From Alphaproteobacteria bacterium (GTDB lineage Bacteria > Pseudomonadota > Alphaproteobacteria > Caulobacterales > Hyphomonadaceae), in contig JAHJYW010000048.1 of assembly GCA_018827375.1 (NCBI GenBank), forward strand, positions 62,001 through 126,000: a DNA stretch of 64,000 nt, read 5' to 3'. This document shows, in pieces, positions 1 to 64,000 of the stretch. The translations under genes were made by a program, and so were the position numbers. Position 1 is the stretch's first letter, and each line of letters begins with the position of its first letter. The notes under the pieces are model-generated. The model was given only the letters and a program-made list of their open reading frames with translations. It made no database searches and was not told the DNA's origin.

Positions 1-43
1 TAACGTGCCGGAACGGCTTTGGTTCATTGCAGGCGCGGCGGGC

Positions 44-75
44 TTGACGATAGGATCATATACCCATTATATAAT
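44..75 (+). promoter_or_regulatory. Putative promoter/operator of the S24 repressor gene
   Basis: A TTGACG hexamer (44-49) is followed after 17 bp by an AT-rich stretch (67-75) that contains a perfect 10-bp palindrome, ATTATATAAT (66-75). It lies 28 bp before the chosen ATG of the repressor. The palindrome over the -10 region would suit autorepression, which is an inference. Confidence 0.4.
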
Positions 76-102
76 ACGCAGGACAGAACAGGGCAATTTG
101 CC

Positions 103-720
103 ATGCAGCACCGGGATATCTGGCGGGGAATCGACCAGCTGGCCGCGCATCACGGCCTGTCGGCCTCGGGCCTTGCAAAGCGCGCCGGGCTCGACCCGAC
201 AGCGTTCAACCCGTCAAAACGCGAGGGTGCCGATGGCCGCCCGCGCTGGCCCTCGACCGAGAGCCTGGCCCGTGTGCTGGACGCTGTCGGCAGCGGGTTA
301 GATGATTTCGCCGCCATGGTGGAAGGGCGACGCGGGGGCCTCGCGCCGCTGATCGGCTTTGCGCAGGCGGGGCGGGACGGCTTTTTCGATGATGGTGGTT
401 TTCCGGTCGGCGCGGGCTGGGAAGAGGTGCGGTTCCCGGGGCTGGGTGACGAGGCCGTCTATGCGCTGCAGATCAGCGGCGATTCCATGGAGCCGGCCTA
501 TCGCGCGGGTGACCGGATCATTGTTGCGCCGGGCGCGGAGGTGAAGCCGGGCGACAGGGTCGTGGCGAAGACAACGGCCGGCGAAGTGATGGCCAAGGTG
601 CTGGAGCGGCGCAATACGCGCGTCGTGGACCTCGCCTCGCTGAACCCGGATTATCCGGTGCGCAGCTTCAAGCCGAACGAGATCGCCTGGATCGCGCGGA
701 TATTGTGGGCGAGCCAGTGA
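103..720 (+). CDS. XRE/S24-family transcriptional repressor (LexA/CI-like)
   Basis: A 205-residue DNA-binding regulator with a latent protease fold. Residues about 1-70 form a short helix-turn-helix region typical of alphaproteobacterial S24 proteins. Residues about 80-200 are the S24/LexA-type peptidase domain. Ser128 in SGDSM is the likely nucleophile, Lys165 in the EVMAKVL strand matches the catalytic lysine of LexA, and Ala89-Gly90 fits the self-cleavage bond. The ATG at 103 was preferred over an upstream ATG because the HTH begins there and a promoter-like region lies just before it. The gene overlaps the start of the next gene by a GTGA junction, so the two are probably co-transcribed. 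It could be a stress repressor or a domesticated phage repressor, and the target is unknown. Confidence 0.85.
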   Translation: MQHRDIWRGIDQLAAHHGLSASGLAKRAGLDPTAFNPSKREGADGRPRWPSTESLARVLDAVGSGLDDFAAMVEGRRGGLAPLIGFAQAGRDGFFDDGGFPVGAGWEEVRFPGLGDEAVYALQISGDSMEPAYRAGDRIIVAPGAEVKPGDRVVAKTTAGEVMAKVLERRNTRVVDLASLNPDYPVRSFKPNEIAWIARILWASQ

Positions 721-1076
721 GCGCGTTCATGTATCTTGTCATCAAGGCGCTCGTGTCGGGCATTATTGTTGCGGCGGTGTCTGAGATTGCCAAGCGCAAT
801 CCGGGGTTCGGGGCGCTGGTGGCGTCGCTGCCGCTGGTCTCGGTTCTGGGGATGATATGGCTTTGGCGTGACAAGCCGGATGTCGCGAATATGGCTGACC
901 ATGCCAGCGCCACGTTCTGGTATGTGCTACCCTCGCTGCCGATGTTCCTGCTGATCCCGGCGCTGTTGCGCCACGGATGGGGATTCTGGCCGTCCCTCAT
1001 TGCAGGCTGTATGCTGACGATTGGCCTCTACCTGCTTATGACCTGGATTGGGCCGAAATTCGGGCTGCGGCTCTAG
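717..1076 (+). CDS. DUF3147-like small membrane protein
   Basis: A hydrophobic protein of about 119 residues with roughly four membrane segments and a central GFGALVASLPLVSVLGMIW stretch characteristic of DUF3147-like inner-membrane proteins. No catalytic motif is visible and the function is unknown. The start may be the GTG at 717, which overlaps the stop of the S24 repressor (GTGA), or the ATG at 729. The GTG was chosen because of the translational-coupling geometry. Co-transcription with the repressor is likely. Confidence 0.7.
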   Translation: MSAFMYLVIKALVSGIIVAAVSEIAKRNPGFGALVASLPLVSVLGMIWLWRDKPDVANMADHASATFWYVLPSLPMFLLIPALLRHGWGFWPSLIAGCMLTIGLYLLMTWIGPKFGLRL

Positions 1077-1079
1077 CCT

Positions 1080-1547
1080 CTACCAGTAGGTCTCCATTAT
1101 CTCTGTTGACCAGCCGGGCTCGCGCAGGGCGCCCCTCGGCTGGAAGCCGGACATGACGGGTTTGATATCGAGGACGGGGGTGCCGTCGATGGCGTCAAGG
1201 CCCTTGAGGTGGATAACTGTTCCGTCGACGGAGATAATTTCGCAGATCGTGGCACCGAGGCGGTTGGGGCGGTTCTTACCGCGCTGGGCGAAGATGCCGA
1301 TTTTCGGCCAGTCCGTATTGCCGCGCGGATGGCGCGCGCCGGTGACGATTTTCGCGTCCGGTACCTGATCGAACAGGAAGATCACTTCGGCATGAGAGAA
1401 GGTCTCGAGGCCCATCAGGGCTTCTGCATTGAAGACGGCGGTGTCGAGCTCGATCCGGGCGGGAACGCTGTCCCAATCATCATCGATTGCTTCAGCCCGG
1501 TCACAGCGGACATGACCGACGGGACGCATGAGAAAAGGGTCTGACAT
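1080..1547 (-). CDS. trmO: tRNA (N6-threonylcarbamoyladenosine37-N6)-methyltransferase TrmO (TsaA/YaeB family)
   Basis: TrmO methylates t6A37 of certain tRNAs using S-adenosylmethionine in a beta-barrel fold. The 155-residue protein shows the family landmarks: an N-terminal PVGHVRC strand, a central segment ending in IGIFAQRGKNRPNRLGAT that matches the RPN-(P/R)-(I/L)G signature, and a late GLDAIDGTPVLDIKP motif. Length fits the short TsaA-domain form without the C-terminal extension of E. coli TrmO. The ATG at 1547 is preferred over a longer reading because it has an AGGAG about 6 nt upstream and the family starts there. It is convergent with the DUF3147 gene and divergent from the LysR gene. 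Confidence 0.88.
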   Translation of the reverse strand: MSDPFLMRPVGHVRCDRAEAIDDDWDSVPARIELDTAVFNAEALMGLETFSHAEVIFLFDQVPDAKIVTGARHPRGNTDWPKIGIFAQRGKNRPNRLGATICEIISVDGTVIHLKGLDAIDGTPVLDIKPVMSGFQPRGALREPGWSTEIMETYW

Positions 1548-1664
1548 GCCGGGAACTCCTGTCTGAAGCCGTGAAAATACACATTCAGGGGGAAATAGCG
1601 AATTCGCACATGCGGCGCATTCTCTGCTTGCCCTAAAGTCAAACTGGCGCCACAAACCGACCCC

Positions 1665-2570
1665 ATGGATTGGGGTAAGCTCAGATCATTTCACGCGGCG
1701 GCCGAAGCGGGCAGCCTGACATCAGCGGGCGAACGGCTCGGGATATCGCAGTCGGCTGTCTCGCGACAGATCGCGGCCCTGGAAGAAGCGCTGGGCGTCT
1801 CGCTGTTCCAGCGGCATGCGCGCGGGCTGGTAATGACGGATTCAGGCCATACGCTGTATCGCTCGACGATGGAGATGGCGGCGGCTGCGACCTCGGCCAA
1901 TGCGGCGCTGAAGGACCAGCAGGATACGCCACAAGGCGAGCTGATCGTGTCGGCGCCGGTGGCGTTCGGGTCGACCTGGCTGGTGCCAAGGCTGGGCGGG
2001 TTCACGAAGAAGCATCCGGACCTGCATCTCGACCTGAGGCTCGACGATAACGACTATGACCTGCTGAAACTTGAGGCGGAATGTGCCATCCGGCTGTGGG
2101 CGGCGGACAAGGCGGACCTGATCCAGCGCAAGCTCGGCACCGTGGCGACCAACCTCTATGCTTCGCCGGAATACCTGAAGCAGAAGGGCATGCCGCGCAC
2201 GCCGCAGGACCTCGATAACCACCGTATCATTGCCTATGGCGACGAGAGTTCCTTGCTCAACGTGATGAGCTTCGCCTGCCGGGTTGGCCGGGATGACAGC
2301 CCGCCGCGTCCGGCTTCGCTGAAGCTGAACAATGTGTTCGCCATGCTGCGCGCCGTAGATGCCGGGCTCGGCATTGCCGACGTGCCGGACTATATGGCCA
2401 GCACGATGCCGCGCCTTGTGAAAGTGCTGCCGGACCATGTCGGGCCGATCTTCGATCTCTATTTCGTCTATCCGAGCGACCTGCGCCGATCCAAGCGCGT
2501 GGCGGCCTTTCGCGACTTCGTGACGGCCGAGACGGAGCCTCTGCGGCGCCCGTCCATGCACCAAGGCTAG
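1665..2570 (+). CDS. LysR-family transcriptional regulator
   Basis: A 301-residue LysR regulator of normal length. Residues 1-60 carry the winged helix-turn-helix (AGSLTSAGERLGISQSAVSR), followed by a linker helix and a periplasmic-binding-like effector domain from about 90 to 295. The typical GxGIADVP stretch is near residue 240. LysR proteins usually bind the promoter of a divergent neighbour, which here is trmO across a 117-bp gap, but the target could lie elsewhere. The effector cannot be read from the sequence. Confidence 0.9.
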   Translation: MDWGKLRSFHAAAEAGSLTSAGERLGISQSAVSRQIAALEEALGVSLFQRHARGLVMTDSGHTLYRSTMEMAAAATSANAALKDQQDTPQGELIVSAPVAFGSTWLVPRLGGFTKKHPDLHLDLRLDDNDYDLLKLEAECAIRLWAADKADLIQRKLGTVATNLYASPEYLKQKGMPRTPQDLDNHRIIAYGDESSLLNVMSFACRVGRDDSPPRPASLKLNNVFAMLRAVDAGLGIADVPDYMASTMPRLVKVLPDHVGPIFDLYFVYPSDLRRSKRVAAFRDFVTAETEPLRRPSMHQG

Positions 2571-2623
2571 TTTGAACATTTGATGAAATGCATTTGTGCA
2601 TGGGTGGCTTGCTGTCATGCAGG

Positions 2624-2651
2624 TTGTGCTGCAGCTGCGAAGCTTTATCTA
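2624..2651 (+). promoter_or_regulatory. Putative promoter of candidate small RNA
   Basis: TTGTGC (2624-2629), a 16-bp spacer and TATCTA (2646-2651) predict a start near 2658. The same -35 hexamer and spacing precede the RNase P RNA in this window (TTGTGC-N16-TATATG), which supports it as a housekeeping-type promoter. Confidence 0.4.
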
Positions 2652-2657
2652 CAAAGC

Positions 2658-2769
2658 ATGCCTTGGGCCCCGGGCATTTCCCAATCTCCTCCGATTGGGC
2701 GTTTCCTCCCCCCTTCGGGGCCCAATACTCATCAGCCCGGCGCGTTCATTCGCTGCCGGGCTTTTTTTT
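2658..2769 (+). ncRNA. Candidate trans-acting small RNA with CCUCC (anti-Shine-Dalgarno) segments
   Basis: A region of about 110 nt after the LysR gene has no credible ORF but strong RNA structure. An outer stem pairs GGGCCCCG (2665-2672) with CGGGGCCC (2716-2723). Inside it, CCCAATC (2680-2686) pairs with GATTGGG (2693-2699) around a UCCUCC loop. A second pyrimidine run containing CCUCCCCCC (2705-2713) is unpaired in this fold. An alternative fold pairs ATTGGGC (2694-2700) with GCCCAAT (2720-2726). An intrinsic terminator ends it. This layout recalls alphaproteobacterial anti-Shine-Dalgarno RNAs such as the cuckoo RNAs and the alpha-r14/15 families, but a family assignment is inference. Confidence 0.5.
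2735..2769 (+). terminator. Intrinsic terminator (small RNA or LysR transcript)
   Basis: GCCCGGC (2735-2741) pairs perfectly with GCCGGGC (2755-2761) and is followed directly by eight T residues (2762-2769). It points along the plus strand. Confidence 0.85.
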
Positions 2770-2899
2770 GTTTCGCGCACGCCAAGGGCGCCCATCGCGG
2801 CGCGAAAGGTGCCCTGACAGGGAAAAATACATTCGCTTGTTTTTGCTCTACCTTAGGGGGAGCAGCGCAAAGGGCGCTACGCGCGTGCCCCGCGCCACG

Positions 2900-2929
2900 A
2901 AAAAGGGGCCCCACTGGGGAGCCCCTTTT
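2900..2929. terminator. Bidirectional intrinsic terminator downstream of dps
   Basis: AAAAGGGGC (2901-2909) pairs with GCCCCTTTT (2921-2929), giving T runs on both strands. It lies 32 bp past the dps stop on the minus strand. The stretch between 2770 and 2900 holds no gene that I can support. Confidence 0.8.
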
Positions 2930-2960
2930 ATACGCGGTATCTTGAAACCTGCTGGCGGGC

Positions 2961-3425
2961 CTAGAGGTTGGCGCGCAGCATCCAGGCGGTTTTCTCGGAA
3001 ACGTCGGCGCGGCGGGTCATCAGGTCGACGGTCACGATGTCATTGTTTTCCTCGGCAACCTTGAGGCCGATCTTGGCGGCGCGGCTGATCGCTTCGTGGC
3101 CTTTGACCAGGTTCGAGATCATGGCTTCAGCCTCCGGCACGCCATTGTCCGGCTTGATTGTGGCTTCTTCCAGCATTTCAGCGGACGAACCCGGCGCGAA
3201 ATGGCCGAGGGCGCGGATGCGCTCGGCAATCTCGTCGAGCGCGGTCCAGAGCTCTGTATACTGGGTCATGAACATGCCGTGCAGCGAGTTGAATCGCGGG
3301 CCTGTCACGTTCCAGTGGTAACCATGGGTCTTCACATAGAGGGCATAGGTCTCGCCGAGCAGCACGCTCAGTGCCTGCGCGGAAGACTGGCGGGCCTTGT
3401 CGTTCATTCCGATATCAATGGGCAT
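2961..3425 (-). CDS. dps: Dps/ferritin-like DNA-protection protein
   Basis: A 154-residue four-helix miniferritin that stores iron and shields DNA during starvation and peroxide stress, normally as a cytoplasmic dodecamer. The ferroxidase landmarks are His37-Trp38-Asn39 and His49, spaced 12 residues apart as in E. coli Dps. The helix ending in LDEIAERIRALG is characteristic. Residue 53, four after His49 and usually acidic, is Met here, so iron oxidation may be altered. The ATG at 3425 has an AGGAG upstream. The longer reading from 3470 adds residues not found in the family. Confidence 0.9.
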   Translation of the reverse strand: MPIDIGMNDKARQSSAQALSVLLGETYALYVKTHGYHWNVTGPRFNSLHGMFMTQYTELWTALDEIAERIRALGHFAPGSSAEMLEEATIKPDNGVPEAEAMISNLVKGHEAISRAAKIGLKVAEENNDIVTVDLMTRRADVSEKTAWMLRANL

Positions 3426-3521
3426 GGGATTCTCCTGTATCTCTAGCACCTGTACGTCGCAGATGGGCATTCGATCCCTATTTTACCAATCAATAGTAGC
3501 TGGCTGAACTATAGACGCAGT

Positions 3522-4958
<1,437 letters not shown>

Positions 4959-4998
4959 TCAGGCTATCTGCCTGGTCTGGTGGAGGACGACCGAGGCC

Positions 4999-5325
4999 AT
5001 GGTCTCATCGAACAATATTTATCCCATTGAAGAGATATGGGATCTTTTCATGCATGAGATGCGCCATGGCGCGTCTGATCTGGGCATCTGGCTGGAGCGC
5101 CTGAGCGATGCACAGCGTGTGCTTGGACTCTGTGTATTTGCGCTGATCCTGCTGATCCTGGCCTTTCGTCCGCAGCAGCTGGCAAAGCGCCAAAAAAAGC
5201 GCGAAGCCAAGCAGGGCAGCGAGTTTATCTTTGCGCTGGCGATCGTCATGGTCTTCGCCTTTGGCGTCGGCTGGGCCTTCGATGGACGCCTGGATGTCGG
5301 GCATCTGATCGGCAAACTGTTCTAG
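4999..5325 (+). CDS. Small two-helix membrane protein of unknown function
   Basis: About 108 residues from the ATG at 4999, which follows GGAGGA (4982-4987). A soluble N-terminal part of about 40 residues precedes two membrane segments (VLGLCVFALILLILAF and FALAIVMVFAFGVGWAF) joined by a very basic loop (RPQQLAKRQKKREAKQ). I do not recognise the family. The open frame runs upstream to 4750 but that part has no coding character. It ends 39 bp before uvrC and may share its transcript. Confidence 0.55.
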   Translation: MVSSNNIYPIEEIWDLFMHEMRHGASDLGIWLERLSDAQRVLGLCVFALILLILAFRPQQLAKRQKKREAKQGSEFIFALAIVMVFAFGVGWAFDGRLDVGHLIGKLF

Positions 5326-5364
5326 GCCTCGCAAGCAGGGCGCGCAGGCGCTATCTAGGGAGCC

Positions 5365-7239
5365 ATGGAATCGCACGATCATGACGCAACCACGCTTCGC
5401 GGCGTCGACGTCATCAAGGACAATCTGAAACGGCTGCCCGGTCGGCCCGGTGTCTATCGCATGTTCGGTGATGGGGGCGAGGTGCTGTACGTGGGCAAGG
5501 CACGCGACCTGAAGGCGCGCGTGTCGAACTATGCCCGCCTTGGCGGGCATACGCAGCGGATTGCCCGGATGATCCTGATGACGCGGCGGATGGAATTCGT
5601 CGTGACCGAGAGCGAGACCGAGGCGCTGCTGCTGGAAGCCAGCCTGATCAAGAGCCTGAAGCCGCGCTTCAATGTGCTGCTGCGCGATGACAAGTCGTTT
5701 CCCTATATCCTCATCCGGCGGAACCATGAGGCGCCACAGATCAAGAAGTATCGTGGCACCAAGCATAATGAGGGCGATTATTTCGGACCGTTCGCGAGCG
5801 CCGGGGCGGTGATGCAGACGCTGGATACGCTGCAGAAGGCCTTCCTGCTGCGCACCTGCGAGGACAGCGTTTTCAATGCGCGCACGCGGCCCTGCATGCT
5901 GCACCAGATCAAGCGCTGTTCGGCGCCATGCGTGGGGCTGATCTCGAAAGAGGATTATACCGAGCTGGCCGATGAGGCCGCCGACTTCCTGCGCGGGAAA
6001 GGGGCCGACCTGCAGAAGCGCCTGGCCGAAGAGATGGACGTCGCGGCCGAGGCGACGGAGTTCGAGACGGCAGCGCGCCTGCGTGACCGCATCCGGGCAC
6101 TGGCCCATGTGCGCGCGACGCAGGACGTGAACCCGGACGGGCTGGAAGAGGCCGATATCTTTGCCATCGCGATGGAGGGCGGCGTCTCATGCGTGCAGGT
6201 GTTCTTCATCCGCGCGGGGCAGAACTGGGGCGCGACGGCGCACTATCCGCGCCATGACAGCGAGCAAACCAAGGAGGAAGTGCTGGCCGCCTTCCTCGTG
6301 CAATTCTATGACAAGCGCCCGCCGCCGAAACTGATCCTGGTCAACGAGATGCCGGAGCAGGCGAGCCTGATCGGCGAGGCGCTGGAGCTGAAGATTGACC
6401 GGCGCGTGGAGATACGCCGGCCAGAGCGCGGATCGAAGCGGGACCTCGTCACGCAGGCTGAGCGCAACGCGACCGAGGCCGTGACCCGCAAGCTGGCCGA
6501 GACGGCGAGCCAGTCGCGGCTGCTGGACGAGGTGCAGAAGCTTTTCGAACTGGAGAAGTTGCCGGAGCGGATCGAGATTTACGATAACTCGCACATCCAG
6601 GGCACCAATGCCGTAGGCGGCATGGTTGTCGCCGGACCGGACGGGTTCATGAAGACGGCCTATCGCAAGTTTAATATCAAGGACACCGAGATCGAGCCGG
6701 GCGATGATTACGGCATGATGCGCGAAGTGATGCGGCGGCGCTTTGCGCGCGGCTTGAAGGAAAAGGCGGTCGGTAATGACCGCAACTGGCCTGACCTTGT
6801 GCTGATCGATGGCGGTCTGGGACAGCTGAACGCCGTGCTGGAGGCGCTGGCCGGGCTGGGCCTTGGGCCGAATGACGTGAACCTTGTGTCGATTGCCAAG
6901 GGCGTTGACCGCAATGCGGGCCGCGAGCAGTTCTTCCGCCCCGGACGGGCGCCGTTTAAACTGCCGGAGACGGCGCCGGTGCTTTATTACCTGCAGCGGC
7001 TGCGCGACGAGGCGCACCGCTGGGCCATCGGTGCGCACCGCGCGAAACGGTCGGCCGACATTGCCCGTTCACCGCTGGACGAGATCGAGGGGATCGGCCC
7101 GGCGCGCAAGAAGGCGCTCTTGCAGTATTTCGGCTCGGCGCGCGGCGTGTCACGGGCGAAGGTGGCGGACCTGATGGCGGTCGAGGGCGTGAACGAGGCG
7201 CTGGCCGAGCGGATCTATGGGCATTTCCATAGCGGCTGA
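5365..7239 (+). CDS. uvrC: UvrABC excinuclease subunit C
   Basis: UvrC makes the 3' and 5' incisions around bulky DNA lesions after UvrAB recognition. The 624-residue protein has all domains in order. The GIY-YIG 3'-incision nuclease has GVY at 29-31 and YVGKA at 42-46. A UvrB-binding UVR segment lies near 210-245. The RNase H-like 5' nuclease includes [16 protein letters not shown] and [17 protein letters not shown]-terminal tandem helix-hairpin-helix starts near [14 protein letters not shown]. Length is normal. The ATG at 5365 keeps about 20 residues before the GIY-YIG core. Confidence 0.97.
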
Positions 7240-7242
7240 GGC

Positions 7243-7854
7243 CTAGTTGGCGACCTTTTTCTGGGCGCGCACCGTCAGTGCGGCAAGATAGCTTTCAATC
7301 AGCAGCACGAGTTCGTCCTCAAGCGGACCTGCTTCAAGGGCGAGTTCCGGTTCGGCGGCGGCGGCGCGAAGCAGGCAGACGACCGTGTGTGTCAGCACAA
7401 ACGCTGCCTCGCGTCCGAAGGAGAAACTCAGTTCCTCGCGTTCTTTTACAGACTCAAGAAAGGCATTGTGATGATCGCTGATCACTTGCTCTCCGCGCGC
7501 ACGAATGAGCGCATCGCCCAGGACGATGCGCGTTTCCACTGATCCCTGGAGGCCATTCATCAGGGCCTGGATAACCGGGCGCGCACCGCCCTCCGGCTGT
7601 TCAATCATGATGCGCGTGATTTCCTGACGGATGGCTTCGGCTTCGCGCTCGCCCATGGCGGCCAGGATGGCCTCCCGGTCGCTGAAATACTGATAGAGCG
7701 TGCCGATGCTCACGCCAGCGCGTTCCGAGATCCGGTTGGTGGTCAGTTTGGCATGACCTTCGGTCTCAAGAATATGAAACGTCGCTTCAAGAATAGCGTC
7801 CACGGTGGCCTGCGAGCGGGCCTGCTTTGGGTTTCTTCTTGTCTTTTCAGGCAT
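7243..7854 (-). CDS. TetR-family transcriptional repressor
   Basis: A 203-residue TetR regulator. The HTH spans about residues 15-60, with TTNRISERAGVSIGTLYQYF containing the recognition helix. The C-terminal ligand domain is unassigned. It is divergent from the MpaB-type oxygenase gene across 114 bp that contain AT-rich inverted repeats, so it probably controls that gene and itself. The stop lies 3 bp after the convergent uvrC stop. Confidence 0.88.
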   Translation of the reverse strand: MPEKTRRNPKQARSQATVDAILEATFHILETEGHAKLTTNRISERAGVSIGTLYQYFSDREAILAAMGEREAEAIRQEITRIMIEQPEGGARPVIQALMNGLQGSVETRIVLGDALIRARGEQVISDHHNAFLESVKEREELSFSFGREAAFVLTHTVVCLLRAAAAEPELALEAGPLEDELVLLIESYLAALTVRAQKKVAN

Positions 7855-7901
7855 TTATATATTTCTCCCGCATTGTTGCGTTCGCTTCGCCCTAAGCGAG
7901 T

Positions 7902-7928
7902 AGAAAATATGAGTATTTCTCACATATA
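7902..7928. promoter_or_regulatory. Candidate TetR operator between divergent genes
   Basis: AGAAA (7902-7906) and TTTCT (7916-7920) form an inverted repeat, overlapped by a second imperfect dyad of ATATGAG and CTCACATAT (7908-7928). It sits between the TetR gene and its divergent oxygenase neighbour, where a TetR operator would be expected. Confidence 0.35.
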
Positions 7929-7968
7929 TAGACCAGCCTGCCAATAGAGCAGCTTGAGGGGTCGAAAC

Positions 7969-9303
7969 ATGTCTGATGTTCCAGCGTCCATCCACGCGCG
8001 CATTGCCAAGCAGAAGGTCACCTTACCGGCCATGTATGGTGATGTCGATTTCTCGGTGATGCCCGAGCGCTATACCGAGGATGTTTCGGCAAGCTCGATT
8101 GCCGCCTATGCGGACAAGTTCCCGGCACCGCCTGCTGATATGGTAGAGCGCGTGCGCGCCTATACAATGCTGGGCGACGTGACGGCCGATGCCTATGCGG
8201 CGCTGATGGGCGAATATGGCTTCAAGAAGCTGGTCGACATGCTGCAGACCGCCTGTGACAGGGGCATCGCCGCCGTGCCGGACGCGCCGCCGGAACTGGT
8301 TGCGCTGATCGCCGAGATGGAAACAAAGCCGGACTGGCTGAACATGGATATGGTACGCAAGGGCGCGCGGCTTAACAGGCTGCCGATGGCGGTGGCGGCA
8401 CCGTGGATGATCCGCGGCTCTTTCCTGGCGACCTTCCTGAACAAGTACACGGCGCTGCCAATGGCGCTGACCGGGACACTGAGCGGCACGACCGCTGCGC
8501 GGCGCGTGAACGAGACGGCGACCTTCTTTACCGTGACGACCCTGCCGGGGGCGATGGAGCCGCATGGCGAGGGATTCAAGGCAGCGGCCATGGTGCGCCT
8601 GATGCATTCTATGGTGCGGTTCAATGTGTTGCGGCGCGTGAAGGGCTGGGACGTGGCCGTATACGGCATTCCGATCCCGCAGGTGGACCAGATGCCGGCC
8701 GGCCTGATCGACGTGTTCCTGCTGGCCTACCAGATGGTGGCCGAGGGTCGCACGGAGTTCACTGCAGATGAGCGCGCGCGGGTCGAGTTCAGCCGTTATC
8801 GCTGTTACCTTCTGGGCCTGCCGGAAGACTTGCTGATGGATACGCCGCAGGGGATTATCGACATCATGAATGCGCGGGGCGGATCGATCCGCGACGGGTT
8901 TGACGATGCGACCTGCGGGGCGCTCGTGCGGGCGACACTGGCGGCCTACATGCCGCCGGACAAGTCATTCGGCAGCCGCGTGTTCGATGCCATCGAGAAG
9001 CGGTTCTCGCGCATCGTGTTCATCCAGCAATTCCTCGGCGGAGACCGCAAGGCGGCCGCCGACATGGGGGTGCCGGTGAGCAACCTGGATTATGCGGTCG
9101 CGGCCGTGATGGGCACCGGAATTGCGCTGAAGATGGCGGCCTACAAGCTGGCCCTGGCGACGCCGGGCCTGAAAACCGTCGCCGACCGGCGGCTGACGGG
9201 CAAGATACGCAAGTTGCTGGCGCGCTATGGCCATGCCGAGTTCACGACGGATGCGGGGGCATATCGGCCTGCGACCCCGGCATCGGCGGCGCACAGTCAC
9301 TGA
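7969..9303 (+). CDS. MpaB-family oxygenase (DUF2236; rubber-oxygenase/Lcp-like fold)
   Basis: A 444-residue protein of the MpaB/Lcp-type haem oxygenase superfamily. The central region has the R-x-N-E-T-A-T-F-F segment and the AAAMVRLMHSMVRF helix that carries a conserved Arg and likely haem-ligand His, followed by VAVYGIPIPQVDQM and a helical C-terminal half. Relatives oxidatively cleave C=C bonds of isoprenoid chains, and bacterial substrates are mostly unknown. No signal peptide is seen, so it is probably cytoplasmic. The ATG at 7969 has GAGGGG upstream and is preferred to a TTG at 7954. Control by the divergent TetR is inferred. Confidence 0.75.
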   Translation: MSDVPASIHARIAKQKVTLPAMYGDVDFSVMPERYTEDVSASSIAAYADKFPAPPADMVERVRAYTMLGDVTADAYAALMGEYGFKKLVDMLQTACDRGIAAVPDAPPELVALIAEMETKPDWLNMDMVRKGARLNRLPMAVAAPWMIRGSFLATFLNKYTALPMALTGTLSGTTAARRVNETATFFTVTTLPGAMEPHGEGFKAAAMVRLMHSMVRFNVLRRVKGWDVAVYGIPIPQVDQMPAGLIDVFLLAYQMVAEGRTEFTADERARVEFSRYRCYLLGLPEDLLMDTPQGIIDIMNARGGSIRDGFDDATCGALVRATLAAYMPPDKSFGSRVFDAIEKRFSRIVFIQQFLGGDRKAAADMGVPVSNLDYAVAAVMGTGIALKMAAYKLALATPGLKTVADRRLTGKIRKLLARYGHAEFTTDAGAYRPATPASAAHSH

Positions 9304-9465
9304 CGGGCCTGCCGGACCGCCCCCTTACGGTCCGATAGGCTCTTGCGGGGGCGGCGGGGCTGGTCTCACTCCCAGTCCCGCTTGCCCGTTGCCCAGGGGT
9401 ACAGGCCCACACCCTTCTTGTTTCATCGCCTCGATCTGTAGTGTTTGCTGCAGGGCGGAAAATAT

Positions 9466-9480
9466 TTAACAAATTCTTAT
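9466..9480 (+). promoter_or_regulatory. CtrA-like box upstream of the YadA-like adhesin gene
   Basis: TTAA-CAAATTC-TTAT matches the CtrA consensus TTAA-N7-TTAA with one mismatch, 117 bp before the adhesin ATG. The gap 9304-9596 also holds a hairpin, CGGACCG/CGGTCCG (about 9312-9332), just after the oxygenase gene and no gene that I can support. Confidence 0.3.
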
Positions 9481-9596
9481 CAACGCACTGATCCAGTTTT
9501 CCACGCTGCCCGTAAATTATTGTACACGCTATATTATATGGCGAGGTGATAGCGGCTGGGCATACCGCCCGGCGTCAATGGAAAGGGATACGGGTG

Positions 9597-10991
9597 ATGA
9601 AGACACAGAATCTGATGAAGACGAGCAGCCTCCTGACAGCGATGGCGCTGGGCGCATTGCTCGTGCCCGCCCTGCCGGCATTTGCTGATGCGACCCCTGA
9701 CTGTAATGCCAATGCGGGCGAAGCGACGGCGCTGGAATGCGGTGTGAATGCGGCGGCGACAGGCGTTGACGCGATGGCCGTGGGCACGGATGCGACGGCG
9801 ACAGGCAATTCAACAACGGCTGTGGGCGGTGAATCCGTTGCCAACGGCGCGGGCGCAACGGCCATCGGCTGGCAGTCTGGTGCCAATGCCGAGCGCGCAC
9901 AGGCCTTCGGCCATCTGGCAAAGGCAAACGGCGTCCGCTCGCTGGCCGTCGGTGAAGGCGCTGTCGCCAACAGCCTCGAGAGCATCGCCCAGGGCAATCT
10001 GGCATCGGCAACCGGCATTGACGCAGTGGCCATCGGCACGACGACTGTGGCCAATGGCAACTCCACGACAGCTGTCGGCGGCGAGGCCGTAGCAGAAGGT
10101 GCGGGGGCAACGGCGTTTGGCTGGCAGTCCGGCGCAACAGCTGAACGCGCACAGGCTTTCGGACACCTTGCCAAGGCGAATGGCATTCGCTCGCTGGCGG
10201 TCGGTGAGGGGGCTGTTGCTGACGGCCTCGAGAGCATTGCGCAGGGCAATCTGGCCTCAGCGACCGGTGTTGACGCAGTAGCGATCGGCACAACGGCCAC
10301 GGCCAACGGCAACTCGACAACGGCTGTCGGTGGCGAAGCGGTTGCTACTGGCGCAGGCGCAACGGCATTTGGCTGGCAGTCCGGTGCAACAGCTGAACGT
10401 GCACAGGCCTTTGGTCACCTCGCCAAGGCTTCGGGCGTCCGCTCAACGGCAATTGGTGAAGCCGCGAACGCGTCTGCTGACTTTGCCAGTGCTCTCGGCA
10501 ACCAGGCAAGTGCAGGCTTTGCTAATTCGGTGGCGATCGGCAATGGCGCCACAACCACGCGGGCCAATCAGGTCGCGCTGGGCACGGCTGACAATACGTA
10601 CACGCTGGCCGGTGTGAACTCGGCGGCGAGTACGGCGGCCCAAAGCGGACCGGTGGGTCTGGTGACGACAGACCAGAACGGTAATCTTGCGGCGGACTAT
10701 TCGCTGTCATCCGGTCTCACCTCCAACGCCAACCTCATCGCACGCAACCAGCAGGACATTCAGGATAACCGGGCTGGCATTGCGGCGGCCTTCGCGCTCG
10801 ACACGGCCTATGTGCCGGTTGGCAAGAAGTTCGCGATCAATGGCGGCTATGGCTTCTATGACAGCGAAAGCGCGATCGGTGCTTCAGCCGGTTACCGCCT
10901 GAACGATGCCTGGCAGATCGATGCCGGTATTGCTTCGGGCATGAATAATGGCGGCACGGGCGGACGTGTCGGCTTCTCGGCTGCCTGGTAG
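9597..10991 (+). CDS. YadA-like trimeric autotransporter adhesin
   Basis: A 464-residue outer-membrane trimeric adhesin. A Sec signal peptide (about 1-31, ending PALPAFA) precedes a head of left-handed beta-roll repeats of the AVGxxAxAxGxxSTAxG type. Three consecutive 84-residue units are nearly identical. A short stalk with the coiled-coil segment NLIARNQQDIQDN follows. A C-terminal anchor of about 60 residues (VPVGKKFAINGGYGFYD onward) ends in Ala-Trp, as in YadA translocator domains. The ATG at 9597 places the signal peptide at the N-terminus. Its likely role is cell-surface attachment or biofilm. Confidence 0.88.
   Translation: MKTQNLMKTSSLLTAMALGALLVPALPAFADATPDCNANAGEATALECGVNAAATGVDAMAVGTDATATGNSTTAVGGESVANGAGATAIGWQSGANAERAQAFGHLAKANGVRSLAVGEGAVANSLESIAQGNLASATGIDAVAIGTTTVANGNSTTAVGGEAVAEGAGATAFGWQSGATAERAQAFGHLAKANGIRSLAVGEGAVADGLESIAQGNLASATGVDAVAIGTTATANGNSTTAVGGEAVATGAGATAFGWQSGATAERAQAFGHLAKASGVRSTAIGEAANASADFASALGNQASAGFANSVAIGNGATTTRANQVALGTADNTYTLAGVNSAASTAAQSGPVGLVTTDQNGNLAADYSLSSGLTSNANLIARNQQDIQDNRAGIAAAFALDTAYVPVGKKFAINGGYGFYDSESAIGASAGYRLNDAWQIDAGIASGMNNGGTGGRVGFSAAW
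9759..10458 (+). repeat. Tandem 252-bp coding repeats in the adhesin head
   Basis: Units start at 9759, 10011 and 10263, each 84 codons long and beginning Thr-Gly-(Val/Ile)-Asp-Ala. Units 1 and 2 are complete; the third diverges after about 65 codons. Protein identity between units is very high, so unit number could change by recombination. Confidence 0.88.
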
Positions 10992-10998
10992 GGAATTT

Positions 10999-11505
10999 TT
11001 GTCCACCTTGCATTCCCTCCAGGTGCCACGCCCTGCCTTTTGGCGGGGCGTGGCTAGCCGGGTCTCCGGGCTTTGGCTCGCCTTTGCCCTGATGGCAGCA
11101 ACGGCGCATGCGCAAGCCACTCCAGCCGTGCCGGATGAGAGCGGCCTCGCACGGCTTGTCTGGTCGACCATGGTGACGCTCGACAATGCCAACAGGACCG
11201 GCAATTACGATGTGTTGCAGCAGCTCGGCACACCCCAGTTCCAGAAGGCCAATACGCCAAAGGCGCTGGCTGGCGTATTTGCGCCGCTGCGCAACCGTCG
11301 CGTGGATGTCGGCCGTGCGATCCTGATCACCCCGACCTATTACATTGAACCGGCCCTTGATTCCGTTGGCGACCTGCGCCTGCGAGGCGCCTTCGAATAC
11401 CGGCCGAGTGCGATCAGGTTCGATGTGATCTATCGCAATGTGGGCGGCGGCTGGCGCATCCATGCGATTTCCGTCGCAGAGATGGATGCGGACGCGCCGC
11501 GCTAG
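10999..11505 (+). CDS. Secreted protein of unknown function (NTF2-like fold possible)
   Basis: A protein of about 168 residues with a Sec signal peptide (LWLAFALMAATAHA, then Gln) and a mature domain of about 130 residues. The helix-then-sheet pattern and the terminal FDVIYRNVGGGWRIHAISV strand pair resemble NTF2/DUF4864-like domains; this is a fold impression only. The start is uncertain. A TTG at 10999 with GGGA four bases upstream was used. A GTG at 11050 would give a shorter signal peptide, and an ATG at 10948 lies inside the adhesin gene. It may be co-transcribed with the adhesin 8 bp upstream. Confidence 0.6.
   Translation: MSTLHSLQVPRPAFWRGVASRVSGLWLAFALMAATAHAQATPAVPDESGLARLVWSTMVTLDNANRTGNYDVLQQLGTPQFQKANTPKALAGVFAPLRNRRVDVGRAILITPTYYIEPALDSVGDLRLRGAFEYRPSAIRFDVIYRNVGGGWRIHAISVAEMDADAPR
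11025..11054 (+). other. Strong hairpin at the 5' end of the secreted-protein gene
   Basis: GCCACGCCC (11025-11033) pairs perfectly with GGGCGTGGC (11046-11054), with GCC/GGC pairing inside the loop. It has no T run. It may attenuate the adhesin transcript or mask the alternative GTG start at 11050. Confidence 0.4.
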
Positions 11506-11542
11506 GCGTTGCTCACACATTCAGCAGGAAATCTTAAGACAG

Positions 11543-11620
11543 GTGAATGTATAGCCATGCGCTGGGGCATGGCGGCGCTTTTGCAGGCGCGCCATTGCAG
11601 GTTGCAGCGAATACATTCAC
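11543..11620 (+). other. Closed stem-loop element 5' of the Nudix gene
   Basis: A perfect 10-bp inverted repeat, GTGAATGTAT (11543-11552) and ATACATTCAC (11611-11620), encloses 58 bp that contain a second hairpin, CCATGC (11555-11560) with GCATGG (11567-11572). The right arm ends 9 bp before the Nudix ATG, in the ribosome-binding zone. It could be a translational control element or a double operator. Confidence 0.45.
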
Positions 11621-11629
11621 ATTAGTGTC

Positions 11630-12103
11630 ATGAAACCTACCGAGTTCAGTCTCAAACGCGAATTGACCGCCCTGGTGACCGGGGCGTGGCTGCGCCCGCC
11701 TGTGGCGCAGCAGGTGGCTGCGTTGTGCTGGCGGCGGGCAGGTGAGGGGCATGAAGTGCTGCTGGTGACGACGCGCGGCCGGGGTCAGTGGATGCTACCC
11801 AAAGGCTGGCCGAAAGAGAGCAAGCCGGACGCTGAAATGGCGGCGGTCGAGGCCTATGAGGAAGCTGGCGTGCGCGGGGTACTGGATCCTTCCCCCATAG
11901 GTAGTTTCCATTACGAAAAACGCATTGGCATGGGGACCGTGATGGAGTGCGAGGCCACGGTCTATGCACTCGAAGTGAGCGAACAGCTAAAGACCTTTCC
12001 GGAAGCCGGGCAGCGCGAGATCGGCTGGTTCTCGCCGGGCGAGGCGGCGGCAAATGTGGAATATGCCGATCTGAGCGCGCTGCTGACGCGGTTTGCGCCC
12101 TGA
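11630..12103 (+). CDS. Nudix hydrolase with a degenerate Nudix box
   Basis: A 157-residue Nudix-fold protein of the diphosphoinositol/diadenosine polyphosphate-like type (WMLPKGWPKES start of the box). The box keeps the metal-binding EAYEEAGV core. However, the first consensus Glu is Lys and the Arg before the REUxEE core is Val. Divalent-metal pyrophosphohydrolase activity is therefore possible but uncertain. Predicted cytoplasmic. It is preceded by an inverted-repeat element that places its start codon near a stem. Confidence 0.82.
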   Translation: MKPTEFSLKRELTALVTGAWLRPPVAQQVAALCWRRAGEGHEVLLVTTRGRGQWMLPKGWPKESKPDAEMAAVEAYEEAGVRGVLDPSPIGSFHYEKRIGMGTVMECEATVYALEVSEQLKTFPEAGQREIGWFSPGEAAANVEYADLSALLTRFAP

Positions 12104-12213
12104 GGGCGGGGCCACAGTCTTCGAGATTCGTCCTGAAATTTGACACCTGATCCTGTATCCGTCCGGCAAGCCGTGCTAACCGCCCGGCCAAGCAAGACGG
12201 AAACACAGCCAGC

Positions 12214-13704
12214 ATGCCCCAGTCCGATGGAATGAAACCAACCCTCGACAAGGACCTTTCAAAGGTCGGACAGATCGAGCAGGCCTCGCATTCGGTGTCA
12301 CGTTCCCTTTTGATGCCGGGACTGGCGCTGGTTTTCATCGCCGTGTGTGCGCTGGTTGTCAGCACGATCATCCAGGATACGCCTGGCGCCCTGGTCATTG
12401 TCGTGGCTGCAGCCATCGGTGCGTACATGGCGCTGAATATCGGCGCCAATGATGTTGCGAACAATGTCGGTCCGGCTGTGGGGTCGAAAGCGCTGTCGAT
12501 GATGGGCGCGCTGGCCATTGCGGCCATCTGCGAGAGTGCCGGGGCCCTGATTGCCGGCGGCGATGTTGTGGGCACAGTGTCGAAGGGCATTATCGACCCG
12601 GCAGGCCTTGCCGACGCGAACACGTTCATCCTGCTGATGATGTCGGCGCTGATTGCCGCGGCGCTGTGGATCAATATCGCGACCGTGTTTGGCGCGCCGG
12701 TTTCAACGACGCACTCGATTGTTGGCGGTGTGGCCGGGGCGGGGATCGCGGCCGCAGGGATCGCAGCGGTCAACTGGCCGACGATGGGGCAGATTGCGGC
12801 GAGCTGGGTAATCTCACCGCTGCTGGGTGGCATTGTGGCAGCCTGTTTCCTGGCCTTCATCAAGACGGCCATCATCTATCAGGATGACAAGATTGCCGCC
12901 GCGCGGCGCTGGGTGCCGCTGCTGGTAGCCGTGATGGCGGGTGCATTTTCGACCTATCTGGCGACCAAGGGCCTGAAGCACCTGATCGAAATCAATCTGG
13001 TGCGGGCTTCCCTGATTGGCATCGGCATGACGGTGCTGACATGGCTGATCGCCCGTCCGCTGATCAAGCGCCAGTCGATCGGCATGGAAAACCGCAACAA
13101 ATCGTTGCGGGAATTGTTCAAGCTGCCGCTGATTTTCTCCGCTGCGCTTCTGTCGTTTGCCCACGGGGCGAACGACGTTGCCAACGCGATTGGCCCGCTG
13201 GCGGCGATTGTCTCGACGGCGCAATCTGGCGCCGTGGCGGCCGAGGTCGGCATCCCGCTCTGGGTTATGGCGATTGGCGCGCTGGGCATCTCCTTCGGTC
13301 TGATCATGTTCGGGCCGAAGCTGATCCGCATGGTGGGCGACCAGATCACCAAGCTGAACCCGATGCGGGCTTTCTGTGTGGCCCTGTCGGCGGCGATCAC
13401 AGTGATCGTGGCTTCGGCGCTCGGCCTGCCGGTCAGCTCGACGCATATCGCGGTGGGCGCCGTGTTCGGCGTCGGCTTCTTCCGCGAATGGTACACGGCC
13501 AATTCGACACGGCGGCGCGAATACATTGCCCGCAACCCGCGCAACCCCGACCGAGACGAACCCGTGAACGGCGACCAGCCGCGCTATCGCCGCCTTGTGC
13601 GCCGCCATCACTTCATGACGATCATCGCTGCCTGGGTGATTACCGTGCCAGCCGCCGGCGGCCTGTCGGCTGCCATCTTCCTCGTGTTCGAGATGCTGGG
13701 CTGA
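12214..13704 (+). CDS. pit: PiT-family inorganic phosphate transporter
   Basis: A 496-residue inner-membrane carrier that moves phosphate with a cation. The duplicated PiT signatures are visible: GANDVANNVGPAVGSKAL at about 77-94 and GANDVANAIGPLAAI in the second half. Each half also has a PVS(T/S)TH motif. An extra membrane segment and a hydrophilic loop near 420-460 match the longer bacterial PiT type. The ATG at 12214 gives a soluble N-terminus of about 30 residues. No Pho box is obvious upstream and no PhoU-like partner is adjacent. Confidence 0.93.
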   Translation: MPQSDGMKPTLDKDLSKVGQIEQASHSVSRSLLMPGLALVFIAVCALVVSTIIQDTPGALVIVVAAAIGAYMALNIGANDVANNVGPAVGSKALSMMGALAIAAICESAGALIAGGDVVGTVSKGIIDPAGLADANTFILLMMSALIAAALWINIATVFGAPVSTTHSIVGGVAGAGIAAAGIAAVNWPTMGQIAASWVISPLLGGIVAACFLAFIKTAIIYQDDKIAAARRWVPLLVAVMAGAFSTYLATKGLKHLIEINLVRASLIGIGMTVLTWLIARPLIKRQSIGMENRNKSLRELFKLPLIFSAALLSFAHGANDVANAIGPLAAIVSTAQSGAVAAEVGIPLWVMAIGALGISFGLIMFGPKLIRMVGDQITKLNPMRAFCVALSAAITVIVASALGLPVSSTHIAVGAVFGVGFFREWYTANSTRRREYIARNPRNPDRDEPVNGDQPRYRRLVRRHHFMTIIAAWVITVPAAGGLSAAIFLVFEMLG

Positions 13705-13771
13705 CGCCATTCTGCAAGACAGGTGACGCACGGCCATTGCAGGCGCGGCAAAGCGCTGGCAATGCAGTGGC

Positions 13772-14428
13772 ATGGATTTCAAATGGATACCGAATGCGTT
13801 GACGATTGCCCGCTGTGCGTTTGCGGGCCTTGTCATATGGGGAATATGGAATGCCGAGCTTTCCGGTATTGCCGCTGGGGCGGTGACACCGGACATGCCG
13901 CCGGAAGACCTGTTGCGGCACACGGTGATGCAGCAGCTCTGGTACCAGTTCGCGCTACTGGGCTTTCTCTCCGGCGCCTTGACCGATTTCCTTGATGGCT
14001 ACCTTGCCCGCAAGCTGAAGGCGCAGAGCCGTTTCGGTGTGTGGCTGGACCCGATTGCCGACAAGCTGCTGGTTGGCGCGGCGCTGCTTGGCCTTGCGAT
14101 GGTGCTGAAGAGCTGGCTGATCTACCTTCCGGCGGCAGCCATTATCGGGCGGGACGTGTTCATGACCTGGCTGCGCACGACGCCTGCAGGCAAGGTGGTT
14201 GTCGATCCGTCAAACCTCGCCAAATGGAAGACCGGCTTCGAGATGGCAGCGATCATTGGCCTGATGCTGCCGCTGGCCTTTGCGCCAGCTGACATTGCCG
14301 CTGATGCCAGCGGATCAACGCCGCTCGTCTTCGTGGTTGGATCCTACATGCTGGTCGCGATGCTGTGGGTGGCGGCGGCGCTGTCGCTGATCACGGGCTG
14401 GCGTTATATCCGCGCAGCGCGGGGCTGA
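13772..14428 (+). CDS. pgsA: CDP-diacylglycerol-glycerol-3-phosphate 3-phosphatidyltransferase
   Basis: PgsA makes phosphatidylglycerophosphate from CDP-diacylglycerol and glycerol-3-phosphate, the committed step to phosphatidylglycerol and cardiolipin, in the inner membrane. The full CDP-alcohol phosphotransferase motif is present: Asp72, Asp75-Gly76, Ala79-Arg80, Gly89, Asp93 and Asp97. About five or six membrane segments are predicted. The segment of about 25 residues between the first two helices (about 31-55) is longer than in E. coli PgsA. A strong terminator follows. Confidence 0.92.
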   Translation: MDFKWIPNALTIARCAFAGLVIWGIWNAELSGIAAGAVTPDMPPEDLLRHTVMQQLWYQFALLGFLSGALTDFLDGYLARKLKAQSRFGVWLDPIADKLLVGAALLGLAMVLKSWLIYLPAAAIIGRDVFMTWLRTTPAGKVVVDPSNLAKWKTGFEMAAIIGLMLPLAFAPADIAADASGSTPLVFVVGSYMLVAMLWVAAALSLITGWRYIRAARG

Positions 14429-14443
14429 GACTTCCGGAATGCA

Positions 14444-14482
14444 AAAACGCCGACCTTACGTGGACGTAGGTCGGCGTTCTTC
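14444..14482 (+). terminator. Intrinsic terminator after pgsA
   Basis: AACGCCGACC (14446-14455) pairs with GGTCGGCGTT (14469-14478), and the inner TACGT/ACGTA pairs extend the stem to about 15 bp with one bulge. A CTTCT tail follows. The gap 14483-14689 contains two TTAA sites separated by six bases (about 14665-14678) and no gene that I can support. Confidence 0.8.
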
Positions 14483-14689
14483 TGCGGGGCAGCGCACCGG
14501 CAAGGGGAAGAACCGGGCCGCCGGGGTTATACACGCGACAGGATGGGGAAGCATCCTGATCACCTTCTAATCCTCGGTGAACTTTCCTAATGTCGCGTTA
14601 AGACCCAAGGCGGGAATGAGGCAGATAATTCGCAACACGGTCGGTATTCCGCCTGTGATCGGCCTTAATCAGGGTTAATTCCTGAGCGC

Positions 14690-14791
14690 ATGAAAAAGCG
14701 CGTCTCCCCTGAGCTCAAATTCCTCGCTTTCATCCTGGCGGCGCTGCTTTTCCTGTGCGTGCCGGCGATGCTGGCTTTCGCAGGGGCTTAA
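14690..14791 (+). CDS. 33-residue single-span membrane peptide
   Basis: An ATG ORF of 33 codons begins MKKRVSPELKFLAF, a basic start, and continues into one hydrophobic helix (LAFILAALLFLCVPAMLAF). Its stop overlaps the 3' end of the convergent Nudix gene by 4 bp. The composition is that of a small membrane peptide, but no homology claim can be made from sequence alone. Confidence 0.45.
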   Translation: MKKRVSPELKFLAFILAALLFLCVPAMLAFAGA

Positions 14792-15261
14792 GGTCTCGGC
14801 CCTGCCCAAAACGGGCTCGCACCCTCATTGCCGTAGATTTCGGCCAAGCGTTTCACAGTGCCGGGTGTTGCGCCCTCTGGCGGGTCGAGCGGATCGGCCC
14901 AGAGGGTTTCGGCAATCTCGCCAAAGGACGTTGCCGGGGTTTCGGACCACTCGCCATGGGGCACCCGGTAAAGCAGGACGTGATCATTGCGAAAGACGGG
15001 ATGGTTGGAATAGACGCCGATGAGAAGGGGGGCGCCTGTCAGTTGTACGCCCGCTTCCTCGACCAGTTCGCGGGCCAGGGCCTCGATCGCCGGTTCGCCG
15101 CGCTCGACGCCGCCGCCCGGCATGTACCAGCCTTTCACATAGGTGTGGCGCACGAGGAAGACGCGGCCTTCGGCATTCTCTACCGCCGCGCGCACGCCGA
15201 GCGTCATGGGCCGGCGCAGGCGCGCATAGGATTGGAACAGGCGGGTGCGTAGCGTAGGCAA
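14788..15261 (-). CDS. Nudix hydrolase
   Basis: A 157-residue Nudix protein with an intact box: GGGVERGEPAIEALARELVE followed by EAGV gives G-x5-E-x7-R-E-U-x-E-E-x-G-U. It would hydrolyse a nucleoside diphosphate linked to some other moiety. The conserved FRNDHVLLYRV strand after the box is typical of NUDIX proteins that act on nucleotide sugars or small substrates, but the substrate is not readable. Predicted cytoplasmic, monocistronic and convergent with a small membrane ORF. Confidence 0.85.
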   Translation of the reverse strand: MPTLRTRLFQSYARLRRPMTLGVRAAVENAEGRVFLVRHTYVKGWYMPGGGVERGEPAIEALARELVEEAGVQLTGAPLLIGVYSNHPVFRNDHVLLYRVPHGEWSETPATSFGEIAETLWADPLDPPEGATPGTVKRLAEIYGNEGASPFWAGPRP

Positions 15262-15297
15262 TTCAGGGACTCCGGGCGGTTCTTCGCGAGCCTAGCG

Positions 15298-15325
15298 CTC
15301 ATCCCGAGTGAAGTCGAAGGACGCG
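15298..15325. repeat. Possible dispersed intergenic repeat unit
   Basis: The intergenic segment CATCCCGAGTGAAGTCGAAG, with its flanks, resembles a short motif that recurs between genes in many alphaproteobacterial genomes. Only one copy was noticed in this window, so the call rests on recall of similar sequences elsewhere. Confidence 0.3.
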
Positions 15326-15460
15326 CGCGCATTTGGTCGTGATGGCGGGGAATCGAGGGATTTTGGTGTCGAATGAGGCTCGCCAAGGGTGGCAACGCGC
15401 TGTAAGGACGGGGCAACTAACGATAACAGCCACTAAAACAGCTAAAAGCGAGACGGTGCA

Positions 15461-15547
15461 ATGATCCATCCCTCACTGATTGCCATCGGCACGATCGTGC
15501 TCGTGTTCGGCATCCTGAACCTCATCGAATTCAAGCGTCTCGACTAG
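15461..15547 (+). CDS. 28-residue single-span membrane peptide ahead of the CaCA antiporter
   Basis: An ATG ORF of 28 codons encodes one hydrophobic helix (SLIAIGTIVLVFGILNLIEF) ending in KRLD. It stops 15 bp before the antiporter start on the same strand, so the two may share a transcript. The Shine-Dalgarno is weak. It could be an accessory peptide of the transporter or a chance ORF. Confidence 0.45.
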   Translation: MIHPSLIAIGTIVLVFGILNLIEFKRLD

Positions 15548-15562
15548 GGACGCTCAGGCGAT

Positions 15563-16552
15563 ATGCCAGACCTGACGCTGATTGCCGCCCTTCTGGGCGG
15601 CCTCATCATTATGGCCTTTGCCGGGGATTTCCTGGTTAATGGCGCCGTTGCCGTGGCAAGGCGGATGGGCGTTTCGCCGCTCATCGCGGGCATTTTCATT
15701 GTCGGGTTCGGCACATCTGCGCCTGAAATGGTTGTATCGCTCGACGCCGCGATGGAAGGCCGCGCAGGCCTCGCGCTCGGCAATATTGTTGGTTCCAACA
15801 TTGCCAATGTCTGTCTCGTGCTGGGCTTTCCCGCGCTTATCTCGCCCTTTTTTGCGGGCGGCAAGGGCGAAGGCCGGGCGCTTGGCGCGATGCTGATCGC
15901 GACAGCGCTGTGGATCGGCCTGACGGCGATCATGCCGCTGACGGCGGGTGTCGGCTTCTTCTTCATCCTGATCCTGCTCGGCTATTGCGGCTTTACGCTG
16001 ATCTCTGCGCGACGGGCCGTGGCGGCCGGTGTTGATCCGGGCGTGGCGGTTGAAGACGACCCGCATATCGGCATGGTGCGGGCGCTAGCCTATATACCGC
16101 TTGGCATTGCCGGGCTGATCCTCGGCGCGCAGCTGATCATCGCGGGCGGCGTAGGCGTGGCCGAATTCTACGGGGTGCCGCAGGAATGGATCGGGCTGAC
16201 ACTGCTGGCGGTCGGCACGTCGATGCCGGAGATCGGTGCCAGTGTTGCGGCGGCGCTGCGCAAGCGGGGCGACGTGGCCATCGGCAACATTCTCGGCTCC
16301 AATGTTTTCAACATTCTCGGCGCCGGCGGGATCGTATCCTTCTTCGGGCCAATCCCGGTGGCGCCCACCTTCAGGCAATATGACCATTGGGCCATGGGCC
16401 TTGCGGCGGCGATGATCGCACTTCTGATACTGACCAAGGCGCGGGTCGGACGGCTGGTCGGGATCCTGCTGCTGCTGATCTACGCGATCTATATTTACGG
16501 GCTGATCAACGGGTTCAACATTCTCGGCCTGTTCCAGCCGGTCGGGGCATGA
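15563..16552 (+). CDS. yrbG: Calcium/sodium antiporter, CaCA family (YrbG-like)
   Basis: A 329-residue inner-membrane cation exchanger with about ten helices in two inverted halves. Both alpha-repeats are intact: GTSAPEMVVS with GNIVGSNIANV in the first half, and GTSMPEIGAS with GNILGSNVFNI in the second. These hold the ion-coordinating Glu and Asn. The family exchanges Ca2+ (or other cations) for Na+ or H+. The stop overlaps the next start as ATGA, indicating translational coupling with the SDR gene. Confidence 0.93.
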   Translation: MPDLTLIAALLGGLIIMAFAGDFLVNGAVAVARRMGVSPLIAGIFIVGFGTSAPEMVVSLDAAMEGRAGLALGNIVGSNIANVCLVLGFPALISPFFAGGKGEGRALGAMLIATALWIGLTAIMPLTAGVGFFFILILLGYCGFTLISARRAVAAGVDPGVAVEDDPHIGMVRALAYIPLGIAGLILGAQLIIAGGVGVAEFYGVPQEWIGLTLLAVGTSMPEIGASVAAALRKRGDVAIGNILGSNVFNILGAGGIVSFFGPIPVAPTFRQYDHWAMGLAAAMIALLILTKARVGRLVGILLLLIYAIYIYGLINGFNILGLFQPVGA

Positions 16553-17301
16553 GACCGGGCGCGGCCCTCGTCACCGGCGCGGGTGCGCGGGTTGGCAAGG
16601 CCATGGCCGAAGCGCTGGGGCAGGATGGCTGGGCTGTTGCCATTCACTATCGGTCTTCCAAGGATGGCGCGCGGGAAACGCATGACACTATCAAGGCGGC
16701 TGGCGGACGGGCGACACTGGTTCAGGCAGACCTTGCAGACGAATCCCAGGTCGCTGATCTGGTCGAGCGGGCAGGGGCGGAACTCGGCCAGCCGGTGAGC
16801 CTGCTGGTCAATTCCGCATCCGTCTTCACAGATGACAGCGCGGCGCATCATACGCGGGCGGACTGGAACGCCCACATGAACACCAACCTGCGCGCGCCTG
16901 TGCACCTGGCGCAGCAGATGGCGGCGGGCCTTGCGCCGGGTGTGAAGGGCCTCGTGGTCAACCTGATCGACCAGCGCGTGTGGAAGCTGAACCCGCAATT
17001 TTTCACCTATACACTCTCGAAGGCGGCGCTCTGGCAGGCGACGCAGACACTGGCGCAGGCGCTCGCGCCAAATGTGCGGGTGAACGGGATCGGGCCGGGG
17101 CCGACGCTTAAGAGCGTGCACCAGAGCGAAGCGGACTTTAAAGCTGAAACGCAGGCGACGCTGACCCAGGAGGGCTCCAGCCCGGATGAGATCGTGCGGG
17201 CGCTGCGCTACCTGATTTCCGCAACCAGCGTGACCGGCCAGATGATCGCGTCCGATGGCGGCCAGCACCTGATGTGGCAGACGCCCGATACACAGATCTG
17301 A
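16549..17301 (+). CDS. Short-chain dehydrogenase, pteridine-reductase/FolM-like
   Basis: A 250-residue classical SDR. The NADP-binding TGAGARVG is at 9-16 and the HYRSS after beta-2 suits NADPH. The catalytic pair is Tyr154-xxx-Lys158. Asp141 (VVNLIDQRVW) stands where most SDRs have Ser, as in pteridine reductases (PTR1) and FolM, so dihydropteridine or dihydrofolate reduction is the best guess. The ATG at 16549 overlaps the antiporter stop. The following threonine aldolase gene starts 6 bp downstream and is probably in the same operon. Confidence 0.8.
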   Translation: MRPGAALVTGAGARVGKAMAEALGQDGWAVAIHYRSSKDGARETHDTIKAAGGRATLVQADLADESQVADLVERAGAELGQPVSLLVNSASVFTDDSAAHHTRADWNAHMNTNLRAPVHLAQQMAAGLAPGVKGLVVNLIDQRVWKLNPQFFTYTLSKAALWQATQTLAQALAPNVRVNGIGPGPTLKSVHQSEADFKAETQATLTQEGSSPDEIVRALRYLISATSVTGQMIASDGGQHLMWQTPDTQI

Positions 17302-17307
17302 GGTAAC

Positions 17308-18330
17308 ATGAACTTTTCATCCGACACGTCCGCCCCGGCTCATCCCAATGTCCTGGCGGCGCTTGCCCGCGTGAACACCGGCAATGAGGCAAGCTATGGC
17401 GGTGACAGCGTGACGGGGCGACTGCGCGGCCTGCTGGCGGAGGTGTTCGAGACAGAGGATTTCGATTTCTGGATGACCGCGTCGGGCACGGCCTCCAATG
17501 CGCTGGCCCTGTCATGCTTCTGCCCGCCGACCGGCGCTGTGCTCTGCCATGCCGGGGCGCATATCGCCGTCGACGAGCGTGGCGCGCCGGAATTCTTTTC
17601 CGGCGGCGGCAAGCTGCAGCTGCTTGGCGGACCAGACGGGAAGATCGCGGCAGACGGGCTCGAGGCCGCGCTGGCGCGGATCAATCATGATTTCGTGCAC
17701 GAGACGCCGGCGCATGTCCTGTCGCTGACCAATCTGACCGAGAACGGCACGGCCTATTCGGTCGCCGAAGTCGCCAGCCATGCGGCCAAGGCGCATGCGG
17801 CGGACCTCGTGGTGCATCTGGATGGTGCCCGCTTTGGCAATGCACTGGTGGCGACCGGGGCGAGTCCGGCGGAGATGAGCTGGAAAGCGGGCGTCGATGT
17901 GCTGACCTTCGGCCTGACCAAGACCGGCGCGATGGGCTGCGAGATCATCATGCTGTTCGGCAAGGCGCGTGAGAAGGCGGGCGAGCTGAAGGCGCGGGCC
18001 AAGCGTTCCGGCCATATGCCGCCAAAGATGCGTTACCTGGCAGCGCAGGCCGAGGCGATGCTGGATGGCGACCTCTGGCTGGACCTGGCGGCCCGGGCCA
18101 ACAAAGCGGCGCTGAAACTGGCGGCGACCCTGATGGCGCAGCCGGGGGTGCATCTGGTCACCAAGCCGGGCGGCAATGAAGTGTTTGCGCGCCTGCCAGA
18201 AGGGCTGGCCGAACGGCTGATGGCCGCGGGAGCGGTCTTCTATCCCTGGCCGGATGGCAGCCACCGGTTTGTCTGCTCATGGGCCACGCAGGATGACGAA
18301 ATCAGCGCGGTCGCAACCGCAATGGGCTGA
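17308..18330 (+). CDS. ltaE: Low-specificity L-threonine aldolase
   Basis: A 340-residue fold-type I PLP enzyme that cleaves threonine or allo-threonine to glycine and acetaldehyde. His85 (HAGAHIAVDE) stacks on the cofactor, Asp172 is in HLDGARFGNAL, and Lys205 in FGLTKTGAMG forms the Schiff base. Length is normal. It follows the SDR gene by 6 bp and is convergent with a TetR gene. The operon with a pteridine-reductase-like SDR hints at a glycine or folate one-carbon link, which is inference. Confidence 0.93.
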   Translation: MNFSSDTSAPAHPNVLAALARVNTGNEASYGGDSVTGRLRGLLAEVFETEDFDFWMTASGTASNALALSCFCPPTGAVLCHAGAHIAVDERGAPEFFSGGGKLQLLGGPDGKIAADGLEAALARINHDFVHETPAHVLSLTNLTENGTAYSVAEVASHAAKAHAADLVVHLDGARFGNALVATGASPAEMSWKAGVDVLTFGLTKTGAMGCEIIMLFGKAREKAGELKARAKRSGHMPPKMRYLAAQAEAMLDGDLWLDLAARANKAALKLAATLMAQPGVHLVTKPGGNEVFARLPEGLAERLMAAGAVFYPWPDGSHRFVCSWATQDDEISAVATAMG

Positions 18331-18336
18331 TGCCTC

Positions 18337-18954
18337 TTAGACGGTGAGGGCGGCGCCGAGCCAGGATTGCAGGAAGCCGATAGTGGCTTCTGCATCGATT
18401 GGGGCTTCGGTATCGCCGCTCAGCAGGCCCTGGTGGATCGACATGATCAGCAGCGGCGACATGATGGCCAGGGCGGCGGCGCGAAGGGCACCATTTGATT
18501 GTGGGCATCCGGGTGTACCGCGCAGCTTGCCCATGATCGATGTCAGCGCCGGCTCAAGCATATGCTTGAGGTAGGCCTTGCCAGCGTTCTCGTCGGCAAT
18601 GCCTTCAATCAGGCCGAAGGCGTGGGCGCGGGTGAAGTTGGCGAACCGCATGCCAGCGTCAGCGACACGATAATACTGCTCGACAGCTTCCATCGGGTTT
18701 TCAGCCGGGACGGAAATCGTATTCCAGATCGGCGCGCCGCGCTGGCCGATATTTTCGAGGATTGCCACCACCACGCCGGAGCGGTCATCGAAGTAATGCC
18801 GCAGGGTTGGTTCGGACGCCTCGGCTGCAATAGCGAACTGGCGCAGCGACGGACGGCGCAAGTCTGCATCCAGCGCAAAGTTGGTCAGGGCGTCGACCAA
18901 AGCTGCACGTTTTTCCTTGAAGTCATGATTTCGTGCACCCACCGGACGCGGCAT
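18337..18954 (-). CDS. TetR-like transcriptional regulator
   Basis: About 205 residues with a TetR-type N-terminal HTH (SLRQFAIAAEASEPTLRHYF, near residues 38-57) and an all-helical ligand domain. The ATG at 18954 begins MPRPVGARNHDF, a normal TetR start, and is preferred over a longer reading from 19014. No divergent gene is close, so the target is unclear. The stop is 6 bp from the convergent ltaE stop. Confidence 0.82.
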   Translation of the reverse strand: MPRPVGARNHDFKEKRAALVDALTNFALDADLRRPSLRQFAIAAEASEPTLRHYFDDRSGVVVAILENIGQRGAPIWNTISVPAENPMEAVEQYYRVADAGMRFANFTRAHAFGLIEGIADENAGKAYLKHMLEPALTSIMGKLRGTPGCPQSNGALRAAALAIMSPLLIMSIHQGLLSGDTEAPIDAEATIGFLQSWLGAALTV

Positions 18955-19061
18955 TAGCAATTCCTCGAAGACCCAAGGTGTACTTCTCGCAAATAAGAAG
19001 CATTCGCAGCGCATTCATACGGGATTTAATCTTAGGCGCAACCTACAATATTTATTGCAGG

Positions 19062-20453
19062 TTAGCCATTACTCCAGAGTCGTTTCCACCACGATTTTTT
19101 ATTATCGCGCTTCTCGATATCTATGCCCCTGAGAGCAGCAGCTGAATAACCCCCGTCTTTCATTTTAGTCCGGATGTCATTCACATCCCATCCGGTAAGT
19201 TTTGCCAAGGCCACCGCTTCGGCATCCCATCGTTCTACCAGTGAACTGGCGTATTCACTGGCAGCATTGCACGATGTATAATCGCCGCGCCACGGATGGC
19301 GCAAGACATATCGTCCCTGATAGTTCTCCCGGTCGCCTGTAATTTCGAAGGTCAGGTCCTCCGGAAAGGTTTTCGCGTCATAACGTAGATGCAGCCTCGT
19401 CACGAAGACATCGACGGGCTCGGGCCCAAAGCCGCCGCGCGGGGTGGGACCGTCAGCCACGTCATCGAGCCACATCACGCCAAGTTCACGCAACTCGGAC
19501 TGGCTGAGCGGTTCGGCCGCACAGGGGTCGCACCATGACATGTCCCAAGCGTATTCCATGAATACGGCCTTGCCGTTCTCCCTCTCAACCTGATGAGAGA
19601 ACATGGCTTTATAGAAGTCGGCGAATTCGTCCTTAACATAGATTGGCACATCCATGTCTGAGGGCAATTTTACCGTCCGATAGTTGCTGGTCTCGACGCG
19701 GCCCTTGCTTGTGAGGGCGAAGACGAAGAGTTCCTGCTTGCCCTCCGCATTGACCGTGCCAAGCCGGATCGGGAGCATGAAGTCCTCGTCCTCATAGGCG
19801 ACCTGGATGGGGCGCAGCATGGAAGAGCCGTCATGGCGTTCGAGGCTGACCTTTGCGACGAAGAATTTCATGCCGCGCTTGAGATAGGCACCGACGGTTT
19901 CCTCTGCGCCGTCGGGAATGTTGTAGCCATTCTGGTTCAGCCATTTGATCAGGCCGTCGGATTCCTCGGCCGAGAGGATAAGGATGTCATATTCGCCGAC
20001 TTCGTATTCAGCTTCGATCGTGACGCCGAGATCGGCCATGTCATCGGCTGCGCCGACCATGGGCGGGGCAGGCATCGCCGCCGTTTCCTGCATCATGCGA
20101 TAGCGCCTGTCGGCCTCGCACGGGTTCTCGTCGTAATACTCGACGAGGCGGGGAGCGGTGTAGGCGTCGATGTGCTCGATGAGGGCCGGGTTGGCGACAT
20201 TGATCTGCTCGCGTTCCGGCACGGCGACGACCGGGACGACCATGGCAAATTCCGAGACGTCGCCGCGGAAGTCGGACGCCATGGTGATGACCGTGCGCTC
20301 GCCATCGCGGGCGAGGACGACCTTGGAGGCGTCATTGAAGAGGTCGGTGTCGGCCTTGGCGACATAGAAGCCGCAAAAGGCACTGGCGGGCGCGGCAAAA
20401 GCCAGGCCGGCGAGCGGCAGCGCGAGGCTGGCGATCAGGTGCTTCAAGTTCAT
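19062..20453 (-). CDS. DUF2330 domain-containing exported protein
   Basis: A 463-residue protein with a Sec signal peptide (ends PASAF, then CGFYV). The mature part begins with the DUF2330 hallmarks CGFYVAKADTDLFN, VVLARDGERT and FAMVVPVV, and includes a WCDPCAAEPLS segment with a CxxC near residue 340. The family is uncharacterised and extracytoplasmic. The ATG at 20453 has AGGAG upstream and overlaps the stop of the RnfD-like gene by 4 bp, so the two proteins are translated as a pair. The CxxC and the electron-transport-like partner suggest a redox role, which is inference. Confidence 0.85.
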   Translation of the reverse strand: MNLKHLIASLALPLAGLAFAAPASAFCGFYVAKADTDLFNDASKVVLARDGERTVITMASDFRGDVSEFAMVVPVVAVPEREQINVANPALIEHIDAYTAPRLVEYYDENPCEADRRYRMMQETAAMPAPPMVGAADDMADLGVTIEAEYEVGEYDILILSAEESDGLIKWLNQNGYNIPDGAEETVGAYLKRGMKFFVAKVSLERHDGSSMLRPIQVAYEDEDFMLPIRLGTVNAEGKQELFVFALTSKGRVETSNYRTVKLPSDMDVPIYVKDEFADFYKAMFSHQVERENGKAVFMEYAWDMSWCDPCAAEPLSQSELRELGVMWLDDVADGPTPRGGFGPEPVDVFVTRLHLRYDAKTFPEDLTFEITGDRENYQGRYVLRHPWRGDYTSCNAASEYASSLVERWDAEAVALAKLTGWDVNDIRTKMKDGGYSAAALRGIDIEKRDNKKSWWKRLWSNG

Positions 20454-21379
20454 GGTCTTGGTGTCTCCTTTGTCCCCCAAGGACGTATCGATACAGGTGT
20501 GAAAATGAACCGGCGCCCTTCGAGCGCGGGCATGCCGCGCGGCCATTCGAACCGGCGGGCAGGCAGGGCACGGTCGAGCAGCGGCGTTAGCAGGCCGAGC
20601 GCCGCGAGAGCCATCAAGGGCGCGCCGCGCTGGTTCGGGCCGATGATGAACCAGGCTGCAAGGCTGGCGACTGCCATGGCGAAAAGCACGCGGCCCATGC
20701 GGCTGTCAGGCGTCGAGCGCGGGTCTGTGATCATGAAGAAGGCGAAGATGAGCAGCGAGCCGGACGAGAGCTGGTGCAGCGGGATCGCCATGGGATCGCC
20801 AAGCCATACGGCGCGCGCAAACAGGATGGCGGCGAAGGTGAAAAGAAAGCCGAGGGCGATGTCGAGCCGTTTGGCGCTGGAGAGGGTGAGCGCGGCGAGG
20901 GCGAGGGCATAGCCGGCAATCAGCGGCATCTGGCCCCATTGGCCGGGTGACACCCAGGCATCGCGCCCTAGCAGGAGCATCATGGCGACAATGCCGATGC
21001 AGCCCGGATTGAACACATGCTTGCCCTTGATGCGCACAAGGAATTTCAGCGCGATGCCGGTGAAGGCTGCCGCGAACCAGATCCATGGCGCGGCGGCGCG
21101 CAGCAGGATGGTGACGCCGAGTGTGGTTATCAGGGCCGATTTGACTTCGAAGCCGTGAAACAGGGGGCGGCTTGCGCGCAGGTTGATGATCGCTGTGCCG
21201 AGCGTCTGGGCGAGCATCGCACCTGAAGCCGCAAACAGAAGGGCGGAAGGTTCAGCACCAAAGCTGCTGGTGCTGTAGGAAAACATGAACAGGCCCGACA
21301 GGGCGAGGATTTGCCAATGGCGAGGGTCCGCATCTATCGTGCGGAAGAGCGCGAGAGGAAGGCGAGCCGCTGCGTCCAT
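20450..21379 (-). CDS. RnfD/NqrB-like integral membrane protein
   Basis: A 309-residue protein of the NQR2/RnfD/RnfE family with about ten membrane segments. The family landmarks HVFNPGCIGIVAM, GQWGQ and SGSLLIFAFFMITDPR are present. No SGAT-type motif for covalent FMN attachment to Thr is visible, and no other rnf or nqr genes are nearby, so this is an orphan relative. The ATG at 21379 was chosen; GTG at 21397 or TTG at 21400 would add up to seven residues. It is the first gene of a pair with the DUF2330 protein. Confidence 0.8.
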   Translation of the reverse strand: MDAAARLPLALFRTIDADPRHWQILALSGLFMFSYSTSSFGAEPSALLFAASGAMLAQTLGTAIINLRASRPLFHGFEVKSALITTLGVTILLRAAAPWIWFAAAFTGIALKFLVRIKGKHVFNPGCIGIVAMMLLLGRDAWVSPGQWGQMPLIAGYALALAALTLSSAKRLDIALGFLFTFAAILFARAVWLGDPMAIPLHQLSSGSLLIFAFFMITDPRSTPDSRMGRVLFAMAVASLAAWFIIGPNQRGAPLMALAALGLLTPLLDRALPARRFEWPRGMPALEGRRFIFTPVSIRPWGTKETPRP

Positions 21380-21510
21380 TCGACTCACATCATACACCAA
21401 ATGCGCTCAGATTACGGCGGGTTCATGAAAGCTTCGCGGGGTTTGGCCTGTAAAGTCTGGACCCATGGGCCGGATCACGGCAAGTAAAGGCAACTGGAGG
21501 GGTATCGACC

Positions 21511-22170
21511 ATGAAAACGATTCTTCGTGCGGGCCTGATCGGCGCGCTTCTCGCTACGTCCACGCTCGCGGGCTGTGCATCGACCTATTATGGCGCGATG
21601 GAAAAGATCGGCTACGAGAAGCGCGATCTCCTCGTGCAGCGCGTCTCTGAAACCGCGCGCAGCCAGGAAGCGGCCAAGACAGAATTTGCCAATGCGCTGG
21701 AGGCTTTTCGCGCGGTTGTTTATGTCGAGCCGGGCGCGCTTGAAAGCAGCTATGACAGCCTGTCGAAATCCTATGACCGCTCGGTCGGCAAGGCGGATAA
21801 AGTGCGCTCGCGGATCAAGGACGTGAAGTCGGTGGCGCGGGACCTGTTCAAGGAATGGAATGGCGAGCTGACGGAATATTCGGATCCGGGCCTGCGTATG
21901 AAGGCTGCGCAGCAACTGGCCGAAACCGAAGCGCGCTATGATGCGCTGGTGATGAAGATGGACGCGGCGGCGGCCTCCATGGACCCTGTGCTCGTGATGT
22001 TCCACGACCGGGTTCTGTACCTGAAGCATAACCTGAATGCGCGGGCGATTGCGGCGCTGGAGCCGGAGACGGCGGGCCTGGAATCGAATGTCGTGAGCCT
22101 GATTGCCGACATGGAGCGGTCCATTGCGGACGCCGACGCGTTTATCGCGGAGATGCGCCCCGGCGTGTGA
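21511..22170 (+). CDS. DUF2959 lipoprotein
   Basis: A 219-residue predicted lipoprotein: the signal peptide ends in a lipobox, LAGC, with acylated Cys22. The mature part is almost wholly helical and coiled-coil-like (LLVQRVSETARSQEAAKTEF and so on), as in DUF2959 proteins. The function is unknown and the location is periplasmic, membrane-anchored. The ATG at 21511 follows GGAGG about 13 nt upstream. The next gene starts 10 bp after its stop on the same strand. Confidence 0.85.
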   Translation: MKTILRAGLIGALLATSTLAGCASTYYGAMEKIGYEKRDLLVQRVSETARSQEAAKTEFANALEAFRAVVYVEPGALESSYDSLSKSYDRSVGKADKVRSRIKDVKSVARDLFKEWNGELTEYSDPGLRMKAAQQLAETEARYDALVMKMDAAAASMDPVLVMFHDRVLYLKHNLNARAIAALEPETAGLESNVVSLIADMERSIADADAFIAEMRPGV

Positions 22171-22180
22171 GCCTTGCGGG

Positions 22181-22636
22181 ATGGATATTCGGCCTGGTGA
22201 TTTCGAGGATGCGCGGGTGCTGGACCTGCTGCGGGTGCACCTTGCGGGCATGCATGCCAACTCGCCCGCCGGCAATGTGTTCGCGCTGGACCTGACGGGC
22301 CTCAAGGCGCCTGAGATCAGTTTTTACACCGCGTGGGATGACTCGGCGCTGCTGGGCATGGGCGCCCTGAAGGCGCTGGGCGACGGCGCGGGTGAAATCA
22401 AGTCGATGCGGACCTATGAGGCGCACCTGCGCAAGGGCGTCGCGGCGCAGCTGTTGGAGCACATTATCGGCGCGGCGCAGGGGAGGGGCTATACCCGCCT
22501 GTGCCTCGAGACCGGGAGCGGCGCGGCGTTTGATCCAGCGCTGACGCTGTATCGCCGCTATGGCTTCGTTGAGGGCGAGGCATTTGGGGACTATGAGAAG
22601 AGCGCATTCAACCAGTTCTTCCACCTCGACCTTTAA
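22181..22636 (+). CDS. GNAT-family N-acetyltransferase
   Basis: A 151-residue GNAT enzyme using acetyl-CoA. The core runs from DSALLGMGALK (beta-4) through IKSMRTYEAHLRKGVAAQLL, where RKGVAAQL is the pyrophosphate-binding motif A, to LYRRYGFVE in motif B. The substrate is unknown. The ATG at 22181 lies 10 bp after the lipoprotein stop and the next gene follows by 9 bp, consistent with one operon. Confidence 0.88.
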   Translation: MDIRPGDFEDARVLDLLRVHLAGMHANSPAGNVFALDLTGLKAPEISFYTAWDDSALLGMGALKALGDGAGEIKSMRTYEAHLRKGVAAQLLEHIIGAAQGRGYTRLCLETGSGAAFDPALTLYRRYGFVEGEAFGDYEKSAFNQFFHLDL

Positions 22637-23602
<966 letters not shown>

Positions 23603-23610
23603 ACAGGTTC

Positions 23611-23651
23611 GCACCGTGGCGATTGCGCGTGGACGTAGACCGCCACGGTGC
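23611..23651 (+). terminator. Hairpin after pip
   Basis: GCACCGTGGCG (23611-23621) pairs perfectly with CGCCACGGTGC (23641-23651) around a 19-nt loop. No T run follows, so it may stabilise the 3' end rather than terminate by itself. Confidence 0.5.
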
Positions 23652-23746
23652 ATCAAGCGTTCAGCCGGGGGATGGCCGTTCGCAAGGGTTGGCCTTATGC
23701 CGGGGCCCGCGATGCGCGGATCACCTGCTTTCACAGGTTCAGGTTA

Positions 23747-24199
23747 TCATCGATCATTTTGCGGCGTGAACAGATCGGGGTCTTTGGCCCTGGCAGCCTG
23801 CACAACATCAATGGCCAAAGGGAGCGGCGCCGTCAGTGTAAAGCAGGTTCCCGACGTGCAATCCATGACCAGTTCGCCATCGATCTGATGGGTCATCATT
23901 TTCATCAGTTCAGTGCCAAAACCGATGTGACCGGAGTCTGTCACTGTCAGCCCAACGCCATCATCTTTGACAACAAGAATTATGTCATCGGCTGTGAGTT
24001 CGACGCTCACGGAAATCTTGCCGCGCCTGTCCGCCGGGAAGGCATGGCGCAGCGCATGGTCAATCATTACGCCGGAGCGATGCAGTGTCTGACCAATTTC
24101 AAGCGTCACGCGCTCGACGGCTGCAGTTACCAGTGCGTATTCTCCAAGCGGAAGGCTTGCGAGCAGGCGATTGCCTGGTTGGGAGTCATTCCTGAACAT
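23747..24199 (-). pseudogene. Chimeric remnant: Crp/Fnr N-terminus joined to a histidine-kinase ATPase C-terminus
   Basis: A 150-residue ORF starts like a Crp/Fnr regulator (SQPGNRLLASLPLGEYALV, then LEIGQTLHRSG). At about residue 50 it becomes the second half of an HWE/HisKA_2-type ATPase domain: DHALRHAFPADRRGKISV, the G1-box KDDGVGL, the G2-like GFGTELMKM and a final TCFTLTAPL strand. The N-box Glu and Asn are replaced (IDHALRHAF), so ATP binding is doubtful, and no dimerisation/His domain or DNA-binding domain remains. The frame is open with GGAG before the ATG at 24199, so a product may be made. A (GAGCGC)n microsatellite lies just upstream. It could also be a working ATPase-only protein. 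Confidence 0.6.
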
Positions 24200-24221
24200 G
24201 TCGGCTCCAGCTGACAGGCGG

Positions 24222-24243
24222 GAGCGCGAGCGCGAGCGCGAGC
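24222..24243. repeat. GAGCGC hexanucleotide microsatellite
   Basis: Nearly four copies of GAGCGC lie 23 bp upstream of the chimeric ORF's start. They would encode Arg-Ser repeats only if a TTG at 24256 were used. Confidence 0.85.
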
Positions 24244-24369
24244 ATCTCTCAGTCAACTGAACGCCTTCAGAGGGCAGCCGATAAGTACCTAATGCACGAA
24301 ACAGCCAATGATGGGCAAAATAAATATATCAAGCTTACCCGCTTTGGTTGCGTGCGCGGGTGTAAATAT

Positions 24370-24755
24370 GACCAGACGGCCTGTAAGCCGGGTTCTGTTC
24401 CCCGCGCCCTCTCGGGACATCGGTTCGGCAACCATTCCTCTGCGACACGCCTCACAGCCTGCCTCTCGCGACACACCCGGGGCGCGGGCTGAAGACATCC
24501 CATATGCGCCCCCTACTTGGTCTTGCTCCAGGCGGGGTTTACCTTGCCAGTCCTGTTACCAGGCCCGCGGTGGGCTCTTACCCCACCCTTTCACCCTTAC
24601 CTGCCACCGAAGCGGCAGGCGGTCTGCTCTCTGTGGCACTTTCCCTCGGCTCGCGCCGGGCGGAAGTTATCCGCCGCCTTGTCTCCCTGGAGCCCGGACT
24701 TTCCTCCAATGGCAGGTTACCCCACCACCAGCGGCTGCCCGGCCGTCTGGTCATT
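24370..24755 (-). ncRNA. rnpB: RNase P RNA (class A)
   Basis: This is the catalytic RNA that trims 5' leaders of tRNA precursors. On the minus strand it opens with the P1 strand GACCAGACGGCCGG and the conserved GGTAACCTGCCATTGGAGG. It then carries GAAAGTCCGGGCTCC and the universal ACAGAGCAG-type segment. It closes with ACAGAACCCGGCTTACAGGC and the matching P1 strand GGCCGTCTGGTC. About 385 nt is normal for an alphaproteobacterium. ORFs drawn across it are spurious. Confidence 0.97.
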
Positions 24756-24761
24756 CGGGGG

Positions 24762-24789
24762 CATATAGCGCACACTGAAGCTGGCACAA
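24762..24789 (-). promoter_or_regulatory. rnpB promoter
   Basis: Reading the minus strand, TTGTGC (24784-24789), a 16-bp spacer and TATATG (24762-24767) predict transcription from about 24755, exactly at the P1 helix of the RNase P RNA. Confidence 0.6.
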
Positions 24790-24817
24790 AGCCTGATCGA
24801 TTCCTCCCGGAGGCCTA

Positions 24818-25747
24818 ATGCGGAAGCTGATAGAAAAATTGCCCGTGCCGGAGGCGGTCAAGCACTGGCTGCTGATGCCATTGTGGTGCGCCCTGGTGCG
24901 CCTGTCGAAGCCCGAAATCCGCATTGTGACCGGCGGTATCAGCTTCTACGCCCTGTTTTCGATCTTCCCGCTGATCTACCTGACGGTGACCTTGCTTTTC
25001 ACGCTGCTGCCTGCCGATCTCAGCCGGCAATTGTCCGACACGATTGACCAGGTGCTGGTCTCGGCCGTCGCGCCGTTGTCCAAGGCCGACCTCGACACGA
25101 TCCGCAGCATGACCGCGCGGACGCTGACCCTGCAGGCGCTGGGGGCGATCATTGTCGTGTTCTATACGGCGAGTTCGGGGGCGAAGGCCGCGATCACGGG
25201 TATCCGCATGGTGACCGGCAGCGAGCGGGCGAGCAAGATCATCCGCTTCCAGGGCGTGTCGATCCTGATGACGGCGCTTCTGATCCTGTCAGTCTGGATC
25301 CTTGGCGCGCTGCAGCTGATGGCCTCGTTCATCACCGAGAATGAAGGCTATATCGCATTCGACCTCGCGCAGGGCCTGTCGGACATTGCCTCGCGCCTAT
25401 GGCTGGGCAAAGGCATCGCCTGCTTTGCGATTTTCTACATGATCATCGCGCTGTCGCTGCATGGGCGGATCAAGGGTAACCGGGCGAAGGCAGCTGGCGC
25501 GGCGGCCGGATCACTGGCCTGGCTGGGGGCGACGTGGGCGTTTCACATCTACCTGAAATTCTCCGCGCTGGACTCCTTCTACGGGGCGCTGGCCTCGGTC
25601 ATCCTTGGCTTCATCTGGCTGTCATTCTCGGTGTCGGCGCTGCTATTGGGCGCTGCGCTGGCCGTTGAGTGGGCGAGCCGGTTGCCGCGCGAAGGCCTGA
25701 TTTCCGAGGAAGATGAGGCCGGTCAGGACGGGGCGATCACCATCTGA
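24818..25747 (+). CDS. YihY/BrkB-family inner-membrane protein
   Basis: A 309-residue protein of the YihY/virulence-factor BrkB family with about six membrane segments. Landmarks are GGISFYALFSIFPL, the ASSGAKAAITGI region and GSLAWLGATWAFHIYLKF followed by FYGALASVILGFIWLSFS. The molecular role is not settled. The ATG at 24818 follows GGAGG 10 bp upstream. The gene lies divergent from rnpB and may share its control region. Confidence 0.9.
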   Translation: MRKLIEKLPVPEAVKHWLLMPLWCALVRLSKPEIRIVTGGISFYALFSIFPLIYLTVTLLFTLLPADLSRQLSDTIDQVLVSAVAPLSKADLDTIRSMTARTLTLQALGAIIVVFYTASSGAKAAITGIRMVTGSERASKIIRFQGVSILMTALLILSVWILGALQLMASFITENEGYIAFDLAQGLSDIASRLWLGKGIACFAIFYMIIALSLHGRIKGNRAKAAGAAAGSLAWLGATWAFHIYLKFSALDSFYGALASVILGFIWLSFSVSALLLGAALAVEWASRLPREGLISEEDEAGQDGAITI

Positions 25748-25756
25748 CCATAACAG

Positions 25757-26506
25757 TCAAACGGCACCTGTGCACAGCCCGTAGACTAGCGCCACACGTT
25801 CCTGCGTTACCGGATCGGCGGCGCCGGTAATCTGGTCTGGCACATAGCGGCGCTGGAAGGCGCTGATGACGAGACGAGTCGTCTCATCAAAATGGCCAGT
25901 CTCTTCCAGTCCATAACCGATGGCGCCGAGCATGTTCTGAAGGTCGTTGACGGCCGGGCCGCTGTCGCCGGGCATTAGCGAGGACTCATCGAGGCTGATT
26001 ATGCCGGAGGATGGCCAAAGGCCGATGCCTGCCGCCGCAAGGCGCGCCCAGGGAAAATGCTCGCCGGGATCGGTCTTGCGGGCCGGGGCGATGTCGGAAT
26101 GCGCGACAATGCGGCTGGCCGGAATGGTGTGGCGTGACAGGATGCCGGTGCAGAGCGCGATAAGGGCCTCGATCTGCGAGTCCGGATAGGGCGGCAGGGT
26201 GCCGTCGGTCAGCGGGACATCATGGCCGCCATTGACGATCTCGATGCCCACGGAACGGGAGTTGAGATCCGTGTCGCCTTGCCAGATGGAGACGCCGGCG
26301 TGCCATGCGCGTTGGTCTTCGGATACAAGCTGTGTGATACGGCCATCTTCCCAGACCATGTAATGGGCCGAGACTTCGGCAGCAGTATCGCACATGCGGG
26401 TGAGGGCTGCTTCGCCCGTTTCCATGCCGGTATAGTGCAGGACCAGCATGTCGACCGGTTGCTTGCGGTCGTTGAAATTGGGGCTGGCGACCTGTTCTAC
26501 CTGCAT
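25757..26506 (-). CDS. N-acetylmuramoyl-L-alanine amidase (AmpD/AmiD-like) with peptidoglycan-binding domain
   Basis: A 249-residue amidase that cuts the lactoyl-peptide bond of muropeptides. Residues about 15-165 form the amidase_2 zinc domain: His24 in VLHYTG, GIEIVNGG, HSDIAPARKTDPGEHFPW with the second His and Asp. Residues about 175-245 are a PG_binding_1 domain (GDSGPAVNDLQNMLGAIGYG). No signal peptide is evident, so it may recycle muropeptides in the cytosol. Its start overlaps the stop of the EamA transporter gene (TGATG), indicating coupling. Confidence 0.9.
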   Translation of the reverse strand: MQVEQVASPNFNDRKQPVDMLVLHYTGMETGEAALTRMCDTAAEVSAHYMVWEDGRITQLVSEDQRAWHAGVSIWQGDTDLNSRSVGIEIVNGGHDVPLTDGTLPPYPDSQIEALIALCTGILSRHTIPASRIVAHSDIAPARKTDPGEHFPWARLAAAGIGLWPSSGIISLDESSLMPGDSGPAVNDLQNMLGAIGYGLEETGHFDETTRLVISAFQRRYVPDQITGAADPVTQERVALVYGLCTGAV

Positions 26507-27408
26507 CAGCTGTCTCCGGGCCCGATCTTCTTGCCGAGCGCGGCTTCGGGCATGCGGCGGTTCGGCCGGATGGCGATGACGAAGACACCGGTCAGCGAAA
26601 TGGCGGCGCCGAGGATGAGGCGCGCAGTGATTGGCTCGTTGAGCAGGACAATGCCGAAGATGACGCCCCAGATGGGTGTCATCAGGGTGAGCGGCGAAAT
26701 CATCGACACGTCATATTTCTTGAGCAGCGTGTAGAAGGCGCTGTGCCCGAAGATCGAGACGCCGACGACAGCGAACAGGCTAGCGATCCAGACTGGCCAG
26801 CCGGCGTTGATATAGGTGCTCAGCTGGTTTTCCTCGAACAGGTAGGAGAAGAGGAAGAGTGGCAGGAAGCTGAAGAGACCGACCCAGGCCTGCAGCTGAA
26901 GGCCGGTGACGGGCGCCATGCGCTTCATCAGGATACCGGCGACCGAGCCGATGAAGGCCGAGGCAATGATGTAGAGCAGGCCGACGGAGACGCCGAAGCT
27001 GCCGGGATCGAAGGCGATCAGAACGACGCCTGCAAAGGCGAGCATGATGCCGAGCCCGCGCCGCCAGCCGATTGTCTCGCCGAGAAAGGCCATGGAAAGC
27101 AGGGTGGAGATCGGTACGCCCAGCTGGCCCGTCACGGCTGCAGCGGAGGCTTCGGCGGTGGTGAGGCCGATGAAGAGTAGGGCAAAGTTCACCGAACCGA
27201 TCAGCAGCGCGATCACGAAGAGCGTTTTCAGGTCTTTCGGTTTTGGCCGCAGGAAGGGGATGAGGAAGAGCGCAACGCCCGTAAAACGCACGGCCGCGAA
27301 GAAGAGCGGCGGCACGCCGACATCGGCCACGACCCAGCGGCTGAGTACGATGTTGAGTCCCCAAACGAGGCAGACCACGAAAAGCAGGGCGAAATCACGA
27401 AAGACCAT
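26506..27408 (-). CDS. EamA/DMT-superfamily transporter
   Basis: A 300-residue inner-membrane protein with ten predicted helices in two EamA repeats. The first runs from CLVWGLNIVLSRWV to GVVLIAF and the second from ALLYIIASAFIG-like to GVFVIAI. The substrate, usually an exported metabolite or amino acid, is unknown. Because it is coupled to a muropeptide amidase gene, a cell-wall fragment or amino-acid role is conceivable, but this is only an inference. Confidence 0.88.
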   Translation of the reverse strand: MVFRDFALLFVVCLVWGLNIVLSRWVVADVGVPPLFFAAVRFTGVALFLIPFLRPKPKDLKTLFVIALLIGSVNFALLFIGLTTAEASAAAVTGQLGVPISTLLSMAFLGETIGWRRGLGIMLAFAGVVLIAFDPGSFGVSVGLLYIIASAFIGSVAGILMKRMAPVTGLQLQAWVGLFSFLPLFLFSYLFEENQLSTYINAGWPVWIASLFAVVGVSIFGHSAFYTLLKKYDVSMISPLTLMTPIWGVIFGIVLLNEPITARLILGAAISLTGVFVIAIRPNRRMPEAALGKKIGPGDS

Positions 27409-27470
27409 AGTCGCCCGATAACAGGCTTTGGCCGCAAAGGGCAGGGCCTTTTGCCCTGCCCGAATGCATA

Positions 27471-28334
27471 TCAGACACCCAGCCGGTTGACGGGGATCTT
27501 CAGGTAGACCTGGCCGTCATCCTCGGCAGGCGGTAGTGCGCCGCCCCGGATGTTCACCTGTAGTGACGGCAGGATGAGGCGCGGGGCCGCAAGCGTGGCG
27601 TCACGCGCCTGTCGCATGGTGACGAAGGCGGCTTCGTCGACGCCATCATGGACGTGCACATTGGCGGCGTGCTGCTCTGCAACGGTGGTTTCCCAGGCGG
27701 GTTTGTCACGGCCTGCGGGCAGGTAGTCGTGACCGACGAAGATTCGTGTTTCCGGCGGCAGGTCGAGGATGCGGTGGATCGACTGGTAGAGCGTTGCCGC
27801 ATCACCACCGGGAAAGTCGGCGCGGGCGGTGCCATAGTCGGGCATGAAGAGCGTGTCGCCGACGAAGGCTGCGTCTTCGACCAAATAGGTGACGCAGGCC
27901 GGTGTGTGGCCGGGCGTATGCAGCACTTTCACGGTCAGGTTGCCGATCGGGAGCGTGTCGCCGTCCTTGAACAAGGCGTCGAATGCGCCGCCATCCTGGC
28001 AGACATCCGGGGCATTAAACATGGATGAGAAGACGCGCTGTACTTCGGTGATGCGCGCGCCAATGCCGACCTTGGCGCCTGTCACGTCGCGCACATGGTG
28101 GGCGGCCGAGAGGTGGTCGGCGTGGGCATGGGTGTCGAGGGCCCAGACGATTTTCAGGCCGCGCTCCTTTGCATCGGCCAGGATGCGGTCAACCGAGGTC
28201 GTGGAGAGGCTGGCTGCATGAGGCTCGTAATCCATGACGGGGTCAATGATGGCCGCCTCCAGCGTTGCATCGTCCCAGGCGAGATAAGTGACCGTGGATG
28301 TGGCGGTGTCGAAATAGGCGTCTGTCTTGAGCAT
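27471..28334 (-). CDS. blh: Persulfide dioxygenase-like MBL-fold hydrolase (ETHE1/Blh type)
   Basis: A 287-residue metallo-beta-lactamase-fold protein that would oxidise glutathione persulfide to sulfite with a mononuclear iron. The metal motif DTHAHADHLSA, the TPGHTPACVTYLV strand, VGDTLFMPD and VGHDYLP match ETHE1/Blh proteins. It is divergent from a BigR/SqrR-like repressor, YgaP-like rhodanese and TauE, the standard neighbourhood for sulfide detoxification. The palindrome 24 bp upstream of its start would allow joint repression of both transcripts. Confidence 0.9.
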   Translation of the reverse strand: MLKTDAYFDTATSTVTYLAWDDATLEAAIIDPVMDYEPHAASLSTTSVDRILADAKERGLKIVWALDTHAHADHLSAAHHVRDVTGAKVGIGARITEVQRVFSSMFNAPDVCQDGGAFDALFKDGDTLPIGNLTVKVLHTPGHTPACVTYLVEDAAFVGDTLFMPDYGTARADFPGGDAATLYQSIHRILDLPPETRIFVGHDYLPAGRDKPAWETTVAEQHAANVHVHDGVDEAAFVTMRQARDATLAAPRLILPSLQVNIRGGALPPAEDDGQVYLKIPVNRLGV

Positions 28335-28357
28335 TGTGTGGCTCCTTTCATCAAGAT

Positions 28358-28396
28358 ATATATTAGCACTTGCTAAATTAGCAATAGCTAATATAT
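28358..28396. promoter_or_regulatory. 39-bp palindromic operator of the persulfide regulon
   Basis: Two 19-bp half-sites, ATATATTAGCACTTGCTAA (28358-28376) and TTAGCAATAGCTAATATAT (28378-28396), mirror each other with only two mismatches around A28377. It lies in the 69-bp gap between the divergent dioxygenase and ArsR-type repressor genes. BigR is known to bind AT-rich palindromes in this position. Confidence 0.85.
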
Positions 28397-28403
28397 AGGA
28401 TCC

Positions 28404-28739
28404 ATGACAATGACTTACCTCGATCCGGCCCTCTTCACGGACAAGGCTTCCAAGGCGGCAAGGCTGCTACGGAGCATGGGCAATGAACACCGCCTGATGA
28501 TCCTCTGCCGCCTTGGCGCAGGGGAGATGACCGTGAGCCAATTGCAGGGCCATATTGGCCTGTCGCAATCGGCGCTGTCGCAGCACCTCGCCGTGCTGCG
28601 CGATGAAGCGCTCGTGTCGAACCGGCGCGAGGGACAGTCGATCTACTATCGAATAGCTGACCCCGCAGCGATCAAGGTGATCGCGACGCTGGCCTCAATC
28701 TATTGCCCGGAGATGCTCGATGACCCTGACCAAACTTGA
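28404..28739 (+). CDS. bigR: ArsR-family persulfide-sensing repressor (BigR/SqrR-like)
   Basis: A 111-residue winged-helix repressor. The recognition helix is in LSQSALSQHLAVLRDEALV, followed by the YYRI wing. Cys35 and Cys101 are 66 residues apart, the spacing of the two cysteines that form a tetrasulfide link in SqrR (Cys41 and Cys107). This supports sensing of reactive sulfur rather than metal. The next gene overlaps its 3' end by 20 bp. It probably represses both divergent transcripts through the palindrome directly upstream. Confidence 0.9.
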   Translation: MTMTYLDPALFTDKASKAARLLRSMGNEHRLMILCRLGAGEMTVSQLQGHIGLSQSALSQHLAVLRDEALVSNRREGQSIYYRIADPAAIKVIATLASIYCPEMLDDPDQT

Positions 28740-29253
28740 CCCTCAAACCGCTGCTGACCGTATCAAGCGCGGTGAACTGAAGCTCGTCGATATCCGCGAG
28801 GCCGATGAATATGGCCGCGAGCATATTGGCGGGGCCATTTCACTGCCCCTTTCGGGCGTGGACACCGCCGGGCTGATGCTCGACGCGGACCAGAATGCCG
28901 TGTTCCATTGCAAGTCAGGCATGCGGACGGAAGCCAATTGCGATCGCCTTGCCGCGCACGTGAACGGCAACGCCTACATTCTCGAAGGCGGGCTTGATGC
29001 CTGGAAAAAGGACGGCTTGCCGACTGTTCAGGATGCAAGCGCGCCTCTGCCGATGAACCGGCAGGTCCAGATCACGGCAGGTGCGCTGGTGCTGACGGGC
29101 TTCGTGCTCGGCTTTGCCGTGCATCCCGGCTTCTTCGGCCTGTCCGGCTTTGTCGGTGCCGGTCTGATGTTTGCCGGCATCGGCGGCTGGTGCGGCATGG
29201 CGCATGTGCTGGCTGTGATGCCCTGGAACCGGAAGGCGGGATCTGCCACATGA
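28720..29253 (+). CDS. Membrane-anchored rhodanese (YgaP-like)
   Basis: A 177-residue protein with an N-terminal rhodanese domain whose active-site loop is CKSGMR (Cys64-Arg69), and a C-terminal DUF2892-like pair of membrane helices (ITAGALVLTGFVLGF and LMFAGIGGWCGMA). It would carry sulfane sulfur as a cysteine persulfide at the inner membrane. It overlaps the repressor gene upstream and the TauE gene downstream (ATGA), so the three are one translationally coupled operon. Confidence 0.92.
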   Translation: MTLTKLDPQTAADRIKRGELKLVDIREADEYGREHIGGAISLPLSGVDTAGLMLDADQNAVFHCKSGMRTEANCDRLAAHVNGNAYILEGGLDAWKKDGLPTVQDASAPLPMNRQVQITAGALVLTGFVLGFAVHPGFFGLSGFVGAGLMFAGIGGWCGMAHVLAVMPWNRKAGSAT

Positions 29254-30044
29254 CTCTTTCCCTGACCCCCGATATCATCATTGCAGCCATCATCAGCGGC
29301 GCGATCATTGGCGTGTTCCTTGGCACGTTCGGGGGCGGGGGATCGGTGCTGGCCGCGCCGCTATTGCTCTACGTCGTGGGGGTCAGCGATCCGCATATCG
29401 CCATCGGCACCTCTGCTGCCGCTGTCGCGGCGATTGCGCTGTTCAGCCTGATCGGTCACTGGCGCGGGGGCAATGTGAAATGGCCCTGTGCGATCGTGTT
29501 TGCCCTGTCGGGCTTTGCCGGGTCGATTATCGGTTCCAGCATCGCCAAACAGGTCGATGGCACGCAGCTCCTGCTCGCCTTTTCGGTAGCAATGGCCGTG
29601 ATTGCGCTGTCGATGTTCCGCAAGCCGGCTTTTGCGGGCAATCCGGATGTGCACCTGACGCGATCAATCATGTTGCGGCTGGCGCCACTGGGCCTTGTGG
29701 TTGGCATGGCCGCCGGTTTCTTCGGTATTGGCGGCGGGTTCCTGATCGTGCCGGGCCTGATGCTGGCAGCAGGCATGACCATGACAAATGCGACAGCTTC
29801 GTCGCTGGTGTCGGTCGCGCTGTTCGGCGCGGCGACATCAGCCAACTATGCGCTGTCGGGCCTGGTCGACGGGCCGCTTGTGCTGCTGCTGTTGCTGGGC
29901 GGGGCTGTTGGCGGCGTGGCAGGCATCGGGATTTCCCGTCTGCTGAAAACGCGCGTACGGACGGCACGGTCGGCTTTTGCGGTGATGATCCTTGTGGTTG
30001 CGGGCTATGTTGCGTGGAACGCCTGGGGCGCGTTGGCCGTTTGA
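29250..30044 (+). CDS. tauE: TauE/SafE-family sulfite exporter
   Basis: A 264-residue inner-membrane permease with about eight helices. The two family repeats are visible as GTFGGGGSVLAAPLL and GFFGIGGGFLIVPGL. The family exports sulfite or sulfoacetate. In this operon it would discharge the sulfite made by the persulfide dioxygenase. The ATG at 29250 overlaps the rhodanese stop. A longer reading from 29190 would overlap the rhodanese gene without reason. Confidence 0.92.
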   Translation: MTLSLTPDIIIAAIISGAIIGVFLGTFGGGGSVLAAPLLLYVVGVSDPHIAIGTSAAAVAAIALFSLIGHWRGGNVKWPCAIVFALSGFAGSIIGSSIAKQVDGTQLLLAFSVAMAVIALSMFRKPAFAGNPDVHLTRSIMLRLAPLGLVVGMAAGFFGIGGGFLIVPGLMLAAGMTMTNATASSLVSVALFGAATSANYALSGLVDGPLVLLLLLGGAVGGVAGIGISRLLKTRVRTARSAFAVMILVVAGYVAWNAWGALAV

Positions 30045-30170
30045 CCTGACAAGGACGGCTGCATCGCGTATGCATCGGCTTGCTAAACGCCCATCATGGA
30101 GATGATATAGGTGTGGGTGAATGCGGCTCGCTCAGGAATGCAGGCCACGAACCGCAAAGGGAGATGCTGA

Positions 30171-30890
30171 ATGGGATTGATCTGGTGGATTTTACCTGCC
30201 GTGGCGGGTGTCATTGGCCTGATGCTGCTGTTCGCAGGCTTTGGGAAACTCGCACAACTGAAACCCATGGCGGGCGGTGGGCGGCTGCTGTTTGGCGTCG
30301 GCTTCCTCGGCATTGCTGGCGTGGTGGCGTTTGCCGGCCTCAACCTGCAGACCTACAAGCGCCTCACATATGAGCGCGACGTCGCCAATATCAAATTTGC
30401 CGCCGTTGAGGGCGCCCCGGACACTTACAAGGTGGATGTCACCTTTTCCGATGGACAAAAACTGCTTGAGGTCAGCGGCGCGCAGCCGATCTTGAAAGGT
30501 GACCAGTTCGAGATCGGCGCGCAGGTCATCAAGTTCCTCCCCGTCGCCAACATGCTCGGCTATGATTCGATTTACCGGCTCGATTATATCGAAGGACGCG
30601 AAGCCAAGCGCTTTTCGTCTGACGTGGTGACGGACGCGCAGACCAATGGCATCGCACTGACGCAAAACCCCGGTCTCGATGTGCATGCGCTTGCCGAAAA
30701 GGAAGGTCCGCGTTTCGGCATTGATGCGCAATATGGTTCAGCGACCTACCAGCCCATGGGCAATGGTTTCGAATACAATGTGAACATCACGCAGGACGCG
30801 CTGGTTGCGCGCCCAACTGAAGCGACAAAGACGCTGATCCAGAAGGGGACTTATCCCGGCTTCCAGTCGACGCGGGGGAATGCGCAATGA
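30171..30890 (+). CDS. Membrane-anchored protein of unknown function
   Basis: A 239-residue protein with two N-terminal membrane helices (LPAVAGVIGLMLLFAGFGKL and GFLGIAGVVAFAGLNL) and an extracytoplasmic domain of about 180 residues rich in beta strands (YKVDVTFSDGQKLLEVSG and others). I do not recognise a characterised family. It overlaps the methyltransferase gene by 4 bp (ATGA) and heads a probable three-gene operon with it and the DUF3445 gene. Confidence 0.8.
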   Translation: MGLIWWILPAVAGVIGLMLLFAGFGKLAQLKPMAGGGRLLFGVGFLGIAGVVAFAGLNLQTYKRLTYERDVANIKFAAVEGAPDTYKVDVTFSDGQKLLEVSGAQPILKGDQFEIGAQVIKFLPVANMLGYDSIYRLDYIEGREAKRFSSDVVTDAQTNGIALTQNPGLDVHALAEKEGPRFGIDAQYGSATYQPMGNGFEYNVNITQDALVARPTEATKTLIQKGTYPGFQSTRGNAQ

Positions 30891-31513
30891 ACCCTTGGGA
30901 GCGTTATGTCGTCCCGAACCTGATCGCCTGTGCCTGCGGCACCAAGCCGATCATGAAGCAGCGCGAGAAAGTTGTTCCGAAAGCGGAAGGCCGCGTGCTG
31001 GAACTCGGTTGCGGGTCCGGCACCAATTTCGCGATGTATGATGCCAACAAGGTCGATCATCTCTATGCGCTGGAGCCATCGCCCGGCATGCTGGTCAAAG
31101 CGCGACGTGAAGCCGGTGCGCTCGGCTTTGGCAACAATATCGAATTTCTGGAGACGGGTGCGGAAGCCATTCCGCTGGAAGACAATTCCATTGATACGGC
31201 CGTCATCACATTCGTGCTGTGCACAATACCTGACTGGCGCGCTGCGCTGGCCGAAACGCGCCGCGTTCTGAAGCCTGAGGGCCGCGTCCTGTTCTCCGAG
31301 CACGGCCTTGCCCCGGATGAAAGCGTCGCCAAATGGCAGCGCCGGATCGAGCCGGTGTGGAAGCCTTTAGCAGGTGGCTGCCACCTGACACGCGATGTCG
31401 GCGCCCTGTTCACCGAGGCCGGTTTCCGGTTGGAAGATGCAGAGACAATGTACCTGCCATCCACGCCGAAAGTGGCCGGCTTTGTCAGTTGGGGCGCCGC
31501 CCGCGTCGCCTGA
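30887..31513 (+). CDS. Class I SAM-dependent methyltransferase
   Basis: A 208-residue Rossmann methyltransferase. Motif I is VLELGCGSGTNFAMY, the acidic ribose contact is ALEPS, motif II lies in AVITFVLCTIPDW, and VLKPEGRVLFSEHG completes the Methyltransf_11 core. The N-terminal WERYVVPNLIACACG and the WKPLAGGCHLTRD segment resemble METTL7/UbiE-like small-molecule or lipid methyltransferases. The substrate is unknown. It is coupled to the upstream membrane protein and lies 7 bp before the DUF3445 gene. Confidence 0.88.
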   Translation: MNPWERYVVPNLIACACGTKPIMKQREKVVPKAEGRVLELGCGSGTNFAMYDANKVDHLYALEPSPGMLVKARREAGALGFGNNIEFLETGAEAIPLEDNSIDTAVITFVLCTIPDWRAALAETRRVLKPEGRVLFSEHGLAPDESVAKWQRRIEPVWKPLAGGCHLTRDVGALFTEAGFRLEDAETMYLPSTPKVAGFVSWGAARVA

Positions 31514-31520
31514 GCAAACC

Positions 31521-32339
31521 ATGCGTATCCCGCCTTACATGCCCTATATTGCAGGGCCGCCCAGCCTCGCGCCGGGTCTCGCCCCGATCGACACCGAGCG
31601 GTGGCTGGTGCCCGATACGGAAGCGGCTGCGTGGTTGCCGGCCAAGACGGTGCTGATGCGCACGCACCGTGATCAGGTTTTCGCTGATACGGGCGTGCCG
31701 GCCGTGATCGAGGAACTGGCAGGCGCCGTGCTGGCAGTCACCGGTATGGGCGATGATATCTGGGAAAGCCCGCTGGAGATGGCTGCGGCGCGCGTATCTG
31801 ACGATCTTTGCCTTCTGATGCCCAATGCAGATGGCTTGTGGACCTTGCGGGCAGCGAGCCTTGTCGCGCCGACGTTCTGGTCTCTGGCCGAGAAGATCGG
31901 CGAGCCACTGACGGGCCTGCACGGGCCGGTGCCGAATGCCAATCCGGGCCTGGTGAACCGGATAGGGCGCATGTTTGACGGGTTGCGACCCGGCCATGTG
32001 CTGGAGCGATTCAACTGGACAGTTCAGGCGGGCTCGTCGCGCTTTACGCCGAGCAGCGCGCCGCTGAAGGCTGTGGCCCGCACGGCGCCTGACGATGCGG
32101 CGCTGGAACTGCTGCACCTGCGGGTCGAACGGCAGACAATCTCGAAACTGCCGGAGACCGGGGCTGTCGTGTTCACGATCCGCGTCTGCATTGATCCTCT
32201 GCAAGCGGCTCTGCCGGACGCCGCGCACAGGCAGGCCTTTGAGAACGCTTGGAACGGCATCGATCCGGCTTTGGCCGACTATAAGGGCTGGCCGGACCAT
32301 GACCGGCTGGTGCGCGCCGCGCTGGCGCAACTTGCCTGA
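31521..32339 (+). CDS. DUF3445 protein, haem-dependent oxidative N-demethylase-like
   Basis: A 272-residue protein of the DUF3445/HODM_asu-like family. The typical blocks are LHGPVPNANPGLVNRIGRMF, ERFNWTVQ, LRVERQTISKLPETGAVVFT and a C-terminal YKGWPDHDRL. Characterised relatives are haem-containing subunits of oxidative N-demethylases acting on dimethylamine-type substrates, normally with a flavin partner that is not seen here. The ATG at 31521 follows the methyltransferase stop by 7 bp. A longer reading overlaps that gene. Confidence 0.85.
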   Translation: MRIPPYMPYIAGPPSLAPGLAPIDTERWLVPDTEAAAWLPAKTVLMRTHRDQVFADTGVPAVIEELAGAVLAVTGMGDDIWESPLEMAAARVSDDLCLLMPNADGLWTLRAASLVAPTFWSLAEKIGEPLTGLHGPVPNANPGLVNRIGRMFDGLRPGHVLERFNWTVQAGSSRFTPSSAPLKAVARTAPDDAALELLHLRVERQTISKLPETGAVVFTIRVCIDPLQAALPDAAHRQAFENAWNGIDPALADYKGWPDHDRLVRAALAQLA

Positions 32340-32408
32340 CGGCCTGCGGGTGGACGTGAAGCGCAGTGCCGCCTAGATCAGGCTGGCACGGCAATACCGG
32401 AGACAGAG

Positions 32409-32846
32409 ATGAATTATTGGCTGATGAAGTCCGAACCCGACGCCTGGAGCTGGGAGCAGCAAAAAGCCAAGGGCAAGGCGGGCGAAGAATGGTCCGGCAT
32501 CCGCAATTATCAGGCGCGCAATTTCATGCGCGAGATGACGCTGGGCGACCAGGTGTTCTTCTATCATTCCAACAAGGGGCTGGAAGTCGTTGGCATTGCC
32601 GAGGTTTGCGCGCTCAGCGCGCCGGACTCCACCACCGATGATAAGCGCTGGGACTGCGTACATATCCGTGCGCTGGCCGACATGCCAAAGCCGGTCTCGT
32701 TGAAGGATGTGAAGGCGAACGCGAAACTCGAAGAGATGAGCCTCGTGAAATCTTTCCGCCTGTCAGTGCAGCCCGTGCTGGCATCGGAGTGGAAGGAAGT
32801 CTGCCGGATGGGCGGGATCGATCCTAAAACGCTGAAGCCGGTTTAG
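32409..32846 (+). CDS. EVE-domain protein
   Basis: A 145-residue single-domain EVE protein (PUA-like fold). NYWLMKSEPDAWSWEQ, WSGIRNYQARNFMREM and the GDQVFFYHSN segment are diagnostic. EVE domains bind modified nucleic-acid bases, but the housekeeping role of the free-standing form is not established. It starts 69 bp after the DUF3445 gene and converges with the racemase gene, with 4 bp of overlap. Confidence 0.92.
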   Translation: MNYWLMKSEPDAWSWEQQKAKGKAGEEWSGIRNYQARNFMREMTLGDQVFFYHSNKGLEVVGIAEVCALSAPDSTTDDKRWDCVHIRALADMPKPVSLKDVKANAKLEEMSLVKSFRLSVQPVLASEWKEVCRMGGIDPKTLKPV

Positions 32847-33535
32847 ACGCAAGCCAGTTCCATCGCGGCCTCGCAATGAATGCGGGCGCTGTCATAAACG
32901 GGCAGGGGACTGTTGTTCGCATTGATGACGAGGCCGATCTCGGTGCACCCGAGGATCACGCTGTCAGCCCCGCGCGTGCCCAGTGCTTGCACGATCTCGA
33001 TATAGCGGCGCGTTGTCTCCGGTGTGACGACGCCTTTGACGAGATCGTCGAAGATGATGCGGTGGATGTCATCGCGCGCGACCGTCTCGGGGATCACGGG
33101 CGGCGCCCCGAAGGCCCCGGCGAAATGGGTCGGATAGAAGGGCTCTTCCATCGTGTAGCGCGTGCCGAGGAGGGCTGGGGCGCTGCGGCCGTCGGCGGTG
33201 AGGCGGGCGGCTGTCGCGTCCACGATATGCACGAAGGGCACGCTGAGGGCGGCCTCAAGCGGCGCGGCGACCTTGTGCATCGTATTGGTGGCGAGAAGGA
33301 TAAGGCCTGCGCCTGCCTGTTCGAGCCGTTTGCCTGAGGCAGCGAGCTGGCGGCCTGCTTCGTCCCATTCGCCGGACTGTTGCAGGGCCTGCACTTGCCC
33401 GAAGTCCAGCGCGTCGATCATCACGCGCGCACTGGCATTGCCGCCGAAACGGTCACGGGCCATCTGGCAGAGCGTGTCGTAGTAGATGACGGTCGAGGCC
33501 GGGCCCATACCGCCGATAATACCGATCATCTTCAT
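32843..33535 (-). CDS. Aspartate/glutamate racemase family protein
   Basis: A PLP-independent racemase of about 230 residues using two cysteines or variants of them. The start IGIIGGMGPASTVIYY, the middle LLATNTMHKVA and the late ILGCTEIGLVI mark the family. The first catalytic Cys position reads Thr (ATNTMH), as in YgeA-type members, while the second Cys (GCTE) is kept. True racemase activity is therefore uncertain. The ATG at 33535 overlaps the gmhB stop, so the two are coupled. Confidence 0.85.
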   Translation of the reverse strand: MKMIGIIGGMGPASTVIYYDTLCQMARDRFGGNASARVMIDALDFGQVQALQQSGEWDEAGRQLAASGKRLEQAGAGLILLATNTMHKVAAPLEAALSVPFVHIVDATAARLTADGRSAPALLGTRYTMEEPFYPTHFAGAFGAPPVIPETVARDDIHRIIFDDLVKGVVTPETTRRYIEIVQALGTRGADSVILGCTEIGLVINANNSPLPVYDSARIHCEAAMELACV

Positions 33536-34062
33536 CCGCGATTGCCTTCTTCGAAGCCGGCGAGCGTCCATTCAGCGAACCGGAAGAGGTCGCCGCCGGT
33601 GAAGAGGAAGCCCGCGACGCCGGCCGCGCGGGCGGCCTCAATGTCGGTCTGCTTGTCACCGATGAGGAAGGATGACTCGCGCTTTACGGGAAAGTCGGCC
33701 ATCGCTTTCAGCAGCATGCCGGGCTTGGGCTTACGGTCGAAACTGTCGCGCCGGTAGCGCGGGTTCTCGCCCTCGTCATGATAGGGGCAGTAATAGATCC
33801 TGTCGACCTCGGCGCCCTGTTCGGCAAGGCGTTCCTCCATCCAGGCATGGAGCGTGTGCATGTCATGCTCTGAGTAATAGTCACGGGCGATTCCGGACTG
33901 GTTGGTGACCACGAACACGAACCAGCCACGGGCCTTGAACGCAGCGATTGTTTCGGCTGCACCTTCGATCCATTCGAAGTCTGCCACCTGGCTGACATAG
34001 CCCTTGTCGACGTTGATAACGCCGTCACGATCAAGGAAGAGGGCAGGACGCTGGGAGGTCAT
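33532..34062 (-). CDS. gmhB: HAD-IIIA phosphatase, GmhB-like
   Basis: A 176-residue phosphatase resembling D-glycero-beta-D-manno-heptose-1,7-bisphosphate 7-phosphatase of the LPS heptose pathway. The HAD nucleophile and acid/base are Asp11 and Asp13 (LFLDRDGVIN), Thr53 lies in VVTNQSG, and GDKQTDIEAA closes the site. The zinc loop is degraded. Cys92 remains, but the CxC normally before RKP is Ser107-Phe-Asp109 and the His position is shifted. No other heptose genes are nearby, so the substrate could be different. It is first in a pair with the racemase gene. Confidence 0.82.
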   Translation of the reverse strand: MTSQRPALFLDRDGVINVDKGYVSQVADFEWIEGAAETIAAFKARGWFVFVVTNQSGIARDYYSEHDMHTLHAWMEERLAEQGAEVDRIYYCPYHDEGENPRYRRDSFDRKPKPGMLLKAMADFPVKRESSFLIGDKQTDIEAARAAGVAGFLFTGGDLFRFAEWTLAGFEEGNRG

Positions 34063-34207
34063 CTTCGCGTTCTTTGCCCGCGCGCAGCGGAAGTTGCAAC
34101 ACTTGCCGCTAGGGGGAAAGGGCTGGACCTCATGGCCGATAAGCAGTTGTCTCTATGCAGAGGGGCCGCAAAGAGCCCCCAGCAACACCCATGGGAGGGC
34201 AAAACCA

Positions 34208-34492
34208 ATGGAACAATATCTACCGCTTATTCTGAGCGCTGTCGGTGGCACAGTGCTTGGACCCATCATTTCGAAACTGACCGGTGGCAGTGGCGCCGGG
34301 GGCATTCTTGGCGGCATCATCGGCGGCATCGCGGCGCATTACGGGCTTGATGCGGCGAATGTGCAGGTGCTCGGTGACGCAGCCGCCGGGGCGACCGCGC
34401 CGATGAACATTGTCAACAGCTTGGCTGAAGGCGGCGTCGGCGGCGGCGTGCTTGGCCTGATCGCCGGCATGCTGGTTCGAAGCCGCGGCTGA
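34208..34492 (+). CDS. Small glycine-rich membrane protein
   Basis: A 94-residue protein with two hydrophobic glycine-zipper-like segments (GAGGILGGIIGGIAAHYG and GGVGGGVLGLIAGMLV). A good GGGAGG lies 8-13 bp before the ATG at 34208. It resembles small membrane proteins found in Caulobacterales without known role. It is divergent from gmhB and convergent with the HxlR gene. Confidence 0.7.
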   Translation: MEQYLPLILSAVGGTVLGPIISKLTGGSGAGGILGGIIGGIAAHYGLDAANVQVLGDAAAGATAPMNIVNSLAEGGVGGGVLGLIAGMLVRSRG

Positions 34493-34507
34493 CGCGGGGC
34501 AGGCTGC

Positions 34508-34894
34508 CTACTCGGTAGACATGGGGCGCAAGCGGCGGGCGCCCTCGCGCGGCTGAAGGGCGTCCAGCGCGTCCGCATTGTCGCGTCCCCAATCGTAGAC
34601 CATGTCCACGAGGCCAACGAACCGTTGCCCCAGCGGGGTCAATGTGTAGGTCACGGCAGGCGGCACCGCACTGCCGACCTGACGGCTGATCAACCCGCTG
34701 GTTTCCATGTCGCGCAGGGTCTGGACGAACATTTTTTTGGACAGTCCCGGCAGGCTTCTATGCAGGGCGCCGCTGCGGGCGGCGCCGCGGTGGCGGGCAT
34801 GCAATGTGTGCAGGATCATGCTGGTCCACTTGGTGGAAAAGATCTCCATCACGCGCCGGGGCGCGCAGTCCTCGCGCCAGTCTTCGTCGTCCAT
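34508..34894 (-). CDS. HxlR-family transcriptional regulator
   Basis: A 128-residue winged-helix regulator with the HxlR layout: FSTKWTSMILHTLH, then GALHRSLPGLSKKMFVQTLR as the recognition region, then the YTLTPLGQ wing. HxlR proteins often sense electrophiles or oxidants through Cys. The only Cys here is residue 10. It is divergent from the disrupted PRISE-type reductase gene, its likely target. Confidence 0.9.
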   Translation of the reverse strand: MDDEDWREDCAPRRVMEIFSTKWTSMILHTLHARHRGAARSGALHRSLPGLSKKMFVQTLRDMETSGLISRQVGSAVPPAVTYTLTPLGQRFVGLVDMVYDWGRDNADALDALQPREGARRLRPMSTE

Positions 34895-34925
34895 GGTGGT
34901 TTCCTTTGGGTGACTACGTTCCGTT

Positions 34926-34982
34926 TAGGTGCCGTCTAGCGAAGCGGGGGGCGGGGGACTAGGTGCCTGTTACATCTTGTAA
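34926..34982. promoter_or_regulatory. Candidate HxlR operator region
   Basis: The divergent gap holds a direct repeat, TAGGTGCC (34926-34933 and 34960-34967), followed by a perfect dyad, TTACA-TCT-TGTAA (34970-34982). The dyad lies 17 bp before the reductase ATG. Confidence 0.4.
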
Positions 34983-34998
34983 TGACAGGAGAGACCCC

Positions 34999-36064
34999 AT
35001 GACCAAGACAGCACTTGTTGTCGGCGCGACCGGCATCCAAGGCAGCGCCATTGCCGCCAGACTTGTAAAAGACGGCTGGCACGTGCTCGGGCTTGCACGG
35101 TCCCCGCAGGAACAGGCGGGTGTCACGCCTGTCGCTGCCGACCTGCTTGATTCCATTGCGCTTGCGCAAGCGCTTGAGGGGCTGAAGCCAACCCATGTTT
35201 TCCTGACGACGTGGCTGCGTCAGGCTACCGAGGCGGAGAATATCCGCGTCAACGGGACGATGGTTCGCAACCTGCTGGACGCTGTCCGCCCGGCTGGGAG
35301 CGTGGAGCATGTGGCGCTCGTAACAGGCCTAAAGCACTATCTCGGCCCATTTGAGGCCTACGGCAAAGGCAGTCTGCCAAAAACGCCGTTCCGAGAAAAC
35401 CAGGGCCGGATGGACGTTGAAAACTTCTATTACGCACAGGAGGACGAGGTGTTTGCTGCCCGCCCGGGACGGTTTCACCTACAGTATCCACCGCCCGCAC
35501 ACGGTCATCGGCAAGGCTGTCGGCAATGCAATGAACATGGGCACCACGCTCGCCGTCTATGCAGAACTCTGCAAGGCCACCGGGCGAGCCTTCCTTTTTC
35601 CTGGGTCGCAGGTGCAGTGGGGCTCGCTCACAGACATGACCGATGCGCGCCAACTGGCAGACCAGGTGATCTGGGCCGCGACCACTCCGGCTGCACGCAA
35701 CGAAGACTTCAACATCGTCAATGGTGACGTTTTCCGCTGGAACTGGATGTGGCACCGGATTGGTGACTATTTCGGTGTGGCGGTCGAGGATTTCGACGGT
35801 GTGGAACGCCCTCTCGAAGAACAGATGAAGGACGATGCGTCCGTCTGGGCTGAGATCGCCGTAAAACACGGGCTGGCTGAAAAAGACCTGTCGCGTCTCG
35901 CGTCGCCCTGGCACACGGATGCCGACCTGGGGCGCCCGATCGAAGTCGTGACAGACATGAGCAAGAGCCGGGCGCTGGGGTTCACCGGCTATATCGCCAC
36001 CGACAGGGCCTTCTTCGACCTGTTCGACAGGTTGCGGGCTGATGGCATCATTCCCAAGGCCTGA
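34999..36064 (+). pseudogene. PRISE/VEP1-like SDR reductase with a frameshift
   Basis: The family (progesterone 5-beta-reductase/iridoid synthase-like NADPH-dependent enone reductases) is clear in two frames. The first frame carries VVGATGIQGSAI, FLTTWLRQ, HVALVTGLKHYLGPFEAYG and NFYYAQEDEVFAA. The second carries GFTYSIHRPHTVIGKAVGNA, TDARQLADQVIWAATTPAAR and NGDVFRWNWMW. Between 35455 and 35467 one extra base (or two missing) breaks the frame just before the catalytic-domain SIHRPHT block. It is either a recent pseudogene or a sequence error. AGGAGA precedes the ATG at 34999. Confidence 0.88.
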
Positions 36065-36104
36065 CTGGCAGGACGGCGAGCTATTTCAGGCCGGGAGGCG
36101 TCGC

Positions 36105-37358
36105 CTACTCCGCGGGGGCAGGTATCGCGCCGCGGTTCTCGCGGACACCGCGCAGGAATGGCACGATCGCTATCATGGTCAGTACGGCCGCCAGAAGGAA
36201 GGCCGCGCCGCCGAAATGGACCGGCGCGTTTTCGCGGGTGAAGTAAAAAAGCGCGCCATTCATGGCCAGCGGCCCGATAATCATCGCAAGTGAGTTCAGG
36301 CTGGAGCTGGCGCCCTGCAGCTCGCCTTGCGCATTGCGCGGCGTAAGTGTCGACATCAGCGAGTTGATCGCCGGACCGGTCACGCCGCCGAGCGCGCCGA
36401 GCGGAATGATGGCGTAAACGATCCAGGCCTGCTCTGCGAATGCATAGGCAAACAGCGAGACGATGCTCACGCCCATGCCGAGCAGCGCGGTGCGTACCGT
36501 GCCAAGCCGTTTCAGGATCATGCCCATCAGGCCCGCCTGCACGACAGCGGCGCCGATACCGACCAGGCCAAGCGAGAAGCCGATTTCCTTCGGGCTCCAG
36601 TCGTAACGGATCTCGCCATGGACAGACCAGGTGCCGGGAAACACGGTATGCGCGAGGAAGAAGATGCCTGCGGCCACAAGAAACCAGGAAATTTGGGGCA
36701 GTTTCGAGAAGTGCTTAACCGCGCCGAACGGATTGGCGCGCTTGATGTCAAACGGGCGGCGGTCTTCAGGGGCCAGCGATTCCGGCAGTACGAAGAGGCC
36801 GTAGCAGAAGTTGACGGCTGCAAGGCCGGCTGCGGCAAAGAAGGGGGCGCGCGGGCTGATCTCGCCCAGGAAGCCGCCAATGACCGGGCCGAACACAAAG
36901 CCGAAACCAAACGCGGCGCCGATCATGCCGAACGCCTTGCCGCGATTTTCCGGCTCGGTGACGTCGGCAATATAGGCGTTGGCTGTGGAATAGGTCGCGC
37001 CGGAAATGCCGGACAGGGCGCGCCCGATGAAGAGCAGCCAGATCGACCCGGCAATGCCCATGATCAGGAAGTCCACCACCAGGGTGCCGATTGAGACCAG
37101 AAGCACAAGGCGCCGGCCATACCGGTCAGACAGGGCGCCAACGATTGGTCCGAAGATGAAATTCATCAGGGCGTAGGTCGCGGCCAGCGTTCCGAGCCAA
37201 AGCGTGGCGTCCTCGGGCGGGATATGCAGCATTTCCTGCACGAGACTCGGCACAACCGGGATGATCAGGCCAAAGCCGAGCATGTCGATGGCGACGGTGA
37301 CGAGGACGAAGAAAAACGCGTTCTTGCCGTGTTTCCGGGAGGCGGGATTGTCGGTCAT
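36105..37358 (-). CDS. MFS transporter, TCR/Tet-like
   Basis: A 417-residue major-facilitator protein with twelve predicted helices. Motif A appears as GALSDRYGRRLVLL, and the first helix DMLGFGLIIPVVPSLV and ATYSTANAYIADVTEPENRG are typical of the TetA-like drug:H+ antiporter branch. The substrate is unknown and homology to TetA does not show tetracycline export. The ATG at 37358 begins MTDNPASRKHGKNAFFF. The much longer open frame upstream to 38015 is antisense to the next gene. Confidence 0.9.
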   Translation of the reverse strand: MTDNPASRKHGKNAFFFVLVTVAIDMLGFGLIIPVVPSLVQEMLHIPPEDATLWLGTLAATYALMNFIFGPIVGALSDRYGRRLVLLVSIGTLVVDFLIMGIAGSIWLLFIGRALSGISGATYSTANAYIADVTEPENRGKAFGMIGAAFGFGFVFGPVIGGFLGEISPRAPFFAAAGLAAVNFCYGLFVLPESLAPEDRRPFDIKRANPFGAVKHFSKLPQISWFLVAAGIFFLAHTVFPGTWSVHGEIRYDWSPKEIGFSLGLVGIGAAVVQAGLMGMILKRLGTVRTALLGMGVSIVSLFAYAFAEQAWIVYAIIPLGALGGVTGPAINSLMSTLTPRNAQGELQGASSSLNSLAMIIGPLAMNGALFYFTRENAPVHFGGAAFLLAAVLTMIAIVPFLRGVRENRGAIPAPAE

Positions 37359-37584
37359 GTTCACGCTTTGGGCGGGAATGGCCCAAAGGTCAATCGCTGT
37401 GAAATGGGATCGTGACATGACCAGCATTCGCCGTGCGGAAGACGGGCTTCGGGGACTTCCGACCCGGCACCTGGCTGCGCATGAATGAATGCGGCGCGCC
37501 CTATTTCCCGACGAGTGACTTTTATGAAACGGACGCGCGCCGAGATTCATACTAACTGGGCACCGAACCAAGAAAGACGAGCTG

Positions 37585-38673
37585 ATGAAGCTGAACGCAA
37601 AGGCATTCTGCGCTGCCATTCTCGTCACCTGCCTAGCCGGTGGGGTGTCCGCGCGCGCGCAGATATCCCCGCCGGAAGTGGAAGGCGGCATCGTGGCGGT
37701 GATGCCTGTTGCCATCTCGCGCGAGGGATTCAGTGGGTGCTGCCTTACCCGGTTTAAGGTCGGTCGTTCGGGCAAGCCAAAGGATATCTCGGCTGATTGC
37801 ACCACGCCGATACTCAGGGATGCTGCTGTGGAGGCTATCCGGTCGACCCGGTTCAACCCCTCCAAACTGTTGGGTATCGCCGTGAATTCGCCGGTCCAGT
37901 CGCAGCTGGTGGCGTTCGAGCAGGCGGGTGAAGATGGCATTTGCCGGGCGGGCGATGACGCCTGGGCGGCGCTAGCCGATCTGTCCGAAGAGGCTTTTCC
38001 CTTCCTCTCAGTCAATATGGCGACGATGGCGCCCTATGCCGATGCGGCAGAGCAGGGTGTGGGCATTGCGCGAGGCTGGGCGGATTATTACACAGTGCTC
38101 GACTTTGTGACGCCTTGCGGCCCGAGCCCCGCCTACAAGCCGCCCGTGAGCCAGTCGAAAACGATCAACACGATGGGCTGGGATGCGTTGCGGCAGACGG
38201 GGGCGGCGTTTGAAAAAGTATTCGCCTGGATGAATTGCCGGGACGATATGCTCGCGGCCTATGGCGCGCAGGCGGCTGAGTGGCACGCGGCCCATGATTC
38301 CACGCCGCCGGACGCAATGGAGCATTGGGTGGGGGGCGTCATGGACAAGCAGATCCGAGCGGAGCGCGGACGCTATGATGTCGACCGCCAGCAGATGATT
38401 GCCTATGGCGGCCAGATCGTGCGACGCGAACAGGCGCTGCGTCAGCGTGATGCCGCGCGGGAGGATGATGCATCGTCGGCTACCACACTACGGCAACAGC
38501 GCCGGGAAGTCGTGCCGACCTATCGTGCCCCGCAGACGCTGCGGCGTGAGTGGACGGCGGCAGACCAGTTCTTCTATGAGCGTGGGCCGGGCGCGTATCA
38601 GGCGTGTCTCGACAATGCCGCCACTTATGGTGCGCGACAGGCCTGCCTTAGCGCATTGCATGGCAGCGAATAG
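37585..38673 (+). CDS. Exported protein with a TonB-C-like domain
   Basis: A 362-residue protein with a Sec signal peptide (ending SARAQ). Next comes a TonB C-terminal-like module at about 40-110: CCLTRFKVGRSGKPKDISADC and AAVEAIRSTRFNPSKL. The rest is helical and Cys-containing without a recognised domain. The TonB-C-like module appears periplasmic and unanchored, so this is unlikely to be a true energy transducer. It begins 226 bp from the divergent MFS gene and ends 42 bp before the GNAT gene. Confidence 0.75.
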   Translation: MKLNAKAFCAAILVTCLAGGVSARAQISPPEVEGGIVAVMPVAISREGFSGCCLTRFKVGRSGKPKDISADCTTPILRDAAVEAIRSTRFNPSKLLGIAVNSPVQSQLVAFEQAGEDGICRAGDDAWAALADLSEEAFPFLSVNMATMAPYADAAEQGVGIARGWADYYTVLDFVTPCGPSPAYKPPVSQSKTINTMGWDALRQTGAAFEKVFAWMNCRDDMLAAYGAQAAEWHAAHDSTPPDAMEHWVGGVMDKQIRAERGRYDVDRQQMIAYGGQIVRREQALRQRDAAREDDASSATTLRQQRREVVPTYRAPQTLRREWTAADQFFYERGPGAYQACLDNAATYGARQACLSALHGSE

Positions 38674-38715
38674 ACGATGGCGGACACGATACCGGTCACC
38701 CGTATGGAGGTCTCT

Positions 38716-39297
38716 ATGAGCCGGATCGCTGCGATCCTGGACGCGGTTCGCAGCGTGACCCATCTGGGCGAAGGGCCGGGGGCTTCACGCCTTGCCCGTG
38801 CCGGAGACGCGCCTGCGCTGCTGGCCTTCCTGTCGGACCCTGCTGTCCATGCCCCGATCTACACATTGCCAAGGCCGCTGACCGAGGCCAGCGTGGCAGC
38901 GTTCATCACGGATCATCTTGCCCAAAGGGCCGAGGGCGAGGGTCTGCTCTTCGTGCGCGAGGATGGCGCAGGGACCATCGTCGGCTATAGCGATATCCAG
39001 ATCTGGCCGCACTGGGCGGCGGGGGAGCTGGGCGGGGCGTTACATCCCTCGCTTCATAATCAGGGCAGGGGAACGGCAGGCGCGGGCATGAGTTTCGCCT
39101 GGATGTTCAGGGCGCTGCACCTTGATGTCATTTGCGAAACAGCAAGCCCGGAGAACGTACCCACGCACCGCCTGCTTGACGGGCTCGGCTTTGAGCGCAA
39201 GGGCGAGGTGACGAGTACGCGGACGGATGGCACGACGCGGGCGTCGCTGGTCTGGGAAGTCACACGCATCGATTGGTTCGCCCGGCACACGGACTGA
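38716..39297 (+). CDS. GNAT-family N-acetyltransferase (RimJ/RimL type)
   Basis: A 193-residue acetyltransferase of the Acetyltransf_3 group. IVGYSDIQIWPHW, ELGGALHPSLHNQGRGTAGA with the CoA-binding NQGRGTAG loop, and ETASPENVPTHRLLDGLGF with the terminal KRGE-like strand are all present. The ATG at 38716 has GGAGG five bases upstream; an ATG at 38677 is possible but lacks a site. The substrate is unknown. Confidence 0.85.
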   Translation: MSRIAAILDAVRSVTHLGEGPGASRLARAGDAPALLAFLSDPAVHAPIYTLPRPLTEASVAAFITDHLAQRAEGEGLLFVREDGAGTIVGYSDIQIWPHWAAGELGGALHPSLHNQGRGTAGAGMSFAWMFRALHLDVICETASPENVPTHRLLDGLGFERKGEVTSTRTDGTTRASLVWEVTRIDWFARHTD

Positions 39298-39300
39298 CGC

Positions 39301-40077
39301 CTAGAACGCGCCGTGGCGGCCCTTGCCCTTGGTGAAGGCGGTTGCGCCTTTCAGTGTCTCGCCTGACTTCAGCACATCGAGCCCGCCTGCGACTTCCGCC
39401 TTGAGGGCCGTGTCCATGTCGAGGCTCCACTGACGCATGGCGGATAGCCGGTCGGTACGCATGCAGGTTTGCGGGAAGGCGGCGATGTCATTGGCGAGCT
39501 GGAGCGCGCGGTCAAGGGCATGCCCTGCCGGTGCGGCATAATTCGCAAGCCCGATGGCGAGTGCCTCGTCGGGGCCGACTTCGCGGCCGGTGAGGATGAG
39601 ATCTGTCGCCCGGGAGGCGCCGATCAGGCGCGGCAGGCGGATCGTGCCTCCATCTATGAGCGGCACACCGAAGCGGCGGCAAAAGACGCCGAAGCGGGCG
39701 GTATCAGACACGACGCGCAGGTCGCACCAGAGGGCGAGTTCCATGCCGCCCGCCACGGCATAGCCCTCGATCGCGGCAATGACGGGCTTTGAAAGTTCAA
39801 GACGTGTTGGCCCCATTGGTCCCATGTCACCATCGGGCCGCACAGGATTGCCCTTGCCGGCGGCGACGGCCTGAAGGTCAGCGCCTGCGCAGAAATTACC
39901 GCCTGTGCCCGTGAGGATCGTGACGGACAGCGCGTCATCAGCGTCGAAAGCCTTGAAAACATCGTAAAGGGCCAGCGCCGCCTCCCGGTCCACGGCATTG
40001 CGCCGGGTCGGTCGGTTGATCGTGACGATCAGGATGTTGCCATCCTGGCGCGTTAGGACAGGGTCCTCACCGCTCAT
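39301..40077 (-). CDS. Enoyl-CoA hydratase/isomerase (crotonase) family protein
   Basis: A 258-residue crotonase-fold enzyme acting on acyl-CoA. The oxyanion strands are TGTGGNFCAGADL and IEGYAVAGGMELALWCDLRV. The catalytic Glu of AGGMELA is kept, while the position of the second catalytic Glu reads FGVPLIDGG, as in many crotonases of unclear specificity. It follows the alpha/beta hydrolase gene with a 4-bp overlap, so the two form an operon. Confidence 0.9.
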   Translation of the reverse strand: MSGEDPVLTRQDGNILIVTINRPTRRNAVDREAALALYDVFKAFDADDALSVTILTGTGGNFCAGADLQAVAAGKGNPVRPDGDMGPMGPTRLELSKPVIAAIEGYAVAGGMELALWCDLRVVSDTARFGVFCRRFGVPLIDGGTIRLPRLIGASRATDLILTGREVGPDEALAIGLANYAAPAGHALDRALQLANDIAAFPQTCMRTDRLSAMRQWSLDMDTALKAEVAGGLDVLKSGETLKGATAFTKGKGRHGAF

Positions 40078-41000
40078 CGGGACATGTTCGCACGGGTCGC
40101 CTCCGGCGCGTTGCGGGCGAGGAAGGGCACGATCCGGTTCAGCAGGGTTGGCACGATCTTCTCAGGCATGTCATGGCCCCATTTGTCGATCACGTCGATT
40201 TCCGCGCTGGGGATGCGCTCGGCAATGTCGCGGCCGGCGTCTGGCTTGATCAGCGGATCGGCGGCGCCATGCAGCACGAGTGTGGGGATGGTGACCCCGA
40301 CGAGACGCTCATGCCAGCGCGGCTGGGCGAGAATGGCGGCATATTGGCGGGCCACACCCAGCGGGCGATCAGAACGGTTAAAATCGGCGATGGACTGCGC
40401 ACGCACATCCATGTCGCTGCTGCGCAGCTCCGGCGCCGAGCCGATGGCATGACGCGATTTGACGGAGAGTTCGGCGATGGCCTCGGCCGTGCGCACATCG
40501 GGCACGGCGGTGAGCGCGGCCTGCGCGGCCGGATCCGACTGCGGCAGGCCAGGCGCGCCGGAGGTCGTCATGACGGGGATTAGCGTGCGCACTTGGGCCG
40601 GATGGTTCAGCGCCATCAGCTGAACGATCATGCCGCCCATGGAGACGCCCAGTACATCTGCCTGACTGGCGCCCAGCGCCGTGATCAGTGCAGCAGCGTC
40701 GGCGGCCATGTCGTCCAGCACATAGGGCACCATGTCGCCGGTCGGCTTACCCTCGGCGGCGGCCTTGACGATGTCGCGCGGAGAAGCGGGGACCTTGCCG
40801 GTGAATTCGGTTGAGAGTCCGATGTCGCGATTATCGAAAGTAATGACGTAGCGGCCTGCATCGGCCAGGCCGCGCTTCAGACTTTCAGGCCACCGGGTCA
40901 GCTGACCGGAAAAGCCCGAGACGAGCAACATCATCGGGTCATTCGATGACCCGGTCGTCTCATATTCGATCTCGATACCATTTGCCTTGATGCGCGCCAT
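40074..41000 (-). CDS. Alpha/beta-hydrolase fold protein
   Basis: A 308-residue hydrolase. The nucleophile elbow is GVSMGGM (LGVSMGGMIVQLMA), the acid is in HGAADPLIKPD and the His in DKWGHDMPE. Fast-moving hits in this family are esterases or 3-oxoadipate enol-lactonase relatives, and the substrate is not deducible. It begins the two-gene unit with the crotonase gene, suggesting a CoA-thioester or ester catabolic step. Confidence 0.88.
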   Translation of the reverse strand: MARIKANGIEIEYETTGSSNDPMMLLVSGFSGQLTRWPESLKRGLADAGRYVITFDNRDIGLSTEFTGKVPASPRDIVKAAAEGKPTGDMVPYVLDDMAADAAALITALGASQADVLGVSMGGMIVQLMALNHPAQVRTLIPVMTTSGAPGLPQSDPAAQAALTAVPDVRTAEAIAELSVKSRHAIGSAPELRSSDMDVRAQSIADFNRSDRPLGVARQYAAILAQPRWHERLVGVTIPTLVLHGAADPLIKPDAGRDIAERIPSAEIDVIDKWGHDMPEKIVPTLLNRIVPFLARNAPEATRANMSR

Positions 41001-41067
41001 TTGGGGCCTCCCTTATTCTGCTTCTTGTTTTCGCAGATTAGAGGCCATGACGTGGGGTCTGTAAATG

Positions 41068-42249
<1,182 letters not shown>

Positions 42250-42373
42250 ATCGGCGTCTTTCCTGTCGTCTTTGGCAAAAGATAACCTGCCTTGGGCGCC
42301 ATGTCCAAGCTGACGCAGCGAAAAGGGCGCCCGGTCATGTCCGGTTCACGCCTGAGGGCCTAGAAGATGGCCC

Positions 42374-43120
42374 ATGTTGAGGGCTTTTCTGATCCTGTGT
42401 GCCGGTTTTTCACTTGGCCTGACGGCGGGCGCTGATACGTCCCCCTGCGCCGAACCCAGCGAGCAATCCTGCATGTTCGAGGCAATCTGGGACGCCGCCG
42501 CGCCGCTGCCACCGGAGAAAAAGGCACGAATCCAGCCCTTTTTCCTCGAAACGGTCGGGAAGGCGGGCGATTCCGCCCTTTTGCGGGCGTGGCAGACGCG
42601 TCTCGGTGCCGCCGCCAGCCATCGCAGCCCTTCAATCGATTATACCGCCGATCAGGCTAGCGTTGTGGTGGCCGCGAGTGGTTGGGACGGGTTTGAACAG
42701 CTCGCCAGGGCCGGAGCGGTGCCGTTCAATACTGGGCGGCCGGAAATCATGGCTGCCGGTGTGCGCCTTGCGCCAGACGCCGCCACAAAACGCCGCCTGA
42801 CCGAGGCCATGTTCGACCTGGCGCATACAAAGGCCACACGCGGCGGCATGGGCGACAATTTCGAGAAATCCGATTTTGGCCATGCCCTGGCCGAGCTGTC
42901 GATGCAGGCCTGTGATCTGAATGGATTTGACCGGGCCGTGACGATGACAGCGGCGCCTGACAGCCTGCGCTATGCGCTGTGGCGTACGCGGATCACGGGC
43001 CATGCCGGTGTGCTCGCCACGCGCATCAGAAATGAGGCGTCGGCGGATGATACCCGTCACGTGCGTGGGGCGTTGGAGGGGTATGCGCCCGTGGTCTCCA
43101 TAGGTTATTGCGCGCGGTAG
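42374..43120 (+). CDS. Exported protein of unknown function
   Basis: A 248-residue protein with a signal peptide (LILCAGFSLGLTAGA) and a mostly helical mature part with five cysteines, two near the start (SPCAEPSEQSCMF) and one at the C-terminus (GYCAR). I do not recognise the family. It is divergent from the VWA gene and ends 20 bp before the MscS gene. Confidence 0.65.
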   Translation: MLRAFLILCAGFSLGLTAGADTSPCAEPSEQSCMFEAIWDAAAPLPPEKKARIQPFFLETVGKAGDSALLRAWQTRLGAAASHRSPSIDYTADQASVVVAASGWDGFEQLARAGAVPFNTGRPEIMAAGVRLAPDAATKRRLTEAMFDLAHTKATRGGMGDNFEKSDFGHALAELSMQACDLNGFDRAVTMTAAPDSLRYALWRTRITGHAGVLATRIRNEASADDTRHVRGALEGYAPVVSIGYCAR

Positions 43121-43140
43121 ACTGAACAAATCTTTGGTTC

Positions 43141-44073
43141 ATGCGTAGAGCGCGCATGGAACTTACACCCCTGACCGATCTTCGCGAGTCTCTCGACGGT
43201 ATGGCTACCGGATTTTTCAAGAGCCTTCCAAACCTCGTCCTAGCCATCTTTGTGCTCTTCGCCATCATGCTGGTGGCGCGTATTGTCCGGGCTGTTCTGT
43301 CTGCGGCGATGAAGAAGGCGAATGTTCGCGAGGCCTTGCGAACGCTGGCCCAGAACCTGATCGGGATTGCGGCCTGGATCATCGGGGTGGCGATTGCATT
43401 GACCGTGCTGCTGCCCTCCATTTCGCCGGGTGATATCATTGCCGGGCTCGGCCTCACCTCTGTGGCCATTGGTTTTGCCTTCAAGGACGTGTTCGAGAAC
43501 TTCCTTGCCGGCGTCATTATCCTCAGCCGCGAGAAAATGCGGATCGGCGACATGATTGAATGTGAAGACGTGTATGGCCGCGTCGAGAACATCCTGATCC
43601 GTGAGACGCATGTGCGCGAGACGGACGGCGAACTGGTGATCGTACCCAATTCCTTCCTTTTCAAGAACCCGGTGAGCATCGAGACGGATCATGCCCTGAA
43701 ACGTCAGGAACTTATTGTCGGTGTCGACTATGATGCCAGCATGCCAGAAGCCCGCGATGCCCTCAAAGGCGCGCTGGACGCGTGCGAATCCGTCAGTGCC
43801 GAGCGCGAATCCGAGGTTCAGTGCGTATCGTTTGGTGGTTCATCAATCGATTTCCGCCTGCTCTGGTGGGCGAAAAGCCAACCAGCTGACCAGCGCGGTT
43901 CCTATGACGAAGTGGCCTTTGCCGTGAAACAGGCACTGGACGACGCCAGCATCACCATCCCGTTCCCGCAATCGACCCTGTCATTCCGTCCGGAAGCCAT
44001 GCCCCTTCGGCTGCGAGATTCCGGCAAGTCGGACACAGATTCGCCTGAGTCCGGCGACACGAAGGGTGGCTAA
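43141..44073 (+). CDS. mscS: MscS-family mechanosensitive channel
   Basis: A 310-residue small-conductance channel that releases solutes on hypo-osmotic shock. Two or three N-terminal membrane helices end in the pore helix GLGLTSVAIGFAFKDVFENF. The MscS beta domain follows (FLAGVIILSREKMRIGDMIE, VRETDGELVIVPNSFLFKNPV) with a cytoplasmic alpha/beta domain. The start may be 43141 or the next ATG at 43156. A short hydrophilic acidic tail ends the protein. Confidence 0.92.
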   Translation: MRRARMELTPLTDLRESLDGMATGFFKSLPNLVLAIFVLFAIMLVARIVRAVLSAAMKKANVREALRTLAQNLIGIAAWIIGVAIALTVLLPSISPGDIIAGLGLTSVAIGFAFKDVFENFLAGVIILSREKMRIGDMIECEDVYGRVENILIRETHVRETDGELVIVPNSFLFKNPVSIETDHALKRQELIVGVDYDASMPEARDALKGALDACESVSAERESEVQCVSFGGSSIDFRLLWWAKSQPADQRGSYDEVAFAVKQALDDASITIPFPQSTLSFRPEAMPLRLRDSGKSDTDSPESGDTKGG

Positions 44074-44133
44074 CGTCGCGGCCTGTCCGGCAAGGCCTTG
44101 CGTCGCCATTGAACAAGTCCATAAAGTGCACCG

Positions 44134-44907
44134 ATGACCGAATTTGACAACGACATGGCCGATCCGGACGGCGATCCGCCTGAAGCCATATGCGGCAGCA
44201 AGGAAGTGGGCGCGCTTGCGCACCTCTATCGCGCCGAAGTTTATCGCTCCACCGTGTGGCGCCAGCGCCTTGACCAGACGACGAACTGGGCCGTGATCTC
44301 GACAGGTATCGGCCTTTCCGTATCTTTTGCCAGCGCGCAGGCTTCGCCTTTTCCCATTGTTCTGGTCGGCGCGCTCTGCATCGTGTTCCTGACGCTGGAA
44401 TCGCGGCGCTATCGTTTCTTCTATGTCTGGCGCTTCCGGGCGCGGGTGCTGGAAATTGCCTTCTACGTGCCGATGCTGCGCGGGGAGGGGGCCCGTATCC
44501 CGCTCGACCGAGGCACGGCCCTGTCAGACGATTACGAGAAACCACAATACCGTATCTCCATGATCCGCGCGATTGGCCGACGGTTGCGCCGGAACTATGG
44601 CTGGCTGTTTGCCATTCTTGGCGCGGCCTATTTCGCCAAGATCGCGATCCACCCTACGGACGTGGAAACATGGTCGCAATTCATCCGCCGCGCGCACATC
44701 GGCCCGATACCGGGCCTGGTCGCGATTGGTGGCGGTCTGACCTTCCACGCGATCTGGATTGGCATTGCCGTGAAGACCTGGCTCGACGAACGCTATGACA
44801 AGTCCAAGATGGCCGACTTCCTGAAAAGCCGTCAGGACGTGAACACCAATGCCAATACGCTCGACCGCGAAGAAGCGCACACGAAGATGGATATTCTCGG
44901 TCGGTAG
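44134..44907 (+). CDS. DUF2270 integral membrane protein
   Basis: A 257-residue DUF2270 protein. The hallmarks are LAHLYRAEVYRSTVWRQRLD, TTNWAVISTGIG and ESRRYRFFYVWRFRARVLE, followed by two more membrane helices and an acidic tail. The function is unknown. It lies 60 bp after the MscS gene on the same strand and is followed by a strong two-way terminator. Confidence 0.88.
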   Translation: MTEFDNDMADPDGDPPEAICGSKEVGALAHLYRAEVYRSTVWRQRLDQTTNWAVISTGIGLSVSFASAQASPFPIVLVGALCIVFLTLESRRYRFFYVWRFRARVLEIAFYVPMLRGEGARIPLDRGTALSDDYEKPQYRISMIRAIGRRLRRNYGWLFAILGAAYFAKIAIHPTDVETWSQFIRRAHIGPIPGLVAIGGGLTFHAIWIGIAVKTWLDERYDKSKMADFLKSRQDVNTNANTLDREEAHTKMDILGR

Positions 44908-44935
44908 GGCGCCCTTCTGGATGCATGATGCAAAG

Positions 44936-44975
44936 AAAAAGGGCGGATCCCATGAGGATCCGCCCTTTTCTTTTA
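44936..44975. terminator. Bidirectional terminator between the DUF2270 and MoxR genes
   Basis: AAAAGGGCGGATCC (44937-44950) pairs perfectly with GGATCCGCCCTTTT (44956-44969) around a 5-nt loop, with A and T runs serving both converging transcripts. Confidence 0.92.
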
Positions 44976-44990
44976 CAGAGCAAACCGGGC

Positions 44991-45866
44991 TCAGCCAGCC
45001 GGGCCGCGACGTCCGCCACCCGGGCCGTCCTGACGGCGCGAGAGGAAGGCGAGACGTTCGAAGAGGGCGACGTCCTGTTCGTTCTTAAGCAGTGCACCAT
45101 GCAGTGGCGGCGTCAGCTTCTCCGGGTTCTGCTCGCGCAGCGTCTCGAGGTCGACATCCTCGTTCATCAGGAGCTTCAGCCAGTCCAGCAGTTCGCTGGT
45201 GGATGGCTTTTTCTTCACGCCCGGCAGTTCGCGCATTGCGTAGAACGTGGTGAGGGCATCGCCGACCAGCTTCTTCTTGATGTCCGGGAAGTGCACGTCG
45301 ATGATTTCGCGCATCGTTTCTTCGTCGGGGAACTTGATGAAGTGGAAGAAGCAGCGGCGCAGAAAGGCGTCCGGCAGTTCTTTCTCATTGTTCGATGTGA
45401 TGATCACGATTGGGCGCACTTTCGCCTTCACGACTTCGTTTGTCTCGTAGACGAAGAATTCCATGCGATCGAGTTCCTGCAGAAGGTCGTTCGGGAATTC
45501 GATGTCGGCCTTGTCGATCTCGTCGATCAGCAGGACAGGGCGCTTCTTGGCGGTGAACGCCTCCCAGAGCTTGCCCTTCTTGATGTAGTTCTTGACGTCC
45601 TTGGCGCGCTCTTCGCCCATCTGGCCATCGCGCAGACGGCTGACAGCGTCATATTCATAGAGGCCCTGATTGGCCTTGGTGGTCGACTTGATGTGCCATT
45701 CGATCAGTTCGCAGCCGAGCGACTTGGCCACTTCAATGGCCAGCACGGTCTTGCCGGTGCCCGGTTCGCCCTTGATCAGAAGCGGCCGCTCCAGCGCAAT
45801 GGCAGCATTGACGGCCACTTTCAGGTCTTCGGTGGCGACATAGTCCTTGGTGCCTTCAAAACGCAT
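44991..45866 (-). CDS. moxR: MoxR-family AAA+ ATPase
   Basis: A 291-residue AAA+ chaperone. Walker A is GEPGTGKT, Walker B is VLLIDEIDKAD, and sensor 1 lies in PIVIITSNNEKELPDAFLRR with the arginine finger region RRCFFHF. MoxR proteins act with VWA-domain partners to mature enzymes or membrane complexes. The CoxE-like VWA gene at 41068-42249 is on the same strand and probably its partner. The ATG at 45866 has GGAGG upstream. Confidence 0.93.
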   Translation of the reverse strand: MRFEGTKDYVATEDLKVAVNAAIALERPLLIKGEPGTGKTVLAIEVAKSLGCELIEWHIKSTTKANQGLYEYDAVSRLRDGQMGEERAKDVKNYIKKGKLWEAFTAKKRPVLLIDEIDKADIEFPNDLLQELDRMEFFVYETNEVVKAKVRPIVIITSNNEKELPDAFLRRCFFHFIKFPDEETMREIIDVHFPDIKKKLVGDALTTFYAMRELPGVKKKPSTSELLDWLKLLMNEDVDLETLREQNPEKLTPPLHGALLKNEQDVALFERLAFLSRRQDGPGGGRRGPAG

Positions 45867-46288
45867 GGGGCTTGATCCTCCTGTAATTCTTCAGAACCAC
45901 AATAGGCGCCGCATCCGGCGGAGCAAGCTTTGACGTTGCGGGAAGACTGACATTCCGTGAAAAAGTGGTAATCCGGCCATTCCCTAGCGGAAACATCTTC
46001 GCGCCATACGGGAGCTGTGGTATAGAGAATATGCCATGCGCGCCGCCGCGGAGCACCAGCTTCAGCTAAGTGTCGCGCCTGTTCATGGTCTGCCATTCCC
46101 ATGCAGGAAAGGCGTTTCAGGACAGGTGCAGGCCGTATGATCCAAACTGCCCGATGATAACGGGCGCATGGCGCTCTTACCCCGCTCCAACCTTCCGGAC
46201 TGCCGCGCCTTGATTAACGCGTGGCAATCAAGCGTTAACGCCTTTCTGCAAAATTCAAGGAAATCAGGCCGAATCGGATTTTTGCACG
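45867..46288. other. Intergenic region before flbT with TTAACGC repeats
   Basis: The 422-bp gap between moxR and flbT holds no ORF with coding character. Two direct TTAACGC copies (46214-46220 and 46235-46241) lie 21 bp apart, two helical turns, 48 bp before flbT. The second is part of a GCGTTAACGC palindrome. These resemble CtrA half-sites but lack the full N7 partner. Confidence 0.4.
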
Positions 46289-46675
46289 ATGCCCTTGAAG
46301 CTTTCCCTGAAGCCCGGCGAGACGTTCGTCGTCAACGGCGCAGTCGTGCGCAATGGCGACCGTCGCGGCGTGCTGCTGCTGGAAAACCAGGCCCGTGTCC
46401 TGCGTGAGAAGGATATCCTTCGCCCGGCTGATGCCACGACGCCCGTGCGCCGCGCCTATTTTGCCGTGATGCAGATGTACCTGCTGGGTGAGGTCGACGG
46501 GCCTGCCTATACGCAGGCTGCTGAAGCCATTGCCGCCCTTATGGCCAATGCCGCCCAGACCGAAGACCGGGCCGACGTGCTCGAGATTTCGGCCGATGTG
46601 GCTGCCGCTGATCTTTACCGGGCCCTCAGCCGCTGCCGCAAACTGATGGCGCGCGAAGCGGCAGAGGCCGCCTGA
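46289..46675 (+). CDS. flbT: Flagellin synthesis regulator FlbT
   Basis: A 128-residue FlbT protein. In Caulobacter it binds the 5' untranslated region of flagellin mRNA and lowers its translation until the hook is built. MPLKLSLKPGETFVVNGAVV, the LLLENQARVLREKDILRP segment and AVMQMYL are characteristic. The usual partner gene flaF is not in this window. The downstream 103-residue ORF overlaps its stop (TGATG). Confidence 0.92.
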   Translation: MPLKLSLKPGETFVVNGAVVRNGDRRGVLLLENQARVLREKDILRPADATTPVRRAYFAVMQMYLLGEVDGPAYTQAAEAIAALMANAAQTEDRADVLEISADVAAADLYRALSRCRKLMAREAAEAA

Positions 46676-46986
46676 TGCCGGACGGAAGCCTAATGACCGC
46701 GCGCGCACGACCCGGCGAGGGGCGTCTAGGCCTCGACGAGGCCATTGCCCGGCTTGAAGCGGGCAAGGGCGAAGGCCTTGTGGTTGATCTTGGTGAGGGA
46801 CGAACAGCCACGGCAAGCGGTCATCGCGGCGACGAGGGTCTGCTTCAGCGGCTGCGCGGGCACCGCATGATGGTGGCGCTCGCCTCGGGCGCGGCTGATC
46901 TCTCCCCGTTTTCAGCCACTTCCGGGGTGTTGAAAGTCGCGCCGCTGGTGCAGGAAATACTCGACGCCGCAGGTCATAGGGATTAG
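46675..46986 (+). CDS. Small protein of unknown function coupled to flbT
   Basis: A 103-residue ORF whose ATG overlaps the flbT stop (TGATG) and ends 11 bp before the MarC gene. The sequence is mixed alpha/beta (LDEAIARLEAGKGEGLVVDL, RGHRMMVALASG) without signal peptide or membrane segment. I do not recognise it. The tight spacing supports a real gene, but homology was not tested. Confidence 0.55.
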   Translation: MPDGSLMTARARPGEGRLGLDEAIARLEAGKGEGLVVDLGEGRTATASGHRGDEGLLQRLRGHRMMVALASGAADLSPFSATSGVLKVAPLVQEILDAAGHRD

Positions 46987-46997
46987 GGGCCTCGCGC

Positions 46998-47648
46998 ATG
47001 ACCCCAGAACTGATCTCCCTTTTTACCGCGACTTTTGTCACATTCTTCGTGCTGATCGATGCCCCAGGCGTGGCGCCGGTGTTTGCAACGCTGACCGCGC
47101 AGGGTGATGCGGCCTATCGGCGACGGATGGCGTTCAAGTCGACCTTCGTTGCGTCGATCATCATGTTCCTGTTTGCGTTCGGCGGCGCCTGGTTGCTCGG
47201 CGCCATGCACATTTCGATTGATGCTTTCCGGGCGGCCGGTGGCGCGCTCCTGTTCCTCATTGCCCTCGACATGGTTTTCGAGAAGCGGACCGAACGGCGC
47301 GAACACCGCGCAGAGGAATTGCTGGAAGGTCACGACGATGCAACAGAGCCGGACGATGTGTCCGTGTTCCCCATCGGCATTCCGATGATTGCGGGGCCCG
47401 GCTCCATCGCGACGGCCATGTTCTACATGTCGCAAGCCACGATGTGGACCGAGAAAGCCGTCGTGTTGTCCGCCATCGGGCTGAACCTGTTGCTGACGTT
47501 GGTGATCTTCCTGATTGCAACGCCGCTCGTGCGCCTGATGGGTGCCAGTGTGGCTGGTGCGCTGACGCGTATTCTCGGTGTTATCCTGGCGGCGCTTTCG
47601 GTGCAGCTGCTCATCGACGGCATCAAGGGCGCGTTCAGCCTCGTTTGA
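46998..47648 (+). CDS. MarC-family integral membrane protein
   Basis: A 216-residue MarC/UPF0056 protein with six predicted helices. The start LFTATFVTFFVLIDAPGVAPVF, the IPMIAGPGSIATAMFYM block and AGALTRILGVILAALSVQLLIDG are diagnostic. Despite the name its role is unknown; the E. coli member is not a drug pump. It is the third gene in the flbT run. Confidence 0.92.
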   Translation: MTPELISLFTATFVTFFVLIDAPGVAPVFATLTAQGDAAYRRRMAFKSTFVASIIMFLFAFGGAWLLGAMHISIDAFRAAGGALLFLIALDMVFEKRTERREHRAEELLEGHDDATEPDDVSVFPIGIPMIAGPGSIATAMFYMSQATMWTEKAVVLSAIGLNLLLTLVIFLIATPLVRLMGASVAGALTRILGVILAALSVQLLIDGIKGAFSLV

Positions 47649-47651
47649 GGC

Positions 47652-48935
47652 CTATTGCGGCGCTTCGAGGCGTGGGCGTCGGCGCATCATTGTGCGGCGT
47701 AAGGTCGATAGCGTCACCCAGAACATCACGAGGCCCGCAGCGGTCAGCCCCATGAACTGCAAGACCAGTTCGCGGGTCCAGCGCACGCCTGTATCGGCAA
47801 TCCGCATGGCCGATGGTCCCATCTGTTTGGCCAGGGCGACCGAGCGGTCGCCGCCAGCTTCGGCAATAAGGCGGATCCGGCGCAGGTCTGCGCTATCCTT
47901 GACCTGTTCGATCAGCGTGATGGCGGCGGCGGGGTCAGTCAGCGAGCCGATACGGTTGATCTGGATGAGATCGGATTCCAGCCGGGCGAGGCCCTTCTCG
48001 TTGATGGCGCCGCCATAGGCCTTGCGGACACGTTCCACCCTGACCTTGGTTGTGGCGAGATCTCCAAAGGCTTCCTCCAGCGCCGGCTTGAGAGCGGAAT
48101 CCGGCAGAGCTGCATCGATGCGGGCGGTCAGGTATTCGGTGAATTCCGGTGTCATGCGCCGCGAGCGGCGAGCGGACTTCAGGATCGATAGCGCGCGGAT
48201 ATTGGCCTCCGCCATGGCGTCCGTCTCGCTGGATTCTGCCAGGCCAATGCCGGTGATTTTCAGGACCATTTCATCCACGCGGTCGCCTTCGAGCCAGCGT
48301 TCGGAATGGTTGGCGAGATCGGCATGGGTGCCGAGCATCGCGAACTGGGCTTCGGCCACAGGGGAGGGCTCGTCCTCAAGGGCTGCGTCTCCAGCCGGTG
48401 ACGGCGCCATGTCTTCCGGCGTTGGTTCGACAGCCGGGGCTTCTTCGACAGGCACGGTCAGCGTGTTCATGTTATGCGCTGCGCCGCTCGCCTCGGCGAA
48501 CCGTTGGCTGACTTCGACAGGTAGCTTGCGCAGGGCGGCCAGCGCAATGCGCTCATCTTCCGTACCCGTCACTTCCGCGTCAGCGGCGGCCATCAGCTCC
48601 TTCACCTCTTCGCGGCTCAGCATTTGCGGCGCGGTCAGCAGGAAGCCGCGCGCGGCTGTGACATCACGGGCCGTCAGTTCGCGGGAGACAATATCGTGCC
48701 AGAACTTGTATTTGTCGCCCGCATTGCGCGGTGCCATCGCCTCGAAGGACTCATCCATGTTGCGACGCGTCTGGTCGATGGCCTCGACAGTTGGTGCATC
48801 AGAGAAGGTGGCGCCCGAAAACGCCGCGCCCAGGATTTGGGCGGCGATCACAGGCATGAGGATCAGCAATGAGTTGAACATCACAGCCTGCATCCAACCT
48901 GAGGAGCGAATTGATCTTTTCCGTCGGCGGGCCAT
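47652..48935 (-). CDS. Two-span membrane protein of unknown function
   Basis: A 427-residue protein anchored by one helix near each end (MFNSLLILMPVIAAQILGAAF and LVLQFMGLTAAGLVMFWVTL). An extracytoplasmic helical core of about 340 residues lies between, with an acidic proline-rich stretch in the middle (EEAPAVEPTPEDMAPSPAGD). Both ends are strongly basic (MARRRKRSIR and TMMRRRPR), which puts them in the cytosol. I do not recognise a characterised family. Confidence 0.75.
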   Translation of the reverse strand: MARRRKRSIRSSGWMQAVMFNSLLILMPVIAAQILGAAFSGATFSDAPTVEAIDQTRRNMDESFEAMAPRNAGDKYKFWHDIVSRELTARDVTAARGFLLTAPQMLSREEVKELMAAADAEVTGTEDERIALAALRKLPVEVSQRFAEASGAAHNMNTLTVPVEEAPAVEPTPEDMAPSPAGDAALEDEPSPVAEAQFAMLGTHADLANHSERWLEGDRVDEMVLKITGIGLAESSETDAMAEANIRALSILKSARRSRRMTPEFTEYLTARIDAALPDSALKPALEEAFGDLATTKVRVERVRKAYGGAINEKGLARLESDLIQINRIGSLTDPAAAITLIEQVKDSADLRRIRLIAEAGGDRSVALAKQMGPSAMRIADTGVRWTRELVLQFMGLTAAGLVMFWVTLSTLRRTMMRRRPRLEAPQ

Positions 48936-49193
48936 GGGGTGGAACCGTTGCGAAAGCTGTACTTTGGACGAGGTTTCATAGAGCGCGGCGTTGGCCTAAA
49001 GATCAAGCCTTGGCCTGCAAATTGCACCGCCTTTGGCGCTCCGGAAGAAGGTTTCGCTGTTCACAATAACATGAAATATACGCAAAAATGGCGCAATTCC
49101 ATGAAAAGATTGGGAATATTAAGTCAGCTTTCCCGATTGCGGTGAATCGCTAGCCGCTCTATATCGGGCCAAACCTGAATGAAGGTGTCTGCT

Positions 49194-49610
49194 ATGAGTA
49201 TTGAACTATCAGACGATTACCGCCCCTCCGATGACGAGGAGTTCATGAACGAGCGTCAGCTGGCTTTCTTCCGCCGGCTGCTCGAGAACTGGAAGGCGGA
49301 CATTCTCGACGGCGCAAAACAGACCATCCATAATTTGCAGGATGAATCTGGTTCGCTCCCTGACATTGTCGACCGTGCCTCTGCCGAAAGCGACAAGGCG
49401 CTGGAACTGCGTACACGTGATCGTCAGCGCAAGCTGATTTCGAAGATCGACAGCGCAATCCGTCGCATCAATGATGGCTCGTACGGTTTCTGCGAGGCGA
49501 CCGGTGAGCCGATTGGCCTGCGCCGCCTTGAAGCCCGTCCGACGGCCACGCTGAGCCTTGAGGCGCAGGAGCGTCACGAGCGCAAGGAACGCACCCTGCG
49601 TGACGATTAA
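49194..49610 (+). CDS. dksA: DksA-like RNA polymerase-binding regulator with reduced zinc finger
   Basis: A 138-residue DksA/TraR-family protein that would enter the RNA polymerase secondary channel and act with ppGpp. The coiled-coil RQLAFFRRLLENWKADILDG and the tip region with DIVDRASAESDK are as in DksA. The globular zinc finger has only one Cys (FCEATGEP), and the other three positions read Thr, Ser and Ala. Such zinc-free forms occur in alphaproteobacteria. The ATG at 49194 has GAAGG 8 bp upstream; 49179 is an alternative. Confidence 0.93.
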   Translation: MSIELSDDYRPSDDEEFMNERQLAFFRRLLENWKADILDGAKQTIHNLQDESGSLPDIVDRASAESDKALELRTRDRQRKLISKIDSAIRRINDGSYGFCEATGEPIGLRRLEARPTATLSLEAQERHERKERTLRDD

Positions 49611-49655
49611 GCGCCTGTCTTCGGGACTGACCTGAAGCGGCTCTGAAACAGGAAC

Positions 49656-49692
49656 GGCGGCCTCCCGGTTTTCGGAAGTGCCGCCGCCTATT
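49656..49692 (+). terminator. Probable terminator after dksA
   Basis: GGCGGC (49656-49661) pairs with GCCGCC (49680-49685), with CCG/CGG pairs inside, followed by a weak T-rich tail. Confidence 0.5.
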
Positions 49693-49966
49693 TATCCATC
49701 TACCCAACGCCGCGGCGATTATCGTGCTGCCTCGTGCGTTAAGGGGATGATCGCATCAAGGTCCGAACACAGGGTTACTTGAATGTAACCATAGGCTTAA
49801 GGCAAGGTCTGCTTGCTTAACGTGACATCCAATTCGGTTAATGTCAGAGGTGATTCCACTGTGTTCGCTTTAGCTAACAACAGCCGCGCGGCGAAAGTCC
49901 TAACCACCCGTTAACTCTATTTGAGGCAAAGTGTATGTTTAACGGACGGGATAACTGATCGCCCCC
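49693..49966 (+). promoter_or_regulatory. Control region of the FliM-like gene with CtrA-like box
   Basis: CTAA-CCACCCG-TTAAC (49900-49915) matches the CtrA consensus TTAA-N7-TTAAC with one mismatch, 52 bp before the gene start. Further upstream is a perfect dyad, GGTTAC-TTGAAT-GTAACC (49773-49790), and several isolated TTAA sites. No ORF of this 274-bp stretch looks coding. Confidence 0.5.
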
Positions 49967-51034
49967 ATGAGCAGGCCTTTGCCATCCACCGCCGATGACG
50001 GATGGGACATGTCTCCAAGGCGTGAGAGCGCCGTCGTGCTTGAAATGCCGACAAGTTTTGAAACATTCGATGCGGTGAAGGAAAAGCCTATCCTGCGCGA
50101 AAAGCTGAGTTCTGCCGAGATCGAGGCACTGCTGCGGCCAGACCTGTCGGACATGGCCCCCGAGCCTGCGCCACCGCCCCCCACAAAAGTGGCCGATCGG
50201 GCGATACCGGATTTTGATACGCCTGCGCCGATGATCCAGCGTACGGATGTGCCTGAAGATGCCCTGCGCGTTGCCGCGCGGCTCTCGCTAGCCTTGCGCC
50301 AAGGCTGTGGCTTGCGCGCGGCGGCCACCGTCAAGGCGGTCTCCGAAGGCACGTTCGCCTCTGCGCTTGTCAGCCCCTCGGCCGATGCCGGGCAGGCGAT
50401 TGCCTGTTTCGCGGCGCCGAATGGCGAGATCGTTGCCATGCTCAGCCTCAGTGCAGAACTGGCCAATGCCCTTATCGAGAGCGCTTGCGGCGGCAAGGCG
50501 GGCGCTTACACACCGCGCGAGCTGACGCCCGTTGATGCGGCCCTGCTGGAGGGGCTCGTGCGCCCGCTGGGTGCCGGCATATCGTCCTCGCTGAGTTTTT
50601 CCCGGATCGAGACCGATGCCGGATTTGCCGCGGCCCTTGCCCGGCCAGGCGCGACCGACGTGATCGATCTTGATATCCGCTTTGAGCAGTCGCGCATGTC
50701 AGCGCGCCTGATCCTGGCCTGCGACGACCTTTTTGAAACCGATCCTGTGCCCGCCAAGGCGCAGGGCGCGGTGCGTGAAACGCCTGTCCACGTCCCTTCT
50801 TCTGCTCCGGTGACGGCAGTCCTGACGGCGCGGATTGCCAGCCTCTCCGTGCCGCTGTCGCGGCTCACCGATCTAAAGGCCGGTTCTACACTGCTGCTGG
50901 GTCTGCCAGCGGACCAGCCTGTCGAGCTTCTCTCCGGCGGGCGGAATGGCCCGGTTGCCGCTGAAGCCCAGATCGGCCGCAAGGGCGCACATATGGCGCT
51001 ACGTATCACCAAGCGCGGCCCAGCCCTGCGCTAG
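49967..51034 (+). CDS. fliM: FliM-like flagellar motor switch protein
   Basis: A 355-residue protein with FliM architecture. An N-terminal LREKLSSAEIEALLRPDLSD segment resembles the EIDALL start of FliM. A proline-rich linker and a CheC-like middle domain (LRVAARLSLALRQGCGLRAA onward) follow. A C-terminal SpoA/FliN-like domain has VPLSRLTDLKAGSTLLLGLP and PVAAEAQIGRKGAHMALRI. It would sit in the C-ring and set rotation direction. Sequence drift is large and no other switch genes adjoin it, so a specialised or second FliM is possible. Confidence 0.8.
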   Translation: MSRPLPSTADDGWDMSPRRESAVVLEMPTSFETFDAVKEKPILREKLSSAEIEALLRPDLSDMAPEPAPPPPTKVADRAIPDFDTPAPMIQRTDVPEDALRVAARLSLALRQGCGLRAAATVKAVSEGTFASALVSPSADAGQAIACFAAPNGEIVAMLSLSAELANALIESACGGKAGAYTPRELTPVDAALLEGLVRPLGAGISSSLSFSRIETDAGFAAALARPGATDVIDLDIRFEQSRMSARLILACDDLFETDPVPAKAQGAVRETPVHVPSSAPVTAVLTARIASLSVPLSRLTDLKAGSTLLLGLPADQPVELLSGGRNGPVAAEAQIGRKGAHMALRITKRGPALR

Positions 51035-51942
51035 ACCTTCTGCGCCTTGCGATTGATATGCGCATCGGCGCCATCGCGGGAGGCCTTCTCTGAGCCGTCA
51101 CCTCTCAGCTCCGCTTCCTTTTGCGCCCAGAGGCGCTTCTGGTAGTTCGTCGAGATAATGTCGCTGACCACCAGCACGAAGATGACGAGATAGAAGCTGG
51201 ACTTGCTCATCGCCTCAATTGTGTAGGTGAACAGGGTGAGGTGGCCAAGATGGGCACCCTCAGTCACCAGCAGCACGCCGACCAGGAAGAGGATGAACAG
51301 TCCAAGCACCTCGTACATCCGGTTTTTCTTGAGGAAATTGGCCACGGGGTCGGCCATCATTGTCATCGCAATGCCTGACACGATGATCGCGATCGCCATC
51401 AGCCAGACCTGATATTCAATCACGGGATGGCCGCTGGCATCGAGGCTTTTGATATTGGCAATCGCCATGGCCGAGAGGATCGAGTCGAACGAAAAGACCA
51501 GGTTCATCGCCACGATTTTCGTAATGGCCTGGGTGACTGATTTTGGCTGTGCACCTTCGGAATGTTCAATAAACTCAACGGTCAGAAGGTGGCTGATTTC
51601 CTTGATCGCCGTGTAAATGATGAACGCACCGCCCGCCATTGTCACGAGGCTCTGGAAGGTGAACTCGCCGCTGATGAACTGTGAGAGCTTCACGCCGAAC
51701 AGGGGTTCGGCGATGGCATCAAACAGGCCGACAATGATGAACAGCAACACGACACGGAAGAGGACGGCCAGACCGATTCCCCAGCGCCTCACCATCGGCG
51801 CCTTTTCCTCGCCGACGCGCTTGGACTCAATCGAGATGTAAAGCAGGTTGTCGAAACCAAGCACGGCCTGCAACAGCAGGAGCATCAGCAGCGTGAACAG
51901 CCCCGATGTCGAGAATACTTCATGGATGACGTCGCTGAGCAT
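51031..51942 (-). CDS. TerC-family integral membrane protein
   Basis: A 303-residue TerC/YkoY-type protein with about eight helices. LQAVLGFDNLLYISIES and VFSFDSILSAMAIAN carry the conserved Asp-Asn and Asp-Ser pairs found in metal-handling TerC proteins (Mn export is known for relatives). A basic hydrophilic tail ends the protein. It converges with the FliM-like gene with a 4-bp overlap. Confidence 0.9.
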   Translation of the reverse strand: MLSDVIHEVFSTSGLFTLLMLLLLQAVLGFDNLLYISIESKRVGEEKAPMVRRWGIGLAVLFRVVLLFIIVGLFDAIAEPLFGVKLSQFISGEFTFQSLVTMAGGAFIIYTAIKEISHLLTVEFIEHSEGAQPKSVTQAITKIVAMNLVFSFDSILSAMAIANIKSLDASGHPVIEYQVWLMAIAIIVSGIAMTMMADPVANFLKKNRMYEVLGLFILFLVGVLLVTEGAHLGHLTLFTYTIEAMSKSSFYLVIFVLVVSDIISTNYQKRLWAQKEAELRGDGSEKASRDGADAHINRKAQKV

Positions 51943-51998
51943 GTCCGCTCCCCCTGTACCTGTCTGCTGGACTTGTCAGGTTAGAGAGCGCGTCGAAA

Positions 51999-52033
51999 CC
52001 GGCAGGGTTCCCTTCCATCTGGAACCCTGCCGG
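51999..52033 (-). terminator. Terminator after the DUF885 gene
   Basis: CCGGCAGGGTTCC (51999-52011) and GGAACCCTGCCGG (52021-52033) form a perfect 13-bp stem with a 9-nt loop. A short T run follows on the minus strand. Confidence 0.75.
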
Positions 52034-52051
52034 CGAGGCGTATTCGGGCTG

Positions 52052-53917
52052 TCAGTCCTGCTGCGTTTCTGCGACCCATGCATCGACATTCTGCTCAAGC
52101 ACAGCGAGCGGCACGGCGCCGTCCCGCAGGACAACATCGTGGAAGTCGCGGATGTCGAAACTGTCGCCAAGTTTCGACTTTGCCTGCTCACGCAGTTCGA
52201 CGATTTTCAGCATGCCGATCTTGTAGGCCGTGGCCTGGCCCGGCATCACGATATAGCGCTCGATGGCCTTCTTGCAGTCGCCCTCGGGATTTGGCGTATT
52301 GTCGAGCAGGTACTGGATCGCCTCTTCGCGGGTCCACTGCCTGTCATGAATGCCGGTATCGACCACGAGCCGGGCAGCCCGCCAGATCTCCATGGCGAGG
52401 CGCCCGAAATCATCATACGGATCAGAGTAATAGCCCATTTCCTTCGGCAGTAGTTCTGAATAGAGCCCCCAGCCTTCGGTATAGGCCGTATAGCCCCCGA
52501 ACTTGCGGAAGCTCGGAATGCCTTCCAGTTCCTGCGCCAGTGCAATCTGCATGTGGTGGCCCGGAATGCCTTCGTGGAAGGCAAGCGCCTGCATCTGATA
52601 GGTCGGCATGTCCTGCATTCGGTAGAGGTTGGCATAATAGGTGCCGGGGCGGCTGCCATCCGGGGCAGGGCGGGAATAGAACGCCTTGCCCGCCGACTTT
52701 TCGCGAAACGGCTCGACCGCCTTCACAATAAGCTCGGCCTTCGGGAAGGTCTTGAACACCATGGGCAGGTCGCCGCGCATCTGGTCGATCGCGGCCGTTG
52801 CCTCTGCAAGGTACTCGGCTTTGCCCTCTTCCGTGTTTGGCTTGAAGAATTGCGGATCGGTGCGGGTAAATTCGAAGAAGTCCTTCAGCGTGCCCTCGTA
52901 CCCGACCTTGGCCATGATGCCGCGCATCTCGCCCTGGATGCGGGCAACTTCCGCGAGGCCGAGATTATGGATCTCGTCGGCGCTCATGTCGGTCGTCGTG
53001 ATATGCTTCAGGCGCATGGCATAATAGGCGTCCGCATCGGGCAGTTTCCAGACGCCGTCTTCTGTTGTCGCGACTTCAGCTTGCGCCTGCATTTCGACGA
53101 TAGCGGCTTCGTAGGCTGGTCCCACTTTTCCGACGAGCGCGGTCGCGGCATCGGCGAGCAGTGTGTCGGCCTCAGCCTGTTTGATCGTGCCGTCCTCAAC
53201 CAGCGCGCCGACCTTGCTGCGGAAATCCTTCATCAGCGGGCTGTCCTCACTCCCGTCGGTCACGGTCGACGTGAAGGGATAACCCGTGAGGACGCTGCGG
53301 GAATCGGAGATGACGTAGTCGTAGACAAAGCGCGGCGGCATGATGCCCTTCGCCGCGGATGCGCGCGAATTGGCAACATTCTGACCAAGGTATTCCGGAA
53401 TGCCGTTCAGCCGCGAGATATAGGCCTCGGCATCAGGCAGGCTGGTCACCTTGTGCTGGTTCACCAGAAAGGCCGGAATGCCTGATTGAACGCCATGCAT
53501 CTGGTTGAAGAGGTATTCGTGATCGCGGAACGGGAACTGGGCTTCGGCATCGGCCAGTTCGTATTCCGCCAGTCGCCAGGAGAGTTTCGCCTGCGGATCA
53601 AGTTTTTCGAAGTCAAAGGACTCCTTCATTTCCGCAACCGTGGCGCGCTGCAGTGCGAGGTCGCCCAGCGCATGCGCATCACTGGCATCATCCCATTGGC
53701 CATAGTTCTCCTTGATGCCGAGATAGGTCTGCGTCATCGGGCTGCGGGCAACCATTTCCTGAAATTTGACTTCAAACCAGTCGTTTAGCCGGGCGCTCTC
53801 GTCCACGGTCACGTCGGTGACGGTCAGCGTCTCCGTTTCGGGCACGCTCGTTTGGGTCGGGCTGGTGCACGCGGCGAGCAGCAAAATAGCTGCGATGGCG
53901 GTGGCGGTACGCATCAT
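52052..53917 (-). CDS. DUF885 peptidase-like lipoprotein
   Basis: A 621-residue exported protein of the DUF885 family, related to zinc metallopeptidases. The signal peptide ends in a lipobox, LLLAAC, with Cys17. The domain carries LAFHEGIPGHHMQIALAQEL, where HEGIPGHH is an HExxH-like zinc motif with an inserted residue, and YTEGWGLYSELLPKEMGYY with the third ligand Glu. Substrates are unknown. The ATG at 53917 with GGAG upstream is preferred over 53950. Confidence 0.92.
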   Translation of the reverse strand: MMRTATAIAAILLLAACTSPTQTSVPETETLTVTDVTVDESARLNDWFEVKFQEMVARSPMTQTYLGIKENYGQWDDASDAHALGDLALQRATVAEMKESFDFEKLDPQAKLSWRLAEYELADAEAQFPFRDHEYLFNQMHGVQSGIPAFLVNQHKVTSLPDAEAYISRLNGIPEYLGQNVANSRASAAKGIMPPRFVYDYVISDSRSVLTGYPFTSTVTDGSEDSPLMKDFRSKVGALVEDGTIKQAEADTLLADAATALVGKVGPAYEAAIVEMQAQAEVATTEDGVWKLPDADAYYAMRLKHITTTDMSADEIHNLGLAEVARIQGEMRGIMAKVGYEGTLKDFFEFTRTDPQFFKPNTEEGKAEYLAEATAAIDQMRGDLPMVFKTFPKAELIVKAVEPFREKSAGKAFYSRPAPDGSRPGTYYANLYRMQDMPTYQMQALAFHEGIPGHHMQIALAQELEGIPSFRKFGGYTAYTEGWGLYSELLPKEMGYYSDPYDDFGRLAMEIWRAARLVVDTGIHDRQWTREEAIQYLLDNTPNPEGDCKKAIERYIVMPGQATAYKIGMLKIVELREQAKSKLGDSFDIRDFHDVVLRDGAVPLAVLEQNVDAWVAETQQD

Positions 53918-54113
53918 GTGAAACTCCGGAATCTGATGAGGTTTATGCAATTTCCACAGTGAGTCTTAACGCTTTTTTCGGATTCGTTAACCTTTGCAGT
54001 GTCAAAGTATGTGGACTAGGATTCCGCTTCGGCTGAGTCGGCCCCTCGCCGTGGAATCAGTGTAGAGTGATCCGGCATGTGAATGATGCTGCCGGTGCAG
54101 GAGACGTAACACG

Positions 54114-56705
54114 ATGGATTCCCTGGAACTGACGCAGGCGACCAATTCTGGCGATGATGGTGAAACCACCGGTGGCGAAAGCTTCGCTGCCATGGGTGGA
54201 CGCTTCGACATCATGCAGCTCCTGTTCTGGGGCTGCCTGCTGATTTCGATCGCGGCGGCCAGTGTTGCGCTGGCCTGGCCGAAGGCGTCAGGTGCGCCTG
54301 GCCCGATCCTGTTGATCTCCATGGCGTCCGGCGGTCTCGTCTTTCTCCTGTGGAGTGTGCGCGGGGCGGGGCGGTTCCTGGGCCTGTTTCCTGAGCGCGG
54401 ATCGGCTGCCCGTGCCGTGCAGACAAATATTCCCCGTTTCGGCTGGATCGAGGCGCTCGATGAGTCCGTACTGATTACCGACCAGGGCGGCGCCCCTGTC
54501 GCAGCCAACGAATCCTATACCGAGCTTAGCCAGCTTGCGCTGATGGTCGGCCAGCCTGATGGCGCGGCCGTGACCGTTGACCGCCTGTTCGGCGCCAATC
54601 CGGGCCTTGCTGCCCCCGTCTACCGCCTGTCCAAGGCCGCGAAGGCCGGTCAGGCCCGCCGCGAAGTCCTGCCGCCGATAACGATTGGCGCAGAGCAGGT
54701 GCCCGCCCAGTTCGAGATCGGTGTCTCTCCGCTGCCGCGCCAGCGTGTGCTCTGGCGTATCCGCCGCATCGCCGGCCAGCAGGAAGCGACCGGCGCTTCG
54801 GACCTGAAATCCCTTTACGTCGAAGATGCCCCAATGGGCTTCTTTGCGGCTCGTCCTGACGGCACGATCACCTATGCGAACAGCTGGCTGCGTGAAATGC
54901 TGGGCCTACCGGAATCGGCCAAGAACATTCGCATCGACGACATCATGCGCCCGGAATTCGTGAAAATGCTGGCGCGCGACCGTAAGTCCGGCGCGCCGGG
55001 CCGGGCCGATATCCAGCTGCGCGCCCGTGACGGCGTTGAAGTGCCGGTGCAGGCGATCACGACCTGGGCCGGTCGTGGCTCCGAAGCGGCTGGCCGCACG
55101 ATCATCCTTGCCAACCAACAGGTAATGAACGGTCAGGAAGAGCGCCTGAACTTTGCCTCATCCTCGCGCCCGCCGCGCCTTGATGGCGACCCGATGTTTG
55201 ACGATGCGCCCTTTGGCGCCGTGCGCCTGCAGGGCGACGGCGTGGACGGGGCGATCATCCTCGATGCCAACCGCGCGCTGATGGAAATGACCGGCGGCGA
55301 AGCGACGCCGGGTGGTCGGTTCTCCAACCTATTTGTTGCCGAAGATGGCCAGGAAGCGCTGAATGGCTCGCTCATCGATGCCATCGACAAGCCGGTCGGT
55401 CTGAAGCTGGCTGGCCGTGAGCCGCGCCACGTCAACGTGTTCGTCACCCTCGACAATAATGGCCGTCCGTCAGTTGCCTATGTCATCGACATCACTGAAC
55501 AGCGCGAGCTGGAACTGCGCCTCGCGCATGGCGAAAAGATGCAGGCCATTGGCCAGCTCGCCGGTGGTGTGGCGCACGATTTCAACAACGTGCTCCAGGG
55601 CATCATCCTCAACAATGAGGACCTGATGACGACACACCCGGTTGGCGATCCATCGTATAACAATCTGAAATCCATCCACGAATTCTCCATCCGTGCGAAA
55701 GACCTGGTCCGCATGCTGTTGGCCTATGCACGCCAGCAGACCTTCAAGCGCGAGATCTTCAACGTTACGGACTTCCTGTCGGAATTCTCGATCCTGCTGC
55801 GCCAGATTCTCGACGAGCGGGTCGAGATCGACGTGAAGCATGGCCGCGACGTGCCGCACATCAAGGCCGACAAAAACCAGCTCGAAACGGCGATCATCAA
55901 CCTCGCCACCAATGCCCGCGATGCCATGATCAGCCACAATAATGGCGGCAAGCTCACCATCCGCACGGCACGCGCGACTGGCAAGGATGCGCAAGCCAAG
56001 GGCTTTGGCTATGTCGAAGACGGCGATTACATGCTGATCGAGATGGAGGACACGGGCCACGGCATGCCGCGCGAAGTGATGGACAAGATCTTCCAGCCCT
56101 TCTTCACGACGAAGGAAGCCGGCGTCGGCACAGGCCTCGGCCTCGCCACCGTTTATGGCATCATCAAACAGTCCGGCGGCTATATCTGCCCGCTCTCCAG
56201 CGTCGGCAAGGGCACCACGTTCCAGATCTACCTGCCGGCCCTGAAGGCTGAAGACATCCCGGCACCTGTCGAAATGACCCAGGCTGAACGCCAGGCCCAT
56301 CGTCCGGTCGACATTTCCGGTCGTGGCCGCATCCTGCTGATCGAGGACGAAGACGGCGTGCGCGCCATCACGGCAACACAGCTGCGCAAGCGCGGCTATG
56401 AGGTGTCCGAGGCCTGCGACGGCGAAGAGGCGATGGAAGTGCTCGAAGACAATCCGGGCGCCTTCGATCTCGTTATCTCGGATGTTGTCATGCCCGGCAT
56501 GGACGGCCCGACACTGATCCGCGAGGCGAAGGAATTGCTCGGCCATGCCCGCGTGATCTTTATCTCGGGCTATGCCGAGCGCGACCTTGCCAAGCAGCTG
56601 GACGATGACCGTGCAGTCTCGTTCCTCGCCAAGCCGTTCACGTCCCGCCAGCTGGCAGAGCGCGTGAAGATGGAACTGGGCAACCCGAAAGCCGAAGCGG
56701 CCTGA
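54114..56705 (+). CDS. cckA: Cell-cycle hybrid histidine kinase CckA
   Basis: An 863-residue hybrid kinase. Two membrane helices (about 37-57 and 62-81) are followed by tandem PAS-like domains (one near MLGLPESAKNIRIDDIM). The dimerisation domain is KMQAIGQLAGGVAHDFNNVL with phospho-accepting His488, followed by the HPVGDPS block typical of CckA. The HATPase boxes are NLATNARDAM, DTGHGMP and GTGLGLATVYGI. A C-terminal receiver has Asp790 (SDVVMPGMDG). In Caulobacter CckA feeds ChpT and then CtrA and CpdR to time the cell cycle. The window has CtrA-like boxes but not ctrA itself. Confidence 0.92.
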   Translation: MDSLELTQATNSGDDGETTGGESFAAMGGRFDIMQLLFWGCLLISIAAASVALAWPKASGAPGPILLISMASGGLVFLLWSVRGAGRFLGLFPERGSAARAVQTNIPRFGWIEALDESVLITDQGGAPVAANESYTELSQLALMVGQPDGAAVTVDRLFGANPGLAAPVYRLSKAAKAGQARREVLPPITIGAEQVPAQFEIGVSPLPRQRVLWRIRRIAGQQEATGASDLKSLYVEDAPMGFFAARPDGTITYANSWLREMLGLPESAKNIRIDDIMRPEFVKMLARDRKSGAPGRADIQLRARDGVEVPVQAITTWAGRGSEAAGRTIILANQQVMNGQEERLNFASSSRPPRLDGDPMFDDAPFGAVRLQGDGVDGAIILDANRALMEMTGGEATPGGRFSNLFVAEDGQEALNGSLIDAIDKPVGLKLAGREPRHVNVFVTLDNNGRPSVAYVIDITEQRELELRLAHGEKMQAIGQLAGGVAHDFNNVLQGIILNNEDLMTTHPVGDPSYNNLKSIHEFSIRAKDLVRMLLAYARQQTFKREIFNVTDFLSEFSILLRQILDERVEIDVKHGRDVPHIKADKNQLETAIINLATNARDAMISHNNGGKLTIRTARATGKDAQAKGFGYVEDGDYMLIEMEDTGHGMPREVMDKIFQPFFTTKEAGVGTGLGLATVYGIIKQSGGYICPLSSVGKGTTFQIYLPALKAEDIPAPVEMTQAERQAHRPVDISGRGRILLIEDEDGVRAITATQLRKRGYEVSEACDGEEAMEVLEDNPGAFDLVISDVVMPGMDGPTLIREAKELLGHARVIFISGYAERDLAKQLDDDRAVSFLAKPFTSRQLAERVKMELGNPKAEAA

Positions 56706-56726
56706 TCCTGAGCGCGCTTGGCGCGC

Positions 56727-57470
56727 TCACATCATCCGTTTCGTCGCCCAGAATTCCTTGAGGACGAGGGCGAAACTGCCGGGGTGTTCGGCGCAAGCCC
56801 AGTGGCCGGCATCAGGCTCCACATGCAGCGGCACTTTCCAGTTCTTTGCAAAGCGTTGCGCGACCGAGAGGTTCACGAACGGGTCGTTTTCGCCCCAGTA
56901 GAGCTGGCCCTTCGAGGGCAGGTTGGCGAGGTCATCTTCCCAGTCTCCCGAGAAACGCAGGCCTCTTGCTGACCGGTACAGCTTCAGGATCGACTGGCGC
57001 ATGGTCTTGTCGACCAATGGCGCCTCATGGGCCGCAATAGCGGCAGGCAGGCCACCCTCTATCAAGGCGGCGGACAGCCGCGCGGAGTCGCGCATGCCGC
57101 GCATCACCAGTTCGCCCAGCAGAGGCGTTGCCCACATGCGGGCCATGCGGTGGCCGGAGTACTGGCTGTCAATCACGGCATTGGTGACGCACCAGCTTTC
57201 CACGAGGTCCGGTCGCATGGAACATGCGCGCAGCGTCAGCAGGGCGCCCCAGTCATGGCCGATAATGTTCACCGGCTCCCCCGCGGCTTCCATTTGCGCA
57301 ATCAGCCAGTCCGCATAGGCTTCCTTGGTGCAGCTGAAGCCATCCGGCAGCGGGCAGCCAAAACCTGGCAGGGCGGGCGCGATCCATTGGTCCGGCTTCA
57401 GGCCGAGCGCCTTGATCAGCGGCTGCCAGAGAAACGGCGTATCCGGCACGCCATGTACAAACAGGATCAT
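56727..57470 (-). CDS. Alpha/beta-hydrolase (haloalkane-dehalogenase/epoxide-hydrolase-like)
   Basis: A 247-residue hydrolase. HGVPDTPFLWQPLI holds the HG-P oxyanion motif. The nucleophile is in IIGHDWGALLTL, so it is Asp, as in epoxide hydrolases and dehalogenases. YWGENDPFVN carries the acid and DAGHWACAEHP the His. The substrate is unknown. The ATG at 57470 has GGGGGAG about 9 bp upstream. It lies 132 bp downstream of paaX on the same strand. Confidence 0.85.
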   Translation of the reverse strand: MILFVHGVPDTPFLWQPLIKALGLKPDQWIAPALPGFGCPLPDGFSCTKEAYADWLIAQMEAAGEPVNIIGHDWGALLTLRACSMRPDLVESWCVTNAVIDSQYSGHRMARMWATPLLGELVMRGMRDSARLSAALIEGGLPAAIAAHEAPLVDKTMRQSILKLYRSARGLRFSGDWEDDLANLPSKGQLYWGENDPFVNLSVAQRFAKNWKVPLHVEPDAGHWACAEHPGSFALVLKEFWATKRMM

Positions 57471-57602
57471 GTGTCTTGCTCCCCCGAGCCAGGTTATGCG
57501 TGACATGAGTGAGCCACAGGCGACAGCAATGCGCAAGGATTTCGCGCTCTGGTGGCGTTTGCGGACGCTGCATGTCGCTCCCTGGAGCGTCGCACGGCAA
57601 AA

Positions 57603-58406
57603 TCAGGCCAGCTGGTCCCAGAAAGTACGGCCGAAACGGTCATAAGCGTCCATTTCTGACACCATTTTGCGGAAGAGGGCGGCGTCGCCGATGTCTTCGG
57701 GCAGGAGTGGGTCGAGGTTGATGGTGCGGATGACCGACTGCCCGATGAGAAGGGTCTCGCGCGCTGCATCGTCGGCTGGCAGCCATGCAGCGGCCGTGCG
57801 GCTGCGCTGCATGGCGGCGATGGCGCCTTCATAGGTCGCCCTGAGGTCGGCCGTGGACCAGAGGCCCTGCCAGTCGGCACTGTCAGGCAAGGCTGTGTCC
57901 GTGATCGTGATGACCAGGGCGTCTTCCTGAAGGCCAATGCGGAGCAGGGCGGCCCGCAGCTGCTCCAGCGACAGGCGAAGGTTATCAGGCCGTACCCAGA
58001 GACCAGCCTCGGCCTGCGCAAACCCGTAAAGACGAAGCGCGCGCATGCGCGCACGCAGGTCTTTCCGGTCTGTGCGGCCAAGATGGTTTGTCAGCACGCC
58101 AATCCAGCCGCCAGCCCATGGCCGCGTGCGATCGGGCGCATTGCGCCAGTTGCTGATCTCGGCCGTGAAGGCGGCGGCCTTTGGGCCCGTCGCATAAACA
58201 CCCCGGTCGACGCTCTCGAGCAGGCCGTCCTTCACGAGCCGCGTGACCGCCATGCGGATCGCCGTTGGCTCCATGCCGAAAAGCCCTCCTGCGCGGGAGA
58301 GATAGGCCAGCGTCTGCGGGCGCCGCCCCGGCACGCTCATCAGCGACAGGACGAGTGTGCGCGCGGAGACGTCTTCAGCTTCGGTGGGTTTAAAACGTAA
58401 CGGCAT
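57603..58406 (-). CDS. PaaX-family transcriptional regulator
   Basis: A 267-residue PaaX-like repressor. The N-terminal winged helix (GGLFGMEPTAIRMAVTRLVK) and the central PaaX domain (RTRPWAGGWIGVL, RALRLYGFAQAEAGLWVRPD) are clear. PaaX itself senses phenylacetyl-CoA, but no paa genes are here. It is divergent from a fatty-acid desaturase gene over a 69-bp gap, so an acyl-CoA ligand is plausible. Confidence 0.9.
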   Translation of the reverse strand: MPLRFKPTEAEDVSARTLVLSLMSVPGRRPQTLAYLSRAGGLFGMEPTAIRMAVTRLVKDGLLESVDRGVYATGPKAAAFTAEISNWRNAPDRTRPWAGGWIGVLTNHLGRTDRKDLRARMRALRLYGFAQAEAGLWVRPDNLRLSLEQLRAALLRIGLQEDALVITITDTALPDSADWQGLWSTADLRATYEGAIAAMQRSRTAAAWLPADDAARETLLIGQSVIRTINLDPLLPEDIGDAALFRKMVSEMDAYDRFGRTFWDQLA

Positions 58407-58423
58407 TTGACGTATTGTGCATA

Positions 58424-58437
58424 TTTGTGTTACAAAG
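58424..58437. promoter_or_regulatory. Candidate PaaX operator
   Basis: TTTGT-GTT-ACAAA (58424-58436) is a perfect 5-bp dyad in the short gap between the divergent paaX-type and desaturase genes. Confidence 0.4.
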
Positions 58438-58475
58438 ACAAAAAGATAAAGAAGTCGAAGGGAAGAGACCCAAGC

Positions 58476-59393
58476 ATGACCGAAGCTGTACGCCTGTCAG
58501 AGGCCCTGACGAAGGAAGAATTGCGCGACCTGTCGACGCCTTCGGACGTGAAGGCCATCGCCTCGCTCACCGTCAACTGGGCGCTAATCGTGGCAGCCTT
58601 TGCCGTGCCGATCATCTGGACCAATCCGCTGACGATTCTCGCGGCTGTCCTCTTCCTCGGCGGGCGCCAGCTCGGCCTCGGCATCCTTAACCATGACTGT
58701 GCCCACCATGCTTTCGTGACCAGCAAGAAGGGCAATGATTTTATCGGCCACTGGCTGTGCGGTGCGCCGCTGAATATCTCGGTTTACGCCTATCGCACCT
58801 ATCACCTGAAGCATCACAAATATGCCGGCACCGACCAGGACCCGGACAAGATTTTCGTAAAGAATTACCCGGTGTCGAAAGACAGCCTGAAGCGCAAGCT
58901 TATCCGCGATGTGACGGGCCGCACGGGTTTTCGCGACACGATGATGAAGCTCAGGAACTTCAAGCTGAAGAAGCATTATCCCTGGCTCGCCTTCCATATT
59001 GGTCTGCTGGCCGTGCTGACGGCTGTGGGCGCGCCATGGGCCTATCTGATGTGGTGGGCGGCGGAGATTTTCGTCTACCCCGTGCTGACCCGCGTGCGCC
59101 AGATCGGCGAGCATGGCGTGGCGCTCAACCGTGACAGCCTTGATCCGCGCGACAATACGAGCACGACGCTGGCCTCATGGTGGGAGCGGCTGCTGATCGC
59201 GCCGAACCAGGTGAACTACCACCTCGAACACCACCATTTTGCCGCCGTGCCGGGCTATAACTTGCCACGCCTGCACAAGCTGCTGTCGTCGCGCGGCTAT
59301 TACCGCGACCATGACTGTATCTCGCATGGGTACCTCGACGTGCTGCGCCGTGCGGTGCGCCACGATGAGGCCAAAGGCGCTGTCGCGGTCTGA
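58476..59393 (+). CDS. Membrane fatty-acid desaturase
   Basis: A 305-residue di-iron membrane desaturase. The three His boxes are HDCAHH (73-78), HLKHH (110-114) and HLEHH near residue 250, with four predicted helices in two pairs. The NxHxxHH-like third box and the short length fit bacterial acyl-lipid or carotenoid-ketolase-like desaturases. GGGAAGAG lies 9 bp before the ATG at 58476. The divergent PaaX-like protein probably controls it in response to a fatty-acyl signal, which is inference. Confidence 0.9.
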   Translation: MTEAVRLSEALTKEELRDLSTPSDVKAIASLTVNWALIVAAFAVPIIWTNPLTILAAVLFLGGRQLGLGILNHDCAHHAFVTSKKGNDFIGHWLCGAPLNISVYAYRTYHLKHHKYAGTDQDPDKIFVKNYPVSKDSLKRKLIRDVTGRTGFRDTMMKLRNFKLKKHYPWLAFHIGLLAVLTAVGAPWAYLMWWAAEIFVYPVLTRVRQIGEHGVALNRDSLDPRDNTSTTLASWWERLLIAPNQVNYHLEHHHFAAVPGYNLPRLHKLLSSRGYYRDHDCISHGYLDVLRRAVRHDEAKGAVAV

Positions 59394-59450
59394 CGCCCTG
59401 TCCCTTGCGGGCTGGGCGAGCTAGGGTCTTCTGAGAATGCAGGAGACCCC

Positions 59451-59906
59451 ATGATGATTCGCAGACATACATTCCTTGCGCCGGCATTGGCCGCTACCTG
59501 CCTGCTTACCGCCTGCAACAAGGCACCTGCGCCAGAGCCAGCACCTTCGCCCGCGGCTGAATCCGTAGAGCCGATTGAACCGTCGCTGCCTGTCGCAGAG
59601 CCGGCCGAGCGCCCGAACGCAGCGTTTGCCAATACGCCGGAGGAAAAGATGGGGCAGGGGCGCGAGATTGCCGAGACGGTCTGCGCGGCCTGCCATGCTG
59701 TCGGCACGGAAGGCGATAGCCCCCATCCCGACGCCATCCCGTTCCGGAATATTTCCAGGAGTTATCCGGTTGAGGATCTGGCTGAGCCTCTCGCCGAGGG
59801 CATCATGGTCGGCCATCCGGACATGCCGATCTTCGAGTTCGAGCCGGAGCATATCGACTCGCTGCTGACTTATATGGAGAGCATCCAGGCACCGCAGGAC
59901 CAGTAG
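59451..59906 (+). CDS. Lipoprotein cytochrome c
   Basis: A 151-residue exported monohaem cytochrome. The lipobox LLTAC puts Cys22 at the mature end, followed by a Pro/Ala/Glu-rich linker of about 40 residues. The class I cytochrome domain has CAACH (Cys78, Cys81, His82), and Met125 in GHPDMPIF is the likely sixth ligand. It would be tethered to a membrane facing the periplasm. The redox partner is not evident. Confidence 0.9.
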   Translation: MMIRRHTFLAPALAATCLLTACNKAPAPEPAPSPAAESVEPIEPSLPVAEPAERPNAAFANTPEEKMGQGREIAETVCAACHAVGTEGDSPHPDAIPFRNISRSYPVEDLAEPLAEGIMVGHPDMPIFEFEPEHIDSLLTYMESIQAPQDQ

Positions 59907-59924
59907 TCCTGCGGCGTGGCTGCG

Positions 59925-61430
59925 TCAGGAATAGATGAATTCCGGCGCCTCAAGGTCGATCTTGGGGAAGTCGTCCTTCTCTGACCAATAGTCCTGGTTG
60001 TGCTGCCATTGGGGCTTCGTGCCGCGCTTCGGCATCAGGTGGATTGAGCGCATCAGGTAATTCGGATTGAAGTTGCTGGCGTCGATCCAGGGCTGGCGCT
60101 CCATGTCTTCATCCTCGGGCGGCAGCGCCACCTCGACCTGCCGCACATGTTTTTCGTCCATATGGTTCAGCAGCCTTGCGATGAAATCACCCATCAGGTC
60201 TACGCGCAGGGTCCAGCTGGCGCGGAAATAGCCGAACACCCAGGCCATGTTTGGCACGCCAGTGAACATCATGCCCCGATAAGTGACCGTGTCTGCAAAA
60301 TCGACCGGCTTGTTATCCACCGTGAACGGAATGCCGCCGAGGACGGAGAGGTTGAAGCCCGTCGCGGTGACGATGATGTCGGCTTCCAGTTCCTCGCCGG
60401 ATTTGAGCAGGATGCCCTTTTCCGTGAAGCGTTCGATATGGTCTGTCACGACACTGGCCTTGCCACTGGCGATTCCCTGGAAGAGGTCGCCATCCGGCAC
60501 GAAGGCAATGCGCTGCTGCCACGGACGGTAGGCGGGCGTGAAATGCTTTTCCACGTCAAAGTCCGGCCCGAGGAATTCGCGCACGCCGGCAAGCAGTTCT
60601 TCCTTCACCACATCGGATTCTTCGGTCGCGCGGCGGGTGAACTCGTTCTGGTCGAAGAGGACCTTGCGTCGCACGATCTCGTGGATCCATGTCTCGTCGA
60701 TCTGCAGCTTGCGCAGCTCGTCGGCCAGCTCGTTCTCGTTACGGCCGGGAATGAAATAGGTCGGCGAGCGCTGCAGCAGCGTGACGTGCTTACAGTCAGC
60801 AGCGATCGCGGGCACGACGGTCGCGGCCGTGGCGCCGGAGCCGATAACGATGACGCGCTTGCCTTTATAATCGAGGTCTTCCGGCCAGGTTTGCGGGTGC
60901 ACGATCTGGCCCTTGAAATCGTCCATGCCCTCCCATTCCGGCGTGAAGCCCTTGGAATGGTCATAATAGCCCTGGCACATCCACAGGAAGTTGGCGGTCA
61001 CACGCACGATCTCGCCCGTGTCGGATCGCTTGGCTTCCACGGTCCACTGCTTGTCCTGCGACGACCAGCTCGCTGACAGGATCTTGTGGCTGTAGCGAAT
61101 GTGCGGCGTGATATCATTTTCGTCGATCACTTCTTCCATATAGGTCAGGATCTTGTCAGCCGCGGCGATGGGCTGGCCCGTCCATGGCTTGAAGCGATAG
61201 CCGAATGTGTAGAGGTCGCTGTCGGACCGAATGCCCGGATATTTGTGCGTCAGCCAGGTGCCGCCAAAGCTTTCCTGCGCTTCGAGAATGACGAAGCGCT
61301 TGCCCGGCGTCTGCGTCTTCAGGTGATAGGCCGCGCCAATGCCGGAAATGCCTGCGCCCGCGATCAGCACATCGAAATGCTCGGTGTCGGTGCTGCTCGC
61401 GCGGCGGTCGAGTGTCTGTGTGTCTGCCAT
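59925..61430 (-). CDS. FAD-dependent monooxygenase, Baeyer-Villiger type
   Basis: A 501-residue flavoprotein. The FAD site is GAGISGIGAAYHL (near 25-37), the Baeyer-Villiger fingerprint reads FKGQIVHPQTWP, and the NADPH Rossmann motif is VIGSGATAATVVP. The C-terminal part resembles the EthA-like group, which oxidises ketones or activates pro-drugs. The substrate cannot be read. It is convergent with the cytochrome c gene. Confidence 0.92.
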   Translation of the reverse strand: MADTQTLDRRASSTDTEHFDVLIAGAGISGIGAAYHLKTQTPGKRFVILEAQESFGGTWLTHKYPGIRSDSDLYTFGYRFKPWTGQPIAAADKILTYMEEVIDENDITPHIRYSHKILSASWSSQDKQWTVEAKRSDTGEIVRVTANFLWMCQGYYDHSKGFTPEWEGMDDFKGQIVHPQTWPEDLDYKGKRVIVIGSGATAATVVPAIAADCKHVTLLQRSPTYFIPGRNENELADELRKLQIDETWIHEIVRRKVLFDQNEFTRRATEESDVVKEELLAGVREFLGPDFDVEKHFTPAYRPWQQRIAFVPDGDLFQGIASGKASVVTDHIERFTEKGILLKSGEELEADIIVTATGFNLSVLGGIPFTVDNKPVDFADTVTYRGMMFTGVPNMAWVFGYFRASWTLRVDLMGDFIARLLNHMDEKHVRQVEVALPPEDEDMERQPWIDASNFNPNYLMRSIHLMPKRGTKPQWQHNQDYWSEKDDFPKIDLEAPEFIYS

Positions 61431-61563
61431 TGTCTTCGTTTCCGTCCCTGTGGTGCGGTACCTTGCGTGAGGCCCGCTATCTTTCCCCCATGGAAGCGCA
61501 TCCGGGCGCGCCTGTACACTCCGGAAAATCCCCTAAGGACGAAGACGTCGCACTGCCGCTGCG

Positions 61564-63198
61564 TCAGGGGCCAGTCACGACAGGGCAAGTGAAGCCCGCG
61601 CTCCCGCCATCCGGCTCATTCAACGTGTCCATCAGGGCGAGGGTGACGCCGTTGGTCCAGCCAAACCCGTCCTGCAGGGCATATTCCCCGCCGCCACCCG
61701 GCACGGCGTCCATGACATTGTATTTCTCCAGGAGACGGCCGGTATCGTCATAAACGCGCGAGACGGTTGAGACCCAGCGCTGCGCAATGTCGCGTGCCAG
61801 TTCCACGTCGTCATAGCGGCAGAGGCCTGTCACCGACATCCATTGCAGTGGCGCCCAGCCGTTCGGCGCATCCCATTGCTGGCCCGTGTTGATCGTGGAG
61901 GTGACGATGCCGCCCTGCTGCAGGAGGTGCTCCCGGGTGGCTGATGCGACCTCCGCGGCCTTGGCGTCGTCGGCGGCGCCGGTGAAAAGCGGGTAGAGCC
62001 CGGCTGCCGTGACATGACCCTGCAGAATGCCGGTCTTCCAGTCGAGATCGTCATAGAGGCCAGTGTCCGCATTCCAGAGAAGCGTATTGATCGCGGCGCG
62101 GCGCGCGTCGGCCTTGGCTGCATAGGTGATGGCGCAGGCCGGGTCGTCTGCAACGACGCAGCCCGCGGCAATCGCCTTTTCAAGGCCGTATAGCAGACTG
62201 TTCAGGTCCGGGGGCAGGATATCCGTCGTATGGATCGTCGTGAGCGATTTGCCGTCCACGAACCATCGTGACGAGAAATCCCAGCCGCTCTCGGCCGCCG
62301 CGCGGATGTCGCGATAGACTTGCGCTTTTGGGCGGCTGCTGCCGGCGGCGACCGCAAGGTCCTCCCCATAGGATTCGTCGCGCGGTACATCGCGGCCATC
62401 ATAATAGCGGTTCAGCACGGTGCCATCGGCCAGCTTCACTACGCGCAGCGCGGGCGCGCCCGGCGCTGCGTCCGCCTCGCTCGCCATCCAGAAATCATGC
62501 TCGGCTTTCAGCTCGGGCAAGTATTCGGCCCAGGCCTTGGCCGGGTCGTCCGGGGAGAGCAGCGAAACCATGAGATAGAAGAACGGCGGCTGCGAGCGGC
62601 TGAGATAATAGGTGCGACTACCATTCGGCACATGGCCATAGGTGCGGATCATGTAGGCGAAATCATTGACCATGCTGCGGCGCAGGCCCGCCTGATCGGG
62701 CCCGAGGCCCAGCATGGTGAAATAGGAATCCCAGTAATAGATCTCGGTGAAGCGGCCGCCCGGCACGACGTAAGGTTCCGGCAAAGCGAGGCGCGAGCTA
62801 CCGGGCTCTGCCGCGGTCGTCGTGCGCGTCAACAAGGGCCAGAGCGCGGCGATATGATCGCGCAGGGACAAGTCTTCCGGCGGCGCGACGGTCTTGACCG
62901 GCGGGTCGATACGGAAATTGTCATCGAAGAAATTGCGCAGGGCCGTCTCGGACATAGGCTTCTGCCGGTCATAGTCCGCCACGATGTCTGCCGGCGCACG
63001 TCGCGGCACCGCATCGGCGAGGGTCTTGGTGTCTGGGTGGATGCGTGCCTTGGCGGCATCCGTATAGAGGTCGCCAAACAAGACGGAAGGCGGGGCTGTG
63101 TCGGAAGGTGTTTCGCCTGATTGGTACGGGGTTCCGCTGCAGGCGCTGGCGAGTAGGACGAGCGCCAAAACACAGCGGCGTATCCGGAAGTGTGTCAT
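61564..63198 (-). CDS. treA: Periplasmic trehalase (GH37)
   Basis: A 544-residue inverting glycosidase that splits trehalose into two glucose units. Both GH37 signatures are present: PGGRFTEIYYWDSY and QQWDAPNGWAPLQW. Catalytic candidates are the Asp of a DPP-like region and Glu near the C-terminus. The signal region LALVLLASACSG may act as a lipoprotein signal, although Ala at -3 is atypical. The ATG at 63198 with AAGG nine bases upstream was chosen over 63204 and a GTG at 63216. Confidence 0.93.
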   Translation of the reverse strand: MTHFRIRRCVLALVLLASACSGTPYQSGETPSDTAPPSVLFGDLYTDAAKARIHPDTKTLADAVPRRAPADIVADYDRQKPMSETALRNFFDDNFRIDPPVKTVAPPEDLSLRDHIAALWPLLTRTTTAAEPGSSRLALPEPYVVPGGRFTEIYYWDSYFTMLGLGPDQAGLRRSMVNDFAYMIRTYGHVPNGSRTYYLSRSQPPFFYLMVSLLSPDDPAKAWAEYLPELKAEHDFWMASEADAAPGAPALRVVKLADGTVLNRYYDGRDVPRDESYGEDLAVAAGSSRPKAQVYRDIRAAAESGWDFSSRWFVDGKSLTTIHTTDILPPDLNSLLYGLEKAIAAGCVVADDPACAITYAAKADARRAAINTLLWNADTGLYDDLDWKTGILQGHVTAAGLYPLFTGAADDAKAAEVASATREHLLQQGGIVTSTINTGQQWDAPNGWAPLQWMSVTGLCRYDDVELARDIAQRWVSTVSRVYDDTGRLLEKYNVMDAVPGGGGEYALQDGFGWTNGVTLALMDTLNEPDGGSAGFTCPVVTGP

Positions 63199-63448
63199 CT
63201 GCATTAACCTTTTCACTCACAAATTCGTTTGTGCGGCGCAGCAAAGCGTGCAATAGGCTGCCTTAGCAGGGACAGCGCCCCATAAAGGCGTGCCGCTGCT
63301 CTCGCATTGATCGTAGACCTTTCCGGTTTCGCGTCGAGTGCGCAACGAACCGGGATGCCGATCACCAAAGGCTTCCTACACAATTAGAGCCATTCGCGCG
63401 CCGGTGCATTTCGTCCCGTTTTGCGCGCACGAACATGAAAGAGTCATT

Positions 63449-64000
63449 TTGACCCAATTTACCGAACTCGGCCTGGCCGAGCCCGTCCTCAAAGCCATTA
63501 CAGCTGAGGGCTACACCACCCCGACCCCAATTCAGGCGCAAGCCATTCCTGTCCTGCTCAAGGGCCAGGATGTCGTCGGCATCGCCCAGACCGGCACCGG
63601 CAAGACCGCTGCGTTCGTGCTGCCACTGCTGAGCCTGCTGGCCACCAAGCCATCGCGCCCTGCGCCTCGCACGGCCCGCGTCCTCATCCTCGCGCCAACC
63701 CGCGAACTGGCCGCCCAGATTGCTGACAGTGTGCGCGCCTATGGCAGCCACATGCGCCCAAGCGTTGCTGTTGTCGTTGGCGGCGTGAAGCCCGGCGCAC
63801 AGATCAAGGCCATGTCGCGCGGCGTCGATTTCCTGATCGCTACGCCTGGCCGCCTGCTGGACCACATGGACACGAAAGCCATCAGCCTCGCTGACACAAC
63901 GGCTGTCGTGCTCGATGAAGCCGACCAGATGATGGACCTCGGCTTCATGCCGGCCATTCGCAAGGTCATGGCTGCCGTGCCAATGAAGCGCCAGACACTG
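63449..64000 (+). CDS. DEAD-box RNA helicase (5' part, cut by window end)
   Basis: The first 184 codons of an RhlE-like DEAD-box helicase. The start is a TTG (TTGACCCAATTTACC) with AAGAG upstream. The Q motif is FTELGLAEPVL with TPTPIQAQAIP, motif I is AQTGTGKT, motif Ia PTRELAAQI, motif Ib TPGRLLDHM and motif II DEAD (VLDEADQMMDLGF). The reading frame stays open to base 64000, so motifs III-VI are outside. The gap 63199-63448 has no gene that I can support. Confidence 0.93.
   Translation, partial: MTQFTELGLAEPVLKAITAEGYTTPTPIQAQAIPVLLKGQDVVGIAQTGTGKTAAFVLPLLSLLATKPSRPAPRTARVLILAPTRELAAQIADSVRAYGSHMRPSVAVVVGGVKPGAQIKAMSRGVDFLIATPGRLLDHMDTKAISLADTTAVVLDEADQMMDLGFMPAIRKVMAAVPMKRQTL

Follow-up and report, generated by a model that had tools for sequence, protein, structure and literature searches.

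We found that a 64,000-nucleotide stretch of Hyphomonadaceae DNA (the window) carries, downstream of a LysR-type regulator gene, a conserved gene for a small RNA (sRNA) with two C-rich, anti-Shine-Dalgarno (anti-SD) segments. An anti-SD sRNA of about 110 nt had been proposed here in an earlier note, and the proposal is well supported by conservation, covariation and an invariant GUUUCCUCCC segment. We consider it probable that the RNA is a stand-alone, trans-acting sRNA that is activated by LsrB and blocks ribosome-binding sites, as the Hyphomonadaceae version of the lsrB-sRNA pair. The locus is best read in this way because a putative LsrB/VtlR orthologue adjoins the RNA in 42 of 44 loci, a VtlR-like palindrome lies at about -63, and AbcR of the Rhizobiales provides a precedent. 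The parts of the locus, in window positions, are:

1665..2570, + strand: LysR-type regulator gene, lsrB-like (putative LsrB/VtlR orthologue, from protein similarity and linkage)
2588..2601, no strand: palindrome ATGCA-N4-TGCAT, proposed LsrB operator, centred about -63 from the predicted start (conservation, shuffles)
2624..2651, + strand: promoter TTGTGC-N16-TATCTA (-35 TTGTGC 2624-2629, 16 nt, -10 TATCTA 2646-2651)
2658..2769, + strand: sRNA gene, about 112 nt (start predicted from the -10 box and the conservation boundary)
2663..2672, + strand: closing stem, 5' arm UUGGGCCCCG, pairing with 2716-2725 (double changes)
2680..2699, + strand: inner hairpin SL1 with loop UCCUCC at 2687-2692 (aSD1; fold, family double changes)
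2701..2710, + strand: aSD2 linker GUUUCCUCCC, likely seed (invariant in the aligned rows)
2705-2713, + strand: second C-rich segment CCUCCCCCC (sequence)
2716..2725, + strand: closing stem, 3' arm CGGGGCCCAA (covariation in genus and family rows)
2735..2769, + strand: intrinsic terminator with an 8-U tract at 2762-2769 (fold, double changes)
2961-3470, - strand: dps gene, convergent with lysR and the sRNA (gene call)

From 5' to 3', the order of parts is palindrome, promoter, start near 2658, 5' arm, UCCUCC hairpin, GUUUCCUCCC, 3' arm and terminator. In 42 of the 44 loci lysR lay upstream of the sRNA on the same strand, the distance being 86-111 nt in the loci compared; the remaining two were contig ends. 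The RNA had been described as lying between lysR and dps. The lysR side of this description held, but dps was present in the fetched flank in only 23 of the 44 loci. A GC-rich hairpin between A and T runs at 2902-2934, on the 3' side of dps, is probably a two-way terminator. An Rfam scan placed the sRNA in no family at gathering; RNase P RNA class A (24368-24750, - strand) was the sole match at gathering within the window.

Conservation and distribution of the sRNA

We searched 81 genomes by DNA similarity and found a match to the sRNA in 47. These comprised 41 of the 42 genomes of the genus (Hyphomonas), own genome included, with the missing one 74% complete; three of the seven remaining family genomes, among which G043 matched over just 24 bases; and three genomes of the order, with short matches in the terminator region. 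The nearest LysR proteins, from H. chukchiensis and H. oceanitis, were 99% and 98% identical, which identifies the genus as Hyphomonas. At loci of named relatives the RNA was present in 26 of 29; the exceptions were a contig that breaks off within lysR and two loci whose LysR genes are distant (27-29% identity).

Conservation began sharply at 2658, 7 nt past the -10 box. Over 39 genus rows, mean identity was 1.00 in the core, 0.89 in the terminator, 0.92 in the -10 box, 0.76 in the -35 box and 0.58 in the spacer between -10 and the start. The promoter noted earlier was correctly placed, with a conserved -10 and a moderately conserved -35; an automatic consensus scan listed neither this promoter nor the sRNA terminator.

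Genome-wide searches with a model of the sRNA (R1) gave matches in 34 of 120 order genomes at E 0.001. The match was strong (E 1.2e-5 or better) in 25 of them, and all 25 lay downstream of lsrB when coordinates were compared by eye; none of the nine weak matches was near lsrB. LsrB protein was found in 71 of the 120 genomes, and all 24 same-family genomes with lsrB in this set carried the RNA. Each of the 13 genus genomes searched with R1 had a single strong copy, and the own genome gave one R1 match.

Two tandem R1-type sRNAs (922-1035 and 1186-1298, - strand) were seen behind trxB-lsrB in a genome of the same family (G046, locus L113), an arrangement that resembles the abcR1-abcR2 tandem. 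Four metagenome bins titled Acidobacteria or Sulfopaludibacter (L149, L158, L161, L162) carried the sRNA and an 85%-identical Hyphomonas-type lysR, so their titles are probably wrong.

RNA structure and covariation

The sRNA structure exceeds chance and its stems covary. The minimum free energy was -52.6 kcal/mol, whereas shuffled sequences averaged -35.5 +/- 3.4 (z -5.0). Pairs were counted in two alignments. A3 is a sequence-only alignment of 36 genus rows from the 44 loci, leaving out L029, L046 and L053 (other genera) and L003, L016, L024, L041 and L042 (identical or near-identical). A5 contains 24 hand-chosen family loci (12 from the genus, 12 others) fitted to R1, and leans toward structure. 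These were used instead of A2 (MAFFT), whose set g4 rows were out of register in the closing stem; the counts of A4, in which chance matches were fitted to the model, were also set aside.

In A3, 99.9% of 864 cells were paired, with 23 double-changed cells across three pairs, two in the closing stem and one in the terminator; the inner hairpin SL1 showed only a one-sided A-U/G-U change. The numbers of paired and double-changed cells and the covariation score were each reached by 0 of 500 shuffles, the number of double-changed pairs by 44 and the number of pair types by all 500. In A5, 97.8% of cells were paired and 16 of 24 pairs were double-changed (closing stem six, SL1 three, terminator seven), and none of 500 shuffles reached any of the five measures. 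Variants of the closing stem included GGGCCCC/GGGGCCC, GGGUCCC/GGGACCC and GGGUCCU/AGGACCC. Two nested stems and an intrinsic terminator had been read from the window alone, and the compensatory changes found in genus and family relatives bear them out.

In the predicted ensembles of the 36 genus rows, the first loop was unpaired with probability 1.00 and the core with a mean of 0.76, and the closing stem formed with a mean probability of 0.96 (lowest 0.44, row L004). Forbidding the closing stem cost 10.4 kcal/mol in the window and a mean of 6.1 over the 36 rows. The earlier note had also drawn two mutually exclusive folds, with a possible switch that exposes or hides the second C-rich segment. 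Both folds can be drawn in the window sequence, but the alternative is not conserved in the genus, where its hairpin paired 77% of cells and its outermost pair formed in 8 of 36 rows. One pair of this hairpin had 8 double-changed cells, and its covariation score was reached by 1 of 500 shuffles. We rejected the switch for the genus, in which the core is predicted to be mostly open.

The more distant L053, L113 and L116 have different closing arms that are complementary by eye. Their unconstrained folds preferred local hairpins, with part of the core paired with the 3' arm. These predicted folds argue that the clamp is not constant beyond the genus and its closest relatives, and a switch of another kind may exist in these three relatives. 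The L113 stretch, cut short of the terminator, folded no better than shuffles (z -0.28).

The anti-Shine-Dalgarno core

The GUUUCCUCCC linker was invariant in 36 of 36 genus rows and 24 of 24 family rows, and CCUCC in the first loop was found in 32 of 36 and 21 of 24. With more variation in the first loop, the second segment is the better candidate for the seed. This C-rich linker, and not the terminator, was the most conserved part of the sRNA (1.00 versus 0.89). Both C-rich segments pointed out previously are present as letters and UCCUCC does occupy the loop at 2687-2692; the second, also placed in a loop at the time, sits in the linker.

The aR8 RNAs share a published core, UUUCCUCCCU, which is the same core as that of the sRNA linker; in Caulobacter SisA it is described as the pairing core and pairs with the sponge CrfA, and the target used there was a TonB receptor mRNA (PMC12559287). 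We found 9 of the 10 bases of this 10-mer in the window (last base C) and all 10 in L029, L103, L104 and L105.

The upstream regulator and a candidate operator

When the LysR protein was searched against solved structures, the best chain was 9hh1 (E 5e-70; next chain 6e-29), which is LsrB of A. tumefaciens (PMC11975290). The protein is best read, from this similarity, as an LsrB/VtlR orthologue. The earlier reading missed both this regulator and its likely operator, which lie outside the interval it covered. LsrB was called unique to Rhizobiales in a 2025 paper (PMC11975290) and stated to be present in many Alphaproteobacteria in another (PMC7486931). The aligned stretch covers four cysteines of 9hh1, only one of which is retained in the window protein; this residue, C140, is present in 16 of 41 aligned sequences; C205 is found in one of the 41, the window's own.

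Upstream of the lsrB orthologues, L113, L116 and 25 of 29 class loci have a gene with a CxTCDG motif, which we take as the mark of TrxB. TIGR01292 confirmed the five TrxB-like genes scanned and was above its cut-off in L113 and L116. In the order, no trxB was seen beside lsrB in L001, L029, L106 or L118, and in the window lsrB is flanked by a TrmO-like gene (77.0 bits, below the cut-off of 93.25), not by trxB. Both L113 and L116 also have R1 matches, and they share the gene order of Agrobacterium, trxB-vtlR-abcR1-abcR2, in which VtlR directly activates abcR1 (PMC7486931); in S. meliloti the abcR1 promoter is LsrB-dependent with a box at -61 to -49 (PMC8844928).

We looked for the palindrome in the 200 bases behind lysR. 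Of 38 distinct genus stretches, 24 had the strict form (shuffle mean 0.08) and 34 the loose form (1.28), in related rows whose counts are not independent. Strict and loose forms were found in 10 and 11 of 13 stretches from other genera of the family, in 3 and 8 of 26 from other families of the order, and in 4 and 7 of 29 from the class. Even the loose form was missing in 4 of the 38 genus and 2 of the 13 other-genus stretches. The arms were conserved at 0.92 and 0.99 versus 0.53 and 0.69 in the flanks. The position, about -63, is a usual distance for an activator site. Compared with the published VtlR box GCAT-N3-TG-N3-T (PMC7486931), the window palindrome matches all but the last T.

In the whole genome ATGCA-N4-TGCAT had three sites and its reversed control one. 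The other two palindromes (L170, G000:C2:164311-164324; L172, G000:C47:120902-120915) were read by eye, and L172 lies between divergent genes that by eye resemble lipA and an acyl-CoA synthetase gene.

Proposed mechanism and alternative explanations

We propose that the sRNA is transcribed from its own promoter and that the LsrB/VtlR orthologue would bind the palindrome near -63 and most likely activate it. With Hfq, for which the own genome has a gene, the unpaired GUUUCCUCCC, helped by the UCCUCC loop, would pair with GGGAGGAA-type ribosome-binding sites. This pairing would block translation, with genes for metabolism and for uptake across the outer membrane as the probable targets. The pattern GGGAGGAA-N2-12-ATG was found at 35 places in the genome versus 0 for the reversed pattern, an excess that mostly reflects Shine-Dalgarno sequences in general. 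Among 30 of these 35 loci, several open tiny frames only. Three of ten hand-picked candidate proteins with GGGAGGAA before ATG had TonB-receptor plug domains, a count from which no enrichment is claimed. The target control pattern gave 20 places, whose encoded proteins were judged by eye.

Less likely, though a real contender, is a diverged extra aR8/MmgR/SisA copy behind lsrB, a sibling of the true aR8 for which the LsrB linkage would be secondary. The sRNA and the genome's own aR8 copy have GGCGUUUCCUCCC in common, and several aR8 copies are described in Caulobacterales (PMC12559287). RF00519 gave 36.2 and 31.3 bits for the two L113 copies, 34.3 for L116, 28.3 for L053 and 25.6 for L001; however, all these scores are below the gathering value of 41. 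The linkage to lsrB is also constant in the family, and the available part of the aR8 description names no closing stem (PMC12559287). Such an origin can be compatible with an LsrB-activated sRNA.

It is unlikely that the RNA lacks a promoter of its own and is processed out of the 3' untranslated part of the lysR transcript, as SorX derives from ompR-1 (PMC9438474). In favour of such an origin, the RNA follows lysR on the same strand at 86-111 nt, SorX is 3'UTR-derived (PMC9438474, PMC8625941), and some class relatives look like SorX. Against this, the -10 box is conserved (0.92) and the conservation boundary follows 7 nt on, with poorly conserved bases between (0.58). The palindrome, too, sits at a usual distance for an activator. 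We give very little weight to the idea that the stretch has no function in trans and is merely the lysR terminator region or an element acting in cis on the next gene: it ends in a terminator behind lysR, but dps is convergent and in 23 of 44 flanks only, and the C-rich linker is more conserved than the terminator. A small leaderless protein from the ATG at 2658, which is present in 36 of 36 genus rows, is hardly credible and was rejected, as its frame and length vary across these rows (19 to 95 codons or open to the stretch end, with the core in all three frames), L046, L103, L104 and L106 have no ATG, and the base pairs covary.

lsrB-linked RNAs across the class

Of the 142 class genomes surveyed, 81 (own included) had an LsrB match at 1e-50. 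A conserved sRNA with a UCCCA hairpin loop, a CCUCCCUGUU linker and a terminator was seen behind lsrB in many alphaproteobacterial families (L060-L088, e.g. L088:2562-2625 and L070:2666-2731). Fifteen of 29 inspected class loci had GUC(U/C)CCCAGACGU...GC(C/G)UCCCUG plus a terminator, and model R2 was built from these 15. R2 matched 68 of the 142 genomes at E 0.001. Sixty places had E 3e-8 or better; of these, 43 (in 43 genomes) were behind lsrB on the same strand, at 162 to 2846 nt (median 228), and 17 were not; 15 of the 43 genomes are the model's own and 28 are independent. In the own genome R2 matched the aR8 RNA weakly (25.4 bits, E 1e-5) and did not match the window RNA.

Twenty class loci, 14 of R2's 15 among them, gave nothing in Rfam at gathering. 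At a looser threshold, four class loci matched SorX (42.0, 40.9, 38.7 and 25.9 bits; gathering 46.6) and three of these four matched suhB (35.1, 30.0 and 26.7 bits; gathering 41). Among the 142 class genomes RF02345 gave a match at E 0.01 in only one, and that match was below its cut-off. Our literature searches found no paper with the class string, nothing joining LsrB, sRNA and Caulobacterales, and, for Hyphomonas small RNA and Hfq, only titles on other subjects.

A broader reading, which we regard as close to an even call but no better, is that an old trxB-lsrB-sRNA unit spans the Alphaproteobacteria and has kept its regulator, palindromic operator and anti-SD seed, while the RNA body was rebuilt or swapped from one lineage to the next (AbcR in Rhizobiaceae, SorX-like RNAs across many families and, in Hyphomonadaceae, an aR8-like RNA with a clamp). 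If this is true, AbcR, SorX and aR8 would be branches of one superfamily. The AbcR regulator-RNA pair has been studied so far in plant- and animal-associated relatives, and in the Rhizobiales LsrB/VtlR activates the neighbouring AbcR (PMC7486931, PMC8844928). We find lsrB linked to an anti-SD RNA in a marine genus and also, where the RNA body differs, in many class families. It can now be tested whether a general nutrient or stress switch came first and the AbcR circuit known from host-associated bacteria arose late from it, and whether the logic of a regulator-RNA pair persists as its RNA changes in sequence.

Comparison with known sRNA families

The best of the scan by E-value was anti-hemB (RF02837; 7e-4). 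In the window stretch anti-hemB, the Betaproteobacteria toxic sRNA (RF02278) and ar14 (RF02344) scored 25.2, 20.5 and 19.0 bits against gathering values of 49.5, 50 and 58.8, all weak; what they have in common with the window RNA is CCUCC segments and a terminator. SorX (RF02784, Rhodobacter) has a similar anti-SD core, but its model found nothing in the window stretch at E values up to 10.

Like AbcR (ar15, RF02345), the window sRNA lies downstream of lsrB/vtlR with a similar box upstream. AbcR carries one anti-SD motif in a hairpin and a second in the linker before the terminator (M1 CUCCCA, M2 GUUCCC; PMC5461406). The window RNA likewise has two, the UCCUCC loop and the GUUUCCUCCC linker, although their letters differ from M1 and M2, and the tandem copies in G046 (L113) are a further likeness. 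The window RNA differs in its sequence, in the closing stem around hairpin and core, and in its single R1 match in the own genome, whereas AbcR is described as always multi-copy (PMC3712013). RF02345 gave no match up to E 10 in 2560-2960 and none in the own genome at E 0.1. AbcR is also characterised by Hfq binding and by repression of ABC transporter mRNAs; the own genome has an Hfq gene.

As in aR8/MmgR/SisA-D (suhB, RF00519), a UUUCCUCCC(U) core is single-stranded after a hairpin and is followed by a terminator. In contrast to aR8, the window RNA scored 25.6 bits against a gathering value of 41, is linked to lsrB, and has an extra closing stem, with one arm between the core and the rho-independent terminator. 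The genome has a separate true aR8/suhB RNA (G000:C10:13417-13488, L054; 54.4 bits). Membership of aR8 (RF00519) or ar15 (RF02345) was rejected, as both Rfam models failed. Because the AbcR and MmgR/aR8 models failed, though the aR8 core is common to both RNAs, we regard the window sRNA as a new variant and not as a filed member of either family.
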